Shown in pieces: positions 1-64,000 of a DNA stretch of 64,000 nucleotides; positions within the stretch are counted from its first letter, which is position 1; each line of letters begins with the position of its first letter. The position numbers and the translations under genes are program-made. The stretch comes from Bacilli bacterium (GTDB lineage: Bacteria > Bacillota_I > Bacilli_A > RF39 > UBA660), in NCBI GenBank assembly GCA_017406955.1, contig JAFQXM010000012.1, positions 62,001 to 126,000 on the forward strand. The letters run 5' to 3'. Under the pieces are notes generated by a model. It made no database searches. It was not told where the DNA came from and saw only the letters and a list, made by a program, of their open reading frames with translations.

Positions 1-44
1 CCTATAGCTATTTGTTTTCTATAACGATATTTAAAAGTAATAAT
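1..44 (-). CDS. 5' end of an unidentified protein, cut by the window edge
   Basis: Reading leftward, a strong AGGAGG site (about 49-55) is followed by an open frame with no stop to the window edge. No ATG, GTG or TTG lies at suitable spacing; the nearest in-frame candidates are two consecutive ATT codons (39-44), followed by a basic stretch (ITFKYRYRKQIAI). A rare ATT start is possible, as known for infC. The fragment is too short to name. It follows the terminator of the DHH gene, so it may be a separate unit. Confidence 0.3.
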   Translation of the reverse strand, partial: MITFKYRYRKQIAI

Positions 45-70
45 TACACCTCCTCATTTAAATTATTATA

Positions 71-98
71 AAAAAAAAGAAAAGTTCTACACTTTTCT
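71..98 (-). terminator. terminator after the DHH phosphoesterase
   Basis: An 8-bp stem AGAAAAGT/ACTTTTCT with a 5-nt loop is followed on the minus strand by a run of T. It overlaps the end of the DHH gene. Confidence 0.75.
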
Positions 99-1181
99 AG
101 GTTTTTTTACTAATTGTTTAGCATCTTCTTTAGGAAGTCCCCATTCTATTTGTTGCATTAACTCTTTTTCTACTTCAAAAATATCTTCTGGATTTTCTAT
201 TCTACAAGCAGCACTTCTGATGCCTCCTCCACCATCCATATGTCTCATTATTTCTCCTACATCTATTTTACCCTTACTTCTTCCTGAGATACAAATAGTA
301 TTAGGATTAACATAACTTAAAACAAAGGAAGCATCAAGAGTTCTAAAACCAATCATTCTATCAGCAGTTTGCGCTAAAACTACTTTTTTGTATTCTTTCA
401 TTGGATCTGTTCTATTTAAAGTAAAAGATACATTATAACCTTTAAGTAATATGTTATCACGATCAAAATTAGGATCCCCATATTCTACAATTCTAGTATT
501 ATGATCATCATGTATAAGCAAAGATATGTCTTTATCCACATCAATTTCTGATGCAAATAAATCTTCTACATAATCAACATCTGCACCTCTATGAAGTAGT
601 TTTTTAACTGCATCATAAGTATTAGCTGAAGTATTCTTTTTGAACCTTTTAGTATCCAGTCTAATACCAGAGAGTAAATAATTAGCTGTATCTTTACTAT
701 ATTTAACTTTAAAAGAATTAAGTAAATTTGTAACTATTTCACTAGCACTAGATGAATCTAAATCTATATGCTTTTTATCTGTATCAATAGTTCTAGCACT
801 TTCATCATGATGATCTATTATTAAAATATCTTTAAACTCTTCTAAATAATCTCTTACAGATACTAAACCTTGATTATTAGTATCAGTAGTAATTAAAGAA
901 GCTGTATTATCCATTAATTCTTCAAATCTATCTAAATTAATAATATTACACCTATCTTTTTCTTTATCTATAATTTGTTTAACACCTGGTTCTAATTCTA
1001 TATCATTATCATTAACTATTATATATGACTCTATACCAACATTTTGGCACAATTCACTAAGACCTATTGCAGACGCAATAGCATCATAATCTGGTTCATC
1101 ATGACCTACAATAAATATTTTGGTTGATTTTTGATAAATATCAGAAAACATATTAGCCAAACACTTTACTGACTTTCCCAT
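87..1181 (-). CDS. DHH/DHHA1 phosphoesterase, GdpP/Pde2-like
   Basis: This is probably a cytosolic Mn-dependent phosphodiesterase acting on c-di-AMP or short oligonucleotides. From the chosen ATG (364 aa) the metal motifs are GHDEPDYDAI (26-35), the Asp at about 100, DHH (123-125) and a DTK motif in mid-protein. The C-terminal DHHA1 part ends in a GGGG loop. The middle resembles the catalytic half of GdpP, but the transmembrane, PAS and GGDEF parts of GdpP are absent, so a stand-alone Pde2 or NrnA type is equally possible. I start at MGKSVK because a GGGGG ribosome site lies just upstream; a longer frame begins 12 codons earlier. A terminator follows immediately. Confidence 0.8.
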   Translation of the reverse strand: MGKSVKCLANMFSDIYQKSTKIFIVGHDEPDYDAIASAIGLSELCQNVGIESYIIVNDNDIELEPGVKQIIDKEKDRCNIINLDRFEELMDNTASLITTDTNNQGLVSVRDYLEEFKDILIIDHHDESARTIDTDKKHIDLDSSSASEIVTNLLNSFKVKYSKDTANYLLSGIRLDTKRFKKNTSANTYDAVKKLLHRGADVDYVEDLFASEIDVDKDISLLIHDDHNTRIVEYGDPNFDRDNILLKGYNVSFTLNRTDPMKEYKKVVLAQTADRMIGFRTLDASFVLSYVNPNTICISGRSKGKIDVGEIMRHMDGGGGIRSAACRIENPEDIFEVEKELMQQIEWGLPKEDAKQLVKKPRKV

Positions 1182-1230
1182 AATAATCCCCCTATTTGAG
1201 CTCATATTATACCACAAAATAAGAAAAAAA

Positions 1231-2793
1231 TCAATTTTTAGCTATCATTTCAGCTTGTTTTATACCATCAATTGCGGATGTAGTAATACCTCCAGAATAT
1301 CCTGCACCTTCACCACATGGATATATTCCAGATATATTAGAAACACCTTTATCATTACGTTTAATCTTAATAGGAGATGAAGTCCTAGATTCAATTCCTA
1401 ACATAATAGTATCATCTCTATCAAAACCATTTATCTTCTTCCCAAACATTGGCAAAGCTTCCTTTATGGAATTAGAAACATAGTCTGGCAATAATTTGTT
1501 TAAATCAGTAAAAGTATATTTACCTTTAATACAAGGTTCGTAATTAAATTTATTACTAATAATACCTTCTTTAAAATCTTTATATAACTGCACTGGTATA
1601 TTACCATTACCTAATTTGTAAGCTTTTTGTTCTAAATCTCTTTGAAATTTTAATCCATCAAATATATCTTCTCCAAAGTCTTTTTTACTGACAGTTACAA
1701 CAATTGCACTATTAGAGTTAAGACTCTCTCTTTTATAATTACTCATTCCATTAATTACTAATCCATCTTCTTCAGTAGAGGAATTTACTACATATCCTCC
1801 TGGACACATACAAAAAGAATATACTCCTCTACCTTTTTTTGTATTATATGTTAATTTATAACTAGCTGGTTCTAATTTTTTATAACTATCTCCATATTGA
1901 CTTTTATTAATCATATCTTGAGGATGTTCTACACGTAGTCCTACTGCGAATGGCTTAGACTCCATATCTAATCCTTTTTTATATAACATCTCATATGTAT
2001 CTTTCGCACTATGTCCAATTGCGAGTACTAAATCAGTACATTTTATTTCTTCTTTGTCATTAATTATTACACTCTTAACTTTATTATTAGATATTTTAAT
2101 ATCAGTTACTAGACTATTAAATAGAAATTCTCCACCCATATTTATTATTTTATTTCTAATATTTTTTACTACTTCTCTTAATTTATCTGTACCAATATGA
2201 GGAAGGGAATCATAAACTATTTCTTCAGGTGCGCCATTTTCTACAAATATAGAAAATACTTTTTTACCTCTAGCTTCTTTATCTTTTGTTAAAGTATTAA
2301 GTTTTCCATCAGAGAACGTTCCTGCTCCTCCTTCTCCAAAACATACATTACTATTTATATTTAATTTGTTATTTTCCCAAAACTCTTCTACGGATTTTAC
2401 TCTTTCTTCAATCTTTTCTCCACGTTCTATAATTATAGGTTTATAACCATTTTCTGCAAGTACATATCCACAAAATAATCCTGCAGGTCCACTACCAATA
2501 ATTACTATTTTCTTATTATTATCTTTTACTTTAGGAAAAGTATATTCACTACTTATACTTTTAAATATATCTTTAGTTTTAATTCTTTTTAAGATTACAT
2601 CTTCACTTAGACATTCTACATCTAATTCATATACATATAAAATATTATTTTTATCTCTCGCATCAATTGACTTTTTTACTAATTTCATATCTTTAATGTT
2701 ATTAATATTAGTTTTTAGTAATTTAGATACTTTATTTTTTAATTCAGATTCAGTCTTATCAATAGATAACTTTACTTGTCTTAATCTAATCAT
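1231..2793 (-). CDS. FAD-dependent dehydrogenase (COG2509 type)
   Basis: The protein is about 520 aa. A small basic N-terminal domain (about 1-95) precedes an FAD Rossmann motif GSGPAGLFCGYVLAENGY and a second ERGE boundary. Later glycine-rich motifs (GEGGAGTFSDGKL, CPGGYVV) and a C-terminal GEGAGYSGG are typical of this widespread oxidoreductase family. Substrate is unknown. The start at MIRLRQ is supported by an AGGAAG site; the frame extends 10 codons upstream. It overlaps the end of the neighbouring HI0933-family gene by 8 nt, so the two flavoproteins are probably translationally coupled. Confidence 0.85.
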   Translation of the reverse strand: MIRLRQVKLSIDKTESELKNKVSKLLKTNINNIKDMKLVKKSIDARDKNNILYVYELDVECLSEDVILKRIKTKDIFKSISSEYTFPKVKDNNKKIVIIGSGPAGLFCGYVLAENGYKPIIIERGEKIEERVKSVEEFWENNKLNINSNVCFGEGGAGTFSDGKLNTLTKDKEARGKKVFSIFVENGAPEEIVYDSLPHIGTDKLREVVKNIRNKIINMGGEFLFNSLVTDIKISNNKVKSVIINDKEEIKCTDLVLAIGHSAKDTYEMLYKKGLDMESKPFAVGLRVEHPQDMINKSQYGDSYKKLEPASYKLTYNTKKGRGVYSFCMCPGGYVVNSSTEEDGLVINGMSNYKRESLNSNSAIVVTVSKKDFGEDIFDGLKFQRDLEQKAYKLGNGNIPVQLYKDFKEGIISNKFNYEPCIKGKYTFTDLNKLLPDYVSNSIKEALPMFGKKINGFDRDDTIMLGIESRTSSPIKIKRNDKGVSNISGIYPCGEGAGYSGGITTSAIDGIKQAEMIAKN

Positions 2794-4009
2794 TATTAAC
2801 ACTTCTTCCTGCAAGTATTCCACTTAACCAAGCAATTGTTAGATTATATCCACCACAATCTCCTACTATATCAAGTAGTTCTCCTGTTATATATAAATTA
2901 TTAACTATTTTAGACTCCATTGTATTTAAATTAATTTCTTCTAAAGATACTCCTCCACTACAAGTTTGAGCTTCATCAAAACTATTAGTATCTATAATAT
3001 CTAAGTTAAAAGATATTAAATTTTCTATTAATTTATTTTGTTCTTCTCTAGTTAATTCACTAAATAATTTATCACCATCAATATTAGATTCTTTTATAAT
3101 TACATTTACTAATTTATAATTAATTATTCTTTCTAATACTTTAGAAATAGATAAATTTAGCTTTTTAGTTTTATTTAATAACCATTCTTTATATTCATTA
3201 ATTTCTATATAATCTAGAAATGGTATAAAGTTTATCTTTATAACTTCTCTTTTATTATTATCTAATCCTTCTACTACATATCCTGATAAATTAAAAGTAC
3301 AAATACCACTAATACCATATTTAGTAAATTGTGCTTCCCCATATTCGCACTTTTTTAATTTATTATCTTCATATAAAGATAGTTTTACTTCACTTCTAAC
3401 ACCTACCCAATCTTTATATGTAAATTTAGTTTTTAATCCCATAAGATTAGGATATACTTTATTAATTTTATGATCTAATTTTTCTAGTATTTTATAACCA
3501 TTACCATCACTACCTGTCTTAGGATATGATTTAGACCCAGTAGAAATAATTACTTTATCACATATTATTTCTTCATTAGAAGATTTTACTATAAATTTAT
3601 TATTTTCTTTTTTGATATCTTCTACTAAAAAACTATTCTTAATAATTACTCCACTTCTTTTAACTTCTTCTACTAAAGCATTCTTTATAGTAACAGCTTG
3701 CTTAGAGAATGGATAATATAAATTATCTTTTATTTTTGGAGTTATTCCTAATTGATCAAAAAAAGTTAATACTTTATATATATTTTTAGTATTAATAAAT
3801 TCTTTTATTAAGAGAGGATTATTACTATGATAATTACTTATATCTTGATTACTATTAAAGTAATTACATCTACCATTACCAGTCATTAGTAATTTTTTAC
3901 CACAATCTTTATTTCTTTCTAATAAAATTACTTTATTATTTTTATTCTTACTTATAATAGAACTTACTAGACCTGACGCTCCTCCTCCAATAATAACTAT
4001 TTTATCCAT
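2786..4009 (-). CDS. HI0933/BaiN-family flavoprotein
   Basis: A 407-aa NAD(P)/FAD-dependent oxidoreductase. The N-terminal dinucleotide fold GGGASGLVSS is followed by the family motif CGKKLLMTGNGRCN at about 37-50. Near the C-terminus, TCSGGVSLEEI and GDCGGYN match the flavin-contacting region of the HI0933/YtfP family. The physiological reaction of these enzymes is poorly defined in Firmicutes. It is the first gene of the two-flavoprotein operon, with 8 nt of overlap with the downstream FAD dehydrogenase. Confidence 0.85.
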   Translation of the reverse strand: MDKIVIIGGGASGLVSSIISKNKNNKVILLERNKDCGKKLLMTGNGRCNYFNSNQDISNYHSNNPLLIKEFINTKNIYKVLTFFDQLGITPKIKDNLYYPFSKQAVTIKNALVEEVKRSGVIIKNSFLVEDIKKENNKFIVKSSNEEIICDKVIISTGSKSYPKTGSDGNGYKILEKLDHKINKVYPNLMGLKTKFTYKDWVGVRSEVKLSLYEDNKLKKCEYGEAQFTKYGISGICTFNLSGYVVEGLDNNKREVIKINFIPFLDYIEINEYKEWLLNKTKKLNLSISKVLERIINYKLVNVIIKESNIDGDKLFSELTREEQNKLIENLISFNLDIIDTNSFDEAQTCSGGVSLEEINLNTMESKIVNNLYITGELLDIVGDCGGYNLTIAWLSGILAGRSVNND

Positions 4010-4049
4010 AATATCACCACTTTTTCTCCTAAATTATATCATATTTTAT

Positions 4050-4076
4050 AAAAAAGAATAAACAAACGTTTATTCT
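4050..4076 (-). terminator. terminator of the FtsW/RodA gene
   Basis: A 9-bp stem AGAATAAAC/GTTTATTCT with a 4-nt loop and a T-run on the minus strand, overlapping the stop codon. Confidence 0.8.
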
Positions 4077-5229
4077 AAGCTCTTCTTTTTCTTCTTTTAT
4101 CAGTCTCTCTACTAAATCTACTTTCAACACATACTCTTTGTACTAAAGTTAAAGCAGCAATTAAACAAATAGTGAAACTTCCTCCATAACTCATAAATGG
4201 TAATGGTACTCCTGTCATAGGCATCATACCAAATAATCCTAATAAGTTAACCGCAATATGTAAGAATATATAAATAGCTACTCCATAACACATAGCTTTA
4301 CCCCGATTATTTTTACTTTTATTACCAATATATAATACTCTGTATAATAAAAATATATATAGAAGTATTATTCCTATACCAAATAAAACTCCCATTTCTT
4401 CTATTATAATTGCGAATATAAAATCTGTATATGGTTCAGGTAAATATAAATATTTCTGTGTCGAATTACCTAATCCTACTCCAGTAAGACCCCCATTATT
4501 AATCGCAATATATCCATTACATACTTGGTTACCTGTAGAAAGTAGCTTACTACATGGATTCTTAAAATTAAACCTCTCGGCTTGTCTTTCTAAAAGTAAT
4601 CCCTTACCAGAGGAGAATAATACTACTCCCGCAAAGAAAGCTAATCCTACTAAACCAAATACTGTTTTAAATTTAATCAATTTAGGTATTGGAGATGCCA
4701 TAAACATAGCAGCTACTATAATAATATATATAATTGTAGTTCCTAGGTCTGGTTGTAGAAATATAAGTAAAGCTATTATTCCACAAATTCCTAATGGAAA
4801 CAAACTTTTCATATAACTTTTTAAACTCTTTAAATTAGTTTCATAATAAACTGCTAACCAAACAATTGTGATAACTTTCGCAAACTCACTAGGTTGAATA
4901 CTAATAGGTCCCAAGTCATACCAAGATATAGCTTGGTTTTTAGTTTGTCCAATAATTAATAAACATACCAAGGATGCAATTACTATTAGTAATAATCCCC
5001 ATGAAAATACTCCATATGCTTTAGTAGTAAATCTTATCATAACAAAAGATATAATCAATCCCACTATTAAAAAAGCTAATTGTTTAATAAAATAATTATA
5101 TGGACTAACTGAATGTGACATATAAGCAGTAACATTAGATGATGAAAAAACCATAATTAATCCTATTACAAAAAGTAATATAGTTACTATTAATAAAGGC
5201 TTATCTAAGTTCTTAAATACTTTCTTCAC
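4075..5229 (-). CDS. SEDS-family peptidoglycan polymerase (FtsW/RodA/SpoVE)
   Basis: A 384-aa polytopic membrane protein with about ten hydrophobic segments. Diagnostic SEDS motifs are present in order: QPSEFAK, LQPDLGTT, a long extracellular loop with the GVGLGNSTQKYLYLPEPYTDFIF segment, and PFMSYGGS near the C-terminus. It should polymerise lipid II glycan strands with a class B PBP. The basic C-terminal tail (RETDKRRKRRA) is cytoplasmic. Whether it serves division (FtsW), elongation (RodA) or spore cortex (SpoVE) cannot be told from sequence alone. It stands alone between terminators. A second, broken SEDS gene lies at 29633. Confidence 0.88.
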   Translation of the reverse strand: MKKVFKNLDKPLLIVTILLFVIGLIMVFSSSNVTAYMSHSVSPYNYFIKQLAFLIVGLIISFVMIRFTTKAYGVFSWGLLLIVIASLVCLLIIGQTKNQAISWYDLGPISIQPSEFAKVITIVWLAVYYETNLKSLKSYMKSLFPLGICGIIALLIFLQPDLGTTIIYIIIVAAMFMASPIPKLIKFKTVFGLVGLAFFAGVVLFSSGKGLLLERQAERFNFKNPCSKLLSTGNQVCNGYIAINNGGLTGVGLGNSTQKYLYLPEPYTDFIFAIIIEEMGVLFGIGIILLYIFLLYRVLYIGNKSKNNRGKAMCYGVAIYIFLHIAVNLLGLFGMMPMTGVPLPFMSYGGSFTICLIAALTLVQRVCVESRFSRETDKRRKRRA

Positions 5230-5294
5230 TATATCACTCCATTCTAATATAATAATATCATATATTTATATATTTTTATAGGTAGTTTTAATTA

Positions 5295-5321
5295 ACATTA
5301 TTTTTATCTTTACATATTTTA
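5295..5321 (+). promoter_or_regulatory. SigK-type promoter
   Basis: AC at 5295, then 16 nt, then CATATTTTA at 5313. This is an exact fit to the B. subtilis SigK consensus AC-N16/17-CATANNNTA, placed 31 nt before the ATG of a coat-like gene. Confidence 0.6.
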
Positions 5322-5351
5322 TAGTAGATTATGTAAAGGAGGCTATCTATT

Positions 5352-5504
5352 ATGTATTATTATGGTGGAGGAAGTAGCTGTTGTGGTAATGGAGGATATC
5401 AAATGCCATACTACACTACTTGTGGAAACAATAATAACTATGCCATTATTTTAGTATTATTTATTTTATTAGTTATTATAGTTGGTACTCGTTTTAATGA
5501 TTAA
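5352..5504 (+). CDS. YjcZ-like small spore-associated peptide
   Basis: A 50-aa peptide beginning MYYYGGGSSCCGNGGYQ, with a Gly/Cys/Tyr-rich N-terminal half and a single C-terminal hydrophobic segment (AIILVLFILLVIIVG, 31-45). This layout is that of the YjcZ/SscA family of small spore coat or spore assembly proteins. A perfect AAAGGAGG ribosome site lies upstream, and the promoter has the SigK form, which fits mother-cell expression late in sporulation. A strong terminator follows. Confidence 0.75.
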   Translation: MYYYGGGSSCCGNGGYQMPYYTTCGNNNNYAIILVLFILLVIIVGTRFND

Positions 5505-5509
5505 TTTAT

Positions 5510-5536
5510 GTGTATAGATATCTATACACTTTTTTT
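5510..5536 (+). terminator. terminator of the YjcZ-like gene
   Basis: A perfect 20-nt palindrome (GTGTATAGAT/ATCTATACAC) followed by seven T. Its T-run leads directly into the -35 box of the def promoter. Confidence 0.88.
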
Positions 5537-5563
5537 GACTATAATTTTTTAATATGCTATAAT
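5535..5563 (+). promoter_or_regulatory. SigA-type promoter of def
   Basis: TTGACT (5535-5540), 17-nt spacer, TATAAT (5558-5563), about 45 nt before the def start. Confidence 0.75.
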
Positions 5564-5607
5564 ATGCTTTGATTAAGAAGTAATTTATTACTTATTGGGG
5601 TGGTAGT

Positions 5608-6156
5608 ATGTTAAAAACTAAAGATATTTTAGATGAAAAAGATAAAAGATTAAGACAAACTAGTAAAGAAGTTAAATTTCCTCTTACTAAAAAAGACAGA
5701 GATTTAATAAATACAATGTTAGAGTACTTACGTAATTCTCAAATTGAAGAATTATCTGAGAAATATGATTTAAGACCTGGTATGGGAATGGCTGCTATAC
5801 AATTAGGTGTTCCTAAAAGATATTTTGTAGTAGTTAACGAAATAGATGAAGGTGAATTTGAAGAATATGTTTTAATTAATCCTAAAATTATTAGTAATTC
5901 TATGGAAAAGATATATGTTGAAATGGGTGAAGGTTGCCTTAGTGTCAACCGTGAGGTTGAAGGAATTGTTCCGAGATTTGCTAGAGTTACAATGGAAGCT
6001 TATGATATGGAAGGTAGAAAAATTCATGTTAGAGGACGTGAAGAATTAGCTATTGCCTTCCAACATGAACTTGATCATTTAAATGGTATCATGTTTACAG
6101 ATCATATCGATAAAAATAATCCATATAAAGATAAAGACCAGATGAGAGCCATCTAG
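5608..6156 (+). CDS. def: peptide deformylase
   Basis: A 182-aa Fe2+/Zn2+ enzyme that removes the formyl group from nascent N-terminal Met. All three family motifs are present: GMGMAAIQLG (motif 1, GxGxAAxQ), EGCLS with the metal-binding Cys, and QHELDHLNG with the HExxH pair and catalytic Glu. The long N-terminal part and spacing fit the Gram-positive type 2 enzymes. The start has a GGGGTGG ribosome site and its own SigA-type promoter. It converges tail-to-tail on smc with only 6 nt between stops; a short hairpin with a T-run spans that junction. Confidence 0.95.
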   Translation: MLKTKDILDEKDKRLRQTSKEVKFPLTKKDRDLINTMLEYLRNSQIEELSEKYDLRPGMGMAAIQLGVPKRYFVVVNEIDEGEFEEYVLINPKIISNSMEKIYVEMGEGCLSVNREVEGIVPRFARVTMEAYDMEGRKIHVRGREELAIAFQHELDHLNGIMFTDHIDKNNPYKDKDQMRAI

Positions 6157-6162
6157 TCTTTT

Positions 6163-9099
6163 TTATTGCATTTTTACACTTACTAATTTTGATACACCAG
6201 ACTCTTGCATAGTAATACCATATAAAGTATTGGCATATTCCATAGTTTTCTTTTTATGTGTAATAATTAAAAATTGTGTTTTGTTTTTATAATGATCTAA
6301 ATATGTTCCAAATTGTGAAACATTAGCTTCATCAAGAGCAGCTTCTACTTCATCAAATAAACAGAATGGAGTACTTCTAACATTAAGTATTGCGAATAAT
6401 AAAGATATTGCCGTTAATGTTTTTTCTCCTCCTGATAATAATGATATAGTAGTTAGTTTCTTACCTGGAGGTGAAGCAACTATTTCTACTCCTGTAGTAA
6501 GTAAGTTATCTGGATCAGTTAGTTTTAAATCAGCACTTCCCCCACCAAATAATTCTCTAAATACATTTTTAAATTCGCTTCTTATTTCTACAAAAGTATT
6601 TTTAAACTCATCTCTCATTACAGAATCCATTTCATTCATTATTTCTAATAATGTATTTTCTGCATTTAATAGATCTTCTCTTTGATTAGTTAAGAATTCA
6701 TATCTAGTATTAACTTTTTCATACTCTTCAATAGCATCTAAGTTAACCATACCTATTCTTTTAATATTAGCTCTATATCCATTTACTTTTACTCTAGCTT
6801 CTTCTGGATCTATATCTAATTTATAGTTATCTTTAGCTTTCTCAAAAGTAATTTCATATTCTTCACTTAATGTATTTAACATATTATCTATTTTTACATC
6901 TAATCTATTTATTAATATTTCTTTTTCTCTAGATATTTTCTCTAAATTACGTAATTTAGAATTTTCTAATTTTAATGAAGCAGTTTTTTCTTCTATTTTC
7001 ATCTTTAATTTATCTATTTCTTTAGCTAGGTTACTAAGTTTATTAGAAACAGTTTCTTTTAAAGCATTAGCTTCATAATATTTATCTATTAATTCTTTTT
7101 CTTTTTCATCGATAGAATTATTAATTACTGAATCTAATCCTTCTAAGTCTTTAGTTATTTCATCTAAAGATTTATCTATCTTTTTTATTTCTTCATTCTT
7201 AGAATTATATTGTTCTTTATAAGAAACTTTCTTTCTAGAAGATTTAAATAATTTATCTTCTAATTCAGAAATATTATCATCTATATCTTTAACCTCATTA
7301 GATATATCTTCTTTTTCTTTATTTAATAAATTCAATCTATCTTTATAATTCTTTAATTCTTGTTTTATTAATACTACACTTTTTACTTTAGAGGTTGATC
7401 CTCCTGACATAGATCCACCTACATTAATAACATCACCATCTAAAGTAACTATTTTATATCTTCTATTTATGAGTCTTGATAATCTATTAGCACTATCAAT
7501 ATCATTAGATACTAAAACATTACCTAATTGATTTTTAATTATATTTTTATATGTTTTATCATAATCTACCAAGTCACTTAATACACCTATAAAGTCATTA
7601 TTACCTTCTATCATATTTAAAGTAGATTCATCTATATAGCGTTCCTTAATTACTGAGATTGGGAAGAAAGTAGCTCTTCCTAGATGATTATCCTTTAAGT
7701 AATTAATTGCTTTTTTAGATGAATTTTCATCTTCAGTTACTACAAAGTTTTTAGATGCAGAAATTGCGATATTTAAAGCTTTAGCATATTTATCATCAAC
7801 ACTTAATAGATTACCTATAGTATTATGTATTCCATCTAAAGAGTTTTCTTTTAATATATTCCTTACTGAATATGGTAAGTCTAAGTTCTCATCTATTTCT
7901 CTTTGTAAAGAATTAATTCTATGATTAGTAGAAATAATATCTTTTTCATGATTAGAATATTCATTATTTAACATATTCTTCTTTGTTTTTAAATTATTAA
8001 TTTCAGTTTTTAAATCTTCATATTCATTATCTTCATTTTTAGATTTCTTAATAATAATATCTAATTCATCTTTTAAGACAGTTAATTTAGATTCTAATTC
8101 TCCTTTAGATTCTAATTTTTCTTTTAACTCTTCTTTATTCTTATCTTCTTCATCTTTAGTTTTATTTCTTAAAGCAAGTAACTTTCTTTCTCCATTAATT
8201 TTTTCTACTTCTGCAGTTGTATTTACTAATGTTTTAGAAAGATCAATTCTTTTCTTTTCTAATTTTTCAAGTTTATTAGTATCATCTATTGTAGAGGCAT
8301 CATTTTTAGAAGTAGTAGTATTTATATTTAATATTTCACTATCTACTTTATCTTTTTCTTCTCTTAATTTTTCTAACTCTATATTGTTATTTTCTATATC
8401 ATATGCAAGTAAAGCTATTTCATATTTATCTAATCCTTCTTTATTTTCTAAATATATTTTAGCTTTTCTACTTTGTTCTTTTAAAGGACCCACTTGCATA
8501 TCTAATTCAGTAATAATATCATTTACTCTATCTAGATTATTATGAGTTCTATCTAATTTTCTTAAAGCCTCTTCTTTACGTTTCTTATATTTTAATATAC
8601 CTGATGCTTCTTCAAAGATAACTCTTCTATCACTAGGTGAATTACTAAGTATTTTAGATACTTCTCCTTGAGAAATAATATTAAAAGATTCTTTACCCAT
8701 ACCTGAATCTAATAATAAATTAGTTATATCTTTTAATCTACATTTTTCTCCATTCAAATAATATTCATTTTCTCCACTACGATATATTTTTCTTTTAATA
8801 GAAATATCAGTATAAGGAATATTTATATATTTATCAGTATTATCAAATATTAATTCTACAGAGGCAACATTTAGAGGATTTCTAGATTTACTTCCAGAGA
8901 AAATAACATCACTCATTGATCCTTCACCACGTAAGGATTTAACTGATTGTTCTCCTAAAACCCATCTTACCGCATCAACAACATTACTCTTACCAGAACC
9001 ATTAGGTCCAACTATACAAGTAATCTTATCATCTAGATTTAACTCTAATTTATCTGCGAAAGATTTAAATCCACTTGTTATTATTTGTTTTAAGTACAT
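6163..9099 (-). CDS. smc: chromosome segregation SMC ATPase
   Basis: The core of the condensin complex that organises and segregates the chromosome with ScpA/ScpB. The N-terminal Walker A GPNGSGKSNVVDAVRWVLGE, long coiled coils, a central hinge around residues 390-540, and C-terminal signature LLSGGEKTLTAISLL with Walker B FCLFDEVEAALDE are all present. At about 978 aa it is some 200 residues shorter than B. subtilis Smc (about 1186), mainly through shorter coiled-coil arms. I start at the ATG giving MYLKQI, the usual SMC start; an in-frame GTG lies three codons earlier. Confidence 0.95.
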   Translation of the reverse strand: MYLKQIITSGFKSFADKLELNLDDKITCIVGPNGSGKSNVVDAVRWVLGEQSVKSLRGEGSMSDVIFSGSKSRNPLNVASVELIFDNTDKYINIPYTDISIKRKIYRSGENEYYLNGEKCRLKDITNLLLDSGMGKESFNIISQGEVSKILSNSPSDRRVIFEEASGILKYKKRKEEALRKLDRTHNNLDRVNDIITELDMQVGPLKEQSRKAKIYLENKEGLDKYEIALLAYDIENNNIELEKLREEKDKVDSEILNINTTTSKNDASTIDDTNKLEKLEKKRIDLSKTLVNTTAEVEKINGERKLLALRNKTKDEEDKNKEELKEKLESKGELESKLTVLKDELDIIIKKSKNEDNEYEDLKTEINNLKTKKNMLNNEYSNHEKDIISTNHRINSLQREIDENLDLPYSVRNILKENSLDGIHNTIGNLLSVDDKYAKALNIAISASKNFVVTEDENSSKKAINYLKDNHLGRATFFPISVIKERYIDESTLNMIEGNNDFIGVLSDLVDYDKTYKNIIKNQLGNVLVSNDIDSANRLSRLINRRYKIVTLDGDVINVGGSMSGGSTSKVKSVVLIKQELKNYKDRLNLLNKEKEDISNEVKDIDDNISELEDKLFKSSRKKVSYKEQYNSKNEEIKKIDKSLDEITKDLEGLDSVINNSIDEKEKELIDKYYEANALKETVSNKLSNLAKEIDKLKMKIEEKTASLKLENSKLRNLEKISREKEILINRLDVKIDNMLNTLSEEYEITFEKAKDNYKLDIDPEEARVKVNGYRANIKRIGMVNLDAIEEYEKVNTRYEFLTNQREDLLNAENTLLEIMNEMDSVMRDEFKNTFVEIRSEFKNVFRELFGGGSADLKLTDPDNLLTTGVEIVASPPGKKLTTISLLSGGEKTLTAISLLFAILNVRSTPFCLFDEVEAALDEANVSQFGTYLDHYKNKTQFLIITHKKKTMEYANTLYGITMQESGVSKLVSVKMQ

Positions 9100-9165
9100 A
9101 TGCCTCACCTATTATTAATTATACTATAAATACCTTTATTTTCCAAACATTTTATTGCTATAAAA

Positions 9166-9193
9166 CAAAATAAAAAGATATTTCTATCTTTTT
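9166..9193 (-). terminator. terminator of the repeat-protein gene
   Basis: A 9-bp stem AAAAAGATA/TATCTTTTT with a tetraloop, T-rich on the minus strand; it overlaps the stop codon. Confidence 0.6.
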
Positions 9194-10161
9194 ATTTCAT
9201 TATTAATTTCTTTTATTAAAGTTTTTACTCTTTTTGGACTTAATCCATAGTCATATGGTAGTCCTATGTACATTTCATATTGATTTAAGTCAGCTTCATT
9301 ACCATTTTCTAGGAATACTTGATAATGAACTTTTATATCAGCATCTCCAATATTTTTAGCATATAAATAATTATATGGTAAGTTTTCACTTTCTACTACA
9401 GCTTCTTCTAACTCTTTTCTGTCGATTCCAGGAACATCTTTAGCAAATTTATAGCAATATCCTGGATCTTTACTTTCAATTACAACTTTTTTTAGTTTAT
9501 TTATATCAGATTCTGGTATTCTTTTAGCAAAGAGATAACAATACTCTGGATCAAGACTTTCCATAACTACTTTTTCATGAGAATCTATATCTGCACCAAT
9601 TACATTGGCAGCAAATAAATAATTATATTTTGGATCTTTACTATTAATTACTACCTTACCATGTCCTTTTATATCTGAATACTTAATACTACTAGCAAAT
9701 AAATAATTATATTTTGGATCTTTACTTTTAATTATAAATTGACCTAATCTATCTCTATTAGCACCAGATACATCTTTAGCAAAAAAGTAACAATACTTAA
9801 CATCTCCACTATCAATAATTGCTTGTTCGTGAGCTCCTATATCTACTCCTTCTATATCTTTAGCACAATAATAATTATATTTTGGATCTTTACTATCTAT
9901 TATTACCCCAGTATGTTTATCAACATCGGCTTCTTTAAAATTTTCTATAAAATGATAATTATAAGCTGGATTTTTATTATCTAATATAACTTGTTCATGA
10001 GCTTTTATATTAGCACCCTTTATTTTTCTAGCAAATTCATATGATAAATAACTATTTTTAGTATCTAATATATTTGATTCTAAACTATCAACTACAAACT
10101 TATCTCCATATTCTTCTTGTAATCTTTCAATCATATTTATTATTTTATATTCAGTTTTCAT
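9184..10161 (-). CDS. protein of about nine 28-residue tandem repeats
   Basis: Function unknown. The 325-aa sequence consists almost wholly of repeats from about residue 28 to 290, each close to 28 residues with the core VIxSKDPKYNYLFAKxIxGAD and an HEK-like turn. No signal peptide or membrane segment is seen. Regular Tyr/Phe and Ala positions suggest a helical solenoid, probably a protein-binding scaffold. Similar YCYxFAKD repeat proteins occur in Clostridia, phages and gut Firmicutes by recollection, without assigned role. A GAGGAGG ribosome site supports the start. It sits alone between smc and the ylxY-pnp group, bounded by terminators. Confidence 0.6.
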   Translation of the reverse strand: MKTEYKIINMIERLQEEYGDKFVVDSLESNILDTKNSYLSYEFARKIKGANIKAHEQVILDNKNPAYNYHFIENFKEADVDKHTGVIIDSKDPKYNYYCAKDIEGVDIGAHEQAIIDSGDVKYCYFFAKDVSGANRDRLGQFIIKSKDPKYNYLFASSIKYSDIKGHGKVVINSKDPKYNYLFAANVIGADIDSHEKVVMESLDPEYCYLFAKRIPESDINKLKKVVIESKDPGYCYKFAKDVPGIDRKELEEAVVESENLPYNYLYAKNIGDADIKVHYQVFLENGNEADLNQYEMYIGLPYDYGLSPKRVKTLIKEINNEIKR

Positions 10162-10214
10162 AATAACCTCCTCTTTGTAGGAATATATTATAACACTTTA
10201 TATAAAAATATCAA

Positions 10215-11078
10215 TTACTTATCATAACTTTCATTTAATAATTCATCTAAAGTTAAAAAAGTATAACCACGAGATTTAATATAATCTATTACTGTAGATA
10301 ATTCTATTTCAGTTGATGAATTAATTGGTATAGATATAATAGATGCATTTTGTAATTTATTTTTTATTTCTTTATATGGGTAATTTCCTACTTTAATAGT
10401 AGGAAGTATTGTATGTAATTTCAATTTAGAACATAACTTTATTATCTCTTCATTATCATAATCTGCATAACAGTATTTAGCATTCTTTCCAGTAACATTA
10501 TTTAAATAATTAATGGCAGATGAAAAGTATATTTCTTTATAAGAATTATCATAATTTAATATTTCAAGTTCCGAATTAATAAAAGTATTTACTAAATCTA
10601 AATTATTCTCTAAAAATAATCCATCTATAAAGATAGTTGACTTAATATTTTTATTTACTAATATATTATTAATGTTTTTAATATTATCTATATTAGTATT
10701 ATTTTCTATTTTGAAAACTAAAGATACAGACTTCTTTTCATTATTACCTACTGTTATATACTTATTATAAATATTATCTATAGATATGGTAGGTTTAGTT
10801 TCTTTAAAGACTGTTAATGCTTCATTATAATTACCATATTTTTTCATTTTTTTATAACTTTTATTATAATCAATTTCTTTTCCTGTAAGACCTGGTATAA
10901 TAGTATTCTTACTTACTTTAGCATTCATTGCTTTTTTTATGTATTTACTATTAGATTTTTTTATTTCTTTCATAATTGGATCAGTTTCTCTTATAATATC
11001 AATTGTTTTATTTGTGTAATAAAAGCTAAAGATAGTTAAGCATACTACAAAAACTATTTTATAGATATTATTTTTCAT
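10215..11078 (-). CDS. YlxY-like degenerate polysaccharide deacetylase
   Basis: A 287-aa membrane-anchored protein: one N-terminal hydrophobic segment (about 7-24) then an extracellular NodB-like domain (about 110-285). The fold is recognisable (SVSLVFKI, STIFIDGLFL, and the C-terminal GYTFLTLDELL), but the catalytic TFDDG motif of active deacetylases is replaced by VFKIE and the metal-binding HSxxH is not visible. Position directly after pnp matches ylxY of B. subtilis (pnpA-ylxY), whose product is a sporulation-associated deacetylase-like protein. Enzymatic activity therefore seems unlikely. Confidence 0.65.
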   Translation of the reverse strand: MKNNIYKIVFVVCLTIFSFYYTNKTIDIIRETDPIMKEIKKSNSKYIKKAMNAKVSKNTIIPGLTGKEIDYNKSYKKMKKYGNYNEALTVFKETKPTISIDNIYNKYITVGNNEKKSVSLVFKIENNTNIDNIKNINNILVNKNIKSTIFIDGLFLENNLDLVNTFINSELEILNYDNSYKEIYFSSAINYLNNVTGKNAKYCYADYDNEEIIKLCSKLKLHTILPTIKVGNYPYKEIKNKLQNASIISIPINSSTEIELSTVIDYIKSRGYTFLTLDELLNESYDK

Positions 11079-11100
11079 TAAATCACCTAATAGATTATAT

Positions 11101-11131
11101 GAAAAAGAAGTTCTATTTAAGAACTTCTTTA
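11101..11131 (-). terminator. terminator of pnp
   Basis: A 10-bp stem AAGAAGTTCT/AGAACTTCTT followed by T on the minus strand, 30 nt before the ylxY-like start. Confidence 0.75.
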
Positions 11132-13294
11132 TTATTTTTTATCCTTTTTATTTTTAGGTTTAGGTAAAGCATCTTTTCTTGAAAAGTTTTGACGTCCACG
11201 TTTATCAGGACCTAGAGCTTTAACAATTATTTCGTCTCCTTCTTGTACAATATCTGTAACTTTATTAACTCTTTCATGAGCAAGTTGAGATATATGAACT
11301 AAACCTTCACATCCTGGCCATATTTCTACAAAGCAACCAAAGTCTTCTACTTTAACTACTTTAGCATCATAAATTTTACCTACTTCTACTTCTTTAATAA
11401 CATCTTCAATCATAGCTTTAGTTTTTTCAATTACATCTTTATCTGTATGGTAGATAATTACTCTTCCATCTTCTTCTAAATCAACTTTAACAGCATTTAC
11501 ATTAGTAACTTCTGTAACATTAGAAGCTTCACAGATAATCTTAGTAATCATTTCTCCACCACGACCAATAACTTCTTTAATCTTGTTAGGATCAATTTTA
11601 AATGTTTCCATCTTAGGAGCATATTTAGATACTTCGCCTCTTGGTTCTTTAATTTGTTTTTTAATCTTATCTAGTATTTGAAGTCTAGCTTTTTTAGCTT
11701 GCGCTAAAGCTTCTTTTAATATATCTTTTGTAATACCACTAATCTTAATATCCATTTGAAGTGCTGTAATACCATCTTTAGTACCAGCAACTTTAAAGTC
11801 CATATCACCTAAGTGATCTTCCATACCTTGGATATCAGTTAAAATAGTATAATCATCTTCATGAGTAATTAATCCCATAGCGATTCCCGCAACTGGAGCC
11901 TTAATTGGAACTCCTGCAGCCATTAGTGACATACATCCAGCACATATACTTGCTTGTGATGATGATCCATTTGATTCTAATATTTCAGAAACAATTCTAA
12001 TTGTATATGGGAATTCTTCTTCACTAGGAATAACTTGTAATAAAGCTTTTTCTCCTAAAGCACCATGTCCAACTTCTCTTCTTCCAGGAGCACCATATCT
12101 TCCAGTTTCACCTACTGAAAATTGTGGGAAGTTATAATGTAACATAAATCTCTTTTGATCTTCTAATCCCAATCCATCTAAAATTTGATGTTCTCCTAGG
12201 GCACCTAGAGTAGTTACTGATAAACTTTGAGTTTCTCCACGTGTAAATAGTGCAGAGCCATGAGTTCTAGGTAACATATCAATATCAGTAGATAATTTTC
12301 TTATCTCATCCATCTTACGTCCATCAGCACGTTTCTTTTCCTTAACTACAATACTTCTAAATAATTTATATTCTATATCAGATAAAACCATATTTACTTT
12401 AGCAAGTAATTCTTTTAATTCTATATCTTTTAGTTCATCTTCATTTTCTTCTGTATAAAGATCTATTATTTCTTCTTTCACTTCATCAATAGCAGCATAT
12501 TTTTTAAGTTTATCTTTTATACGTAGAGCTTTATCCATTTTTTTAGTAGCAAGTTTTTCTATACGTTCTATCATTTCAGTATCAGGTACTAATGTTTCAT
12601 ATTCCATCTTTTCTTCCCCAATATCTTTAATAATTTTTTCTTCAAATTTAATTAATTCTTTAATTGCTTTATGACCTTCCATTAATGCTTCTAACATAAC
12701 ATCTTCAGGAACTTCTTTAGCACTAGATTCAACCATATTAATAGCATCTTTAGTACCAGCAACAGTTAACTCTAATTCACTTTCTTCTAACTCTTCTGGT
12801 GTTGGATTAATTACAAACTTACCATTTACACGTCCAACTTTAACTCCTGCGATTGGTCCATTAAATGGAATCTTTGAAATTGATGTTGCAAGTGAAGATG
12901 CAAACATTGCAGTTAACTCAGGTGAACAATCTTGATCAACTGATAATACTGTTGATATTATTTGAACTTCATTTTTAAATCCTTCTGGGAATAATGGTCT
13001 CATAGGACGATCAATCATTCTAGCAGCTAATGTTGCAGCTTCACTAGGACGTCCTTCTCTTTTAATAAATCCACCAGGTATTTTTCCTACTGAGTATAAT
13101 TTTTCTTGATAGTTTACTGTTAATGGAAAGAAATCACTTAATAAGTTAACATTTTTAGATACTACTGCCGCAGTTAATACAACTGTATCATTATATCTAA
13201 CAAGTACTGCCCCATCAGCTTGTTTAGCCATCTCTCCTGTTTCTACTACTATTTTTCTTCCATGAAACTTTAATTCATATTTTTTCTTTTTCAT
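11132..13294 (-). CDS. pnp: polynucleotide phosphorylase
   Basis: A 720-aa 3'-5' phosphorolytic exoribonuclease of the RNA degradosome. Two RNase PH domains (about 1-220 and 310-540) flank a helical domain; the second carries the [18 protein letters not shown] region and the [17 protein letters not shown] active-site stretch. A KH domain ([11 protein letters not shown]) and an S1 domain (GFGCFVEI-like segment, GLVHISQL) close the protein. Order rpsO-pnp is conserved across bacteria. Terminators lie on both sides, so pnp may rely partly on read-through from rpsO. Confidence 0.96.
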
Positions 13295-13333
13295 ACTTCT
13301 ACCTCTTTTATATAATATTTGTCTACTTTATTC

Positions 13334-13363
13334 AAAAAAATAGACACTGAAAAAACGTGTCTA
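13334..13363 (-). terminator. terminator between rpsO and pnp
   Basis: A TAGACAC/GTGTCTA stem with a 9-nt loop and seven T on the minus strand, directly after the rpsO stop. It may act as an attenuator for pnp. Confidence 0.75.
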
Positions 13364-13630
13364 CTTTCTTAATCCTAATTTTTTAATTACTTCACGATAA
13401 CTTTGAATGTCTTTTTTAGCCAAATATTTTAATAAATTCTTACGTTGTCCAACTTTCTTTAAAAGACCTCTACGTGAATGAAAATCATGAATGTGTACTT
13501 TTAAATGTTCAGTTAAGTCATTAATCTCTTTTGTTAAAATAGCAATTTGTACTTCAGCTGAACCAGTATCATTCTTACTCTTAGCAAAGTCTTTAATTAT
13601 CTTTGCTTTTTCATCTTTACTTAATGCCAT
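13361..13630 (-). CDS. rpsO: ribosomal protein S15
   Basis: An 89-aa protein of the 30S platform that binds the 16S rRNA three-way junction. It has full family length and the conserved core [18 protein letters not shown] followed by RKNLLKYL. An AAAGGAAG ribosome site precedes the ATG. It has its own SigA-type promoter located just after the toxN stop codon, so it is not dependent on the upstream toxin operon. Confidence 0.96.
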
Positions 13631-13708
13631 AATAAAACTTCCTTTCTAATAAATTCACCAATACTAAGTAAAAAGTCGGAAAATCTTTAAACCTGGAATT
13701 GGTACAGC
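13631..13708 (-). promoter_or_regulatory. rpsO 5' leader, possible S15 autoregulatory structure
   Basis: The leader is about 78 nt. An ACCAAT near its 5' end (13698-13703) can pair with ATTGGT (13657-13662) close to the ribosome site. S15 represses its own mRNA through leader structures in many bacteria; the match here is to the principle, not to a known sequence motif. Confidence 0.3.
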
Positions 13709-13714
13709 ACATAT

Positions 13715-13743
13715 AATATACTAAATTTTTATGAATTTGTAAA
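13715..13743 (-). promoter_or_regulatory. SigA-type promoter of rpsO
   Basis: TTTACA, 17-nt spacer, TATATT read on the minus strand, starting 21 nt after the toxN stop. Confidence 0.65.
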
Positions 13744-13764
13744 GTACTTTATTAATAAATATAT

Positions 13765-14271
13765 TTATTTATTATTATATTCTTTACATTTTTCTTCTAA
13801 TAAAGGAAAATTACAACATCTAGTTTTTATATTTTTTGATAGTTTATTATTTTTATATAAATTATATAATAATCTTGACTTTGTATAGATATCTTTCTTA
13901 TTTGATGTTAACCATCTCAATTGATTATTCATTAACGCTATTCTCTGTATTTCTTTTTTATTACTTGTTTTTTTATTTAAATCAAATTCCTCATAATTAT
14001 TACTTTTTACTGGTATCATATTATTAAAATTAATTACACCATATTTACCTTTGTTAATTTTTATTAAATCAATTGTATTTCTTAATTGTTTATGTTTCTT
14101 TTTTGGACTAGACAATGGGGCAAAATACTCAAACTTATCTATTTTGAATAATACACCAATGAAAGGTCTTAAATCTTTAGTTCCAGCATTATATGACACT
14201 TTATTATCATATTTTCTTAAAAAATCACAATATTTGTAATTAACTTTTACTATTTTAAAATTTTTATACAT
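13765..14271 (-). CDS. toxN: ToxN/AbiQ-family type III endoribonuclease toxin
   Basis: A 168-aa basic protein resembling the ToxN/AbiQ/CptN endoribonucleases, which cut cellular RNA and their own antitoxin precursor and give phage resistance. Recognisable pieces are the N-terminal NYKYCDFLRKYDNKVSYNAG region, RPFIGVLFKIDKFEYFAPLSSPKKKH (core of the RNA-binding groove), INFNNMIPV, and a C-terminal helix with CCNFPLLEEKC. The decisive support is context: 110 nt upstream lies a terminator preceded by tandem 37-nt repeats, the normal toxI-terminator-toxN layout. An AGGAGG site supports the start. The module sits between truB and rpsO, suggesting insertion into a conserved operon. Confidence 0.88.
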   Translation of the reverse strand: MYKNFKIVKVNYKYCDFLRKYDNKVSYNAGTKDLRPFIGVLFKIDKFEYFAPLSSPKKKHKQLRNTIDLIKINKGKYGVINFNNMIPVKSNNYEEFDLNKKTSNKKEIQRIALMNNQLRWLTSNKKDIYTKSRLLYNLYKNNKLSKNIKTRCCNFPLLEEKCKEYNNK

Positions 14272-14318
14272 TTATAATCCTCCTGTTATTAAAATAATTA
14301 AACATAAGTTACGCATTT

Positions 14319-14347
14319 ATTTTATCATACATATGTTCTTGTGTCAA
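14319..14347 (-). promoter_or_regulatory. possible second promoter in front of toxN
   Basis: TTGACA (14342-14347), 17-nt spacer, TAAAAT (14319-14324) on the minus strand, located between the toxI terminator and toxN. Known ToxIN operons rely on terminator read-through, so this would be an extra toxin promoter. Confidence 0.45.
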
Positions 14348-14373
14348 TTATATATACAAATATATAATTGACA
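14342..14373. repeat. perfect 14-bp inverted repeat upstream of toxN
   Basis: TGTCAATTATATAT and its exact complement are separated by 4 nt (14356-14359). The arm nearer toxN supplies the TTGACA of the possible toxN promoter. It could be an operator or an mRNA hairpin. Confidence 0.85.
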
Positions 14374-14380
14374 GCTATAC

Positions 14381-14409
14381 AAAAAAAGATTAGAGTCTGC
14401 TCTCTAATC
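14381..14409 (-). terminator. toxI terminator
   Basis: An 8-bp stem GATTAGAG/CTCTAATC with a 6-nt loop, followed by seven T on the minus strand. It sits between antitoxin repeats and toxin, as in known ToxIN operons where leakage sets the toxin:antitoxin ratio. Confidence 0.88.
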
Positions 14410-14410
14410 T

Positions 14411-14532
14411 ACTTTTTTAGCTGCCACTTATAGAGCTGGCTTCACTCACTTTTTTAGCTGCCACTTATAGAGCTGGCTTCACTCACTTTTTTAGCTGCCA
14501 CTTAAGGCTGGCTTCACCTGCTTTTTTATCGC
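14411..14532 (-). repeat. toxI tandem repeats (37 nt)
   Basis: Identical units at 14411-14447 and 14448-14484. A third at 14485-14520 lacks TAGAG in the middle and ends differently. A partial, degenerate copy follows to about 14532. Confidence 0.92.
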
Positions 14533-14593
14533 TACCATGTGTAGCATTAATATTATACGCATTATTAGATAAAAATTGCATATAAGTGATCAT

Positions 14594-14622
14594 ATATTAT
14601 CATATATGTTCAAAAATGTCAA
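14594..14622 (-). promoter_or_regulatory. SigA-type promoter of toxI
   Basis: Consensus TTGACA (14617-14622), 17-nt spacer, TAATAT (14594-14599) on the minus strand. The -35 box overlaps the truB stop codon. A second TATAAT (14552-14557) lies downstream without a good -35. Confidence 0.75.
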
Positions 14623-15482
14623 TTATAGTTAACATTAAAATTCTTCCATGTCTTTAACATATCTTTATCTTTTTCATATATTCCAAGTATTTTATCTTTA
14701 TATTTAAATATTACTTTATCTCTTATATTAAATTCATTTTTTATTTTTACTCCATTAGATATTTTTTTATATAAATCATTTTCTATTTCTATTACTGGAT
14801 AATCTAGAGCTTCATCTATAGAATATAATTTATATTTGCCATTTTTTATATCATCTAAAGTATATGCTTCTTCTATTGTAAACTTACCTTGTTTAGTTCT
14901 AGTAAGTTTAGTCATAGTAGCATATGTATTTAGACTTTTTCCAATATCATTAATTAAACTTCTTATATAACAACCTTTAGAGACTAATGCTTTAAACATA
15001 AATTCGCATCTATCTGTACTTAGAAGTTCTATTTTTTTTATAGTTACTTTTTTCTTAGGAAGTTCTACTTCTTCATTATTTCTAGCATATTCATATAATT
15101 TTTTACCATTAACTTTTACTGCAGAATATATTGGTACTTCCTGCATATAAGTTTTTTTATAACTAGAAATAGTTTTTTCGATATTTAAATTGTCATATAC
15201 CAGCTTATTATCTATTACCTTACCTTCTATATCATAAGTATCAGTCTTTATACCTAGTAATACTCCTGCGATATACTCTTTATATTCTGATGTTAATAAT
15301 TCTCCTATTTTAGTAGCATTACCAATAGTAATAACTAATACTCCTTCTGCTAAAGGATCAAGTGTCCCAGTATGACCAACTTTCTTCGTTTTAAATATTT
15401 TACATATTTCATTAACCACATCACGAGATGTCATACCTTTTTCTTTATTAACAACTAACACTCCATCTAATTTATTAGACAT
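14619..15482 (-). CDS. truB: tRNA pseudouridine-55 synthase
   Basis: A 287-aa enzyme that makes Psi55 in the T-loop of tRNAs. N-terminal GVLVVNKEKGMTSRDVV and the catalytic-Asp motif HTGTLDPLAEGVLVI (about 37-51) are diagnostic, as is GCYIRSLINDIG. The C-terminal PUA-like part is short and divergent. It is preceded by an unknown gene with 8 nt between. In many Bacilli truB leads to ribF and then rpsO; here the type III TA module occupies that position and ribF is not in the window. Confidence 0.94.
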   Translation of the reverse strand: MSNKLDGVLVVNKEKGMTSRDVVNEICKIFKTKKVGHTGTLDPLAEGVLVITIGNATKIGELLTSEYKEYIAGVLLGIKTDTYDIEGKVIDNKLVYDNLNIEKTISSYKKTYMQEVPIYSAVKVNGKKLYEYARNNEEVELPKKKVTIKKIELLSTDRCEFMFKALVSKGCYIRSLINDIGKSLNTYATMTKLTRTKQGKFTIEEAYTLDDIKNGKYKLYSIDEALDYPVIEIENDLYKKISNGVKIKNEFNIRDKVIFKYKDKILGIYEKDKDMLKTWKNFNVNYN

Positions 15483-15490
15483 ATTTTCTC

Positions 15491-16162
15491 CTATAATCTT
15501 TCTACTTTCTCTTCTTCTTCATTAGAAAATAGTTTGTCATCTGATAAATCAATTATAGTATCTACAGAATGTAATCTATTTTCAATACTAGTATTATATA
15601 AATCAATAATCTCATTAGTATTCATATTTTTTACGTTAATTCCCTCTTTTTGTAGATGAATTTTAATTATTTTTTCCATTTCATTAGGTTTTACTGTATT
15701 TTTTAATTTATATTGAAGATTTTTTTTCTTTTTTATATCTTCTTCTGTTTTAATACCTCTACTAAACCCATGATAATCATTATTTATAATTGCTTGTTTG
15801 ATAGCATTTTTTAGTTGATTTGGATTAGTTTTTTCATACTTTTCCAAAGTTGCTTCTGAAGCTTCATTTAAAACACTAGTTTTAAACTCATACTCTGCAC
15901 CACCTAAAATACGTTCATATACATATAAATCATAATCTTCTGTAGTATGAGAAGCTTTAGTAACTATTTCTTTTACCAAATTACTAGTTAAATATTTTGT
16001 AACATTATCTCTATCACCATTATCTCTAGAAAAGCATTTATTGTTACCAGTATTAATATATATGTTTAGACGATTTATTGCATCATATAAACCATACTTA
16101 TTTAATAAAGTATTTAAAGCATTATCCAATACATCCCTTGGATCTATATTATTGTTGTCCAT
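15491..16162 (-). CDS. unknown soluble protein
   Basis: A 223-aa charged protein I do not recognise. No signal, membrane segment or clear motif is visible; helices predominate, with an acidic C-terminus (SNEEEEKVERL). I start at MDNNNID because a GAGGAGG site lies 5 nt upstream. Its start overlaps the end of a small acidic ORF by 14 nt, and 8 nt separate it from truB, so it is the middle gene of a probable three-gene unit. Confidence 0.6.
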   Translation of the reverse strand: MDNNNIDPRDVLDNALNTLLNKYGLYDAINRLNIYINTGNNKCFSRDNGDRDNVTKYLTSNLVKEIVTKASHTTEDYDLYVYERILGGAEYEFKTSVLNEASEATLEKYEKTNPNQLKNAIKQAIINNDYHGFSRGIKTEEDIKKKKNLQYKLKNTVKPNEMEKIIKIHLQKEGINVKNMNTNEIIDLYNTSIENRLHSVDTIIDLSDDKLFSNEEEEKVERL

Positions 16163-16307
16163 AAAAATCCTCCTCATCCATAATAATAGTGTCTGTTAAC
16201 ATTTCTTTAGCCATTTCTAATTGTTCTTTTAAATTTAAGGTGTTTTCTAAATCATCTAATTCTTCTTCAAGATGTTTTACAACTACTTCTTTATTTTCAT
16301 TTTCCAT
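16149..16307 (-). CDS. small acidic protein, unknown
   Basis: A 52-aa ORF starting MENENKEVVVKHLEEEL, rich in Glu, Asp and Leu, probably one or two amphipathic helices. A GAGGTG ribosome site precedes the ATG. Its last 14 nt overlap the next gene, whose ribosome site lies inside it, suggesting translational coupling. Function is unknown. Confidence 0.55.
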   Translation of the reverse strand: MENENKEVVVKHLEEELDDLENTLNLKEQLEMAKEMLTDTIIMDEEDFYGQQ

Positions 16308-16342
16308 ATAATCACCTCTACTATTATAATTATAACATAATA

Positions 16343-16376
16343 AAAGTAATAGATACTAAATTTTATCTATTACTTT
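16343..16376 (-). terminator. hairpin after polC
   Basis: A 13-bp stem AAAGTAATAGATA/TATCTATTACTTT just past the polC stop. The T-run is weak, so termination may be partial. Confidence 0.6.
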
Positions 16377-16380
16377 ACAC

Positions 16381-19300
16381 TTAAAATAATGATAGTTGAT
16401 TAGATTCTGGTAAGTCTTTTAAAATTTCCATCTCTTTCATTCTATCTATTAGTGTTTGCGATATTTTTGATCTATGTTGTATATCTTCAATACTGATAAA
16501 TGGTTTCTTTTTACGTTCTCTAACTATATTATGAGCAACTGTATCACCTAGTCCATCTATTGAATTAAATGGTGGATATATTTCATTATCATTTTTAACT
16601 ACCCAGTCGCATGCTTCACTATTATATAAATCTATATTTAAGAATTTAATTCCGCGAGCTGTTGCTTCTAAGGCTATTTTCAAACTTTCTAATTGATTGT
16701 TTTCTTTATTAGAAGCTTCATATCCTTTTTCTTCTATTTCTTCTATATTTTTCTTAATAGCATCATATCCTTTAATCATAGAATTAATCTCTACATCTAC
16801 TGCTTTAGATGAATACCAAGAACTATAGAAATATACTGGCATATGGACTTTATACCAAGCTATTCTAAAAGCAGATATAACGTATGCCGCAGCATGGGCT
16901 TTAGGGAACATGTATTTAATCTTTTGACAAGATTTTATAAACCATTTAGGTATATTTCCTTCTTCCATAATCTTAACATATTTTTTCCATGTATCTTTAT
17001 CTACAGATGCTTTTCCTTTACGAACAAACTCCATTATTTGGAATGCCTCTATTGGTTTAATTCCATTATACATAAGATTAACCATAATATCATCACGACA
17101 GCCAATAGTTTCTTTAAATGGAACAACATTTTTTTCTATTAACTCTTGAGCATTACCTAACCATACATCAGTACCATGAGAAAGTCCTGAAATTTTAACA
17201 AGTTCTCCAAATGTAGTTGGTTTAGTATCTTCTACTAATTTGATTGTAAAAGGTGTACCAAACTCTGGGATACCTAAAGTACCTGTATTACACATTATTT
17301 GTTTAGTAGTAACACCTAATGCTTTAGTAGATGTAAATAAAGACATAGTCTCCTTATCATCCATTGGTACTTTTAAAACATCAGTATTAGATTGTTTAGA
17401 AATTAATCTTAATTGTGTTGGATCAGAATGACCTAGAATATCTAATTTTAATAAACACTGATCAATTGAGTGATAATCAAAGTGTGTTGTTCTCCACTCT
17501 GCCTTTATATCATCTGCAGGGTATTGGAACGGTGTAAAGTCTGATACTTCCATATAATCTGGAATAACTACTATTCCTCCAGGATGTTGTCCTGTTGTTC
17601 TTTTTACACCTGTACAACCTAAAGCTAATCTTTCAATTTCTGCATTACGCATATCAGTAATTTCTTTTTCTTCTAAATAACCTTTTACAAATCCAAAAGC
17701 TGTTTTATCAGCAACTGTACCAATAGTTCCAGCTCTATATACATTATCTTCACCAAATAATACTTTTGTATAAGCATGCGCACTAGCTTGATTTAAATCT
17801 GAGAAATTTAAATCTATATCTGGCACTTTATCAGCATTAAATCCTAAGAAAGTTGCGAAAGGCATATCTTGTCCATCTTTTAACATATCCTTCTTACAAT
17901 TAGGACATTTCTTATCTGGTAGATCAAATCCTGATGAATAAGTAGCACCTAATGACTCACCTTTATTATCATCAAAGATACTTGTTTTACAATGTTCACA
18001 TCTATAATGTGCAGGAAGTGGATTGACTTCTGTAATACCCATCATAGTCGCAACAAAACTAGATCCAACTGAACCACGAGATCCAACTAAATAACCTTCA
18101 TCATTAGAGTGTTTAACTAATCGTTGTGAAATTAAATATATCGGGTCAAATCCTCCACCAATAATACCCCCTAAAGATTTTTTAACTCTATTTTTTAATT
18201 TTCTATCAGTTAATTCTTCTTCTGTATTTTCTAAAATATAATCTTCTACAAACTTAATAACTTTATCTTTACCTGAAGTAATTAAATCATGTAACTCTTC
18301 ATGAGATCTTTTATCTTTTTCCTCTTTGGATAATTTTTTCTTGTCTAATCTCTCAATAATTATTTTATATAAGATATCTCCATAGAGTTCTGTAGCAATT
18401 CGCTCTTCAATCATATATGGTAAAGTCTCTCCATACCAATCTTTAGCTTTTGTATATACAAGATCTGTTACAACTACTGGACAATCTAAATACTTGCCAT
18501 CTTCTCCTTTTACACGTGGTGAAAAAGGTATTCCTTTAGTATCTATAATTACTTCTACTATCTCACATAAATTAGACAACTTATTAGTATTAGTAACTAC
18601 TATTTCATACGCTTTATCTTTACCTAAGAAACTAAAATCTTTTAACATTTCTGTAGTAGTTCTAAAATGATTAGATGGTATTTCTTTAATATTTTTTCTA
18701 TTTAATGGATGTCTTCCTCCTCCAGGTACTTTTTGATTAACAATTATTTCTCTATAAATCTTATCATCTCTAGTGATATGATGAACGTCCCCTGTAGCAA
18801 CAATTATCTTACCTGCTTCTTCTGTAACTCTAACTATTTTTTCTAAGTGAGAAGCAAGTTCTACTTCTGTTGCGAAATCTCCTGTTTGAATTAAATGATT
18901 ATAACATTCTAATGGTTGAACTTCTACATAATCATAAAATCTAATAATATTAGATAATTCATCATCACTTTTAGATTTAGCTAATCTAAAAACTTCACTT
19001 TCATAGCATCCACTACCTATAAGTAATCCTTCTCTGTATTTTTCTATTTCACTACGCAATATTCTAGGTGTTTTATATAAATATTTAGTATTAGCCAGTG
19101 ATACTATCTTAAATAAATTCTTTAGACCAATTTTATTTTTAACTAATAAATTAACATGATAAGCCGCACCATATTTATGTATTTCATCTTTACTAACTAA
19201 TTTATCTAACTCATCCATAGTTTCTATATTTCTATTAGATAGTTTCTTTAACATTTTATGAAATACTAAAGCAGTTCCTTCTGCATCATAATCTCCTCTA

Positions 19301-20961
19301 TGATGTGCAGACTCATCCCAAGGAACATCATATCTTTTAACAAGTGCAGATAAAGAATGTCTTGCATAATTATTATCCATAGTACGAGATAATTCTAATG
19401 TATCAATAACCGTATTTTTAAATTCTCCTAAATTATATTTTTGATAAGCCATTTCTAAGAATGAAACATCAAACTTAGCATTATGAGCAACCATAGGAAG
19501 ATCCCCAAACCAATTTATAAACTTCTTAACCGCCTCTTCTTCATTAGGTTTATCTTTTAACATATCATCTGTAATATTAGTTAAATCTATAATTTTTTGA
19601 GGTAATTTTCTACCTGGATTAATTAATTCATCATATCTATCTATTATTTCACCATTACATATTTTAACAGCCCCTATTTCAATAATAGAATCTGCCCCTC
19701 CAGCATTAAAACCAGTAGTTTCAAAGTCAAATACTACATAAGTTTCTTCTAACATATTTTTATTACTTGGTCTAACTACTATATTAACAGTATCATCTAT
19801 TAAAGTAAGTTCTGTTCCATAAATAGCTTTAAAAGGTTCTTCTCCCTCAGTTAAATTTTTATTATAATTAGTAACATAATTAAATATATGTGGAAAAGCT
19901 TGTACTCCATTATGATCAGTAATAGCAATTGCTTTATGTCCTAAATCTATTGCATGTTTAACTACTTCTACATCACCACATATACCATCCATTTGACTCA
20001 TTTTAGTATGGGTATGTAATTCTACTCTTTTAACTTTTTCATTATCAGTAATAGTTTCTTCTTCTTTTTCAACTTCTACTATATCCCTAGCATTTAATAC
20101 TAATTCATGAGAAAAATTATCATTCTTAGTATATCCTCTTATCCTATACCATTTACCTTTCTTTAGCTCTTTAGATAATCTCTTATACTCATCTTTATCT
20201 CTAACAAATACTTTACAATAAATACTATCTGAATAATCTGTAATCTTTAAAGTAATTATTTTAAAATCACTCTTATTAGACTCAAATAAGTCAATCGCAA
20301 AAACATAACCCTCTACAGTAACACTATTATCTTCTCCTATTAAAGTTTTTATTTTTATAGGTTCATCTTTTATAGTTCGACCTAGAATACTATCAGTACT
20401 TTTAGTTATTTTCTTTTCTGTCTTAACTTTTTTCTTAACACTCTTTACTTCATTAACTAATTCCTCTTCTATATCATTTAATATACTTTTCTCTTCTTTA
20501 ACTACTATATCTATATTAAATTTATATCCTAAGGATTTATATATATTATTAAATTTATCTAAACAACTTTCAAATTTTTCTTTTTCTACTTCATTAGTTA
20601 CTTCTAATTTTAAAAATCCATCTTCTATTTTTAAACTATTTTCAAATATACCTAATATTTTTAATTCTTTTTTTAATTTTTTTAAAACATACTTATAATA
20701 ACTATAGTAAGTATTGATATCAACATTTTCTACATCAAATACAAAAGTAATAGATGAGATATTCCCATCTAAATTAGTCTTTTTACTTTCTAATTCTTCT
20801 ATTACATCTATAGGTAGAGGATTATCTATTTTAATAAATATATTCCAACTATTATTTTTTGAATTAACTTTAATTTTAGTAAGGATAGCACTAGAAAAAT
20901 AATGATAACTATCTTTATCTAAATTAATTTTATCTAATAATAATTTTAATTTATCATTCAT
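16381..20961 (-). CDS. polC: DNA polymerase III alpha subunit, PolC type
   Basis: The replicative polymerase of low-GC Gram-positives, 1526 aa (B. subtilis about 1437). Domains in order: N-terminal region, OB fold (about 200-300), PHP domain beginning at HTHTKMSQMDG (316-326), and an inserted proofreading exonuclease from VVFDFETTGFN (about 410) to HRGDYDAEGT. A zinc finger (CEHC...CPNC), the palm with catalytic PDIDLNFS, fingers, and a C-terminal duplex-binding region follow. A GGGGGG ribosome site supports the ATG. Nothing essential seems missing; the extra length is in the N-terminal part and the linker. Confidence 0.97.
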   Translation of the reverse strand: MNDKLKLLLDKINLDKDSYHYFSSAILTKIKVNSKNNSWNIFIKIDNPLPIDVIEELESKKTNLDGNISSITFVFDVENVDINTYYSYYKYVLKKLKKELKILGIFENSLKIEDGFLKLEVTNEVEKEKFESCLDKFNNIYKSLGYKFNIDIVVKEEKSILNDIEEELVNEVKSVKKKVKTEKKITKSTDSILGRTIKDEPIKIKTLIGEDNSVTVEGYVFAIDLFESNKSDFKIITLKITDYSDSIYCKVFVRDKDEYKRLSKELKKGKWYRIRGYTKNDNFSHELVLNARDIVEVEKEEETITDNEKVKRVELHTHTKMSQMDGICGDVEVVKHAIDLGHKAIAITDHNGVQAFPHIFNYVTNYNKNLTEGEEPFKAIYGTELTLIDDTVNIVVRPSNKNMLEETYVVFDFETTGFNAGGADSIIEIGAVKICNGEIIDRYDELINPGRKLPQKIIDLTNITDDMLKDKPNEEEAVKKFINWFGDLPMVAHNAKFDVSFLEMAYQKYNLGEFKNTVIDTLELSRTMDNNYARHSLSALVKRYDVPWDESAHHRGDYDAEGTALVFHKMLKKLSNRNIETMDELDKLVSKDEIHKYGAAYHVNLLVKNKIGLKNLFKIVSLANTKYLYKTPRILRSEIEKYREGLLIGSGCYESEVFRLAKSKSDDELSNIIRFYDYVEVQPLECYNHLIQTGDFATEVELASHLEKIVRVTEEAGKIIVATGDVHHITRDDKIYREIIVNQKVPGGGRHPLNRKNIKEIPSNHFRTTTEMLKDFSFLGKDKAYEIVVTNTNKLSNLCEIVEVIIDTKGIPFSPRVKGEDGKYLDCPVVVTDLVYTKAKDWYGETLPYMIEERIATELYGDILYKIIIERLDKKKLSKEEKDKRSHEELHDLITSGKDKVIKFVEDYILENTEEELTDRKLKNRVKKSLGGIIGGGFDPIYLISQRLVKHSNDEGYLVGSRGSVGSSFVATMMGITEVNPLPAHYRCEHCKTSIFDDNKGESLGATYSSGFDLPDKKCPNCKKDMLKDGQDMPFATFLGFNADKVPDIDLNFSDLNQASAHAYTKVLFGEDNVYRAGTIGTVADKTAFGFVKGYLEEKEITDMRNAEIERLALGCTGVKRTTGQHPGGIVVIPDYMEVSDFTPFQYPADDIKAEWRTTHFDYHSIDQCLLKLDILGHSDPTQLRLISKQSNTDVLKVPMDDKETMSLFTSTKALGVTTKQIMCNTGTLGIPEFGTPFTIKLVEDTKPTTFGELVKISGLSHGTDVWLGNAQELIEKNVVPFKETIGCRDDIMVNLMYNGIKPIEAFQIMEFVRKGKASVDKDTWKKYVKIMEEGNIPKWFIKSCQKIKYMFPKAHAAAYVISAFRIAWYKVHMPVYFYSSWYSSKAVDVEINSMIKGYDAIKKNIEEIEEKGYEASNKENNQLESLKIALEATARGIKFLNIDLYNSEACDWVVKNDNEIYPPFNSIDGLGDTVAHNIVRERKKKPFISIEDIQHRSKISQTLIDRMKEMEILKDLPESNQLSLF

Positions 20962-20983
20962 TCTAATCCCCCCATCTGTGGTA

Positions 20984-21823
20984 TTAAATAACTTCTAAGT
21001 TATTATTTTTTATAATATGCTTATTATTTCTAATACAAAAATCAATAAATTCTAATAAATCAACCTTACTTAACTGTTTTTCATATGTATATTCATCAAT
21101 ATCAAAAGCAATTTTATCTCGCATCATATATTCAAGCATTTCCTTTTTACTAGCGCCTAAATACATTAACCAATATGGATATATTTGTCTTTTAATATAA
21201 TCAAGTGCCGAACTACCAGTAAGGTAACAACTTCTATTATGAAGTCTAGTAGAAAATTCATTAAGTACAGCAAGCTCTACTATAGCTTTTACTATATTTC
21301 TATATTCTTTAGGAATCTTTCTAGTTTCCCTTCTTACTATTTGATATACTAAATCAACAATTATTTTATTAGTATCAGTATTATCTATTTTTCTTCCAAA
21401 GACTATTACATCTTCTTTTTGATTTTTAATAACAGTAGTGTCAACTACATTCAATAAATCATATACTACTAAAACTTTATAATCACCTATACTAAATCTT
21501 AATATATCCTTAAGTTCTTTTTTTATTACTTTCTTATTATTATCCCATATTCTTAATATATCATTTCTATACTTTTCAGTATTTTTTTTAATCTTTTCAT
21601 AATCTTTTGTTTCCATAACAATATTATATATAATATCATCATTAGGAATAAAGTTTTTATAATCTTGTAATATAAGATCTTTATCTCTATAAGTATTATT
21701 ATACTCAATCTTATAGTTAACCCATAATTTTTGTTTTAACTTATGTATTTTTTCAGAAACAGAAGCTTGAAATAATAAATTCCATATTAAAACATAATCA
21801 TTAACTAAAAACTTTAAATTCAT
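20984..21823 (-). CDS. unknown protein upstream of polC
   Basis: A protein of about 279 aa that I do not recognise. A helical N-terminal half with many Lys is followed by VYDLLNVVDTTVI and a central VKAIVELAVLNEFSTRL helix, where one might expect a metallopeptidase HExxH, but no such motif exists. No membrane segment is seen. The ATG chosen is 15 nt inside the longest frame, which begins with GTG; the ribosome site is GGTGTGGG and the choice is uncertain. It lies 22 nt before polC in the same direction. Confidence 0.55.
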   Translation of the reverse strand: MNLKFLVNDYVLIWNLLFQASVSEKIHKLKQKLWVNYKIEYNNTYRDKDLILQDYKNFIPNDDIIYNIVMETKDYEKIKKNTEKYRNDILRIWDNNKKVIKKELKDILRFSIGDYKVLVVYDLLNVVDTTVIKNQKEDVIVFGRKIDNTDTNKIIVDLVYQIVRRETRKIPKEYRNIVKAIVELAVLNEFSTRLHNRSCYLTGSSALDYIKRQIYPYWLMYLGASKKEMLEYMMRDKIAFDIDEYTYEKQLSKVDLLEFIDFCIRNNKHIIKNNNLEVI

Positions 21824-21885
21824 AAGTACTACACCCACACCTTCAATATAATCATATCATAAAATTAAACTCTTTTAAATAACAA

Positions 21886-21910
21886 ATAAAAAAGCACTAA
21901 TCAAGTGCTT
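21886..21910 (-). terminator. terminator of the tail-anchored protein gene
   Basis: AAGCACT/AGTGCTT stem with a 5-nt loop followed by six T on the minus strand; overlaps the stop codon. Confidence 0.82.
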
Positions 21911-22802
21911 ACATGAAATTCTTATATACAAAATATATACTAATTCCTAATATTGCGATAATTATTATTGTTAGTAAAATTTTTACAAATATAGGAACCT
22001 TCTTTTCCGCAAATTCACCATCAAGTTCAAAATCCTTATCAAATAAATCCATACTTCTTGTATAAAAATCATCATCAGCATTCTTCATTATACCTTTTTT
22101 ATCATCATTTTTTGTATCTTCTTTTATTTCCTTTACTTTATCTAACTGATCTTTATCCAAAATATCTTTAGATAATTCTAATTTCTTTTCCTCTTCAACT
22201 TTTTCTTCTTCCACTGGCTTTTCTACTTCATCAGCAGATGAAGTTGCCATCAAATCACCAAGTAAATCCATACTAGTTTTTTTATCTATTTCTCCAGCTA
22301 ATGTTTTTGATGTAATAGTATTAATTAATTCCTTTAATTCCTCTTCATCAGGACGAGTTCTTTCAATCTTTTCTTTACGATATTTTTCTAATTCTTCCTT
22401 ATTTAATCCCGCTAAAATATTATAATTAGTATTTTTTAATTTTCTTTTTTCTTCTAATTCATCTTTTTCTATTCTATTTTCTCTTGCTTCTTTTAAAACA
22501 CTATTTATATCATAAACTCTATTTTCTCTATCTTGATATAAATAATTAAACTCATCTAACTCTTTTTTTAATTTAGGTGCTTGTAGCATGTCATCATATT
22601 CTTTCATTTGATGATAACCTTGTCTAGTTTGAACATTCTTTTTAGCATAATCAATGTCAAATACATTAGAATTATTTACATCATCAAGACTAGTATATCT
22701 TTTATTATTACCAATATTATTATATAAGTCTTGATTCTTATCAGATCTAGAATATGTATCAATATTATCATTATTGTAGTAACGATCCATTCTACTTCTC
22801 AT
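21909..22802 (-). CDS. C-terminally anchored, charged membrane protein
   Basis: A protein of about 297 aa. The N-terminal 270 residues are soluble and highly charged: an Asn/Tyr/Asp-rich start, predicted helices around 90-150, and a Glu/Lys block (EEEKVEEEKK). They are followed by one hydrophobic segment at the extreme C-terminus (VKILLTIIIIAILGISIYFVY). The body would therefore lie in the cytoplasm, like tail-anchored division or signalling adaptors. Function is unknown. I start at MRSRMD after an AAGGTG site; a GTG three codons earlier is possible. It is a single-gene unit with a strong terminator. Confidence 0.55.
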   Translation of the reverse strand: MRSRMDRYYNNDNIDTYSRSDKNQDLYNNIGNNKRYTSLDDVNNSNVFDIDYAKKNVQTRQGYHQMKEYDDMLQAPKLKKELDEFNYLYQDRENRVYDINSVLKEARENRIEKDELEEKRKLKNTNYNILAGLNKEELEKYRKEKIERTRPDEEELKELINTITSKTLAGEIDKKTSMDLLGDLMATSSADEVEKPVEEEKVEEEKKLELSKDILDKDQLDKVKEIKEDTKNDDKKGIMKNADDDFYTRSMDLFDKDFELDGEFAEKKVPIFVKILLTIIIIAILGISIYFVYKNFM

Positions 22803-22868
22803 ACTACTCACCTTCTTATTATAATTTTAACATAATATCTATAAAAATAAAATATAAAGATTTATTTC

Positions 22869-22897
22869 TTTACGTAAATAATTTTTTTATGTATAAT
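22869..22897 (+). promoter_or_regulatory. SigA-type promoter of the ferredoxin gene
   Basis: TTTACG, 17-nt spacer, TATAAT (22892-22897), 25 nt before the ATG. Confidence 0.65.
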
Positions 22898-22921
22898 AAA
22901 ATTAGTAAAGGAGATTTTAAA

Positions 22922-23110
22922 ATGAAAGTAAACGTTAATAAAGATGCTTGTATTGGATGTGGAGCTTGCGTTTCTATTTGTGAAGATGTATTTGAATTTG
23001 ATGATGAAGGTATGTCAAAAGTTATTAAAGAAGAAGTTCCAAGTGATTTAGAAAGTGATGTTAAAGAAGCAGTAGAATCATGTCCAACAGCAGCAATTGA
23101 AGAAAAATAA
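22922..23110 (+). CDS. single-cluster [4Fe-4S] ferredoxin
   Basis: A 62-aa electron carrier. Cluster ligands are C10, C13 and C16 (CIGCGAC) and C54 (ESCPTAAI); C20 also present fits the disulfide-capable Cys of Bacillus/Thermotoga-type single-cluster ferredoxins. The acidic remainder is typical. A GGAG site precedes the ATG, and a promoter and a shared terminator make it monocistronic. Its partner enzyme is not evident in the window. Confidence 0.9.
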   Translation: MKVNVNKDACIGCGACVSICEDVFEFDDEGMSKVIKEEVPSDLESDVKEAVESCPTAAIEEK

Positions 23111-23141
23111 AAAACAAATGTCAATCATTTGTTTTTTTTAT
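23110..23141. terminator. bidirectional terminator between the ferredoxin gene and rluB
   Basis: AAACAAATG/CATTTGTTT stem with a 5-nt loop and T-runs readable on both strands. Confidence 0.85.
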
Positions 23142-23843
23142 ACCATAAACTCTTGCCACTTCTTTAGTAGTTAATTTTCTGTATCTTCCTGAAGCTAAAT
23201 TACCTAATTCAAAGAAAGCTACTTTTTCTCTTTTTAATTTTAATACTTCATATGAAACTTCATTAAACATTTTCTTAACTTGATGATTTTTACCTTCTGT
23301 GATTATAATTTCTACTATGCAAGTATTTGAATCTTTATTAACTTTTTTTAATTTAACTCGTACAGGTTTTACCTTTATTCCATCAATAACTACTCCACTC
23401 TTTAATTTATTAATAGCATCACCTGTAATTATACCTTTTAATTTCGTAATATATAATTTTTCTACTTTATTTTTGGGACTCATTAATATATTAGAAAACT
23501 CTCCATCATTAGTTAAAAGTAATACTCCTGTTGTATCATAATCAAGTCTACCTACTGGATATATTCTAGCGTTAGTATCAATTAAATCAACTACTGTTTT
23601 TCTATTTTTATCATCACTTGTACTAGTTATAACACCTCGTGGTTTATTTAATAAATAATACTCTTTTGTCTCTTTAGAAATAATTATATTATTAACCATT
23701 ACTTCGTCACTAGAAGAAACTTTAGTACCTAACTCAGTTATAACATTACCATTTACTTTAACTTTTCCACTTATAATCAACTCTTCTGCTTTTCTACGAG
23801 AACATACTCCAGAAGAAGCAATAACTTTTTGTAAACGCTCCAT
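23121..23843 (-). CDS. rluB: 23S rRNA pseudouridine synthase RluB/RsuA family
   Basis: A protein of about 240 aa that modifies a uridine in rRNA. An N-terminal S4 RNA-binding domain (MERLQKVIASSGVCSRRKAEELI) is followed by the synthase domain with YLLNKPRGVITS and the catalytic-Asp motif PVGRLDYDTTGVLLLTNDG. The GKNHQVKKMF motif is present near the C-terminus. RluB (23S U2605) is the usual Bacilli member; RsuA/RluE cannot be excluded. The start at MERL follows family convention; an ATG four codons earlier is possible. Confidence 0.88.
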   Translation of the reverse strand: MERLQKVIASSGVCSRRKAEELIISGKVKVNGNVITELGTKVSSSDEVMVNNIIISKETKEYYLLNKPRGVITSTSDDKNRKTVVDLIDTNARIYPVGRLDYDTTGVLLLTNDGEFSNILMSPKNKVEKLYITKLKGIITGDAINKLKSGVVIDGIKVKPVRVKLKKVNKDSNTCIVEIIITEGKNHQVKKMFNEVSYEVLKLKREKVAFFELGNLASGRYRKLTTKEVARVYGIKKTND

Positions 23844-23904
23844 AATATCACTCATTTCTTCATAATTATATCATTTATTTTTAAATTAATAAATTGTTTT
23901 TGTA

Positions 23905-23931
23905 ACTAAATGATAAACTCTTCATATTATA
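23905..23931 (+). promoter_or_regulatory. SigK-type promoter
   Basis: AC at 23905, 16 nt, then CATATTATA at 23923: an exact AC-N16-CATANNNTA, 20 nt before the ATG of a coat-like gene. Same arrangement as at 5295. Confidence 0.6.
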
Positions 23932-23951
23932 AAGCAAAGGGGGAATTATTG

Positions 23952-24239
23952 ATGTACTCTCACAATTATAATATACCAAGTAATAATACCTATAGATCTA
24001 ATGAAACTATAACTTATCAAATACCAAATCAAAATTATCCATATAATCAAACTGAAGAAGATAGATTTTTCTTGGCACCATTTCTAGTAGGAGGTCTTGC
24101 GGGTACTGCCTTGGGTTATGGAATAGCTAATAATAATCAAATGAATGGTGGATGTTGTCAAGGTTATTATCAACCAATTTATCAACCAATATATTCATAT
24201 CCATATCCAGTAAGTACAAGTAATAATTATTACTATTAA
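23952..24239 (+). CDS. Tyr/Asn-rich spore coat-like protein
   Basis: A 95-aa protein with Tyr, Asn, Gln and Pro-rich ends (YNIPSNNTYRSN; YYQPIYQPIYSYPYP). A central glycine-zipper stretch FLVGGLAGTALGYGIANN is followed by GGCCQGYY. The composition is that of coat or crust proteins. Expression from a SigK-type promoter supports a role in the mother cell. An AAAGGGGG ribosome site fixes the ATG; an upstream in-frame ATG lies 14 codons earlier without such a site and within the promoter. I cannot place it in a named Cot family. Confidence 0.6.
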   Translation: MYSHNYNIPSNNTYRSNETITYQIPNQNYPYNQTEEDRFFLAPFLVGGLAGTALGYGIANNNQMNGGCCQGYYQPIYQPIYSYPYPVSTSNNYYY

Positions 24240-24258
24240 AAGTCATATGACTTTTTTT
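24238..24258. terminator. bidirectional terminator
   Basis: Palindrome AAAAGTCAT/ATGACTTTT between convergent genes, with T-runs on both strands. Confidence 0.78.
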
Positions 24259-24982
24259 ATTTTACAGGTAATTTTATCAATACACTAGTACCCTTACCAT
24301 ATTTAGATTTATAATTAATACTACCATTATGTAATTTTATTATTTCTTTAGAAAGTCCTACTCCTAGTCCAGTACCATTTTGTTTAGTAGTAAAAAATAT
24401 TTCAGAAATTCTAGATAGAGTTTCTTTTGTCATACCAATACCAGTATCCTTAATATTTATATTTAAATAATTATTATTAACACCAACATCTACTTCAAGT
24501 AACATATCTTCATCTTTTTTCTTAGCTTCAATCGAATTTTTTAATATATTAATTAAAACTTGTTTCATCTTTAAATAATCAATATCTAAATATATTTCAT
24601 CATCAATATTATTAAATTTAGTTTTGATATTAGTACTTTTCACGAGAGGTTTAATAGTTTCATATATTTCTTCTAATAATAAAGATATTTCAACAACATC
24701 TTTATCTAAAGTTAATTTACCATAATCAGAAAATTCATTAATAATCATAACAGTCCTATCTATTTCACCTCTAATAATATCTAAATAATTCCGAATATTT
24801 TCTTTATCATTATAATCCATCATATTTAAATATCCTTTACAAACAGTTAAAGGGTTTTTAATTTCATGAGTTAATTTAAATAAAGCAATTTTTAAATCTT
24901 TTTCTTTTTCTATTTTACTATAAAAATTTTTATATACTAATAATAAAATAAATAACAAAATAACTATCACAATAATCGACAT
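24257..24982 (-). CDS. orphan sensor histidine kinase, sporulation-kinase-like
   Basis: A 241-aa kinase: one N-terminal membrane segment (about 2-17) with almost no extracellular part, then the DHp helix with H-box KLTHEIKNPLTV (His39). The HATPase domain follows: N-box ILKNSIEAKK, G1 DTGIGM, G2 GTGLGVGLSKEI. No response regulator is adjacent, which is the usual state for Spo0F/Spo0A-feeding kinases (KinB type). A 13-base Spo0A box lies about 40 nt upstream of the start. No sensory domain is visible, so it may sense through the membrane helix or partners. Confidence 0.75.
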   Translation of the reverse strand: MSIIVIVILLFILLLVYKNFYSKIEKEKDLKIALFKLTHEIKNPLTVCKGYLNMMDYNDKENIRNYLDIIRGEIDRTVMIINEFSDYGKLTLDKDVVEISLLLEEIYETIKPLVKSTNIKTKFNNIDDEIYLDIDYLKMKQVLINILKNSIEAKKKDEDMLLEVDVGVNNNYLNINIKDTGIGMTKETLSRISEIFFTTKQNGTGLGVGLSKEIIKLHNGSINYKSKYGKGTSVLIKLPVK

Positions 24983-25022
24983 AATATCACCTAAATTAAT
25001 ATTACATATATAATATGTCGTA

Positions 25023-25035
25023 TTTTGTCGAAAAA
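25023..25035 (+). promoter_or_regulatory. Spo0A box
   Basis: TTTTGTCGAAAAA contains the TGTCGAA core in its extended AT context. It lies between the EIIB-like gene terminator and the kinase start. Confidence 0.5.
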
Positions 25036-25037
25036 TG

Positions 25038-25067
25038 TAAAAAAATAATGATTTTACTCATTATTTT
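25038..25067 (-). terminator. terminator of the EIIB-like gene
   Basis: AATAATGA/TCATTATT stem, 6-nt loop, followed by seven T on the minus strand. Confidence 0.8.
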
Positions 25068-25366
25068 AACTGATCAATATATTTTTTTAATTGTTTAGAA
25101 TCAGGACCTAATATAATTTTTAATTGATTATCTATCTCCACAATACCTTTAGCTCCTAGTTTTTGAATACCTTCTTTATTAGCTTTAGAAACATCTTTTA
25201 AAGTAGCTTTAAACCTTGATAAATTAATTTCAGTATCAATAATATTATCTTTTCCACCAAGTAACTCAACTAATTTATTAAAATCAATTTTAGCTTCTTT
25301 CTTATTAGCTTTTAAGATTGCAAGTAAAACAATTACTAACACTATTATAATTATTAAATATTCCAT
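25061..25366 (-). CDS. membrane-anchored PTS EIIB-like domain lacking the phosphorylated Cys
   Basis: A protein of about 101 aa: an N-terminal membrane helix (MEYLIIIIVLVIVLLAILKA), then a domain matching the glucose-class EIIB fold (LVELLGGKDNIIDTEI, LSRFKATLKD, KLGAKGIVEIDNQLKIILGP). In active EIIB the phosphorylated residue sits in DxCxTRLR; here that segment reads EINLSRFK, with no Cys in the protein. It therefore cannot carry phosphate and may be a regulatory or structural relic. I start at MEYL after a GGTGAT site. It has its own terminator and lies downstream of the WXG100 operon. Confidence 0.65.
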   Translation of the reverse strand: MEYLIIIIVLVIVLLAILKANKKEAKIDFNKLVELLGGKDNIIDTEINLSRFKATLKDVSKANKEGIQKLGAKGIVEIDNQLKIILGPDSKQLKKYIDQLK

Positions 25367-25398
25367 ATTTATCACCATAATAATTATACTATAAATTA

Positions 25399-25424
25399 TA
25401 AAAAAAAGAAAGATTATAATCTTT
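25399..25424 (-). terminator. terminator of the WXG100 operon
   Basis: Perfect palindrome GAAAGATTA/TAATCTTTC followed by eight T on the minus strand; overlaps the end of the DUF4176 gene. Confidence 0.85.
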
Positions 25425-25752
25425 CAATTTCATTTTCTGTTGTTTTTTCCTCATCATTATCTTTATTTTCTACTGTATTATTAACTTCCTTAACGGCATT
25501 AAGTAAATTTTCTTGAAATTCTTTTCCTTCTTCATCCTCATATCCAATAAAAGAAACTTCTGCTATCTGATCTTTGTTAAAGACATATACCTCGTCAGAA
25601 GAAATTACTCCTTCAGGGTATAAACAACCACAATAGTCATAAACTTCATCAGGTGACTCATCAGATATAGTATAAAACCCTGTAACCATTAATTTTTTTT
25701 CTCCACCTTCTAGTAACACTACTGAACCAATTGGTAAAAGTTTCGTATTCAT
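25414..25752 (-). CDS. DUF4176-family protein (type VII secretion associated)
   Basis: A 112-aa protein whose N-terminal 75 residues (LLPIGSVVLLEGGEKKLMVTGFY, CGCLYPEGV, FNKDQIAEVSFIGYED) match DUF4176. This family is almost always encoded in WXG100/T7SS loci of Firmicutes and has no assigned activity. The C-terminal third is a low-complexity Glu/Asn tail. It is the last gene of the five-gene operon, 16 nt after the coiled-coil gene. Confidence 0.75.
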   Translation of the reverse strand: MNTKLLPIGSVVLLEGGEKKLMVTGFYTISDESPDEVYDYCGCLYPEGVISSDEVYVFNKDQIAEVSFIGYEDEEGKEFQENLLNAVKEVNNTVENKDNDEEKTTENEIERL

Positions 25753-25768
25753 TTTAGTATCCCTCTTT

Positions 25769-27025
25769 CTATTCTAATTCTTCATCAAAATCATCTTGAT
25801 AATCATCTTCTATTCTTATTTCTTCATCTTCATCTAACGATAAATTATTACTGTCATCATTAACTTTAATAGTGTCACCATCTACAGATAAATGATCTTC
25901 TTTTTTAGATCCTGCACTATACTTCTCTTCTGAATAATTATCTTCACCATTACTATCATCACTATAAGAATAATCAACATCATCAGAATCATTTTCATCA
26001 TATTCTTCAGTATTATAATTATCTTTATTTTTATTTTTGATATATCTTACTCCTGCAAAACCTGCAGCTCCTGCGGCACCTACTCCTAAAATAGCTGGAA
26101 CAACATTAGTTTTACGTTTAGGACTTGATGTATCATCACCAGAGTCTCCTTCACCTATTGTTATTGCTTCTTCATCTTCTGTAGTTAAATCAGTACCTGA
26201 TTCTGTATCTGACTCTCCAGTTCCAGTTGCTGGACTTTGGTATGAGTTTCCTTCAGTATTACTAGATTCTTCACCTGAACTTTCAGTACTTCCAGTATCA
26301 GAAGATGTATCATTACTAGCATATTCATCATTACTAGATTGTTCGTTTGAAGCTTGTTGTTGTGCCTCAGCATTCTTTTGATTTATTTCATCTTTTAGTT
26401 CATTTATTTCTGCATCTTTGCTTTTAATAGCCTCATCCTTAGCTGCAATCTGTTTGTCTTTAGCTTCAGATTGTGATTTTTGATTTTGTATTTCTTTATC
26501 TTTTTCTTCAATCTCTTTATCTTGATCTGATATAGTTGATTTTTGTTCACTATCTCGTTTTACTAACGTTTCATAACTTTCTTTTGGGATAACTGAACTA
26601 TATACTAAATATTTTACATCGCGTTTAACTTTTTTAGCCCCAGTCTTTCCTGCCATTCCAAGAATAATTTCTCTTTGATAATAGCTATATCCTAATTTTG
26701 CTAATTTTTTTCTAATTTCCTTTGCTGTTTTACCATATTTATTCTTCTTTACTTTAGCTGCTATTTTCTTATATCTATCAGAATTTTCAAATCCATTTTT
26801 AGCATCTTCTAATAAATAATATAACAATTTTATTCTTCTATTTAGTCTTTGTAAAGAATCTGCATAATCTTTAATATCATTATTTCTAATATCACTATAT
26901 CTATTAGCTTTTAATACATTATTCATTTGTAGATATTCATCTTTAGTAACTCTAGAATTATACAGAGTTTTTAATTCATTAATTGAATGTTGTACTTTAT
27001 CATACTTAATAATTGTTTGTCCCAT
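25769..27025 (-). CDS. coiled-coil, Ser/Asp-rich single-pass membrane protein of the WXG100 locus
   Basis: A 418-aa protein with three zones. A basic helical N-terminal domain (1-165) resembles a long WXG-like helical hairpin. Next come a heptad-rich coiled coil (about 165-215) and a Ser/Thr/Glu/Gly low-complexity linker. A Gly/Ala-rich transmembrane segment (VVPAILGVGAAGAAGFAGVRYI, about 305-325) and an Asp/Glu/Tyr-rich tail close the protein. There is no signal peptide. The architecture suggests a T7SS substrate or a membrane-spanning accessory. I do not recognise a named family. Confidence 0.55.
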   Translation of the reverse strand: MGQTIIKYDKVQHSINELKTLYNSRVTKDEYLQMNNVLKANRYSDIRNNDIKDYADSLQRLNRRIKLLYYLLEDAKNGFENSDRYKKIAAKVKKNKYGKTAKEIRKKLAKLGYSYYQREIILGMAGKTGAKKVKRDVKYLVYSSVIPKESYETLVKRDSEQKSTISDQDKEIEEKDKEIQNQKSQSEAKDKQIAAKDEAIKSKDAEINELKDEINQKNAEAQQQASNEQSSNDEYASNDTSSDTGSTESSGEESSNTEGNSYQSPATGTGESDTESGTDLTTEDEEAITIGEGDSGDDTSSPKRKTNVVPAILGVGAAGAAGFAGVRYIKNKNKDNYNTEEYDENDSDDVDYSYSDDSNGEDNYSEEKYSAGSKKEDHLSVDGDTIKVNDDSNNLSLDEDEEIRIEDDYQDDFDEELE

Positions 27026-27033
27026 ATCAACAC

Positions 27034-27507
27034 CTACCCTGTCTCTGCTATCCTCTGATTTGTTCTAGTTATTTCATTAGTTACTTTCTTGTATTCAGAT
27101 TTTGAATAAGATTTACCTGCATCTTTTCTAGATTTAAAAGAAGCCTCCATCTCTTTCAATACTTTTAATCTTTTCTTTAATGTTTCTCGTTTTATTTTCT
27201 TCTTTATTTTTTTTCTATATTGCATTAAATGGCCCAAATTATGATAAAGTTTTACTACTGGCTTAGTTGTTATACCTTTACCATCAACTAATACACTACT
27301 ACTATTTAATCCATAATTTTTTTGTTCGTCATTTATTACTTTTAAAACTCTATTATAATATTTTTTTAACCTATCATCAGTATCTTTTATTTTAAGATAT
27401 ATATCGTTATTAGATTTAACTATAGCTCTTTTAGCTTTTCCTTTAGCTTCGTTAACACCAGAAAAATCTACAACATCTTCTACTTTAGATTTATATGTCC
27501 ACTCCAT
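27034..27507 (-). CDS. basic helical protein of the WXG100 locus
   Basis: A 157-aa, Lys/Arg-rich, mostly helical protein (MEWTYKSKVEDVVDFSGV at the start; KKIKKKIKRETLKKRLKVLK in the middle). No motif is recognised. It lies between the WXG100 genes and the coiled-coil membrane protein, with 8 nt to the latter. A strong hairpin separates it from the WXG100 pair, so it may be expressed at a lower level. It could be a chaperone or a substrate of the same system. Confidence 0.5.
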   Translation of the reverse strand: MEWTYKSKVEDVVDFSGVNEAKGKAKRAIVKSNNDIYLKIKDTDDRLKKYYNRVLKVINDEQKNYGLNSSSVLVDGKGITTKPVVKLYHNLGHLMQYRKKIKKKIKRETLKKRLKVLKEMEASFKSRKDAGKSYSKSEYKKVTNEITRTNQRIAETG

Positions 27508-27527
27508 TATAATATCTCCTTTCTACA

Positions 27528-27589
27528 TGCAAAATATTGTAAATAAAAGAATTTTTCTTCTATTTACAATATATTGCATATCGCAATAT
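27528..27589 (-). promoter_or_regulatory. mutually exclusive hairpins inside the WXG100 operon
   Basis: A ~23-bp imperfect hairpin (27528-27578, arms TGCAATATATTGTAAATA and TATTTACAATATTTTGCA) overlaps a short upstream one (ATATTGC/GCAATAT, 27571-27589), sharing the ATATTGCA segment. Only one can form at a time. This could be an attenuator, a processing site or a stability element. Confidence 0.6.
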
Positions 27590-27592
27590 ATA

Positions 27593-27877
27593 TTAGCTAT
27601 TTTCAACATGATAAAATGTATCAAGTGCAAGTCCAAGATTTTTTTGTGTTACATTAAATTCAGCAATATATTTTGGAAAACTATTACTTGAAAATTTATT
27701 CCAATCAGCCATAAAACTACTTGAACTTTCAGAATTCCAAACATTATCATTATTTACATTTGCCTTAATTAAATCATCTGCTGCATTTAATGTGTTTTGT
27801 AATTTAGTTTTTAAACTATCTATTTCAGCCATTGTTTGTTTTGCTTTACCAAAATCAAATGTTGCGCCTGTAGCCAT
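27593..27877 (-). CDS. WXG100-family protein
   Basis: A 94-aa helical-hairpin protein of the ESAT-6/WXG100 superfamily. The turn between helices contains VWNSESSSSFMADW (about 46-59), a variant of the W-x-G motif. Length and helix pattern fit secreted T7SS dimers. An AAAGGAG site precedes the ATG. Together with the gene upstream it likely forms a heterodimer exported by a YukA/EssC-type ATPase encoded outside this window. Confidence 0.78.
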   Translation of the reverse strand: MATGATFDFGKAKQTMAEIDSLKTKLQNTLNAADDLIKANVNNDNVWNSESSSSFMADWNKFSSNSFPKYIAEFNVTQKNLGLALDTFYHVENS

Positions 27878-27901
27878 GAAATCACTCCTTTTATATCTAT
27901 A

Positions 27902-28210
27902 TTAATTAATACTTCCTAGTATTTGATTTTCAGCTTGTTTATAATCATCTCTTTGATCAAGTATTGAATTTTTAAATCTTTCCATATATCTAGTTCCATC
28001 TTCTAAATGTGGTTGAATTCTAGCAAATTTTTCTTTAAAAGCTTGATATGTAGCTCCTCCTGTACTATCATCATTCCAATATGTATGTAATTCTGTTACT
28101 TTCGCATCCAATTCACTAATAACTCTAGTATAATCTTGTTTTATTCTTTCAATTTCATTTGCTAATTCTTCCATCTTAGTTTTATTATAACTTGTACTAT
28201 TATTATTCAA
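27902..28210 (-). CDS. WXG100-family protein, TTG start likely
   Basis: About 102 aa. Two amphipathic helices flank YWNDDSTGGATYQAFKEKF, the WXG-type turn. The longest frame opens with an ATG whose first codons are themselves the ribosome site (GGAGGTG), so translation more likely begins at the TTG 8 nt after it. First gene of the operon, preceded by a SigA-like promoter and a leader that can form an AAGAATAT/ATATTCTT stem. Confidence 0.78.
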   Translation of the reverse strand: MNNNSTSYNKTKMEELANEIERIKQDYTRVISELDAKVTELHTYWNDDSTGGATYQAFKEKFARIQPHLEDGTRYMERFKNSILDQRDDYKQAENQILGSIN

Positions 28211-28279
28211 TGCATTCACCTCCATTCATATTTTTAAGAATATTACTTACTAACATCCCTTCTATATTCTTATAAATTA

Positions 28280-28307
28280 ATTATATCATATTTTATTTTA
28301 TAATCAA
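28280..28307 (-). promoter_or_regulatory. promoter of the WXG100 operon
   Basis: TTGATT, 16-nt spacer, TATAAT on the minus strand. The shared upstream gap (28226-28464) also holds two inverted repeats, about 28312-28335 and 28340-28359. No gene is seen in that gap. Confidence 0.6.
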
Positions 28308-28464
28308 TAATTTTACATAACATAAATGTAAAACAATTCAAGTAATTGCTTGATTACTTTACATAATAATTAACAATAAGCATATATTTATATAGGTATT
28401 TATAAACACATTTACATAAATTATGAATAACTTATATTAGATAAGATAAAAAGGTGGAGATATA

Positions 28465-28824
28465 ATGACTAATAATTGTATTACTAATTTATTAAAATTA
28501 ATATGTCTACTTCAAAATAATTCTATAATTAATTCATGTAAAAAAAATTGTACTAAACCATATTTAGGCAGTATATCAAATACTTTATATAATACTAGAC
28601 CTATTAATATTTATAATAAGAATGGCTCTTTATTTACAACAAATTATAATGGTAGTAATATTTCTTTATTTAGAATAAAAGAAATAAAAAATAATTGTGC
28701 AATATTGACACCATTAATAAATAATGAAGGAACACTTGAAGCAACTACTAATAATATTAATATTAATACTAATTGCATATGTGCAATTAGATGCCTAAAT
28801 GATGTTTACATTAATAATTTATAG
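28465..28824 (+). CDS. CotY/CotZ/ExsY-family spore coat protein, divergent copy
   Basis: A 119-aa protein sharing the family layout with its neighbour: a KPYLGSISNTLYNTRPI motif near residue 37, ISLFRIKEI, and a C-terminal CICAIRCLNDV. CotY/CotZ/ExsY proteins build the disulfide-linked crust or exosporium basal layer. This copy has about seven Cys and is richer in Asn. A GGTGGAG site precedes the ATG. It is followed after 14 nt by the better-conserved copy. Confidence 0.75.
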   Translation: MTNNCITNLLKLICLLQNNSIINSCKKNCTKPYLGSISNTLYNTRPINIYNKNGSLFTTNYNGSNISLFRIKEIKNNCAILTPLINNEGTLEATTNNININTNCICAIRCLNDVYINNL

Positions 28825-28838
28825 AAAGGAGGTAAAAT

Positions 28839-29243
28839 ATGAACTGTTCAGATAATAGAGATGATTGTAACTGTTTCACAGATATATTAAAAACTATTCT
28901 AATATTACAAAAGAAGAATGCATGCATAGATAATAATACAGGCTGTGATAGACCATTTTTAGGACCAAACTCAACAAATAGTATTTATAATACTAGACCT
29001 GTTACATTATATAATTGCTGTACAGGAGAACCATGGAGCTTCCCTTACACAGTAGGAGAAACAACTGGAGACACAACCATATTCAGAGTTGAATCATTAG
29101 ATGATTGCTGCTGCACAATTAGATTATTATATCCTGGTACAGAAGAAGGAACTTTCCTTAATACAAATCAATTTGTAACAATTAACCTAAACTGTGTAGG
29201 AGCAATAACATGTCTATCTGATACTTTTGTTGAATTAGGATAA
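28839..29243 (+). CDS. CotY/CotZ/ExsY-family spore coat protein
   Basis: A 134-aa, Cys-rich structural protein. The family motifs are clear: CDRPFLGPNSTNSIYNTRPVTLY, TTIFRVESLDDCCCTIRLL, and NLNCVGAITCLSDTF at the C-terminus. These are the landmarks of ExsY and CotZ, which self-assemble into two-dimensional crystalline layers on the spore surface. An AAAGGAGG site precedes the ATG. It forms an operon with the divergent copy upstream and ends at a symmetrical terminator. Confidence 0.87.
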   Translation: MNCSDNRDDCNCFTDILKTILILQKKNACIDNNTGCDRPFLGPNSTNSIYNTRPVTLYNCCTGEPWSFPYTVGETTGDTTIFRVESLDDCCCTIRLLYPGTEEGTFLNTNQFVTINLNCVGAITCLSDTFVELG

Positions 29244-29244
29244 A

Positions 29245-29272
29245 ATAATCCACCATTGGTGGATTTTATTTT
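29245..29272. terminator. bidirectional terminator after the CotY/CotZ pair
   Basis: AATCCACC/GGTGGATT with a 3-nt loop and T-rich flanks on both sides. Confidence 0.85.
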
Positions 29273-29547
29273 ATTATAATGTTATTTATATCTTCAATTT
29301 TTATTACATCATTATCAAGTGTAAATATATTTCTTTTAGTTCTAGTAACTATACTAGTATCATATACTTTATCATTAGTTTCTATTATTACTGGTATATT
29401 ATATGAATAACCAACTCCCGTAAATATTTTATCAAGTGTATTTTTAACTGAAAATATATTATCCTTATTATTAACATAAGTTATCCTTTTATTATTATTA
29501 ATATTTTTATTAATATTATTCTGATATATTTTAGGTAATTTTTTCAT
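29266..29547 (-). CDS. small protein convergent with the CotY/CotZ pair
   Basis: A 93-aa protein with an Asn/Lys-rich N-terminus and a compact C-terminal beta-like domain (GYSYNIPVIIETNDKVYDTSIVTR, then IFTLDNDVIKIEDINNIIIK). Such an Sm-like or CotO-like end is seen in some coat proteins, but I cannot assign it. A CATAAAATA -10-like element of SigE/SigK form lies upstream, without a clear -35. Proximity suggests a spore role. Confidence 0.5.
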   Translation of the reverse strand: MKKLPKIYQNNINKNINNNKRITYVNNKDNIFSVKNTLDKIFTGVGYSYNIPVIIETNDKVYDTSIVTRTKRNIFTLDNDVIKIEDINNIIIK

Positions 29548-29632
29548 AAAACTTCTCTCCTTTAAATATTTTATGATTTTTAGATATAAAAATTACCTAT
29601 TTTTGGTATAATATATAGCAAGGAGATAATTT

Positions 29633-30757
29633 ATGATAAAAAAAATAAACTTGAAAATTTTAATACCTATTTGCTTACTTGCATTAATTAGTATTATTAC
29701 TATATATTGTGCATCTAATTATACATCAAAAAGTCTTGGTAATCTAGCTTTAAAACAAACACTTTGGTATATAGTAGGTATAGGTTTAGTAGCACTATTA
29801 ATGAAATTTAAAAATGAATATTTATATAGACATACTACATTTCTATATGTATTAGGAAATATACTATTATTAGGATTATTATTCTTTGCAGAACCAATAA
29901 ATAATAGTAAGTGTTGGTATGTAATACCTGGTATTGGTAGTTTTCAACCTAGTGAATTTATGAAAATATTTATAATGTTAATGCTAGCTAAAATGATACA
30001 TAATTTTAGAAGTGATTATAAAAATCCAACTATTAAAGAAGAAGGAATATTTATATTAAAAACTTTAGGTGTAGTATTAATTCCATCAATACTAACTTTT
30101 ATGCAACCTGATACTGGATCAGTTATTATATATTTAATTATCTATATATCAATGATGTTTATATCTGGAATTAGATTACGTTGGTTCTTATTTGCATTTT
30201 TAATTTTATTTTCTATATTAGGTATATTATTAAGTCTATATTTTCTTCAATAAAAATTATTTATAAAATTATTTGGAACAGACCTATATTATAGGCTAGA
30301 TAGAATATTTGATTGGAGAACAGGATCTGGATTACAATTAGAAAACGCTAAAGCCGCCATTGGATCTGCTGGATTATTTGGTTATGGATTTAATAAAACA
30401 CCAATATACTTCCCAGAAGCATCCACTGATTTTATATTTGCAATATTTGCATCAAACTTTGGTTTTCTAGGAATAATAATATTTTTAGGTATAACAATAT
30501 ATTTAGATATTAATATTATAAAATTAGCTCAAAGAAAAATAACAGATACTGATAAATATATACTAATAGGTATAGTATCTATGTTATTATTTCAACAAAT
30601 ACAAAATATTGGTATGACTATTGGAGTATTCCCAATAACAGGAATTACTCTTCCATTTATAAGTTATGGAGGAAGTAGTTTACTCTCATATATGTTAATA
30701 GTAGGAATAATACTAAATATATCCATGGAAAAAAATAGAAGATATAAGTATAAATAG
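29633..30757 (+). pseudogene. FtsW/RodA/SpoVE-family gene interrupted by an in-frame TAA
   Basis: The first 206 codons encode an SEDS protein (FQPSEFMK, FMQPDTGSVI) and end at TAA (30251-30253). The same frame then stays open to TAG at 30755-30757 and encodes the rest of the family: LYYRLDRIFDWRTGSG, GLFGYGFNKTPIYFPEASTDF and LPFISYGGSSLLSYM. Joined length is about 374 aa, normal for the family. The second half has no start codon with a ribosome site. So one nonsense change separates this from an intact gene; a sequencing error, recent mutation or read-through are the options. Its location next to coat genes hints at a SpoVE-like sporulation role. Confidence 0.8.
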
Positions 30758-30783
30758 AATGAGAAAACTCATTCTATTTTTTT
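30752..30783. terminator. bidirectional terminator
   Basis: A 12-bp stem AAATAGAATGAG/CTCATTCTATTT with a 4-nt loop, between convergent genes. Confidence 0.9.
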
Positions 30784-31781
30784 TCAAGTACCTCTTCATA
30801 AACTTGTTTTAACTCCGAACCTACTTTATTTAAGTTTCTTTCTTGTGCCACTTTATAAGCATTATTACCAAGTTGTGGTAATTCTTTATTAACTATTTTT
30901 CTTATTTTTTCTTCAAATTCACTTAAACTACTAGCTTTATAAACATTTACTCCTTCTTCTAACCAATCTTTAAAAACTGGTATATTTCTAATAACTGATG
31001 TTTTTTTACAGGCACAAGCTTCTATTATAGGAATACCTTCCGTTTCTTCATGAGTAGGAAATAAGAAAATATCACATCCCCACATAGCTTTTTTTATATT
31101 TTCTCTACTTACATAGCCTGCAAATATTAAGTTTGGTAATTTTGTTTTAACTGCTTTTTTTACTTTTTGTGGTGCGATCGCTAAAGAACTATGTCCAAAC
31201 CAAATAAACTTATATTCTGGCATTTTTTTTGCTAGTTTTACAAAATCTATAATACCTTTTCTTTCAATATATAATCCAATACCAATAATTACTTTATCAT
31301 TACTCTTTAATCCATATTTACTTCGAAATTCTTTTTTAAAACCTGCTTCGTTCTTAAAATAATCTAATTCAATACCATTAGATATAGAATATATTTTTCT
31401 TTTAATACCATATCTTGTAAGTACACGTTTTGAATATGGTGTTGGAGTAATAATTACATCTCCTAAACTATAACACTTAATTAACCATTTTTTAAAAATT
31501 GGTGATATATGTTCACTAAGAATAAAACTTTTCTTAAAATCTTCTTCCGTAGAATGTGCATGATATACTACTTTTTTACCAGCCTTTTTTGCTTTTTTAG
31601 CCAACTTATATGATTTAGGACCATAATAATTTAAATGTAAAATATCATAATCCTTACTTTTTATATCAGAAGTATATTTAACTCCAACAGCTCTAAGAGC
31701 TTTTTTTTGATGTCTAATAGCCTTCCCTAATCCACTCTTAGAAAATAATTTTTCTCCTTCAGTATAAAGCAAAACTTTCAT
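30774..31781 (-). CDS. GT4-family glycosyltransferase, probably glycolipid-forming
   Basis: A 335-aa GT-B retaining glycosyltransferase. Features are an N-terminal GLGKAIRHQKKAL acceptor loop, DILHLNYYGPKS, YHAHSTEED, ISNGIELDYF, the GIGLYIERKGIIDFVKLA donor-domain start, and the E-x7-E motif EETEGIPIIEACACKK. It resembles the diacylglycerol glucosyltransferases of Mollicutes and streptococci, so membrane glycolipid or lipoteichoic anchor synthesis is a reasonable role. The very basic surface (many Lys) fits membrane binding. It is a single-gene unit. Confidence 0.78.
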   Translation of the reverse strand: MKVLLYTEGEKLFSKSGLGKAIRHQKKALRAVGVKYTSDIKSKDYDILHLNYYGPKSYKLAKKAKKAGKKVVYHAHSTEEDFKKSFILSEHISPIFKKWLIKCYSLGDVIITPTPYSKRVLTRYGIKRKIYSISNGIELDYFKNEAGFKKEFRSKYGLKSNDKVIIGIGLYIERKGIIDFVKLAKKMPEYKFIWFGHSSLAIAPQKVKKAVKTKLPNLIFAGYVSRENIKKAMWGCDIFLFPTHEETEGIPIIEACACKKTSVIRNIPVFKDWLEEGVNVYKASSLSEFEEKIRKIVNKELPQLGNNAYKVAQERNLNKVGSELKQVYEEVLEKK

Positions 31782-31875
31782 TTATATCCCTCCAGTAGTT
31801 TATTTATACATAAATGCAAACAGATAAATTAACTATTACTCATTTTATCATAGTATCTATATATTGTTTAGCATT

Positions 31876-32565
31876 TTATTTAAATTTACTATCTATTTTT
31901 ATAGTATCTTTTAATTTAATATAAGAAAACATAAACATATTTATAATAAAGATAAAAAAGATTATTATAAATATATGTGAAGTTCTCATACAGCAATAAT
32001 CGTAAATACCATGTAGTATAACTGGTATAAATATACTTTTTAGTTTATTAACACTTTCTAATTTATATTTTTTACTTTTACTATAATACTTAGCCATACT
32101 TAAGTAATAACCCATAAATATCGCAAAACAAGTATGTCCAGGTATCGCAATTAATCCTCTATAAATACCTACTGATATTTGACCTTCACTAATAATATAA
32201 ATTATATTTTCTACTACTGAAAAACCTAAAGCTATAAATACAGAGTAAACTATTATATCATAAAACTCATCAAACTCTTTATTATTATATCCTAATTTAT
32301 ATAAGAAAGACCATTTGAATAATTCTTCTAAAAAAGCTACAAATATAAACACATAAATAAATAACTCCATAGTATTAAGTTTACTTATTTCAATATTTAA
32401 AGGAATTATTCTATAAAAAATAATAAGTAATACAGAAGATAAAATACCTAATAGAAAGAACTTTAAAAGTAATAGTTTTGGTTCTCTATGTTTATCTTTT
32501 CTATATATATAACTACCTATTAATATAATAGGTAATATAGCAATAAATAATAATACTATTCTCAT
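31876..32565 (-). CDS. PrsW-family intramembrane metalloprotease
   Basis: A 229-aa protein with about seven hydrophobic segments. The family signatures are in order: FLEELFKWS (EExxxK, about 78-85), FSVVENIIY (ENxxY) and IPGHTCFAIFMGYY (the GH motif), then ILHGIYDY. PrsW proteases start regulated proteolysis of anti-sigma factors such as RsiW. No anti-sigma factor is adjacent. It lies 9 nt downstream of the OapA-like gene, probably co-transcribed. Confidence 0.82.
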   Translation of the reverse strand: MRIVLLFIAILPIILIGSYIYRKDKHREPKLLLLKFFLLGILSSVLLIIFYRIIPLNIEISKLNTMELFIYVFIFVAFLEELFKWSFLYKLGYNNKEFDEFYDIIVYSVFIALGFSVVENIIYIISEGQISVGIYRGLIAIPGHTCFAIFMGYYLSMAKYYSKSKKYKLESVNKLKSIFIPVILHGIYDYCCMRTSHIFIIIFFIFIINMFMFSYIKLKDTIKIDSKFK

Positions 32566-32573
32566 AACTCCTC

Positions 32574-33173
32574 CTATTTACATTTATAAAATATTGATAC
32601 TACTTTAGAAAATTCATATAAAATAATATTACTCTTATTAATAGCAAAACTCTTACCTAATGCTTTTCCCCCTATAGTTAAACTAGATATAATACCTGTT
32701 ACTATTAAAGTAGTTATTAGTATATCAAAAGAATAATCCTTTACAAGTATTGTTGTAATGGCTATACCAGAAGCTCCTGAAACTACCCCACATATATCAC
32801 CTACTACATCACAACAAAAACTAGATACTTTATCTGCATTTTTCTTAAACTTTACCGCAACATTTGCACTCTTAACTTTTCTAGAACTCATAGAATGAAA
32901 AACAGACTCATCACCAGCAGTTACAGATACACCTATAATATCAAATATTATTCCTAAAAATATAAATAATAAAGTTATTATTATACTTACAATAAGAGTA
33001 GATTTTTTTATACTTATTTCCGATATAAATGATAAAAATATCGATAACATAAAAGAGATTAATAAAATAGTTCGAATCCATCTCCAATTAACTAATTCTT
33101 TTTTACCCTTTCTCCTAGTTTGTATTCTTAAATTTCTTAATTCATTATTCTTACTTTTTTCCCTTCTGTTCAT
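32574..33173 (-). CDS. oapA: OapA-like membrane protein (OLE RNA partner)
   Basis: A 199-aa protein with an Arg/Lys-rich cytoplasmic N-terminus (NRREKSKNNELRNLRIQTRR), then four membrane segments at about 32-53, 58-84, 122-142 and 148-170. The conserved middle, DIIGVSVTAGDESVFHSMSS followed by DVVGDICGVVSGASG, resembles the OapA family, which has weak similarity to CNNM/CorB Mg2+ transporters. OapA binds OLE RNA at the membrane in Alkalihalobacillus. Here the ~600-nt RNA gene lies 0.6 kb upstream in the same direction. The start overlaps the Cys-rich gene by 23 nt. Identification is from recalled family features, not a search. Confidence 0.65.
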   Translation of the reverse strand: MNRREKSKNNELRNLRIQTRRKGKKELVNWRWIRTILLISFMLSIFLSFISEISIKKSTLIVSIIITLLFIFLGIIFDIIGVSVTAGDESVFHSMSSRKVKSANVAVKFKKNADKVSSFCCDVVGDICGVVSGASGIAITTILVKDYSFDILITTLIVTGIISSLTIGGKALGKSFAINKSNIILYEFSKVVSIFYKCK

Positions 33174-33756
33174 ATTTTTTCTCCTTAATTAAAATTATAG
33201 TATTAATTATAAATCTAAAAAACATTCTCAAAGAACCAATTATCAAAGTTCCTGTATATAAGTCATATAAAACTTGTTTTTCAGTAGAAAAATAATCTGT
33301 TTGTAATATAATTCTTTGTCTCATATTTAATAATTTTAAGATCTTTATATCATTAAATTTTAATGGTTTGCATTTTTTTCTTCCTATACCACAAACAAAT
33401 AATTTACAAGCCAAATTTTTAGTAGTACAACCCTTATTAGATTGATAAACACATAATCCACAGCAACCATTTATTCTTTTACTGTTATTTAGCCATTGTG
33501 ATTTGCACTGGCAATTTTTAAATTCACAAAGATCTATTCCTCTATAATACTGATCCACTTCATCACAAGCAACATCAATAATATATTCTAATCTTTTTTT
33601 TCTACTTTTTATATTAAGAGCATCTACTATTGGTTTAACATTATATTTATCATTTTCTATTTCAAATTTTGTGAATTTAAATATAAATGTTCTATAAATA
33701 CGTAATAATTTATAAAATCTATTTAAGTCTTTTTTATTTTTAATATTTATAAACAT
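33151..33756 (-). CDS. Cys-rich membrane-associated protein next to OLE-like RNA
   Basis: A 201-aa protein of unknown family. The centre (about 75-130) has a dense Cys cluster: LCEFKNCQCKSQW, GCCGLCVY, GCTTKNLACKLFVCG and KKCK, about 13 Cys in 60 residues. That is enough for an Fe-S cluster or several zinc sites. A hydrophobic C-terminal segment (IIGSLRMFFRFIINTIILI) may anchor it. It lies between the large RNA and the OapA-like gene, overlapping the latter by 23 nt, so it is probably part of the same functional unit. Confidence 0.6.
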   Translation of the reverse strand: MFINIKNKKDLNRFYKLLRIYRTFIFKFTKFEIENDKYNVKPIVDALNIKSRKKRLEYIIDVACDEVDQYYRGIDLCEFKNCQCKSQWLNNSKRINGCCGLCVYQSNKGCTTKNLACKLFVCGIGRKKCKPLKFNDIKILKLLNMRQRIILQTDYFSTEKQVLYDLYTGTLIIGSLRMFFRFIINTIILIKEKKYEQKGKK

Positions 33757-33786
33757 AACATACTCCCTACTTTGTTATTATATCAC

Positions 33787-33813
33787 AAAAAAAGACAAAG
33801 GTTAACTTTGTCT
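33787..33813 (-). terminator. terminator of the large non-coding RNA
   Basis: AGACAAAG/CTTTGTCT stem with a 5-nt loop and seven T on the minus strand. Confidence 0.88.
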
Positions 33814-34388
33814 AATTTATTTGATTGGCAATCACTTGGTAAACTTTGGGCCTTAGGTCAAGCAGGATTTCCCTAACTTCTACATAATCGTTACCAATTA
33901 TGCGGTTCCCCATTTCTAGAAGTTAATACAAATTCTGTATGGCTTGATCACCACTTAGTACCCACTGCAATCCCAAATGACGTCACTCTAGGAGATTTCC
34001 CCACCAAACTTTATTACTAATTCTTTTTTGCAAAAATAGTTTCATAACGCAATTCTTATAAAAGTCGGCCTACTAATATAAGAAAGATCATTAATCCCAA
34101 TATTTTCACTCAAGACAAGCTACACTGCACATAACTTTCGCCACAATACAGGTTTAATCCTATTTCGTAATAAGTCATAGGCTTACCACAATAATAGGTC
34201 TCCACAGATAGTGGGTCCTTCTCTATATGCCATTACAGAGGGCCCATTACCTTCATCTTCAGCATCCACCCCAAACTGGGCGTATGAAGCAAACACCAAA
34301 GGTTTCACAGATATGCTCTTTAATGGTTGTTTATTCCCATCCTCGCAATAAAGTAATTGACTAGAATAGTGTGCCATCATCAATTACG
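33787..34388 (-). ncRNA. large structured RNA, probable OLE RNA
   Basis: About 600 nt without a credible gene. GC is near 40% by line counts, against well under 30% around it. A consensus promoter (34395-34423) and strong terminator bound it precisely. OLE RNAs are about 600 nt, occur in anaerobic and extremophilic Firmicutes, and are nearly always followed by the membrane protein gene oapA; a matching gene is found at 32574. I could not align it to the OLE consensus from memory, so ROOL or another large RNA class remains possible, though those lack an OapA neighbour. A 66-codon frame at 34183-34383 has no homologue-like features and is ignored. Confidence 0.68.
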
Positions 34389-34394
34389 CGTATA

Positions 34395-34423
34395 ATTATA
34401 ACATATTTTAAAAAAAATGTCAA
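34395..34423 (-). promoter_or_regulatory. consensus SigA promoter of the large RNA
   Basis: TTGACA, 17-nt spacer, TATAAT: a perfect match on the minus strand. Its -35 box is the 3' arm of the preceding terminator. Confidence 0.88.
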
Positions 34424-34433
34424 GTATTTGACA
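34410..34433 (-). terminator. terminator of the glucosaminidase-like gene
   Basis: TGTCAA/TTGACA stem, 4-nt loop, then eight T. It shares its 3' arm and T-run with the promoter of the large RNA. Confidence 0.7.
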
Positions 34434-34438
34434 CTTTA

Positions 34439-35113
34439 TTAAGCTGCTTTAAGTTTACCTACATAACTATTTATTCTCATAGACCATACTGGACTTTCTG
34501 CATATCTAGGTCCAATAGTTTCTACTGTATTTAAACCACGAGAATAAAAATTATTATATAAATTAGTTATCATACCAACTATTCCTTCATCAACTGAAGG
34601 ATATGCTTGATACGCTCCACATCCTGAACCTTTTTGTCCACCAAAATTGTGACAAGTACGAGCTATATGACTACATGATCCTTGCGAACATCCAGTTTCA
34701 TGTAACATAATAGCAGTTGCGATAAAAGGATCTACACCAAGCTCAATACATTTATTAGCAATTAATAATCCTTTACCTGACATTTCATTAGATAAACTAC
34801 GATTCAATTTATTAGCAAGTTCATCCATAGTCATATTTTCATATACTTCTACTCTAGGTGGAACAGTAACAGATGCTGGAGCTACTTCCATATTAGCTTC
34901 CTTTAAACTATCACTATCAACCTTTTTAGCATCAGTTTTCTTTAGTGCACCATTAGTAGATGCAGCCATATTTTTTATATTTATTTCACTATAATTAGTA
35001 ACTAAATTATTATCATTTATCATATAACTATTACTTTGCAACGTTAAAGCAATAGATATCATTCCTACTCCTACAACAGCAAGAACAGAACTAATGATTT
35101 TACCCTTTTTCAA
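34439..35113 (-). CDS. secreted glucosaminidase-like cell wall hydrolase
   Basis: A 224-aa protein with an N-terminal signal or anchor (KKGKIISSVLAVVGVGMISIALTL), a linker to about residue 95, and a GH73/lysozyme-like domain. The likely catalytic Glu is in ATAIMLHETGCSQG; NFGGQKG, YPSVDEGIVGMITNLYNNFY and PRYAESPVW follow as in the glucosaminidase/Bax families. Four Cys in the domain may form disulfides. It should cleave peptidoglycan outside the cell. Single-gene unit. Confidence 0.75.
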   Translation of the reverse strand: MKKGKIISSVLAVVGVGMISIALTLQSNSYMINDNNLVTNYSEINIKNMAASTNGALKKTDAKKVDSDSLKEANMEVAPASVTVPPRVEVYENMTMDELANKLNRSLSNEMSGKGLLIANKCIELGVDPFIATAIMLHETGCSQGSCSHIARTCHNFGGQKGSGCGAYQAYPSVDEGIVGMITNLYNNFYSRGLNTVETIGPRYAESPVWSMRINSYVGKLKAA

Positions 35114-35189
35114 ATAGATTCACCTCATTTGTTCGACATTTATAATTCTATACTATTTAGAATATAATGTCAAATTTTAAGATTATAAT

Positions 35190-36749
35190 CTACCTAATCT
35201 TAAATGTTATAGGAGCAAATCTATAAACTACTAAAAGTGATAATAATACATAAGCTATTGTTGATAAAACTCCTATAATTGAAAATATTAATGAAGACAT
35301 TACAAGCTTAGTTAACGAATATGAAAATATATAAGTTAACGATAAAACTAATGTATATGTCAAACTTTTTATTTTCATATATTTATTATATGGTTGCAAT
35401 AAATAATATATTACAAGATAATGAACAGAGAAAAATACACTAAGTGATAATATAAATATTGGTATAGTTATATAATTAATTATATTAGTACTACCACCAG
35501 ATAAATATAATAATACTACTACTCCTATAGACATAACTATAGCAGGCATTAAATTAACCTTAATAATTGTAATTAATCTTTTTTTAAATAAATTTAAAAT
35601 AACCTTAGGTTCTCTATAAAAATTAAAAGTTAACATAGAATGATCACAATTATAAAACATAGCCTGTGTAAGTATTGAACCTCTATTTATAAAATACATT
35701 ATTATTACAGCCCAAGATAATCTATTTAATATAGCATAATTAATACCTTTAGCAATCTTTTCATTACCCTTTATAAAAAATATAGATCCTATAATAACTA
35801 CAAATATTATTAAACTAAAGTTCTTAGCACTTCTTAACAATATTTCTTTATGTCTTTCAAAAAATATTGTATTAAATAAATCATACCCTTTTTTACCTTT
35901 AATCTTTTTATTATTAATATATTTATCTTTATTCTTAACTTCTACTATATTCTGTCTATCATAACCCTTTCTAGAATCAGAATCTATAACTGTATTAAGA
36001 GTATTAAGTTTTTTATAAATCAACTTATAATCATTTACTTTATTAATATAATAATATGATATTAACATAAGTGGTATAAATAATAATACAAGTAATAATA
36101 AATATTTATATGTAAAATATATATTTATAAATGGTAAACAACATAAACCCAATACTATAAATAATAACGTCCAATATAAAACTAAATTACTAATAACTAA
36201 ATATTTATATTTTTTATAATACCAAATATTAAAAGCTTCCCCTATTATTCTAGATAAAAATGCAAACAATGATAATAAAAGCGCTATTTTTACATTTATT
36301 AATATACTAATAGTTATAAAATTAACAATAAAACTAGGTATTATTTCTATAAATAAATCTGATTTAAAAAACTTTTTAGCATCCATATTAAAAAGAACTA
36401 TAGAAAAGTATTTTTTAGTACTAGGAGATAATAATTTATTATTTACAAACATTCCTAAGATTGTTAATAGTACATAAATATGAATAAAAGTATTTACAGT
36501 GTTTTTAGAATTTAAATAATGAGAAATTATATATAAAATAGATATATATATACACTTATAAAAAATAATTCTAAAAGATGATAAAATTATCGCTAAAACT
36601 CTTATTATGCTTTTAGCTTTATGACTCTTATATAAAGAATCATCTACAAATAGATCTTTAAATATAGGAGCTTTTTTTAAAGTATATATAAAAGAGTTTA
36701 TAGCATAATTTATATCTATTTTTAAAGACATTCTTAAAACATTAAACAT
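35190..36749 (-). CDS. ABC transporter permease-like membrane protein
   Basis: A protein of about 519 aa with roughly twelve hydrophobic segments and a Lys-rich loop near 250-290 (KKLNTL, NKDKYINNKKIKGKKGYD). No named motif is visible. The assignment rests on the ABC ATPase gene overlapping directly upstream (8 nt shared). Large two-half permeases of this kind occur in Firmicutes exporter pairs (EcsB-like). The ribosome site GAGGG supports the ATG at MFNVLR; an ATG three codons earlier is too close to it. Confidence 0.65.
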   Translation of the reverse strand: MFNVLRMSLKIDINYAINSFIYTLKKAPIFKDLFVDDSLYKSHKAKSIIRVLAIILSSFRIIFYKCIYISILYIISHYLNSKNTVNTFIHIYVLLTILGMFVNNKLLSPSTKKYFSIVLFNMDAKKFFKSDLFIEIIPSFIVNFITISILINVKIALLLSLFAFLSRIIGEAFNIWYYKKYKYLVISNLVLYWTLLFIVLGLCCLPFINIYFTYKYLLLLVLLFIPLMLISYYYINKVNDYKLIYKKLNTLNTVIDSDSRKGYDRQNIVEVKNKDKYINNKKIKGKKGYDLFNTIFFERHKEILLRSAKNFSLIIFVVIIGSIFFIKGNEKIAKGINYAILNRLSWAVIIMYFINRGSILTQAMFYNCDHSMLTFNFYREPKVILNLFKKRLITIIKVNLMPAIVMSIGVVVLLYLSGGSTNIINYITIPIFILSLSVFFSVHYLVIYYLLQPYNKYMKIKSLTYTLVLSLTYIFSYSLTKLVMSSLIFSIIGVLSTIAYVLLSLLVVYRFAPITFKIR

Positions 36750-37449
36750 GTTCTTCATCCCTCAAACTATCTATAATTTTATCTTTATATTTTTTTGTAT
36801 TTAAATTCTTTTTCTTTATCAATTCTAAATTTTTATTATTTAGTATTACTATCTCATCACATAAATCTAAAGCAAGTTCCAATATATGTGTAGAAAATAT
36901 AATTATATGATCTTTTTTTATACTCTTTAGAAGTTTTTTCATATCTTCTTGTACTACTACATCTAGAGAAGTTAATGGTTCATCTAAAAGTATTATTTTA
37001 GGAGAAGAAATAATATTAATAAGCATTTGCATCTTATTCTTCATACCATGAGAATACTCTTTTAGTAGTTTATCTTGTTCTTCTTTAGATATTTGTACCA
37101 TATCAAAGTATTCATTGATAGTTTTCATATCTTTTATTTTATCTTTATTTATTTCTAAAAAGAAACTTAAAAATTCTTTACCTGTTAAAAATTCAGGAAC
37201 TGTAGGTGTCGATATAACATAACCAATATCTTTTATATTTAAAGTATTTTTACCATACTCATCTTCCAAAAAAAACTTACCACTATCTATATCAATATCT
37301 TCATTGATAGAATTAAATAAAGTAGTTTTTCCAGCACCATTTCTACCAATTAATCCATAAATTTTGCCTTCTTCAAAAGTAAAATTTATATCTTTTAAAA
37401 CTTCATTTTTATCATACTTTTTATTTAAGTTTTCTATTATTAACTTCAT
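36742..37449 (-). CDS. ABC transporter ATP-binding protein
   Basis: A protein of about 235 aa. Walker A GRNGAGKTTL, Q-loop, a divergent signature KEYSHGMKNKM (in place of LSGGQ), Walker B KIILLDEPLTSLD and the H-loop FSTHI are present. The signature form and size are those of exporter ATPases of the CcmA/EcsA type. It energises the overlapping permease; the substrate is unknown. A GGAGG site supports the start at MKLIIE. Confidence 0.85.
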   Translation of the reverse strand: MKLIIENLNKKYDKNEVLKDINFTFEEGKIYGLIGRNGAGKTTLFNSINEDIDIDSGKFFLEDEYGKNTLNIKDIGYVISTPTVPEFLTGKEFLSFFLEINKDKIKDMKTINEYFDMVQISKEEQDKLLKEYSHGMKNKMQMLINIISSPKIILLDEPLTSLDVVVQEDMKKLLKSIKKDHIIIFSTHILELALDLCDEIVILNNKNLELIKKKNLNTKKYKDKIIDSLRDEEHV

Positions 37450-37475
37450 AAGTACCTCCACATTACTATTATAGC

Positions 37476-37500
37476 AAAAAAAAATAGATTTTAAAATCTA
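37476..37500 (-). terminator. terminator of galE
   Basis: Palindrome TAGATTTTAAAATCTA followed by nine T on the minus strand. Confidence 0.78.
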
Positions 37501-38502
37501 CTCTTTATTACTATTTAATATATAATTATATGAATCTCTACACATTTCTTCAATACCAAGTTTAGCTTCCCAATTCAATTCTTCTAATGCTTTAGCTGGA
37601 TCTGCATAACATGCCGCAATATCACCTGGTCTTCTTTCTACTATCTTATAATTAATTTTAAGGTTATTAACTTCCTCAAAAGTTTTTATAATTTCTAAAA
37701 CACTATACCCATTACCTGTTCCTAAATTATAATAATGAATTCCTTTATCTTTAAAAGTTTTTTCAATTGCTTTTATATGACCATTAGCCAAATCTACAAC
37801 ATGGATATAATCTCTAACCCCTGTTCCATCTTTAGTATCATAATCACTACCAAAAACATTTAAACACTCTAATTCACCTGAGGCTACTCTTACAATATAA
37901 GGCATTAAATTATTAGGAATACCTTTAGGATTTTCTCCTATTAATCCACTACTATGTGAACCAATTGGATTAAAATATCTTAATACAATAATTGAAAAAT
38001 CTGGATCAGATTTATATATATCTTCTAAAATCATTTCATTCATTAATTTTGTAGTACCATAAGGATTAGTAGTCTGTAATGCAAAATCTTCTTTTATAGG
38101 TAATTCTTTAGGGGAACCATATACAGTAGCACTTGAAGAAAATACTAATTTCTTACAATTGTATTTTTGCATAGCCTTACACAAATTCAAAGTTGAAACT
38201 AAATTATTTTCATAATACATTATAGGTTTTTCAACAGATTCTCCAACTGCTTTATAACCAGCAAAATGAATAACTGCATCTATTTTATTTTCCTTAAAAA
38301 TTTCATCAATTGCCATATAATTACATACATCTTCTTGATAAAACTGAACTTGTTTTCCAGTTATTTTTTTTATTTTATCTAAAACATCAATATTAGAATT
38401 TGACAAATTATCAACAATAACTACTTCATAATCATTATCAAGAAGTTCAACACATGTATGACTACCTATAAATCCTAATCCACCAGTTACTAATATCTTC
38501 AC
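37498..38502 (-). CDS. galE: UDP-glucose 4-epimerase
   Basis: A 334-aa extended SDR. The NAD motif GGLGFIGSH (7-15), catalytic NPYGTTK (Tyr-x3-Lys), SSSATVYGSPKELPI, and the GIPNNLMPYIVRVASGE substrate loop identify GalE. It interconverts UDP-glucose and UDP-galactose for surface polysaccharide or galactose use. It overlaps the NUDIX gene by 4 nt and is last in the metalloprotease-NUDIX-galE unit. Confidence 0.93.
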   Translation of the reverse strand: MKILVTGGLGFIGSHTCVELLDNDYEVVIVDNLSNSNIDVLDKIKKITGKQVQFYQEDVCNYMAIDEIFKENKIDAVIHFAGYKAVGESVEKPIMYYENNLVSTLNLCKAMQKYNCKKLVFSSSATVYGSPKELPIKEDFALQTTNPYGTTKLMNEMILEDIYKSDPDFSIIVLRYFNPIGSHSSGLIGENPKGIPNNLMPYIVRVASGELECLNVFGSDYDTKDGTGVRDYIHVVDLANGHIKAIEKTFKDKGIHYYNLGTGNGYSVLEIIKTFEEVNNLKINYKIVERRPGDIAACYADPAKALEELNWEAKLGIEEMCRDSYNYILNSNKE

Positions 38503-39026
38503 AGATTTTCACCTTCCAAAACTAAATTTTTATATACTTTAATAACTTCTAATAATTCAAAAGCAATCATATCTTCTATTCTTTTATTCTTTTGTTCTTT
38601 TTTTATGAATTCTTCTAATTCTGAAATTTTAATGTAATAAAACTTTAATTTAGTTCTACTCTCTAATTCAGTTAAATTTAATTTGGCACCATTAGGTAAC
38701 TCATCACTTTCAATACTATAATAATATATAGTGTTACAAATATTTTTTCCAGTATTCAAAAAATTTTTATTATATTCTCTAATCATCATAAATGGTTCAA
38801 TTGTCTGTTCGACAGTAATACCTGTTTCCTCACTAAGCTCTCTTTTTAAACTATCTTCTAGTGTTTCATCTTTTAATTGATGACCACCTGGTAATTGATA
38901 AGTATAATTATTATGAATCATCAACACTTCATTATTACTATTTCTAAGAAATGCCTTTACCCTAGTTTCACTACCATCAATATTATCAATATTTAAATTT
39001 TCTTTATTTATAAATAACCTCTCCAT
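38499..39026 (-). CDS. NUDIX hydrolase
   Basis: A protein of about 175 aa that hydrolyses a nucleoside diphosphate derivative. The Nudix box is complete: G-x5-E-x7-REL-x-EE-x-GI in PGGHQLKDETLEDSLKRELS and the EETGI that follows. Substrate is not predictable. The ATG chosen (MERLF) overlaps the preceding stop codon by one base (TGATG), a coupling arrangement; a longer frame exists. Confidence 0.85.
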   Translation of the reverse strand: MERLFINKENLNIDNIDGSETRVKAFLRNSNNEVLMIHNNYTYQLPGGHQLKDETLEDSLKRELSEETGITVEQTIEPFMMIREYNKNFLNTGKNICNTIYYYSIESDELPNGAKLNLTELESRTKLKFYYIKISELEEFIKKEQKNKRIEDMIAFELLEVIKVYKNLVLEGENL

Positions 39027-40018
39027 CAATATACAAACCTTTCCCAATATTCTATCGTATTAGCATTTACTGTTGCGAATGCTATATCTATTTGTTCACT
39101 CATATATTTTGCTTTTAACCATATCGGTCTACCATTATATAAACATACAGTTCTACTATCAGCAGTCATATATTCAAATGTAGAAGCTCTATCTTCTTCT
39201 GCTGAAGTCTGTGCATAATTATTAACAAAGTAAGCATTTGCCGATCCAGTATTATTGAATGATAACGAGGAATTAGTATTTCCATATTTAAAACCACTAG
39301 GATTTAAACTATTCCATGTTGTATATCTAACCCCTTTAGAATACATATATCTTTCCATATAATGATATAATTCATGATGAACACTTTCTTTAAATTGATA
39401 TTCTGCTGCTAATGAAATAATAACATTTTTATTAGTTGAATCAGTTATACCTGTAACATTATCAACACTATATTTTCGAATCAAATATATAGTTAAATTA
39501 AAACCACTATTCTTCATTTCTTTAAATAAATTTGATGGATAATAGCTCAAATTCTTATCAAGTTGATTTAAAGATAGTTTTATTGAATTATCATCACTTA
39601 ATGATATAACACTAAGATTTGATACAGTATAACCATTAGTCTCAGTACCATACTTAACACTAATTCCATACTTGTTTTGAATATTTCTTCTAAGTTGATC
39701 ATTAGCATCAATAACTACAGTATTATTATTACTACTATTATTACCACTAATATTACTACCTTGTGAATTGTTAACATTATTAGTTGATTTATTACCAGCA
39801 ATAGCTGTGTTCTTTTTTGAATCTTTATCTTTATTATCAACAGTAGTGATTGATATAGTTCCATTTTTATCTTTATTTGAAGATAATACATATGTATCTA
39901 ATTCTGGATTAATCAGTTTTTTGTTATTATTAAAATCAAAGGCTATCCCAGAAAATATCACAACAAAAGAAAGACTAATAATAAGTTTTATTAAATTTAC
40001 CCTATCTTTTCTCTTCAT
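39026..40018 (-). CDS. secreted HExxH zinc metallopeptidase-like protein
   Basis: A 330-aa exported protein: basic N-terminus plus hydrophobic segment (about 9-27), an Asn/Ser-rich linker (about 70-100), and a C-terminal domain with SVHHELYHYMERY. HELYH gives the HExxH zinc motif, and the downstream TSAEEDRASTFEYM may supply the third ligand. This is the pattern of small extracellular zinc peptidases of Firmicutes, specificity unknown. First gene of the unit with NUDIX and galE. Confidence 0.7.
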   Translation of the reverse strand: MKRKDRVNLIKLIISLSFVVIFSGIAFDFNNNKKLINPELDTYVLSSNKDKNGTISITTVDNKDKDSKKNTAIAGNKSTNNVNNSQGSNISGNNSSNNNTVVIDANDQLRRNIQNKYGISVKYGTETNGYTVSNLSVISLSDDNSIKLSLNQLDKNLSYYPSNLFKEMKNSGFNLTIYLIRKYSVDNVTGITDSTNKNVIISLAAEYQFKESVHHELYHYMERYMYSKGVRYTTWNSLNPSGFKYGNTNSSLSFNNTGSANAYFVNNYAQTSAEEDRASTFEYMTADSRTVCLYNGRPIWLKAKYMSEQIDIAFATVNANTIEYWERFVY

Positions 40019-40103
40019 GATATCTATACCACCTTATAATAATTGTATCAAAGATTAACACAAAAAAAAAGAGGTTATTTTCTTACTTACTCTCTTTTTT
40101 TAA

Positions 40104-41066
40104 TTAAGTATTATTAGCTTTTAGTTCTGCAATTTTCTTATTTATAGCATTAGCTTTTTCCATCTCACCTTCGTTAGTATATATACTAGCCTTAACTGTA
40201 AGATCCTCTATAAATCTTTCTACATCATCATACTTGGTTTCTTCTAATTTTAATTCTTCTTCTATATCTTTATCGATAACGTCACCTTTTAACGTATTAG
40301 CAGTACTAACTTCATAATCATAATCATCAAAAATTCCAGTAGTTTGTAACTTCTCTAACTGTTTTTCACAAGAATTTTTTAGTTTCAAAAACTGATCATC
40401 TTTTTTCACCATAATGGCCTTAGGAGCTATTTTTGTATCTTTATTAAATGCATATAGTATATCTGAATTTGACTCAGAATTATTTATTTCAGTACTAGCT
40501 TCAGAATTTTCTACATCTTCTTCCGAATTTGTAGATTCCTCTGCTTCACTACCATTATCCTCAACTTCTTCAGAAATATCTATACTCTCTTCTAATTCAT
40601 TATTTTCTAAAGCAACACTTTCTTCGATATTTTTTTCTGATTCAGTACTATTATCATCTGAATCAATATTAAGAACTATATCCTCTTCTGATTCAATAGA
40701 CCCACTATCATTATCTATTTTCACATCTGTATTACTATCACTATTTAAATTATCAGACAACGAGTTTTCAATATCAAACGATTCTTCATCTTCTGAGTCC
40801 TTAACCATCAAATTATTTTTAATATTTATATTATTTAATGATTCAATATCTTTAACTATTATATCAATATTTGATAATATTTCTTCTAATTTTTCTTCTT
40901 TCTTACTTAATAATTCATTAATTTTATTATTCTTATTTTCATCTACTTCTTGTGACATTTGCTCTTTTAATTTATAAGTAGTCTTCTTCTCATTATCAAC
41001 AATATCAAATATTACTGCCTTTATATCAGTAGCAGCTTCTTCATAATCAACATATTCTTTTGCCAT
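40104..41066 (-). CDS. acidic coiled-coil protein with Ser/Glu/Asp-rich centre
   Basis: A protein of about 320 aa. An N-terminal helical part (1-105, Lys/Glu heptads) is followed by a very acidic, Ser-rich stretch (about 110-205) and a C-terminal helical domain (about 215-320, EKQLEKLQTTGIFDDYDYEVS and KANAINKKIAELKAN). No membrane segment or known motif. The spacer may be an unstructured linker. I start at MAKEY after a GAGGG site. It lies 13 nt after DUF1292. Confidence 0.5.
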   Translation of the reverse strand: MAKEYVDYEEAATDIKAVIFDIVDNEKKTTYKLKEQMSQEVDENKNNKINELLSKKEEKLEEILSNIDIIVKDIESLNNINIKNNLMVKDSEDEESFDIENSLSDNLNSDSNTDVKIDNDSGSIESEEDIVLNIDSDDNSTESEKNIEESVALENNELEESIDISEEVEDNGSEAEESTNSEEDVENSEASTEINNSESNSDILYAFNKDTKIAPKAIMVKKDDQFLKLKNSCEKQLEKLQTTGIFDDYDYEVSTANTLKGDVIDKDIEEELKLEETKYDDVERFIEDLTVKASIYTNEGEMEKANAINKKIAELKANNT

Positions 41067-41079
41067 AATCATACCCTCT

Positions 41080-41349
41080 TTAATCTATTTTATTAGCTAT
41101 TTTCTTAAGTAAATGTTGTACATCTACCCACTCAGTATCTTCTTCTATTTCTTGTATTCTAATAATACCATCATCATTAATTATTCTAGATATATATATT
41201 ATAATATCCTTATTAACACCTTGAGTCTCACCTTTAGTATAAACAATATATTGTCTTGTATCATCTTCAGAATTTAAAAACGTAACCAATTCTACTTGAT
41301 TTTTAATACCTTCACTATTTATAATCTCTATCATTTTTTTATCATCCAT
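41080..41349 (-). CDS. DUF1292-family protein
   Basis: An 89-aa protein matching the small DUF1292 family common in Firmicutes (VELVTFLNSEDDTRQYIVYTKG and IIIYISRIIN with EEDTEWVDVQHLL). In B. subtilis-type genomes it lies with yrrK/yrzL near the alaS region. Function is unknown. Confidence 0.7.
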   Translation of the reverse strand: MDDKKMIEIINSEGIKNQVELVTFLNSEDDTRQYIVYTKGETQGVNKDIIIYISRIINDDGIIRIQEIEEDTEWVDVQHLLKKIANKID

Positions 41350-41382
41350 ATAAGCAACTCCCTCTATTCAAAATAATTATAC

Positions 41383-41425
41383 AAAAAAAAATAAAATATG
41401 TAAACTGAGATAATTACATATTTTT
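41383..41425 (-). terminator. terminator of the first cysteine desulfurase gene
   Basis: AAAATATGTAA/TTACATATTTT stem with a 10-nt loop, T-rich on the minus strand. Confidence 0.7.
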
Positions 41426-42544
41426 ATTCAATTTACTTAATTTTAATAAGTTATTACTAAATGATTCTAAAAACTTATCTATATCTTCTTTACTAGTTAA
41501 ATGAGATATACTAATTCTTATACTTGTTTTAGATCTTTCTAAATCATTAGTAACAGTTAAAACTGAATCTGAAATATCACCATTAGAACAAGCTGTCTTA
41601 GTAGATACATAAATTTCATCATTTTCTAAAGCGTGCAACATAGTTTCAGACTTAATGTTTTTTAAACTGATATTAACTATATTACTAATGGGAAATTCAT
41701 TGCTGTTTATATAAATATCTAACTTACTTAACTCACCAACCAAATACTCATTTAGTTCTTTTACTTTAGACTGCTTTTCACTAAGATTATCATAAGCTAA
41801 TCTTAAAGCTTTCGCAGTTGAAGCAATCAAAGCAGGTGATGGTGTTCCACTTCTATAAATAGTAGTCGACTTACCACCATGTATCAATGGTTCTATAACA
41901 ATCTTTTTATCTTTGATTAACCCACCTATACCTTTTAATCCATAAAACTTTTGTGAAGAAAAACTAATTAAATCAATATCTTCAGTATCAATAATCTCTT
42001 TACCAAAACTTTGTGTCATATCACTATGAAAATATGTTTTTGGATATTTTTTAATTATTTCTTTTATTTCATCTATAGGTTGTCTTATACCAAGTTCACT
42101 ACTAATACTAGAAATTGATACCAATATAGTATCATCTGTTATTAATTTTTCTAAATCAACTAAATCAACTAAACCATTACTATCTAGTTTTACATAATCT
42201 ATTTTGTACCCTAATTTTTCTAAATATTTTAATGTTTCTATTATTGATGAGTGCTCTAATTTAGTAGTAATAATATGTTTTCCACGATCTAAGTATTTAA
42301 AACATATTCCTTTAATAGCTAAATTATTAGCCTCACTTGCTCCACTAGTATATATTATTTCTTTATTACTAAGCTTTAAAATATCAGATATTTGTTTACT
42401 AGAAGCATCTATTAACTTTTTTGCCTCAACTCCCAATTTATGTATAGAATTAGGATTACCAATAAATTTTTTATTTACTTCAACAAATGTATCTAACACT
42501 TCATCATTTACTGGTGTGGTTGCACTATAATCTAAATAAATCAC
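41414..42544 (-). CDS. cysteine desulfurase, NifS/IscS family (copy 1)
   Basis: A 376-aa PLP enzyme that takes sulfur from Cys for Fe-S clusters or tRNA thiolation. It has the N-terminal MIYLDYSATTP, cofactor-binding TSGASEANNLAIKG, FHSDMTQSFGK and the Schiff-base Lys in SSQKFYGLKGIGG. HGGKSTTIYRSGTPSPALI follows, and the catalytic Cys loop is TACSNGD. The usual HTDAxQ is changed to HSDMTQ. It stands with unknown genes rather than thiI or iscU, so the acceptor is unclear. A second copy lies at 56966. Confidence 0.88.
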   Translation of the reverse strand: MIYLDYSATTPVNDEVLDTFVEVNKKFIGNPNSIHKLGVEAKKLIDASSKQISDILKLSNKEIIYTSGASEANNLAIKGICFKYLDRGKHIITTKLEHSSIIETLKYLEKLGYKIDYVKLDSNGLVDLVDLEKLITDDTILVSISSISSELGIRQPIDEIKEIIKKYPKTYFHSDMTQSFGKEIIDTEDIDLISFSSQKFYGLKGIGGLIKDKKIVIEPLIHGGKSTTIYRSGTPSPALIASTAKALRLAYDNLSEKQSKVKELNEYLVGELSKLDIYINSNEFPISNIVNISLKNIKSETMLHALENDEIYVSTKTACSNGDISDSVLTVTNDLERSKTSIRISISHLTSKEDIDKFLESFSNNLLKLSKLNKNM

Positions 42545-42560
42545 TGTACCACTTCCTATT

Positions 42561-43205
42561 TTAATTATTATTTTTTTCTTTCTTTAATACTTTATTATTT
42601 TCTTTCAATATATTTTTTAATTTTACATCTAAATTGTTATTAGTAAAATATTCAACAAAATTTTCTATATACCACTCTTTTAATACTGGATCATTCCAAT
42701 TATTATAATCATACATATGAATATCAAATCCATAAAGATTATTAGAAACTAATTCATGTGGTATTACATACTTATCAATCTTTGGTCTTCTTGCAACAAA
42801 AGAACAATCTTTAAGTTTCTCTTTCATACTTTTATCTTCTACATATTGTTCTTCTCTTACTACAATTTCTGATGGTCTATCAGTATAACTAGTAACATTA
42901 ACGACAGTAGAATAATCTTCTTTATAACCCTTATTATCTATATTAACATTCGGTTCTTCTTTTATCTGATATTTTATAATATTAGATAATTCACTATATT
43001 CGCCATTTAAAAAATAAAAACTATCATTATTACTACAAGCAATATTAAACTGATCTTCATCATCACTATCTAATAAAATAATATTAGGTGCAATTTCCTC
43101 TTTAATACCATTTATATTAAATGTATCTAATATTTCTTTAAGAACATCTTTAGAACAATCACTTTGTAAATTTTTTGTAACTTTTTTTAATTCCGTATAT
43201 TTCAT
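42561..43205 (-). CDS. unknown protein upstream of the desulfurase
   Basis: A 214-aa soluble protein not recognised. It has an N-terminal helical part, a middle region (YSTVVNVTSYTDRPSEIVV) and a C-terminal VIPHELVSNNLYGFDIHMYDYNNW that looks like a folded domain. It lies 16 nt before the desulfurase and 9 nt after another unknown gene. Confidence 0.5.
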   Translation of the reverse strand: MKYTELKKVTKNLQSDCSKDVLKEILDTFNINGIKEEIAPNIILLDSDDEDQFNIACSNNDSFYFLNGEYSELSNIIKYQIKEEPNVNIDNKGYKEDYSTVVNVTSYTDRPSEIVVREEQYVEDKSMKEKLKDCSFVARRPKIDKYVIPHELVSNNLYGFDIHMYDYNNWNDPVLKEWYIENFVEYFTNNNLDVKLKNILKENNKVLKKEKNNN

Positions 43206-43214
43206 ATTTTCTCC

Positions 43215-43475
43215 TCACTTATTAATGTCATTATAATAAACTCTTTCTGATATACTTTCAGATACTAAATCTAAATCCTCTAAAGATTCTTCGTTCAGTA
43301 TACTTTCTATTTCTAATAATATGCTTTTTAATGATGATTTATTTTTATAATCAATATTATACTTATCTAAAACTTCCATTTCTTTTTTAGAAAGAAAAAT
43401 ACCATTACCAATATCTTCTAAAAAATTAGAAGTTAAATCTAGGCTATTAGATATTTCTTTTATATATTCATCCAT
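43215..43475 (-). CDS. small acidic helical protein
   Basis: An 86-aa acidic protein with predicted helices, no motif recognised. Its first base overlaps the end of the preceding membrane-anchored gene and it is 9 nt from the next, so it belongs to the same unit. Confidence 0.5.
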   Translation of the reverse strand: MDEYIKEISNSLDLTSNFLEDIGNGIFLSKKEMEVLDKYNIDYKNKSSLKSILLEIESILNEESLEDLDLVSESISERVYYNDINK

Positions 43476-43993
43476 TATTTACACGAATAACCATAATTTC
43501 TAAATCTAGTTATTAAATCTCCTTCTTTATAATTATCATCTATTTTCAAACTAATAACATCACTACTTTTTGTATTAGATGCAATCTTTAATTCTACATC
43601 ATCATTATAAACCACACTAATATCACTCAAAATAACAGTTTCATTCTTATTAATATCAATACTAACAATTATAGAATTACCTTCCTCTGAAATTTTAGCC
43701 TTCTTTCCTAAATATTGATATGCATCTTTTAAAGCTAATTTAATACTTTTTATATGTTTGTCATCTGTTAATTCATCCGGTAATACTATCTTTTTAACTA
43801 CTTTTAACTCAGATATCTTATTACTATCAAGTGTAGTTTTTACTTTCTCAATGATCTTCACATTTTTATCATACGTAGTAGTTTTACTACATTCAATATA
43901 AGGTTGTTTTATATTCATAAATAAATAAGTAACTATACTTATTATTATTAATGTAATAATAATTGGAAATATTTTATTTTTTCTTGTATTCAT
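43475..43993 (-). CDS. membrane-anchored extracellular protein, unknown
   Basis: A protein of about 172 aa: short basic N-terminus, one hydrophobic segment (IFPIIITLIIISIVTYLFM), then an extracellular beta-rich domain with two Cys (ECSKTTTYD near the anchor and GYSCK at the C-terminus), possibly disulfide-linked. I start at MNTRKNK after an AGGTGGTG site. It opens a four-gene run ending in the cysteine desulfurase. Confidence 0.55.
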   Translation of the reverse strand: MNTRKNKIFPIIITLIIISIVTYLFMNIKQPYIECSKTTTYDKNVKIIEKVKTTLDSNKISELKVVKKIVLPDELTDDKHIKSIKLALKDAYQYLGKKAKISEEGNSIIVSIDINKNETVILSDISVVYNDDVELKIASNTKSSDVISLKIDDNYKEGDLITRFRNYGYSCK

Positions 43994-44033
43994 ATATAAC
44001 ACCACCTATTAATATATTATCATATTTTAAAAG

Positions 44034-44056
44034 AAAAAAACACCAAAATGGTGTTT
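44034..44056 (-). terminator. terminator of hsp20
   Basis: AAACACC/GGTGTTT stem with a 4-nt loop and seven T on the minus strand, overlapping the stop. Confidence 0.85.
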
Positions 44057-44450
44057 AAATGATATCTATTTTCTTTTTATTACTAGTAACTTCTTTTTTA
44101 GGTACAGTAATTTTTAACATTCCGTGTTTAAATTCTGCTTTAATATTATCTTGATCTAGGTCACCTAAGTAAAAAGATCTCTTATAGGAATTATATGATC
44201 TTTCACGACGAATATAATTTCTTTCTTCATTATCACTATTTTCTTCATTAGTTTTTTCTGCTTCAATAGTTAAATATCCATCATCAACTTCAATAGAAAT
44301 ATCTTCCTTTTTAAAACCTGGAATATCCATCTCAATATGATAATTACCATCTTTTTCATAAATATCACATTTCATATTATCTCCCCTTCTACTAGGCATA
44401 AAATCATCAAAGATATCATCTAAATAAAATCTTCTTGGAATTAAATCCAT
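44055..44450 (-). CDS. Hsp20 / alpha-crystallin small heat shock protein
   Basis: A protein of about 131 aa acting as an ATP-independent holdase. The alpha-crystallin domain (about 35-125) has YHIEMDIPGFKKEDISIEVD, an intervening acidic Glu/Asn linker, and AEFKHGMLKITVPKKE (the conserved GxLxIxxP region). The N-terminus (PRRFYLDDIFDDF) is typical. Control by CIRCE places it in the HrcA regulon, unlike many Bacilli hsp20 genes. I start at MDLIPR; an ATG three codons earlier overlaps the ribosome site. Confidence 0.9.
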   Translation of the reverse strand: MDLIPRRFYLDDIFDDFMPSRRGDNMKCDIYEKDGNYHIEMDIPGFKKEDISIEVDDGYLTIEAEKTNEENSDNEERNYIRRERSYNSYKRSFYLGDLDQDNIKAEFKHGMLKITVPKKEVTSNKKKIDII

Positions 44451-44474
44451 ACATATCATCTTCCTTTCAGTTAT

Positions 44475-44503
44475 GTTATACCACTTTTTTTAGCACTTGT
44501 CAA
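44475..44503 (-). promoter_or_regulatory. SigA-type promoter of hsp20
   Basis: TTGACA (44498-44503), 17-nt spacer, TATAAC (44475-44480) on the minus strand. The -35 box lies inside CIRCE. Confidence 0.8.
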
Positions 44504-44516
44504 TAGCGAGTGCTAA
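44490..44516 (-). promoter_or_regulatory. CIRCE operator (HrcA site)
   Basis: TTAGCACTt-N9-GAGTGCTAA, matching the TTAGCACTC-N9-GAGTGCTAA consensus with one mismatch. HrcA bound here would cover the -35 box. Confidence 0.9.
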
Positions 44517-44622
44517 TATATTATAGTTTATGTAAAATACATATTTGTATGCAAAAAAAGAAACTAATGGTTTTTTATACTTTTATAAGAATTATTATTT
44601 ATGTATGCTTCTTTTTATAACT

Positions 44623-44651
44623 TTGACAATTATATGTATGTATGCTACTAT
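44623..44651 (+). promoter_or_regulatory. promoter of antisense RNA, type I locus 1
   Basis: TTGACA, 17-nt spacer, TACTAT on the plus strand, pointing toward the 3' end of the small toxin mRNA. Confidence 0.65.
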
Positions 44652-44657
44652 GAAAGT

Positions 44658-44765
44658 GTCAAGGAAACTTGAATTAAAAAAGGAATACTCAACAATGTGA
44701 GGTTGAGTACTTACCTTAATTTTGGTTAGCACTTAATCTACATATAGATTGAGTGCCTTTCTTAC
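44658..44765 (+). ncRNA. antisense RNA (antitoxin) of type I locus 1
   Basis: Predicted transcript of about 108 nt from the promoter at 44623 to just past the hairpin GCACTTAATCT/AGATTGAGTGC (44729-44756). It is fully complementary to the 3' part of the toxin mRNA, the RatA/TxpA arrangement. The terminator T-run is weak, so the end is approximate. Confidence 0.55.
44676..44709 (-). terminator. terminator of the toxin mRNA, locus 1
   Basis: TACTCAAC/GTTGAGTA stem with an 8-nt loop and six T on the minus strand. Confidence 0.78.
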
Positions 44766-44882
44766 ATTATCATTTTAATAATAAGTAGGATGATGATAAT
44801 GATTAAAGAAAAGACTAATAAATCTTTCTTTGACATTATATCACCTCCTTTCGGAGGTAAGCACTCAAGTGTTAAGTATTCC
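44682..44882 (-). repeat. long-range inverted repeat enclosing toxin ORF 1
   Basis: The mRNA 5' end GGAATACTTAAC...GAGTGCTTACC (44856-44882) is complementary, with few mismatches, to the 3' segment 44682-44715 (GGTAAGTACTCAA...GAGTATTCC). The ends of the message can pair. Confidence 0.75.
44762..44836 (-). CDS. 24-aa hydrophobic peptide, probable type I toxin
   Basis: The peptide is MSKKDLLVFSLIIIIILLIIKMIM: a charged start and one membrane helix. Its SD is consensus (GGAGGTGATATA) but lies in a perfect hairpin ACCTCC-GAAA-GGAGGT (44843-44858) with a GNRA-type loop, which would block translation until remodelled. An antisense RNA and 5'-3' mRNA pairing complete the type I toxin-antitoxin picture. 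No sequence family is claimed. Confidence 0.65.
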   Translation of the reverse strand: MSKKDLLVFSLIIIIILLIIKMIM

Positions 44883-44928
44883 ACTTAAATTATTTACAAA
44901 AATTAATTGTTTTTCGACTAATTCATAT

Positions 44929-44958
44929 AAAAAAGAAACTATTTTTTAGTTTCTTTTT
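44929..44958 (-). terminator. terminator of the phosphoketolase gene
   Basis: AAAGAAACTA/TAGTTTCTTT stem followed by T on the minus strand. Confidence 0.75.
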
Positions 44959-47285
44959 TAATTCCATTTCCAATTTCTAATAAATGGCATATCTTCTCCA
45001 TATTCAGAAATATATGCTTTATGTTGTTTTAACATATCATAACACCAATCTATTAATACTTGTGAATTTCTCTTATATCTTGATATTTCTTTTAAAGCAG
45101 CTATTACTAAGTGAAACCTATCTATTTCATTTTGTACTCTTATATCAAATGGCGTAGTAATAGTTCCTTCTTCTTTATATCCATGAACATGAATATTTCT
45201 ATTTGTTCTTTTATATGTTAATTGATGTATTAATGATGGATATCCATGGAAATTAAATATTATTGGTTTGTTTTTAGTAAATATAGCATCATATTCTGCA
45301 TCAGTCATACCATGTGGATGAGTATCATTAGATTGTAATTTCATTAAATCAACTACATTAACTACTCTTATTCTAATACCCTTAACTGCTTTTTGTAAGA
45401 TATCAACAGCTGCAAGAGTTTCTAATGTTGGAGTCTCACCTGCACAAGCCATAACTATATCTGGATTGCCCCCATCATTACTAGCAAAATTCCAAATACC
45501 TAATCCCTTAGTACAATGAATTTTAGCTTGGCTTTTAGTTAACCATTGTGGCCTTTCATGTTTAGATGCCACTATAACATTAACATAGTTTTTACTTCTT
45601 ATACAATGATCAAAACATGATAGTAAACAATTAGTATCAGGTGGTAAATACATTCTTACAACATCCGCTTTTTTAGTCACTAAATGATTTAAGAAACCTG
45701 GATCTTGATGTGTATATCCATTATGATCTTGTTGGAAAACATGTGATACTAATAAATAATTAAGTGACGCAATAGGTTTTCTCCAAGGAAGATCATTACT
45801 TACTTTTAACCATTTAGCATGCTGTGAAGCCATAGAATCAACTATTCTAACAAATGCTTCATAACTATGAATAAATCCATGTCTACCTGTAAGTAAATAT
45901 CCTTCTAACATTCCTTGACATAAATGTTCTGATAAATAAGAATCCATTATTCTACCATTCTTACTTAAATGATCATCACCTTTTAATCTCTTATAATTCC
46001 ATGTTCTATTTTCGTGTTTAAAAGTTTCATTAAGCCTATTAGATATAGCTTCATCTGGACCAAAATATCTAAAGTTTTTATGATTCTTATTTAATATAAA
46101 TAAATCTCTTATATAATTACCAAGTTCTACAGTATCTTGAGCAACTATAGATCCTGGATGTTTAACATCTAGTGTATAATTTTCCCATACTGGAACTATT
46201 ATATCTTTTAATAATGTCCCTCCATTAGCATATGGACTAGCTCCCATACATTTAGATATTGGTGGACATAATGCTTTTAATTCTTTAATTAATTTTCCAT
46301 CTTTATCAAATAATTCTTCTGGATGATAACTCCTTAACCATTTTTCAATTAACCCTAAATTTTCAGGATGATCTTTAGAAATAGGTATTGGTACTTGATG
46401 TGATCTAAAACTACCCTCTACCTTTTTATAATCCACTTCTTTAGGTCCAGTCCATCCTTTAGGAGTAGTTAAAATTATCATAGGATAACGTCCTGTTCCT
46501 TTAGAACGAACTTTTTTTATTTCTTTTATTACTTTATCCATCAGTTTAGCCATTTCTTCATGCATCTTCATTGGTGATTTTCCACTAATAAAATATGGTT
46601 TCCATCCACATCCATAGAAGAAATCTTCTATATCTTCTTCGCTCATTCTACCAAAAACTGTAGGATTAGCTATTTTATATCCATTTCTATGAAGAATTGG
46701 TAATACCACTCCATCAGTCTTTTTATTTAAAAATTTATTGATATGCCAACTTGTTGCGAGTGGTCCTGTTTCAGCTTCTCCATCTCCTACTACACAAGCA
46801 GCAATCAAATCTTTATTATCTAAAACAGCTCCTGCCGCATGAGCTAAAGAATATCCTAATTCTCCACCCTCATGAATAGACCCAGGTGTCTCAGGTGCCG
46901 CATGTGACGATATTCCTCCTGGAAAACTAAATTGTTTACATAATTTTTTTAATCCTAATTCATTCTCTGTTATTTCAGGATAATATTTAGAATATACTCC
47001 TTCTAAATAATTATTCGCAACCATAGCCTGTCCACCATGACCTGGTCCTGATAAATAAATCATTTTTAAATCATATTTCTTAATAACTCTATTAAGATGC
47101 ATATAAATAAAATTTTGTCCTGGAACTGTTCCCCAGTGACCTACTACATTTGGTTTTATATCATTAATATTAAGTGGCCTTTTTAAAAGTGGATTATCAA
47201 GTAAATAAAGTTGTGCCACTGATAAATAGTTTAATGCTCTAAAATAAGCATTCATTTTTGTTAATTCTTTTTTTGTCATTGCCAT
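44958..47285 (-). CDS. xfp: xylulose-5-phosphate/fructose-6-phosphate phosphoketolase
   Basis: A 775-aa ThDP enzyme that splits X5P or F6P with phosphate to acetyl phosphate and GAP or E4P. Recognisable motifs: VVGHWGTVPGQNFIY, YLSGPGHGGQAM, FPGGISSHAAPETPGSIHEGGE, the ThDP motif VVGDGEAETGPLATSWH, and YEAFVRIVDSM...HQDPGF in the Pyr domain. Length is a little under the common 790-825. It points to a heterofermentative or bifid-type carbon route. It is followed 16 nt upstream by a UcpA-like SDR, so the two are probably co-transcribed. Confidence 0.96.
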   Translation of the reverse strand: MAMTKKELTKMNAYFRALNYLSVAQLYLLDNPLLKRPLNINDIKPNVVGHWGTVPGQNFIYMHLNRVIKKYDLKMIYLSGPGHGGQAMVANNYLEGVYSKYYPEITENELGLKKLCKQFSFPGGISSHAAPETPGSIHEGGELGYSLAHAAGAVLDNKDLIAACVVGDGEAETGPLATSWHINKFLNKKTDGVVLPILHRNGYKIANPTVFGRMSEEDIEDFFYGCGWKPYFISGKSPMKMHEEMAKLMDKVIKEIKKVRSKGTGRYPMIILTTPKGWTGPKEVDYKKVEGSFRSHQVPIPISKDHPENLGLIEKWLRSYHPEELFDKDGKLIKELKALCPPISKCMGASPYANGGTLLKDIIVPVWENYTLDVKHPGSIVAQDTVELGNYIRDLFILNKNHKNFRYFGPDEAISNRLNETFKHENRTWNYKRLKGDDHLSKNGRIMDSYLSEHLCQGMLEGYLLTGRHGFIHSYEAFVRIVDSMASQHAKWLKVSNDLPWRKPIASLNYLLVSHVFQQDHNGYTHQDPGFLNHLVTKKADVVRMYLPPDTNCLLSCFDHCIRSKNYVNVIVASKHERPQWLTKSQAKIHCTKGLGIWNFASNDGGNPDIVMACAGETPTLETLAAVDILQKAVKGIRIRVVNVVDLMKLQSNDTHPHGMTDAEYDAIFTKNKPIIFNFHGYPSLIHQLTYKRTNRNIHVHGYKEEGTITTPFDIRVQNEIDRFHLVIAALKEISRYKRNSQVLIDWCYDMLKQHKAYISEYGEDMPFIRNWKWN

Positions 47286-47300
47286 ATTTTATTCTTCTCC

Positions 47301-48083
47301 TTATATTCCTACACTTTTTGTCTCAGGTAATGTAGATGCCCCATCTATAACTATACCCTGTCCTGTAATATATGATGATTCGTCACTTGCTAAAAAAGCC
47401 GCAAGTTCTCCTAATTCTTGAATCGTTCCTAAACGCCCCATTGGAATACCTTGAGCTATTCCATCAACTACACTATTAGGATCATTAGGATTAGTATCTT
47501 TAGCAATACCTTCTACCATAGGTGTCATAATATATCCTGGCATAATTGCATTTACATTTATATGATTATTAACAAGTTCCATAGCTAAAGATTTAGTAAA
47601 TCCAAGTAATGCAGCTTTTGTAGTTGCATAAGCAACTTCTCCACTATCTGCTACCATTGGTCCTGTTACACTAGATAAATTAATTATTTTTCCATAATTC
47701 TTTTGCATCATATATGGAACTACTGCTTTAGTCATATTCCAAGTACCTTTGATATTAACATCAAAATGAAAATCTCTCACTTCATCACTCATGTTAGCAA
47801 AAGTATCCAGTTTAGCAACCCCTGCATTATTTACTAAAATATCAACTTTTCCTTTTTTGTTAATTACATCATTAACAATAGCTTGTAGCATATTAAAATC
47901 TCTAACATCAGCTTTATAGCCCAATACTTTAGGACTATTTAATTCTTGTAAAGTGTTAGCTAACTGATCAGAGTAATCAATTATTACTACATCTGCACCA
48001 TACTTCAAAAATACTTCAACTATACCTAAGCCATTACCCATGGCTCCACCAGTTACAACTGCAACTTTTCCATCTAGTTTCAC
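47301..48083 (-). CDS. ucpA: SDR oxidoreductase, UcpA type
   Basis: A protein of about 260 aa. Rossmann motif TGGAMGNGLGI, NNAGVAKLDTF, catalytic Ser in LSSVTGPMVAD, Tyr-x3-Lys YATTK, and the distinctive C-terminus GASTLPETKSVGI, almost the same as E. coli UcpA (GGSTLPETVSVGI as I recall it). The substrate of UcpA is unknown, with a reported link to furan or aldehyde tolerance. The start is probably GTG (VKLDGK); a longer frame begins at an ATG nine codons earlier. Same unit as phosphoketolase. Confidence 0.82.
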   Translation of the reverse strand: MKLDGKVAVVTGGAMGNGLGIVEVFLKYGADVVIIDYSDQLANTLQELNSPKVLGYKADVRDFNMLQAIVNDVINKKGKVDILVNNAGVAKLDTFANMSDEVRDFHFDVNIKGTWNMTKAVVPYMMQKNYGKIINLSSVTGPMVADSGEVAYATTKAALLGFTKSLAMELVNNHINVNAIMPGYIMTPMVEGIAKDTNPNDPNSVVDGIAQGIPMGRLGTIQELGELAAFLASDESSYITGQGIVIDGASTLPETKSVGI

Positions 48084-48261
48084 ATATATCAACACCCTTC
48101 TATTATTCATTATACCATTTATTAATATTTTTCCAAGTAAAAAAGATAACTTTTTAATTATCTTGTAGGATACTTACTACTTTTCGACAATAATATATTA
48201 GGAATACCTATGGTTAGGTTTCATTTTATCTTTTCAGGGGGACTACTATGGAGGTGATAAT

Positions 48262-48363
48262 ATGAATAAATTGATAATTTCAATTTGTCTTAATCTTCAA
48301 ATAAAGTTATTAATAATTTTTGCGATAAAAAAAGACCCTAATCATCCTTCTAAGAATGATTAG
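48262..48363 (+). CDS. 33-aa hydrophobic peptide, probable type I toxin (holin-like/TxpA-like)
   Basis: Sequence: MNKLIISICLNLQIKLLIIF then AIKKDPNHPSKND. One membrane helix followed by KKDPNHP resembles the end of TxpA/BsrE-type holin-like toxins (KKDTHP). The SD is GGAGGTGAT. A five-codon frame (MEVII, 48248-48265) with its own GGGGG site ends in TGA overlapping the toxin ATG, so toxin translation may be coupled to it, as in mok-hok. An antisense RNA terminates within the ORF end. Confidence 0.7.
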   Translation: MNKLIISICLNLQIKLLIIFAIKKDPNHPSKND

Positions 48364-48364
48364 G
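48327..48364 (-). terminator. terminator of antisense RNA 2
   Basis: CCTAATCAT/ATGATTAGG stem, 10-nt loop, seven T on the minus strand. It lies inside the 3' end of toxin ORF 2. Confidence 0.85.
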
Positions 48365-48434
48365 AATTTCTCTATAGAATAACCTAACCCATTGCGGGGG
48401 TATTCCACTTTTATTTTATGAAGATTTCTCTTCT
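48327..48434 (-). ncRNA. antisense RNA (antitoxin) of type I locus 2
   Basis: Predicted about 108 nt, from the promoter at 48441-48469 to the strong terminator at 48327. It covers the end of the toxin ORF and its whole 3' UTR, including the 3' arm of the long-range repeat. Same length and geometry as at locus 1. Confidence 0.65.
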
Positions 48435-48440
48435 ATATTC

Positions 48441-48469
48441 AATATATCATATTAATGTATACTATTCAA
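48441..48469 (-). promoter_or_regulatory. promoter of antisense RNA 2
   Basis: TTGAAT, 17-nt spacer, TATATT on the minus strand, immediately after the htpG stop. Confidence 0.6.
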
Positions 48470-50353
48470 CTACTTTTTAGAAATAACATCACATATTAAA
48501 TTAGATATTTCTGTAGGATTATCTAAAGGTAAACCCGCTATTATTTTAGCTTCACTATAAAGTATTTTTGTATAGTTAATAAATTCATCTTTATCAGATT
48601 TATATAACTCTTGTAGTTTCTTAGTAATTGGATGGTTTTCATTAATCTCTAAAATCATTTCTGCTTTAATACCCATTTCATCAGGCATAGCATCAAATAC
48701 CTTTTGCATCTCTATAGATACATCACCTTTACTGGTTAAACATACTGGATGAGATTTTAATTTATTAGTAAATTTAACTTCACTAACTTCTTTTATTTCA
48801 TCTTTCATAGTTTCTAATAATTTAGAATTGTCTTCATTTAATTTTTTAGTTTTATTTTTTTCTTCTTCTGTTTCAAAATCAGTATCATCACTTTCTACAT
48901 TAGAAAATTTCTTTTCATTATATTCAGAAATTGCAGTTATAGTAAATTCATCTACATAATCAGTTAAATATAAGATATCATATCCCTTATCTTTAACTCT
49001 TTCTACTTGAGGCAACATATCTATTTTAGATATAGATGATCCAGATGCATAATAAATCTTATCTTGATCTTTTTTCATCTTTTCAACGTATTCTTTTAAT
49101 GTAATTAATTTTTTCTTATTAGCTGAATAAAACATAATTAAATCTTTTAACTTATCTTTATCTGCACCATAATTATTATAAACACCATATTTTAGCCCAA
49201 CACCAAATGTTTTAAAGAATTCTATATATTTATCTCTATCTTCTTTCAACATATTTTCTAATTCTTTTCTTATTTTAGATTCAACATTTTTAGCAATTAA
49301 ATTTAGGCTATTAGATTTTTGAAGTATTTCTCTTGATATATTTAATGATAAATCTTCTGTATCTACTACTCCTTTTACAAAACTAAAATAATCTGGTAAT
49401 AATTCACTACATTTATCCATTATTAATACTCCACTAGTATATAGGCTTAATCCTTTTTCATAATCTTTTTGATAATAATCATGTGGAGCATGACTTGGTA
49501 TAAAAAGTAATGCTTTATATGTAGTCATTCCTTCTACTGATGTTTGTATAACTTTTAATGGTTTATCAAAGTCATTAAATTTATCCATATAGAAGTTATC
49601 ATATTCTTCATCACTAACATCTTTTTTGTTTTTCTTCCATAGTGGAACCATACCATTAATAGTTTCTACTACTAATTTATCCTCGTATTTATTCTCTTTT
49701 TCATCAATAAGCTCATGTTTAGTAACTTCCATTTTTATTGGATACGAAATATAGTCTGAATATTTTTTTATTAAACTAGTTAATTTATATTCATCTAAAT
49801 ATAAAGAATAATTATCCTCATCTGTATCAGGTTTAATATGTATAGATATAGTAGTACCAACATCTTTTTTATCTACTTCTTCTATAGTGTATCCTTCTAC
49901 TCCTTCACTAAACCATCTATAAGCTTTATCATCGTCAACTGATTTAGATATTACTTCTATTCCATCACTAACCATAAAGGCACTATAAAAACCTACTCCG
50001 AACTGTCCAATAATATCTACTTTTTCTTTTTCTGTCATTTCTTCTTTAAATGCTAGTGATCCACTAGTAGCAATAGTTCCTAAATTAGTTTCTAATTCTT
50101 CTTTAGTCATACCAATACCAGTATCAGAAATAGTAATTATTCTAGTCTTTTTATTAAAAGAAATATTAATCTCTAATTTATCCTTATCTACTTTAATCTT
50201 CTTATCAGTTAAAGATCTATAATATAGTTTATCTAGGGCATCACTTGCATTAGAAATTAACTCTCTTAAAAATATATCTTTATTAGTATAAATTGAATTA
50301 ATCATTAAATCTAATAATCTCTTGGATTCTGATTTAAACTTCTTTTTACGCAT
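48470..50353 (-). CDS. htpG: Hsp90 chaperone HtpG
   Basis: A 627-aa ATP-dependent chaperone. The N-terminal GHKL ATPase has IFLRELISNASDALDKL, DTGIGMTKEEL, GTIATSGS and the lid GQFGVGFYSAFMV. The middle domain follows with GVVDTEDLSLNISREILQ carrying the catalytic Arg, then a C-terminal dimerisation domain after a Glu/Lys-rich linker. Length is standard. It has its own consensus promoter and no CIRCE, so its heat control differs from hsp20 in this window. Confidence 0.96.
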   Translation of the reverse strand: MRKKKFKSESKRLLDLMINSIYTNKDIFLRELISNASDALDKLYYRSLTDKKIKVDKDKLEINISFNKKTRIITISDTGIGMTKEELETNLGTIATSGSLAFKEEMTEKEKVDIIGQFGVGFYSAFMVSDGIEVISKSVDDDKAYRWFSEGVEGYTIEEVDKKDVGTTISIHIKPDTDEDNYSLYLDEYKLTSLIKKYSDYISYPIKMEVTKHELIDEKENKYEDKLVVETINGMVPLWKKNKKDVSDEEYDNFYMDKFNDFDKPLKVIQTSVEGMTTYKALLFIPSHAPHDYYQKDYEKGLSLYTSGVLIMDKCSELLPDYFSFVKGVVDTEDLSLNISREILQKSNSLNLIAKNVESKIRKELENMLKEDRDKYIEFFKTFGVGLKYGVYNNYGADKDKLKDLIMFYSANKKKLITLKEYVEKMKKDQDKIYYASGSSISKIDMLPQVERVKDKGYDILYLTDYVDEFTITAISEYNEKKFSNVESDDTDFETEEEKNKTKKLNEDNSKLLETMKDEIKEVSEVKFTNKLKSHPVCLTSKGDVSIEMQKVFDAMPDEMGIKAEMILEINENHPITKKLQELYKSDKDEFINYTKILYSEAKIIAGLPLDNPTEISNLICDVISKK

Positions 50354-50386
50354 AAAATCACTCTCCTAAAATTTATCTACTCCTTA

Positions 50387-50415
50387 GTTATAACATTTAC
50401 TTTAGTAACTGTCAA
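50387..50415 (-). promoter_or_regulatory. SigA-type promoter of htpG
   Basis: TTGACA, 17-nt spacer containing TTACTAAAGTAA, then TATAAC on the minus strand. The T-run of the upstream terminator flows into the -35 box. Confidence 0.75.
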
Positions 50416-50416
50416 A

Positions 50417-50448
50417 AAAAATAAAGCACTATGATTAGCACTTTATTT
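50417..50448 (-). terminator. terminator of the 50435 membrane gene
   Basis: AATAAAG/CTTTATT stem extended by wobble pairs to an AATCAT loop, followed by eight T on the minus strand. Confidence 0.72.
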
Positions 50449-51256
50449 TTCTTTGTTTATTAAAAATAACATATATTATTAATAAAATAATTGATATAAC
50501 AAAACTATAAATTGGTATTAATATAGACTTCAATATATTAAGATTAATAGTATTAATATATGAATTTATATATAATGTAAATACTATAAAAAGTATACTC
50601 ACTATAACAGAAGAAACTATACCACTAATACTGATATTCTTTAACCATTTATAAAACGACTTTTTATATAAACCTATCACTACAATAGTAATTATAATCA
50701 AAATACCTATTATCAATATAAATTTAATACTAGTAATTATATTATATATTTTTAAAGTCTGTTTTTGTTCTTTGGTTAAACTTTTAGAAGTCTTCTTAAT
50801 AGTTTTCTTATAATAGTCATTTATATTATATAATTTATCAAATTTATTAACTGCTTTATCAATTTCTTCTTCACTAATTGTAATATTATATTTTGTTTCT
50901 ATATCACTTTTATTTTCCTTAATAATACTTTTTATATCATTAGTAATATTAATATTTGCCGCATTACCATCAACTAAATAATTAAATGTAGTATCTGTAT
51001 ATTTTTCAACTATACTATTAACTTTCTTATTATTTTGTATTTCTTGTTTTATATCACTTATATCATCATCATTTAAGTTTTTAAAATTATCATCTAGTAT
51101 TGTCACAATATTATCGGACATTTTATTTACTACAATTTTATTAATAAAACTTCTATTTACTACATAACGCAAGTTAAGACTAAGAATAAATATAAATACT
51201 AATACAAATAGAATATTATTTATTAAAAACTTACCAATTTGTTTTAATAATTTCAT
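50435..51256 (-). CDS. unknown membrane protein with extracellular domain
   Basis: A 273-aa protein: one N-terminal membrane helix (about 13-30), a hydrophilic domain (about 30-170), then three hydrophobic segments at about 173-195, 207-230 and 240-265. No motif recognised. The layout resembles Firmicutes proteins that accompany surface proteins. It overlaps the preceding carbohydrate-binding-like protein gene by 4 nt, so the two are coupled. Confidence 0.55.
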   Translation of the reverse strand: MKLLKQIGKFLINNILFVLVFIFILSLNLRYVVNRSFINKIVVNKMSDNIVTILDDNFKNLNDDDISDIKQEIQNNKKVNSIVEKYTDTTFNYLVDGNAANINITNDIKSIIKENKSDIETKYNITISEEEIDKAVNKFDKLYNINDYYKKTIKKTSKSLTKEQKQTLKIYNIITSIKFILIIGILIIITIVVIGLYKKSFYKWLKNISISGIVSSVIVSILFIVFTLYINSYINTINLNILKSILIPIYSFVISIILLIIYVIFNKQRKIKC

Positions 51257-52524
51257 ATTATTTCAATCTCTCTTTCTTTAAATAATCTCGTCTTAATAGC
51301 CATAATTAATAAAATGATTCCTGAAACAAATAATATTAATCCTACAATAAATTCTAACTTATAAATATATTTATTATCTTTATTTATATTTTTTTTATTA
51401 TTTTTGATTTTCTTTTTTGATTCAATTAACTTTTGAATATCATAATCTATTTTAAACTCATCAAAAACTTTGTCGATATCATCTTTAGTATTAGAAGTAT
51501 TAATATCTCTTTTTGTTCTTTTAATCAATAAATTTATATTACTATTTTTATTCTTATTTTTATATTTAGAAATAAGATTAATTTTTTTAGTTTTATATTT
51601 AGTAATTTTACTATTTTTAATAATTACCCTGGATAAAATAAATTTTTTCTGCTGTAGTAATGTTTTAGAATATATATTAATAGAATTAAATTCGTTTTTA
51701 AATTTATTAACTGGTATAAGAATAGTTTTTCCTGATTTTTTATATGTAATTTCTTCATTATTTACTTTTATACTAGTAACATATTTTAATGATCTATCAA
51801 TTACTAGTTTAATATTATTCTTTTTCTTTTTAATTTTTTTGCTCTTTACTGATGTTTTTCCAGCAACAACACCATAACTATAATTCTTAATACCTGTAAT
51901 TTTTTTATACTTAATTTTTTTATTTTTATTTGTTCTAGAAACACTAATATTACTTACTTTTATCTTGTTAGGTGAATTTTGTTCACAATCTCTAGCATGA
52001 TTCCAACCAACAGCATAATAAAAACTAACTCTTTTTACATTTGAAGTAGATATAAAAGTTTCATCAAAATGATAAGGAGTATTTTCTTTTAAGTGAATCC
52101 ATTTTTCAAGTAATAAGTTATCTATATCTTCATAATTCTGTTTTACAGTATTCATTTCAACTTCAGCAATTTTTATAAATATTCTTCTATCTTTATCAGA
52201 TTTAATAGTTGCTCTATATCGATATTTTTCACCAATCTTAAGATTTATACTTTTATCTTTCAATTGTGCTTGAGCTCCAAATTGCCAAGAAGGATCTCCT
52301 TCAACCCAATGTCCAACAGAAGACATATCAATAGAAAAACTATTAATTGAATCAGATTTTAGTTTACCTTTAGCTCCTGTCCATTTATCTAATTTATTAT
52401 TACCACTAAAATAACCTCTCCATTTTTCATTTCCAACCAACAAATTATTAGATGCCTCTACATCTAATATGCACATAAAATAAACAAAAACAATAAATAA
52501 TATTATCCCTATTTTATTCTTCAT
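51253..52524 (-). CDS. surface protein with CBM-like domain and C-terminal membrane anchor
   Basis: A 423-aa protein with a signal peptide (IGIILFIVFVYFMCILDVEA). A beta-sandwich-like N-terminal domain (about 25-200) contains WRGYFSGNNKLDKWTG and SFYYAVGWNHARDCEQN, typical of carbohydrate-binding modules. A very Lys-rich region follows (about 200-375), then one membrane segment (FIVGLILFVSGIILLIMAI) near the C-terminus. It is likely displayed on the cell surface. Ligand unknown. First gene of a two-gene unit. Confidence 0.58.
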   Translation of the reverse strand: MKNKIGIILFIVFVYFMCILDVEASNNLLVGNEKWRGYFSGNNKLDKWTGAKGKLKSDSINSFSIDMSSVGHWVEGDPSWQFGAQAQLKDKSINLKIGEKYRYRATIKSDKDRRIFIKIAEVEMNTVKQNYEDIDNLLLEKWIHLKENTPYHFDETFISTSNVKRVSFYYAVGWNHARDCEQNSPNKIKVSNISVSRTNKNKKIKYKKITGIKNYSYGVVAGKTSVKSKKIKKKKNNIKLVIDRSLKYVTSIKVNNEEITYKKSGKTILIPVNKFKNEFNSINIYSKTLLQQKKFILSRVIIKNSKITKYKTKKINLISKYKNKNKNSNINLLIKRTKRDINTSNTKDDIDKVFDEFKIDYDIQKLIESKKKIKNNKKNINKDNKYIYKLEFIVGLILFVSGIILLIMAIKTRLFKEREIEII

Positions 52525-52590
52525 GACTATACCCCATTATTAATTAAATTTTAACATAATTATTTTATTCTTTCAACTCTTTAACAACAT

Positions 52591-52618
52591 AAAAAAAGAG
52601 TTTCTGTATTAAACTCTT
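52591..52618 (-). terminator. terminator of tRNA-His
   Basis: AAGAGTTT/AAACTCTT stem, 7-nt loop, T-run on the minus strand, 12 nt past the tRNA. Confidence 0.82.
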
Positions 52619-52629
52619 ATTTCACATAA

Positions 52630-52706
52630 TGGGGCGTCGTAAGGGGATCGAACCCTTGTATACTAGTGCCACAAACTAGCGTGTTAACCACTTCACCAAC
52701 GGCGCC
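52630..52706 (-). tRNA. tRNA-His (GTG)
   Basis: All arms fold: D arm, anticodon stem CTAGT/ACTAG with loop TTGTGGC (anticodon GTG), T arm AAGGG/CCCTT with TTCGATC loop, and encoded CCA. The extra 5' G (-1) opposite C73 marks tRNA-His. Pair 4-69 is a C-A mismatch in the acceptor stem. Confidence 0.95.
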
Positions 52707-52830
52707 ATATTCACTTGACTTTTTTATTTTATTATAATTAGCCAAAAAAAGCAAGTGTTTTTTATATACTGGGTATTTAACTATACACAAATACCTACTT
52801 TGAATAAATTAAATTGAAAGGAGAAAAATT

Positions 52831-53256
52831 ATGTATAACTACTATTTAAATAATAATTTATATAGATCTAATAGTGATTTCTATCGTAATGATATGCCTA
52901 AATTATTTAGTCCTGAGGTTGGTTATGATAATGGTAATATGTTTAGTAATCTATACGATCCATACAAAAATTATAAACCTGAAAACTTAAAACCTAAAAA
53001 TGATAGAGAAAGATTATTATTGGATTTATCAAGAGCATCATTTGCAGCTCACGAATTAAAACTTTACTTAGATTTAAATCCTAATGATAATAGTATGCTT
53101 ACACTATTTAATGATTATAGAAACAAAATGAATGAATTAACTAACGAATACGAATCAAAATATGGTGTATTAAATTCTAATAGTAATAATTTAAATCAAA
53201 CACCATTTAACTGGGAAGAAGGCATATGGCCATGGGAGGCGAAGTTTAATGTTTAG
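52831..53256 (+). CDS. cotJB: CotJB-domain spore coat protein with CotJA-like N-terminus
   Basis: A 141-aa protein. Residues about 58-138 match CotJB: RERLLLDLSRASFAAHELKL, YLDLNPNDNSMLTLFNDYRN and the C-terminal PFNWEEGIWPWEAKF. The N-terminal 55 residues (YNYYLNNNLYRSNSDF, PKLFSPEVGYDNGNMFSNLY) resemble the short CotJA peptide, suggesting that cotJA and cotJB are fused; no separate cotJA is seen. An AAAGGAG site precedes the ATG. It overlaps cotJC by 8 nt. Confidence 0.82.
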   Translation: MYNYYLNNNLYRSNSDFYRNDMPKLFSPEVGYDNGNMFSNLYDPYKNYKPENLKPKNDRERLLLDLSRASFAAHELKLYLDLNPNDNSMLTLFNDYRNKMNELTNEYESKYGVLNSNSNNLNQTPFNWEEGIWPWEAKFNV

Positions 53257-53899
53257 TTACAAAAAAAGATTACAATATCCTATTAATATTAAGAAAAAAG
53301 ATTTACGTTTAGCTAAATATTTAGTTACTCAATATGGTGGATCTAATGGTGAATTAGCGGCTGCCCTTAGATATTTAAATCAAAGATATACTATGCCAGA
53401 TAATAGAGGTAAAGCTTTACTTACAGATATTGGTACTGAGGAGTTATCTCACATAGAAATGATTTCAACTATGATTTATCAACTAATGAAAGGAGCAACT
53501 TTAGATGAATTAAAAGAGGCTGGACTTGATACTCATTATGCGGAGCATAATAAAGCATTATTTCCTACTGATGCCAACGGAGTACCTTTTAGTGTAGCTT
53601 ATTTTGCCACTACTGGAGATCCTCTTGCTGATATATCAGAAGATATGGCAGCTGAACAAAAAGCAAGAGCAGTTTATGAAAACTTAATAGATTTAACTGA
53701 TGATCCAGATGTTATTGGACCTCTACTTTGGTTAAGACAAAGAGAAATTGTTCATTTTAATAGATTTAAAGAATTATTTGAATACTATGAAAAAATGCTA
53801 AAAAATGGTAAATTAAAAAATAATAATAATATGAATAATATGGATAATTCAATAATTGAAGGCTTTATGATGAATAATAATTTTATGAATAATATGTAA
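53249..53899 (+). CDS. cotJC: CotJC, manganese-catalase-family coat protein
   Basis: A 216-aa ferritin-like protein. The dinuclear Mn ligands are visible in GGSNGELAAALRYL, GTEELSHIEM, EDMAAEQKARAVYENL and RQREIVHFNRF. It decomposes H2O2 or acts structurally in the inner coat. The Met/Asn-rich tail (NNNMNNMDNSIIEGFMMNN) is unusual. The start overlaps the end of cotJB by 8 nt and has a GGAGGCG site. Confidence 0.92.
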   Translation: MFSYKKRLQYPINIKKKDLRLAKYLVTQYGGSNGELAAALRYLNQRYTMPDNRGKALLTDIGTEELSHIEMISTMIYQLMKGATLDELKEAGLDTHYAEHNKALFPTDANGVPFSVAYFATTGDPLADISEDMAAEQKARAVYENLIDLTDDPDVIGPLLWLRQREIVHFNRFKELFEYYEKMLKNGKLKNNNNMNNMDNSIIEGFMMNNNFMNNM

Positions 53900-53900
53900 A

Positions 53901-53934
53901 ATAAAAAGTGTAGATAATCTACACTTTATTTTAT
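53901..53934. terminator. bidirectional terminator between cotJC and glmS
   Basis: AAAGTGTAGA/TCTACACTTT with a 3-nt loop, T-rich on both sides. Confidence 0.88.
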
Positions 53935-55697
53935 TCGACTGTAACACTTTTAGCTAAGTTCTTTGGCTTATCTATATCACAATTTCTAAGTTTTGCTACT
54001 TCATAAGCTATTAACTGTAAAGTTGGTACTACAAGTAATGGTTGCATAAAACTATTAATTTTTGGAACTATTACTTGTTTTTTATAATTAGCTATTTTTT
54101 CATTACTAATTATTATTACATCTGCACCTCTTGATATCACTTCTTCTACATTTGAAATAGTTTTATCTTTAACTTTATCATCAGTAATGATTGCAAATAC
54201 TGGATATCCATCATTTATTAATGAAATAGTACCATGTTTTAATTCCCCTGCTTGATAAGCTTCACTATGAATATAAGATACTTCTTTTAGCTTTAGGCTA
54301 CCTTCCATACAAATAGAATAATCTATTTTTCTACCTATAAAGAATATATTATCCTTTTTATAAATACTTTTAGCAATTTCTAAATACTCTTCTCTTCTAT
54401 CTAGAACTTCTTTTAAAAGTCTTGGTAGTTTTTTAACTTCTTTTATAATATCTTCTTTAATTAAATTTTTATCTTTAGCAGTTTTATATGCAAGTAAAGA
54501 TAAAATACCTGCTTGTAAGATATAAGCTTTAGTAGTAGCAACAGCTATTTCTGGACCTGCTTCTATAAATACTTGTTTATCAGACTCTCTTGCAATAGTT
54601 GATGTTTTTACATTAACAATTGCTAAAGTATCAATACCCGCATCTTTAGCCATTCTCATAGCTGCAATAGTATCAGCAGTTTCTCCTGATTGAGAAATTA
54701 ATATTACTAATGTTTTTTTGTTATAAACTATATTTTTATATCTATACTCACTAGCCACTTCTACATATACTCTAATATTAGCAAACTCTTCAAGTAGACT
54801 ACTACCAATTAATCCTGCATACATAGCACTACCACAAGCTACTATATGTATTTCTTCATACTGAGTTAAATTTGGTAATAAACTTAAATCTTTTAAATAT
54901 GGTTTAAAAGTCTTTTCTAATACAATAGGTTCTTCCATTATCTCTTTTAACATATAATGGTCATATCCACATTTATCTTTAGCATCAGCAGATATATCTG
55001 TTTCTAATATATCCTTTTTAATAATTTTATTATCTTTATAAATTACTACTTTATCTTTAGTAATCTCTCCTATTTCTCCTTCTTCTAATAATATATATTT
55101 ATTAGTATAATTTATAATAGCCGCAATATCTGATGCAATAAAGTTTTCGTTCTTGCCTATACCTACTATTAATGGAGAATCTTTCCTAGTAGTATATAAT
55201 TTATCACTACCAGAAAATAATATACCTAGTGCATAAGAACCTTTTAATTCTTTTAAGGCTTTCTTTATAGCTTCTAGTTCATTATCTTTATAATACTTAT
55301 TTATTAATACTGCAATTACTTCTGTATCTGTTTCACTATTAAATTTAATATTTTCTTTTTCTAACTTTTTTCTTAATTCTTCTGCATTTTCTATAATACC
55401 ATTATGTACTATAGTAACATTTCCCACTGTATGAGGATGAGCATTAATTTCTGTAGGACTACCATGAGTTGCCCATCTAGTATGAGCAATACCTAAATTA
55501 GAATCAATTAATTTAGTATTATTAATTTTTTCTTCTAAATTAGCTATCTTACCTACACTTTTAACTTTCTGTACTTCCTCTTTATTTTTAACTGCAATAC
55601 CTGCAGAATCATAACCCCTATATTCTAAATTTTTTAATCCTTCTATTAAAACATCTATTGGACTACTCTTTCCAATATATCCAATTATTCCACACAT
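53931..55697 (-). CDS. glmS: glucosamine-6-phosphate synthase
   Basis: A 588-aa amidotransferase that makes GlcN6P from F6P and Gln, the entry to peptidoglycan precursors. N-terminal nucleophile Cys in MCGIIGYIG, then EYRGYDSAG, THTRWATHG-type segment (AHTRWATHGSPTEINAHPH). Two SIS domains follow, with CGSAMYAG, SQSGETADT and the C-terminal DKPKNLAKSVTVE. Its leader carries a glmS ribozyme, so rising GlcN6P triggers mRNA cleavage and decay. Confidence 0.97.
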   Translation of the reverse strand: MCGIIGYIGKSSPIDVLIEGLKNLEYRGYDSAGIAVKNKEEVQKVKSVGKIANLEEKINNTKLIDSNLGIAHTRWATHGSPTEINAHPHTVGNVTIVHNGIIENAEELRKKLEKENIKFNSETDTEVIAVLINKYYKDNELEAIKKALKELKGSYALGILFSGSDKLYTTRKDSPLIVGIGKNENFIASDIAAIINYTNKYILLEEGEIGEITKDKVVIYKDNKIIKKDILETDISADAKDKCGYDHYMLKEIMEEPIVLEKTFKPYLKDLSLLPNLTQYEEIHIVACGSAMYAGLIGSSLLEEFANIRVYVEVASEYRYKNIVYNKKTLVILISQSGETADTIAAMRMAKDAGIDTLAIVNVKTSTIARESDKQVFIEAGPEIAVATTKAYILQAGILSLLAYKTAKDKNLIKEDIIKEVKKLPRLLKEVLDRREEYLEIAKSIYKKDNIFFIGRKIDYSICMEGSLKLKEVSYIHSEAYQAGELKHGTISLINDGYPVFAIITDDKVKDKTISNVEEVISRGADVIIISNEKIANYKKQVIVPKINSFMQPLLVVPTLQLIAYEVAKLRNCDIDKPKNLAKSVTVE

Positions 55698-55774
55698 AAA
55701 TAAACTCCTTTTAATTATAATATAGTGTGGATATATACTTTGTTATAATATTGATTTTATTTTTTAATATATAT

Positions 55775-55858
55775 CTTACGAATCACTAATCCGTAGTAGC
55801 ATCCGCCGAATATTTCGATAACTACTAACCTCGTCAACTATTTAAAGTCCTGGCGCTT
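55775..55858 (-). promoter_or_regulatory. glmS ribozyme riboswitch
   Basis: The minus strand has the conserved core in order: AAGCGCCAGG, GTTGACGAGG, GTTATCGAAATATTCGGCGG, ATGC, and a P4-like hairpin TACGGATTAGTGATTCGTA. Self-cleavage would occur just before the GCGCC near 55857. It lies about 80 nt before glmS. An AAAGGAG site and a six-codon frame (MNNRKE) precede the cleavage site; their use is unknown. Confidence 0.93.
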
Positions 55859-55926
55859 AAATGAATTTTACTCCTTTCTATTATTCATTATATGTATATT
55901 ATATCATAAAAATTTATATAAAATAA

Positions 55927-55945
55927 AAAAGACTTAAAGTCTTTT
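55927..55945 (-). terminator. terminator of the AAA ATPase gene
   Basis: AAAAGACTT/AAGTCTTTT palindrome followed by T on the minus strand, overlapping the stop. Confidence 0.75.
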
Positions 55946-56900
55946 ATTCAGGACTAGTGTCAAGTGTATCATATACCGGATGTTTGATTTCCGCTTGGTT
56001 TATTTCATCAGCAAACATTTTATCAAACTCTGGCATAGATTTATCAATAACATCTTTATAAACATTTTTAGTAGTCATAAGAGCTTTTCTAAAGTCAAGT
56101 ACATTAACCTCTAAACGATTATCAAATAGCGCATTTGAAAAAGCTTGTTGAACTATAGTTAAAGAAACATCTGGATAACGAGCTCCTATTTCATATACTC
56201 TTTTATATTCACTAGTTATATCAGTAATAAACTCCATCATTCTTCTTTTAAAATATGAAGAATACATCATCTTTACACCAGTTCTTTTTTCTATTTTAGG
56301 TAAAGTACCAATTAATATTTGAATATTTTCTTCTCTAGTTGGTTCAAAAATTTCAACTTTTTGAAAACGTCTAACAAACGCTTTATCTCTTAAAATATAT
56401 CTTTCATACTCCTCAGAAGTTGTTGCACCTATAACTTTGATATCACCTCTATCTAAAGCTGGTTTAAACATATTAGCAAAATCAAGTGCCTCACCTTTAT
56501 TTCCCATTAAAGTATGAATTTCATCTATAAATAATATTAGTTTGCTCTCATTTTTTATTTCATCTATTAAAGTATTAATTTTAGCTTCTCCAGTATTAGG
56601 ATCTTGTCCTAACATTGAAGATGTATTAACTTTAATAACTTGGTATCCCTTTAATGCTTCTGGAACATTACCCTTTTGTATACGATAAGCTAATCCTTCA
56701 ACAGATGCAGTTTTACCAACACCAGGTTTACCAACTAATATAGCTGATTTGTCTGGAGTAAGTAATATTAATATTAATTGTTTTATTTGTAAATCTCTTC
56801 CTATAGCTGGATTTGTAATATATTCAACAGCAGATAAGTTCTCACTATAGTTTTTAAGCATACTTATACGTTCTTTTTTTACATCGAATTCATTATCCAT
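55944..56900 (-). CDS. stand-alone AAA+ ATPase resembling ClpB/ClpC D1
   Basis: A 318-aa single AAA module. IGRDLQIKQLILILL, Walker A GKPGVGKTAS (about 57-66), the pore-loop region SSMLGQD, Walker B ILFIDEIHTLMG, sensor 1 GATTSEEYER and Arg-finger region DKAFVRRFQKVEI match the first AAA domain of ClpA/B/C. The ClpN repeats, the middle coiled coil and D2 are absent, and no ClpP tripeptide loop is seen. It may be a disaggregase-derived motor or a regulator. Confidence 0.7.
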   Translation of the reverse strand: MDNEFDVKKERISMLKNYSENLSAVEYITNPAIGRDLQIKQLILILLTPDKSAILVGKPGVGKTASVEGLAYRIQKGNVPEALKGYQVIKVNTSSMLGQDPNTGEAKINTLIDEIKNESKLILFIDEIHTLMGNKGEALDFANMFKPALDRGDIKVIGATTSEEYERYILRDKAFVRRFQKVEIFEPTREENIQILIGTLPKIEKRTGVKMMYSSYFKRRMMEFITDITSEYKRVYEIGARYPDVSLTIVQQAFSNALFDNRLEVNVLDFRKALMTTKNVYKDVIDKSMPEFDKMFADEINQAEIKHPVYDTLDTSPE

Positions 56901-56949
56901 ATAATCACTCCATTATAATTATAACATATATTTTATTATTTTTTTCAAT

Positions 56950-56980
56950 AAAAAAAACATTATACTTAAATAATGTTTTT
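56950..56980 (-). terminator. terminator of the second cysteine desulfurase gene
   Basis: AAAACATTA/TAATGTTTT stem with an 8-nt loop and a T-run on the minus strand. Confidence 0.75.
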
Positions 56981-58084
56981 TAATATTTTTTCTAATTCTT
57001 TTAAAAATATATTTATTTCTTTCTTAGTAGTTAAATGAGATATACTAATTCTAATTGTATTACTAGCCAAATCTTCATCATTTGTTAAAGCAAGTACTGA
57101 TTTAGAAATAGAATTTTCTAATGAACAAGCTGTATTTGTAGATAAAAATATTCCTCTTTTACTTAACTCTTTTACTACTTCTTTAGAATCAATTCCTATT
57201 AAACTAATATTTAATGTATTAGGTATAGTATTTAATGGGCTATTTATATGTACATTATTATTTTTAGATAATTTTTCTCTTAAAATAGTATTTAATTCTT
57301 TTATATAATTATATCTTGTATCCAAATTATTAATAGCTAAATCAAAAGCTTTATTTAAAGCTATTACATTAGCAGTAACAGGAGTTCCACTCCTATAAAT
57401 AGTAGTAGATTTACCTCCATGTATAATTGGTATTATTACATTATTATTTTTATTTATTAATACTCCAAATCCATTCAATCCAAAAAACTTATGAGGAGCA
57501 AAAGTTATAAAATCTACTAGAGAATAATCTTGTTTAATTTTACCAATAGCTTGAGTAGCATCTGTATGGAATATACAATTAGGATATTCTTTAACTATTT
57601 TAGCAATTTCTTCTATAGGTTGAATAGTACCTAATTCACTATCTACAGAACATATACTTACTAAAATAGTATCATCTCTTAATTCTTCTTTTAATACTTC
57701 TATATTAACAATACCATCTTTAGTTAAAGGTATAATACTAATATCATATCCTAAATTAGCTAAATAATTACAAGGGGCAATTATACTAGAATGTTCTACT
57801 GCAGAAATAATTATATGTTTTCCTTTATCTTTATTCTTTTCTACTACTCCTTTAATAACTAAATTATTAGATTCACTAGCACCACTAGTATAAATAACAT
57901 TTTCTTTTGAAGTATCAAAATATTTAGAAATATTTTCAGATACTTTATCAATCTCTTCTTTAGCCAATTTCCCTAAATCATGAGAACTATTAGGATTAGC
58001 AATATATTTCATAGTAGCTTGATCAAATACTTTTAATACTTCTTTATCTACTGGAGTATTAGCTGCATAATCTAAATAAATCAT
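56966..58084 (-). CDS. cysteine desulfurase, NifS/IscS family (copy 2)
   Basis: A 372-aa PLP enzyme. MIYLDYAANTPVD, YTSGASESNNLVIKG, FHTDATQAIGK, the PLP-Lys motif APHKFFGLNGFG, HGGKSTTIYRSGTP and the catalytic Cys loop TACSLENS. It keeps the standard HTDATQ, unlike copy 1. It is the last gene of an operon with a thioredoxin-like protein and a CcdA-like membrane protein, which suggests sulfur and thiol chemistry are linked here. It lies 9 nt after the membrane gene. Confidence 0.9.
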   Translation of the reverse strand: MIYLDYAANTPVDKEVLKVFDQATMKYIANPNSSHDLGKLAKEEIDKVSENISKYFDTSKENVIYTSGASESNNLVIKGVVEKNKDKGKHIIISAVEHSSIIAPCNYLANLGYDISIIPLTKDGIVNIEVLKEELRDDTILVSICSVDSELGTIQPIEEIAKIVKEYPNCIFHTDATQAIGKIKQDYSLVDFITFAPHKFFGLNGFGVLINKNNNVIIPIIHGGKSTTIYRSGTPVTANVIALNKAFDLAINNLDTRYNYIKELNTILREKLSKNNNVHINSPLNTIPNTLNISLIGIDSKEVVKELSKRGIFLSTNTACSLENSISKSVLALTNDEDLASNTIRISISHLTTKKEINIFLKELEKILKNII

Positions 58085-58093
58085 AAATACCTC

Positions 58094-59269
58094 CTAAAAA
58101 TTTAACATTAACCAACTTGGTTTAAATAACATTAATAATCCCATTAATATCATTATAATAGCACTAACTAAAGTAGTTACTTTTGTATATTTATTAGTAA
58201 TACCTGTAGCTTCTAAAGTTGCCATAGATATTATAAATATTACCATATCATCAAACATATAACAGAATATATAAATAAGTAAATAAATAATCTTATGTAT
58301 TCCTGTAATATTATTAATAGCTAGTAATTCTGTAAATATCATAGGAAAACCTAGTGAACAAGCTAATTCTATTAAATTAACACTAATAGCTAGTATTGAT
58401 ATTCCTATTAGAGATAATATAAAACTTTTACTACTTACAATCTTTTGTATTCTAGTAATAATCTTCTTCCTTTTCTTATCATCGACTACTACACAACCTG
58501 CTTCTTCATCTCTAATCTTTAAATATTTTCTAATATTATATATACCTGCTCCCAATATAAATAGAGCTATAGCTATTTTTAATATTGATATAGTCGCAAC
58601 TTGTAATACTAAGTTAATTCCCAACATTGATAAAAAGTAAACTAATCCAGATACAGATAAGAATACTATTCCAAGTATTAAAGATTTCTTTCTACTTTTC
58701 ATCCCAAATAACATATTAATTAAAAACAATAGTATCCACATAGCACATGGATTAAAGCCATCTATTAACCCTAATATAATAGCTACTAATGGTAGTGATA
58801 CTTCAGTTTTATTTACTTTCCCTAACATAGGAATTTTAATCATACCAGTATCAGAACTGGTACCTAAAGATTCATCTATTCTACTTTTTATATCAGATTT
58901 AATAGTTTCAGAAAATCCAACATAATACTTATCGCCAATTATAGTAAAAGGTACTCCTTTAACATTATAATTAAACTTTTTACCAACTTCTTTCATTAAA
59001 AGAGCATTATCTTTATTGTGCCATACCTCATAATCATATATATTTATTTTATCTTTATAAATATTTTTAATCTTACTTAACCAAATTTCTTCCTCTTTAC
59101 AATGAGGACAACCTTCTCCTCTAAATAAATATATATTAACTTTATCTTTTTCTATATTTTCATTAGTAATAGAAGAAACTACATCTTTATAATCTTTAGA
59201 TAAAGCTAAAGAATTAATTGGTATTAATAACAATAATAAACTAAGTACTAATAATAACTTCTTTTTCAT
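58094..59269 (-). CDS. extracellular CxxC thiol-oxidoreductase fused to a CcdA-like membrane domain
   Basis: A 391-aa protein. Signal peptide (1-23), thioredoxin-like extracellular domain (about 40-130) with YLFRGEGCPHCKEEE and the cis-Pro KGVPFTI. Then about seven membrane segments with the CcdA/DsbD Cys pair in DGFNPCAMWILLFL and IELACSLGFPMIF. Electrons would pass from cytosolic thioredoxin through the membrane Cys pair to the CPHC domain, as in DsbD but in one polypeptide with the domains in reverse order. The thioredoxin-like gene lies 1 nt upstream. Confidence 0.8.
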   Translation of the reverse strand: MKKKLLLVLSLLLLLIPINSLALSKDYKDVVSSITNENIEKDKVNIYLFRGEGCPHCKEEEIWLSKIKNIYKDKINIYDYEVWHNKDNALLMKEVGKKFNYNVKGVPFTIIGDKYYVGFSETIKSDIKSRIDESLGTSSDTGMIKIPMLGKVNKTEVSLPLVAIILGLIDGFNPCAMWILLFLINMLFGMKSRKKSLILGIVFLSVSGLVYFLSMLGINLVLQVATISILKIAIALFILGAGIYNIRKYLKIRDEEAGCVVVDDKKRKKIITRIQKIVSSKSFILSLIGISILAISVNLIELACSLGFPMIFTELLAINNITGIHKIIYLLIYIFCYMFDDMVIFIISMATLEATGITNKYTKVTTLVSAIIMILMGLLMLFKPSWLMLNF

Positions 59270-59270
59270 A

Positions 59271-59528
59271 TTAATTCTCCTCTATAAATTCTTTTATTTC
59301 TGTATAATTCTTTTCTCCTATTAATCTATTAACTTCAGTATTATTTTCTAATAGAATCAATACTGGTAACGTTTTACCAACATTATATTTTTTTACTTCT
59401 TCATCAAAATCATAATCTAACTTAACAACTTCTATATTAGAAAAATCATCATTTATATTTTTTATATATTTATTCATTACTAAACAAGATGGGCACCACA
59501 GTGCACTAATTACTAATAATTTTTTCAT
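59271..59528 (-). CDS. small thioredoxin-like protein
   Basis: An 85-aa cytosolic thioredoxin fold with active site ALWCPSCLVMNKY and the cis-Pro loop KTLPVLILLE. It is shorter than classic thioredoxin (about 105 aa). It is the first gene of the operon with the CcdA-like redox protein (1 nt apart) and is its likely electron donor. Confidence 0.85.
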   Translation of the reverse strand: MKKLLVISALWCPSCLVMNKYIKNINDDFSNIEVVKLDYDFDEEVKKYNVGKTLPVLILLENNTEVNRLIGEKNYTEIKEFIEEN

Positions 59529-59600
59529 AAAACCGCCTCATATACATTATATATTATTATTTAAAAATATCAAAGCAACTTTGTATAATTTCAATAAATA

Positions 59601-59632
59601 AAAAACAAAAGTGACAAGTTGTCACTTTTATT
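59601..59632 (-). terminator. terminator of the sigma factor gene
   Basis: Long palindrome AAAAGTGACAA/TTGTCACTTTT followed by T on the minus strand. Confidence 0.82.
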
Positions 59633-59644
59633 AAAAACTAAATA

Positions 59645-61525
59645 TTACTTATTATTTATATTTTTTGGTTTTTTAGTTTTAACAAGTTTCTTTGAATTTT
59701 TCTTTTTAACAGGTTTAGGATCATTATAACCATCAATAAATACTCCTTTAACCTTATTTAGTTTTCCTTGAGTGCTTTCAATTGCTTCTTTATCATTTGT
59801 TTTTTCTACTAGCTCTAATTTTTCTTCAAGTCTTTGAACATGTTTTTTTAAATCTTCTTCAATTTTATATATTCTTTCCTTAATTTCTTCCTTTTCTCCT
59901 GGCTTTAACATATGAGCAAATAATTCATCAAGTTTTTTATGATGAGTAATTAATTCATTCATTTTATCATCTTCTGTTTTTACCTTATCAGCATAACCTT
60001 TAAGTCTATACTTATATTTACAAGACATCAATAATCTATTACATAATTTTGATTCCAGTTGTCTAATACGCTCACGTGTTAACATTAAAATATCTCCTAT
60101 TTGTTCCAATGTTTTATGTCCTGATGCAGGAACTGCATATTTTAATTCCATTAATTCTCTTTGGTATAATGTTAATTTAGAATTGTTCGTATTTCCTAAC
60201 ATTAAATACTCAGCTTCTTTTGGATCCTTTTTAACTAAATTCTCTACTTTTTTAATATCTTTTAATATTGACTCTCTAGTTCTAGTTCCTTCTTTATCAA
60301 CTAATATTTTACATATTTCATCATCAGTCATACGTCTTTCATTTTGTATACCATTTCTCAATCTAATAATTTCTCTAGATCTAATGTCATATTCAGGATC
60401 ATTTATTATTTCTTGTATAATTGATTGAACATCACTTTTTTCAATACTAGCACTTGGATCAAATTCTGGATTATTATCTGCGATAAAATCCTGTAATTCA
60501 GAACCATCTTCCGTATCATTATTGGCACGTATTTCTGTATTTAAACTAACAATGTTTGCACCATCTTCTTTTACTCCCCTAATTATTTCAAAACAATAAT
60601 CATATTTATATTCTTCTACATCTTTCTTAAAGTTTAAATTATATTTTTTACCTTTTTTTACTACAATTTTATCCTCGTCATAATTTTTGTTTTTAGCAAT
60701 ATTTTTATATCTTTCATCTTCATAATAAATACGTTTTGATTCTGGCAATAAAATACTATCCTTTATATCATTTTCAATACTATCAGTTTTATATAATTCA
60801 AATTTTTCCTTAGCCATATAATCTGCTAAATCATAGTCACTAGGAGCCTTACCAAATTTATTTATATATTCTTTCTCTAATTTTCTTATTTTACTAATTT
60901 GTTCAAATCTATGAACTGGGATTCTAACATCTCTACTATTATCTGCAATATAACGAGTTATAGATTGTCTAACCCACCAAGTTGCATAAGTAGAAAAGGT
61001 ATAACCTCTATCAACATCAAATTTTTCTGCCGCTTTCATTAAACCTCGATTACCTTCTTGAATAAGATCTCCTAACATTACACCTCTACCAGTATATCTT
61101 CTAGCAATATTAACAGCTAATCTTAAGTTATGTTGAATAAGTTTATTTCTTGCTTCTAATCTTTGCTTTTTATTACCTCTTTTAACCATAGTAGCAATTT
61201 TCTTTTCTTCTTCTTTGGTTAATAATGGATAATAAGCAAGTTCTTTTATATACATAGAAAGGCTAGAAGTACCACTTGTATTCGATGCTTCTAAATCGTC
61301 AATTAATTTCAAATTATTTTGAGCATAGTTATAAACTAGATCATTTACTAAATCATTTTGTGATATATTTGCTATTGAAGCAAATCTAATTTCCTTAGTA
61401 TCACTAAATATTTTATCTAAACGATCCTTAACTTTAGGGTCATTCATTAATTTTTGCATAACTTGTGGAGTAGCTTCTACACCAGCTAAAATTTCCTCCA
61501 ATTTTCTTAGCTCTTTAGAATCCAT
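59645..61525 (-). CDS. atypical sigma-70 factor with insertions and C-terminal extension
   Basis: A 626-aa sigma factor. Region 1.2 is at about 90-110, region 2 at about 130-200 ([53 protein letters not shown]), and region 4 at about 470-500 ([20 protein letters not shown]). The -10 recognition helix is close to SigA. Between regions 2 and 4 there is about 270 aa, well above the usual 120, with an Asn/Lys/Tyr-rich insert at 245-320. After region 4 comes a ~115-aa coiled-coil, basic tail. It could be the primary sigma of a divergent lineage or a paralogue; no dnaG is adjacent. Confidence 0.8.
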
Positions 61526-61572
61526 GCCTAATCCCCCCTTTTCTTTAAATTGGACATATTATAACATAAAAC

Positions 61573-61616
61573 AAAAAAAAAGTCAACTAAATTACTACTT
61601 TTGATTGACTTTTAGT
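61573..61616 (-). terminator. terminator of the 61595 membrane gene
   Basis: AAAAGTCAA pairs with TTGACTTTT across a ~20-nt loop, followed by nine T on the minus strand. Confidence 0.65.
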
Positions 61617-62380
61617 CTATTTTTTATTTTTAAAATAAATTTATTTATGAATGACTGATCTATAGTATAAGTAAAATATATTAATCCTAAAACTATATCC
61701 AATATATTAAATGATAGAATTATACATATAGATGCGATAAAAGATAAAATATATGTTTTATTAATTCCTTTAGTATAACCAACAATAGAAACTATTAACA
61801 AAACAAACTGTGTAAATACTATTATGGTATCAAATAAACCACCACTAAGACTCCCTCTACTATATAATATTATCTTTAAAAGTACATCTATTATTAATAC
61901 AATAATAGTCATTATTTTAGCGTTTTTTAAAACCTTACTATCATTATAATTATTTTTAAAATCTATTATAGGTTCTAATTTTTTAGAAGTTTTTATATTA
62001 TTACTATTATTTTTATTTATTTTTGTATCATTAGTAAATCTATTATTTAGATTAGTTTTACCATCTATTTTTAAAATTGGTTCCCATTTTTGCCCTGGTT
62101 TACCTGGAACTATTCCACAATATACTTCTAAATTAGGGTTATTTAAACTTTTCTTTATATCAGGATAAAATTTTTCAGCCATTCTAATTGTTTCATTATC
62201 ATAATTAAAAAAACCTTTATAAAAGATAATCATATTATTCATAATAAATCCTCGTACTACATTATCAAAATCTTCTATATTAAGATTCAAAGATTCATAC
62301 CATTCCTTATGATCCATATTACTGTTTTCTAGATACATTACTTGATTATCAATTATCATAAATAAAATTCTACTATTCAT
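61595..62380 (-). CDS. unknown protein with C-terminal membrane domain
   Basis: A 261-aa protein: a soluble N-terminal domain (1-105, with CGIVPGKPGQKWEPILKI), an Asn/Lys-rich linker, and three to four hydrophobic segments (about 155-245). The N-terminal half recalls Bacilli proteins of unknown function in spore or surface clusters, but no family is claimed. It stands between the sigma factor and the CotF-like pair. Confidence 0.5.
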   Translation of the reverse strand: MNSRILFMIIDNQVMYLENSNMDHKEWYESLNLNIEDFDNVVRGFIMNNMIIFYKGFFNYDNETIRMAEKFYPDIKKSLNNPNLEVYCGIVPGKPGQKWEPILKIDGKTNLNNRFTNDTKINKNNSNNIKTSKKLEPIIDFKNNYNDSKVLKNAKIMTIIVLIIDVLLKIILYSRGSLSGGLFDTIIVFTQFVLLIVSIVGYTKGINKTYILSFIASICIILSFNILDIVLGLIYFTYTIDQSFINKFILKIKNRLKVNQK

Positions 62381-62433
62381 AACAACACCTACTATTATAA
62401 TTATAACATATAAAAATAACTAAATAATTAAAT

Positions 62434-62679
62434 TTAGTTATTTTTAACATTACTTAACGTATTCATAATTTTAGAAGATTCTACATTATTAACTTTATAC
62501 CATCCATACTTAACCATTTCATCATATGTATTAGCTTGAGAAGTTAGTATTTCACCTAAGTTTTCTTTCAATAAACTTCTAACATTTTCATTAGAGCTTT
62601 CTAATGTTCCATGAACAAAAACTTCTACAGTACTTTTAAGTATTAATAAATAATTATTCATAAATAACTCATCATTCAT
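62434..62679 (-). CDS. CotF-like coat protein, second half
   Basis: About 81 aa. MNDELFMNNYLLILKSTVEV, a central HGTLESSNENVRSLLKENL and YDEMVKYGWY correspond to the C-terminal half of the CotF ferritin-like family. It overlaps the preceding gene by 8 nt. The two together equal one CotF-length protein. I start at the ATG after GGAGG inside the upstream gene. Confidence 0.7.
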   Translation of the reverse strand: MNDELFMNNYLLILKSTVEVFVHGTLESSNENVRSLLKENLGEILTSQANTYDEMVKYGWYKVNNVESSKIMNTLSNVKNN

Positions 62680-62863
62680 TACCAATAACCTCCAACATAT
62701 TAATCATCTTATCTTTTATAGTAAGATGTTTATCAATCTCATCATTTATAAATGAAACTAAGTTCTCATCTTCAATAGAATTAATTGATTCTCTACATAT
62801 TTTAATAATGTTATCTTCATGTCCAATTGCATCTTCTAAATATGATAATTCTTTTTGTGTCAT
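62672..62863 (-). CDS. CotF-like coat protein, first half
   Basis: A 63-aa helical-hairpin protein (MTQKELSYLEDAIGHEDNII, FINDEIDKHLTIKDKMINML) matching the N-terminal helices of CotF-type spore coat proteins. A GGGAGG site precedes the ATG. Its stop overlaps the start of the next gene, so both halves are made together and may pair into a four-helix bundle. Confidence 0.68.
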   Translation of the reverse strand: MTQKELSYLEDAIGHEDNIIKICRESINSIEDENLVSFINDEIDKHLTIKDKMINMLEVIGNE

Positions 62864-62955
62864 AAATTTCCTCCCACTATTAATATGTACAAAACAAAAG
62901 TAAACATACTTGTTTATATCTATGAAATATGGTAACTTATATATAGGGTGATAAT

Positions 62956-64000
62956 ATGCATTATATTGATTTTTATTATAATAAGGATAATAAATTAGTT
63001 GCGAAAATAAATAATAATAACAAATATAAAAAAGTAACTGGTTATAGAAATTTGAAAAAATTAATTAAAATATGTAAAAAATATGGATATGATGTAGATA
63101 ATGAAGGTATTATTGAAAAATATTCTTATAATATTATCAATGATTATGAACAATGGTATAATTCTAAAAAGAAATATGATTTAGAAGTAACAGGCAATAT
63201 TAAACCTAATATGAAACTAAATCGTAAAAATATAGCCCTAAGAAAAAGATTAACTGCAACTGGAATAGCTGTAATTATAGCAGTTTGTGGTGCTAGTGCT
63301 TTACAAAAACAAATATCAGGACAAAATAGTCCCACTACACAATATGAAACACAAACTACAAATAATAAAGAAACTAATGAACTAAATACTACAGAAAAAC
63401 AAACTAACAAAGAACATAAAGAAACAAAAAGAATTCATAATGAGAAAAAAAACAAACTAAACACTGATAATAAAAAAGAACTTAATGATATGTTATCTAA
63501 TAAAACTTTTCACTTTTCATATGAAGATAGAACAAATAATAGTAATATGGAAAACGCTAAAAAATATGAACATAAATTTAAAAAATATGCAAAAAAATAT
63601 GGATTAGATAAAAACTTGCTTATGGCAATTGCAGCTCAAGAAAGTGCTGGAGATCACTATAATAACTTAAATAATGGTCCTGCTGAAGGTATAATGCAAA
63701 TAGAAAAAGCTGTCCACATAGGTGAAACAATTTCTGCTTATAATTATGAAACAAAACAGAATGAATCTGTTACAGTAAGTAGATATAACTTACAAGATTT
63801 AGATACTAACATTAGAATTGGTGCTATGATACTAAGGCAATGTATAGATAATACCAATTGTAATATTCCCCTAGCTGTACAAAAGTATAACTTTGGACCG
63901 GGAAATATTAATAAAGTATTAAATACTTGTAGTCAATCAGAAAATATTCCAGTAGAAACATTAGAAAATGATTCTACCAATACTGCTTGGTTAAATTATA
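62956..64000 (+). CDS. SLT-domain lytic transglycosylase, membrane anchored, cut by the window end
   Basis: At least 348 aa, open at 64000. It starts MHYIDFYYNKDNKLVAKINN with a cytoplasmic N-terminal domain (about 1-90), one membrane helix (TATGIAVIIAVCGASALQ), a Thr/Asn/Lys-rich linker, and an SLT goose-lysozyme-like domain. There the catalytic Glu lies in LLMAIAAQESAGD, followed by GPAEGIMQIE and VQKYNFGPGNI. It cleaves peptidoglycan outside the membrane. The type II orientation and long linker are typical of Firmicutes wall remodelling or transfer enzymes. An AGGGTG site precedes the ATG. Confidence 0.82.
   Translation, partial: MHYIDFYYNKDNKLVAKINNNNKYKKVTGYRNLKKLIKICKKYGYDVDNEGIIEKYSYNIINDYEQWYNSKKKYDLEVTGNIKPNMKLNRKNIALRKRLTATGIAVIIAVCGASALQKQISGQNSPTTQYETQTTNNKETNELNTTEKQTNKEHKETKRIHNEKKNKLNTDNKKELNDMLSNKTFHFSYEDRTNNSNMENAKKYEHKFKKYAKKYGLDKNLLMAIAAQESAGDHYNNLNNGPAEGIMQIEKAVHIGETISAYNYETKQNESVTVSRYNLQDLDTNIRIGAMILRQCIDNTNCNIPLAVQKYNFGPGNINKVLNTCSQSENIPVETLENDSTNTAWLNY

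What the first reader, a model, noticed from the sequence alone, without database searches (positions are those of the whole stretch)
33787..34388. Probable OLE RNA with its own consensus promoter and terminator
Seen: a ~600-nt gap with no gene, GC near 40% in a genome below 30%, a perfect TTGACA-17-TATAAT promoter at 34395-34423 and a strong terminator at 33787. Known: OLE RNAs are ~600 nt and are found beside oapA, with roles in Mg2+, cold and ethanol stress. Inference: the downstream OapA-like gene makes OLE the best class, in a gut-type Bacilli lineage rather than an extremophile.
Basis: partly seen in the sequence, partly recalled or inferred. Interest (0 to 1): 0.85.

Follow-up and report, generated by a model that had tools for sequence, protein, structure and literature searches.

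The report
OLE RNA in a tiny-genome gut bacterium
The gap encodes a complete copy of OLE, a known large membrane-associated RNA, here in a gut bacterium with a 1.1-million-base genome that keeps only one of OLE's three essential protein partners; the RNA class and its presence in such bacteria are already known.

Summary
The finding holds. Rfam's OLE model (RF01071) matches window 34393-33809(-) end to end at 366 bits (E 6e-104); no other RNA family comes close. The promoter is the only perfect TTGACA-17-TATAAT in the 64-kb window, the terminator is real, and the RNA is the window's most G+C-rich 585-nt stretch. OapA (CNNM-fold membrane protein) lies downstream, but a 201-aa Cys-rich ORF intervenes. 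The host has a ~1.14-Mb genome in a Bacilli order of uncultured gut bacteria, almost certainly RF39, where OLE was already reported. In that order 167 of 288 genomes carry OLE. OapA tracks OLE almost perfectly (54 of 55 with, 0 of 25 without). OapC is absent from 80 of 80 genomes and OapB-sized KOW proteins from 40 of 40, so the likely complex is OLE plus OapA. All four known dimer-contact loops are present; the P13 tip attributed to OapB binding is missing from all four copies in its genus. A consensus-type promoter at the RNA's start is order-wide. In passing, three relatives carry a 378-381-nt mini-OLE without P5-P8, shorter than any variant in the papers I read. The window RNA is a new member of a known kind.

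The parts
34395..34423 (-). ole promoter: TTGACA (34423-34418), 17 nt, TATAAT (34400-34395), TG before the -10; predicted start about 34388
   Evidence: equivalent promoter (10 or more of 12 matches) in 100 of 118 relatives
33809..34393 (-). OLE RNA gene (ole), RF01071, full model 1-616; full-length type with P7 and P8
   Evidence: 366 bits, E 6.1e-104; no competing family
34322..34341 (-). P4 hairpin with A-rich loop (published dimer contact)
   Evidence: naming from PMC12265935
34276..34281 (-). P5 loop GCCCAG, published kissing partner of the P6 loop in the other monomer
   Evidence: exact in 103 of 111 full-length order copies
34227..34234 (-). P6 loop AAUGGCAU, kissing partner of P5
   Evidence: exact in 92 of 111
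34125..34198 (-). P7 (34198-34159) and P8 (34151-34125), both lost in published variant 2
34065..34072 (-). L9.3 loop UAGGCCGA with the self-complementary GGCC (symmetric kissing loop of the OLE dimer)
33925..33942 (-). P13 hairpin with a GAAUU loop; the consensus GGNNAC tip is missing
   Evidence: 28 of 134 order copies lack it, including 4 of 4 of this genus
33874..33926 (-). P14 with an intact GGUAAC tip
33787..33813 (-). intrinsic terminator AGACAAAG-UUAAC-CUUUGUCU-U7
   Evidence: terminators follow ole in 38 of 92 relatives
33777..33805 (-). possible separate promoter for the downstream genes: TTAACC-17-TATAAT with a TG before the -10 (10 of 12)
   Evidence: consensus match only
33151..33756 (-). 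201-aa Cys-rich ORF between ole and oapA; probably a passenger, not an OLE partner
   Evidence: no Pfam or NCBIfam family; relatives in 53 of 288 order genomes; absent between ole and oapA in the other loci examined
32574..33173 (-). oapA, 199 aa, CNNM-fold membrane protein
31876..32565 (-). PrsW-family intramembrane protease; a protein of similar kind and size follows oapA in G001 and G003 of the genus
30774..31781 (-). LTA glycolipid-anchor glycosyltransferase, IagA/BgsA family
   Evidence: NF053513, 485.5 bits, above its cut-off of 460

Best explanation
The element is an OLE RNA gene. It is transcribed from its own housekeeping-type promoter and ended by its own terminator, giving a ~600-nt noncoding RNA. 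The RNA most likely dimerises through its P4, P5/P6 and L9.3 loops and is held at the membrane by OapA, a CNNM-fold protein encoded just downstream, forming a stress/Mg2+-related ribonucleoprotein as in Halalkalibacterium halodurans. In this host the particle must work without OapB and OapC. Shown here: RNA identity, promoter and terminator sequences, dimer loops present, OapA gene and fold, OLE-OapA co-occurrence, absence of an L7Ae-family OapC and of any third small KOW protein. Inferred: transcription, dimerisation, OapA binding and the stress role, all from work on other species.
For: RF01071 match end to end, 366 bits, E 6.1e-104, no competing class. OLE in 4 of 4 genus and 167 of 288 order genomes. 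OapA in 54 of 55 OLE+ and 0 of 25 OLE- genomes; best fold matches of the OapA model are CNNM/CorC Mg2+ transporters. OapC family PF01248 in 0 of 80 genomes, while the control rings in B. subtilis. KOW matches in G000 above the cut-off are only an L24-sized and a NusG-sized frame. Promoter of at least 10/12 at the RNA's start in 100 of 118 relatives, 36 perfect. L9.3 is self-complementary in 91 of 110 full-length order copies, switching between GGCC, AGCU, GUAC and UGCA.
Against: No expression data exist. The P13 tip is lost in this genus. A foreign ORF separates ole from oapA here, and in G003 ole and oapA lie on different contigs. G068 has ole without a detectable oapA. OLE-negative members of the order also lack MpfA-type CNNM proteins, so the published idea that MpfA replaces OLE/OapA is not visible in this order.
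Confidence: 0.9

Rival explanations
1. OLE here is a decaying relic: the gene is recognisable, but the RNP no longer functions after loss of OapB, OapC and the P13 tip.
For: OapB/OapC absent; P13 tip lost in the genus; 121 of 288 order genomes have no OLE match, and the 25 of these that were tested have no OapA.
Against: 366-bit full-length match; all four dimer loops present; perfect promoter retained in 3 of the 4 genus members, and L003 carries the same TTGACA/TATAAT at the RNA start by eye although the script picked another hexamer pair; OapA intact and tracking OLE almost perfectly. Decay should not preserve these together.
Confidence: 0.05
2. Unidentified lineage-specific proteins replace OapB and OapC, so the RNP is not partner-poor.
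For: 106 of 134 OLE RNAs of the order keep the GGNNAC tip of P13 although OapB was not found in the order, as if something still reads it; bS21, a further published OLE partner, is present in 35 of 40 genomes.
Against: No candidate protein was found beside ole apart from OapA; the Cys-rich neighbour is not associated with ole elsewhere. The tip may instead serve an RNA-RNA contact, as P14 has the same GGNNAC tip.
Confidence: 0.3
3. The RNA is the leader or a processed part of one ole-oapA transcript, not an independent unit.
For: H. halodurans ole lies in a polycistronic transcript (PMC12265935); 54 of 92 order copies show no terminator between ole and oapA by a strict test.
Against: In this window a strong terminator and a second promoter-like site separate ole from the downstream genes.
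Confidence: 0.15
4. Another large structured RNA (ROOL, GOLLD, raiA) or a small-protein gene.
For: None found.
Against:: the next best Rfam match of any class has E 2.8; longest overlapping ORF 66 aa.
Confidence: 0.01

Closest known systems
OLE RNA, full-length type (RF01071; H. halodurans, Clostridium acetobutylicum, C. botulinum)
   Same: End-to-end match; P4, P5, P6, P7, P8, P9, P12-P14 present; GGCC L9.3; oapA downstream
   Different: Small P11-like hairpin (model about 424-435) and the P13 GGNNAC tip are missing; own promoter and terminator; no OapB or OapC in the host; small-genome gut host
OLE variant 2 (RF39 clade) of Fernando and Breaker 2024, PMC11332333
   Same: Almost certainly the same order of hosts; OapB and OapC absent
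   Different: Variant 2 lacks P7 and P8 (about 490 nt in this order); the window RNA keeps both (585 nt). Both forms coexist in this order
OLE variant 1 (TANB77 clade) of the same paper
   Same: Reported to often lack the P13 tip
   Different: Variant 1 has shortened P7-P9; the window RNA does not
OapA and CNNM/MpfA Mg2+ transporters
   Same: Window protein 32574-33173 models as a CNNM transmembrane domain
   Different: No CBS or CorC_HlyC domains; only weak sequence similarity to PF01595

Membership tests
OLE RNA (RF01071) | Covariance-model match above the gathering score over the whole model | tested here: met
   366 bits against 50, positions 1-616
OLE RNA (RF01071) | About 600 nt, noncoding, highly structured | tested here: met
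   585-nt match, ~602 nt from predicted start to terminator; longest overlapping ORF 66 aa; z -2.9
OLE RNA (RF01071) | oapA next to ole | tested here: met
   oapA is the second gene downstream here and the immediate neighbour in most relatives
OLE RNA (RF01071) | Dimer contact loops (P4 A-rich, P5/P6 kissing, palindromic L9.3) | tested here: met
   Present by sequence; order-wide counts. Dimerisation itself not tested
OLE RNP as in H. halodurans | OapC (L7Ae family) encoded in the genome | tested here: not met
   0 of 80 genomes including the host; B. subtilis control positive
OLE RNP as in H. halodurans | OapB (small KOW protein) encoded in the genome and P13 tip present | tested here: not met
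   Only L24- and NusG-sized KOW frames above cut-off in the host; P13 tip absent. No OapB-specific model was available. Not a defining feature of the RNA class
OLE RNP as in H. halodurans | Membrane localisation; cold, ethanol and Mg2+ phenotypes | not testable with these tools
   Needs a culture or heterologous expression
OapA | Transmembrane protein of about 20 kDa, CNNM-like, co-occurring with ole | tested here: met
   199 aa; CNNM structures are the top 5 PDB matches, probability 0.87-1.00 though E above 0.01; 54/55 against 0/25
ROOL / GOLLD / raiA RNAs | Rfam match | tested here: not met
   No match at E up to 10

The most novel reading that the evidence does not exclude
In this order the OLE particle is reduced to RNA plus OapA, and the RNA itself has been pared in steps (about 600, 540, 490 and 380 nt). 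The 378-381-nt mini-OLE keeps P1-P4, a P9 with a palindromic loop and all of domain 2, but drops P5-P8 with the k-turn, the OapC and bS21 sites and the P5/P6 kissing loops. If it is functional, those parts are accessories and the working core of OLE is P4, P9 and domain 2 together with OapA.
Probability: 0.45. Interest if true: 0.65.

Novelty: new member of a known kind. Interest (0 to 1): 0.4.

Why it matters
The function of OLE has been an open question for about 20 years. A lineage that keeps OLE and OapA as an almost inseparable pair while lacking OapB and OapC separates core from accessory parts, and its naturally shortened RNAs are ready-made deletion mutants. The order also offers an independent test of the dimer model: the L9.3 palindrome changes identity but stays self-complementary.

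Tried and rejected
The Cys-rich ORF between ole and oapA as a new OLE partner: its relatives (53 of 288 order genomes) occur elsewhere in their genomes, and it is not between ole and oapA in the other loci examined; rejected as a passenger. A phage origin for it: no PHROG and no viral-contig relative. MpfA as a replacement in OLE-negative relatives: strong CNNM matches in 4 of 55 OLE+ and 0 of 25 OLE- genomes, so no replacement seen in this order. Missed OLE in the negatives: 25 negatives lack OapA too, and 36 others stay negative with laxer filters. A phylum-wide sample for outgroup OLE RNAs gave only the same family, so no positive control for the OapB/P13 relation was obtained. A first regex for P13 mis-anchored and was replaced. 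PDB sequence search with OapA: nothing. The two OapB papers are not held, so the assignment of P13 rests on Rfam stem order and secondary descriptions.

Full report
Observation. The ~603-nt gap on the minus strand is as described. The promoter TTGACA-17-TATAAT (34423-34395) is the only perfect one in the window and the terminator stem 33813-33793 with its T-run is real. The RNA has 37.9% GC against 25.3% for the window, higher than any other 585-nt stretch. No gene-sized ORF overlaps it. The predicted transcript folds better than its shuffles (z -2.9).

Identity. cmscan gives RF01071 (OLE) over 34393-33809, model 1-616, 366 bits, E 6.1e-104. With relaxed thresholds nothing else is credible; ROOL, GOLLD and raiA do not appear. 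The host genome (1.136 Mb, 15 contigs, 94% complete) holds one copy. All four genomes of the genus have OLE, and so do 167 of 288 sampled genomes of the order. Related loci come from MAGs titled Bacilli, Tenericutes, Mollicutes or Erysipelotrichaceae, many from gut samples. OLE in RF39 is published (PMC11332333).

Partners. The protein of 32574-33173 aligns with proteins found beside ole throughout the order. It occurs in 54 of 55 OLE-bearing and 0 of 25 OLE-lacking genomes. Its model (pLDDT 83) matches CNNM/CorC Mg2+ transporter structures first. This is OapA. The L7Ae family that contains OapC is absent from all 80 genomes tested, with the B. subtilis control positive. KOW proteins above the cut-off are of L24 and NusG size in the host, and no OapB-sized third KOW protein was seen in 40 genomes; an OapB-specific model was not available, so this is somewhat weaker. 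bS21 is present in 35 of 40 genomes whether or not OLE is. Strong MpfA-type CNNM matches are rare and not found in OLE-negatives. This agrees with the published statement that RF39 lacks OapB and OapC, but does not show MpfA replacing OLE within the order.

Anatomy of the RNA. The window RNA keeps P4 with its A-rich loop, the P5 loop GCCCAG, the P6 loop AAUGGCAU, P7, P8 and an L9.3 loop with GGCC. These include the dimer contacts seen by cryo-EM in other species (PMC12286853, PMC12265935). Compared with the model it lacks a small hairpin near position 430 and the GGNNAC tip of P13. Stem names follow the order of stems in the Rfam structure and the descriptions in PMC9723947 and PMC12265935. 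Across 134 copies from the order, 106 keep the P13 tip and 28 do not; the 28 include all four of this genus. So most OLE RNAs in a lineage without a detectable OapB still carry the loop credited with OapB binding. Either the loop has another role (P14 carries the same GGNNAC tip in 130 of 134), or another protein reads it.

Dimer test. Among 110 full-length copies with a resolvable P9.3 stem, 91 have a self-complementary tetranucleotide in the loop: GGCC 48, AGCU 25, GUAC 13, UGCA 2 and three others. About 33 would be expected by a generous chance estimate. The published switches are GGCC to GAUC or AGCU (PMC12286853); GUAC and UGCA add to these. The loops were found by single-sequence folding, so a few may be mis-registered, and related genomes are not independent events.

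Transcription. A promoter-like pair with at least 10 of 12 consensus bases lies just upstream of the conserved 5' motif in 100 of 118 relatives, 36 of them perfect, usually 11-23 nt away. Terminators after ole were found by a strict test in 38 of 92. Independent initiation thus looks order-wide, while termination before oapA varies. H. halodurans instead makes a polycistronic transcript (PMC12265935). In the window a second promoter-like site after the terminator could serve the downstream genes. Consensus matches are not proof of use.

Neighbourhood. Between ole and oapA the window carries a 201-aa Cys-rich ORF. Other genomes carry other inserts at this place (a 330-aa membrane protein in L130, a 787-aa protein in L132), and L003/L128 has a tyrosine-recombinase-like ORF directly after the ole terminator, with oapA on another contig. 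The interval seems to take up passengers.

Mini-OLE. Three genomes of two genera (G029, G037, G271) have an OLE match of 378-381 nt spanning model 1-616 at 134-139 bits, with a promoter-like sequence upstream; oapA starts within about 15 nt downstream. P5-P8 are replaced by a short hairpin; P4, a shortened P9 with a TGATCA loop and domain 2 with both GGNNAC tips remain. PMC11332333 set score cut-offs of 235 bits with its own model, which would probably have excluded such RNAs; I did not find them described in the papers read. Their function is untested.

Verdict. The window RNA is an ordinary, complete OLE RNA of a clade already known to have it; what is added is the partner-poor setting, the order-wide promoter, the palindrome covariation and, outside the window, the mini-OLE.

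Noticed in passing
L257:1501-1878 (+), L259:1501-1881 (+), L258 (minus strand); genomes G029, G037, G271: Mini-OLE of 378-381 nt lacking P5-P8, with a TGATCA palindrome in the P9 loop and oapA starting within about 15 nt of its 3' end. Shorter than any OLE variant in the papers read.
   Followed up: partly
134 OLE copies of the order (L001-L034, L156-L255): The P13 GGNNAC tip, credited with OapB binding, is kept in 106 of 134 RNAs although no OapB was found in the order.
   Followed up: partly
110 full-length OLE copies of the order: The L9.3 loop switches between the palindromes GGCC, AGCU, GUAC and UGCA, supporting the symmetric kissing loop of the OLE dimer.
   Followed up: yes
L128:1367-1968 (-) and downstream (genome G003): In a sister species a tyrosine-recombinase-like ORF sits directly after the ole terminator, and oapA is on another contig (L129); possible mobile-element insertion between ole and oapA.
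   Followed up: partly
window 33151-33756 (-): Cys-rich 201-aa protein without Pfam, NCBIfam or PHROG family; relatives in 53 of 288 genomes of the order, sometimes as neighbouring copies.
   Followed up: partly
80 genomes of the order: OLE-negative relatives also lack MpfA-type CNNM proteins (0 of 25), so the published OLE/MpfA replacement pattern is not visible here.
   Followed up: partly
window 55720-55868 (-): glmS ribozyme (RF00234), 80.1 bits.
   Followed up: no
L136 and L137 (genome G202): Two different ole-oapA loci in one MAG; may be a second strain or contamination rather than a real duplication.
   Followed up: no
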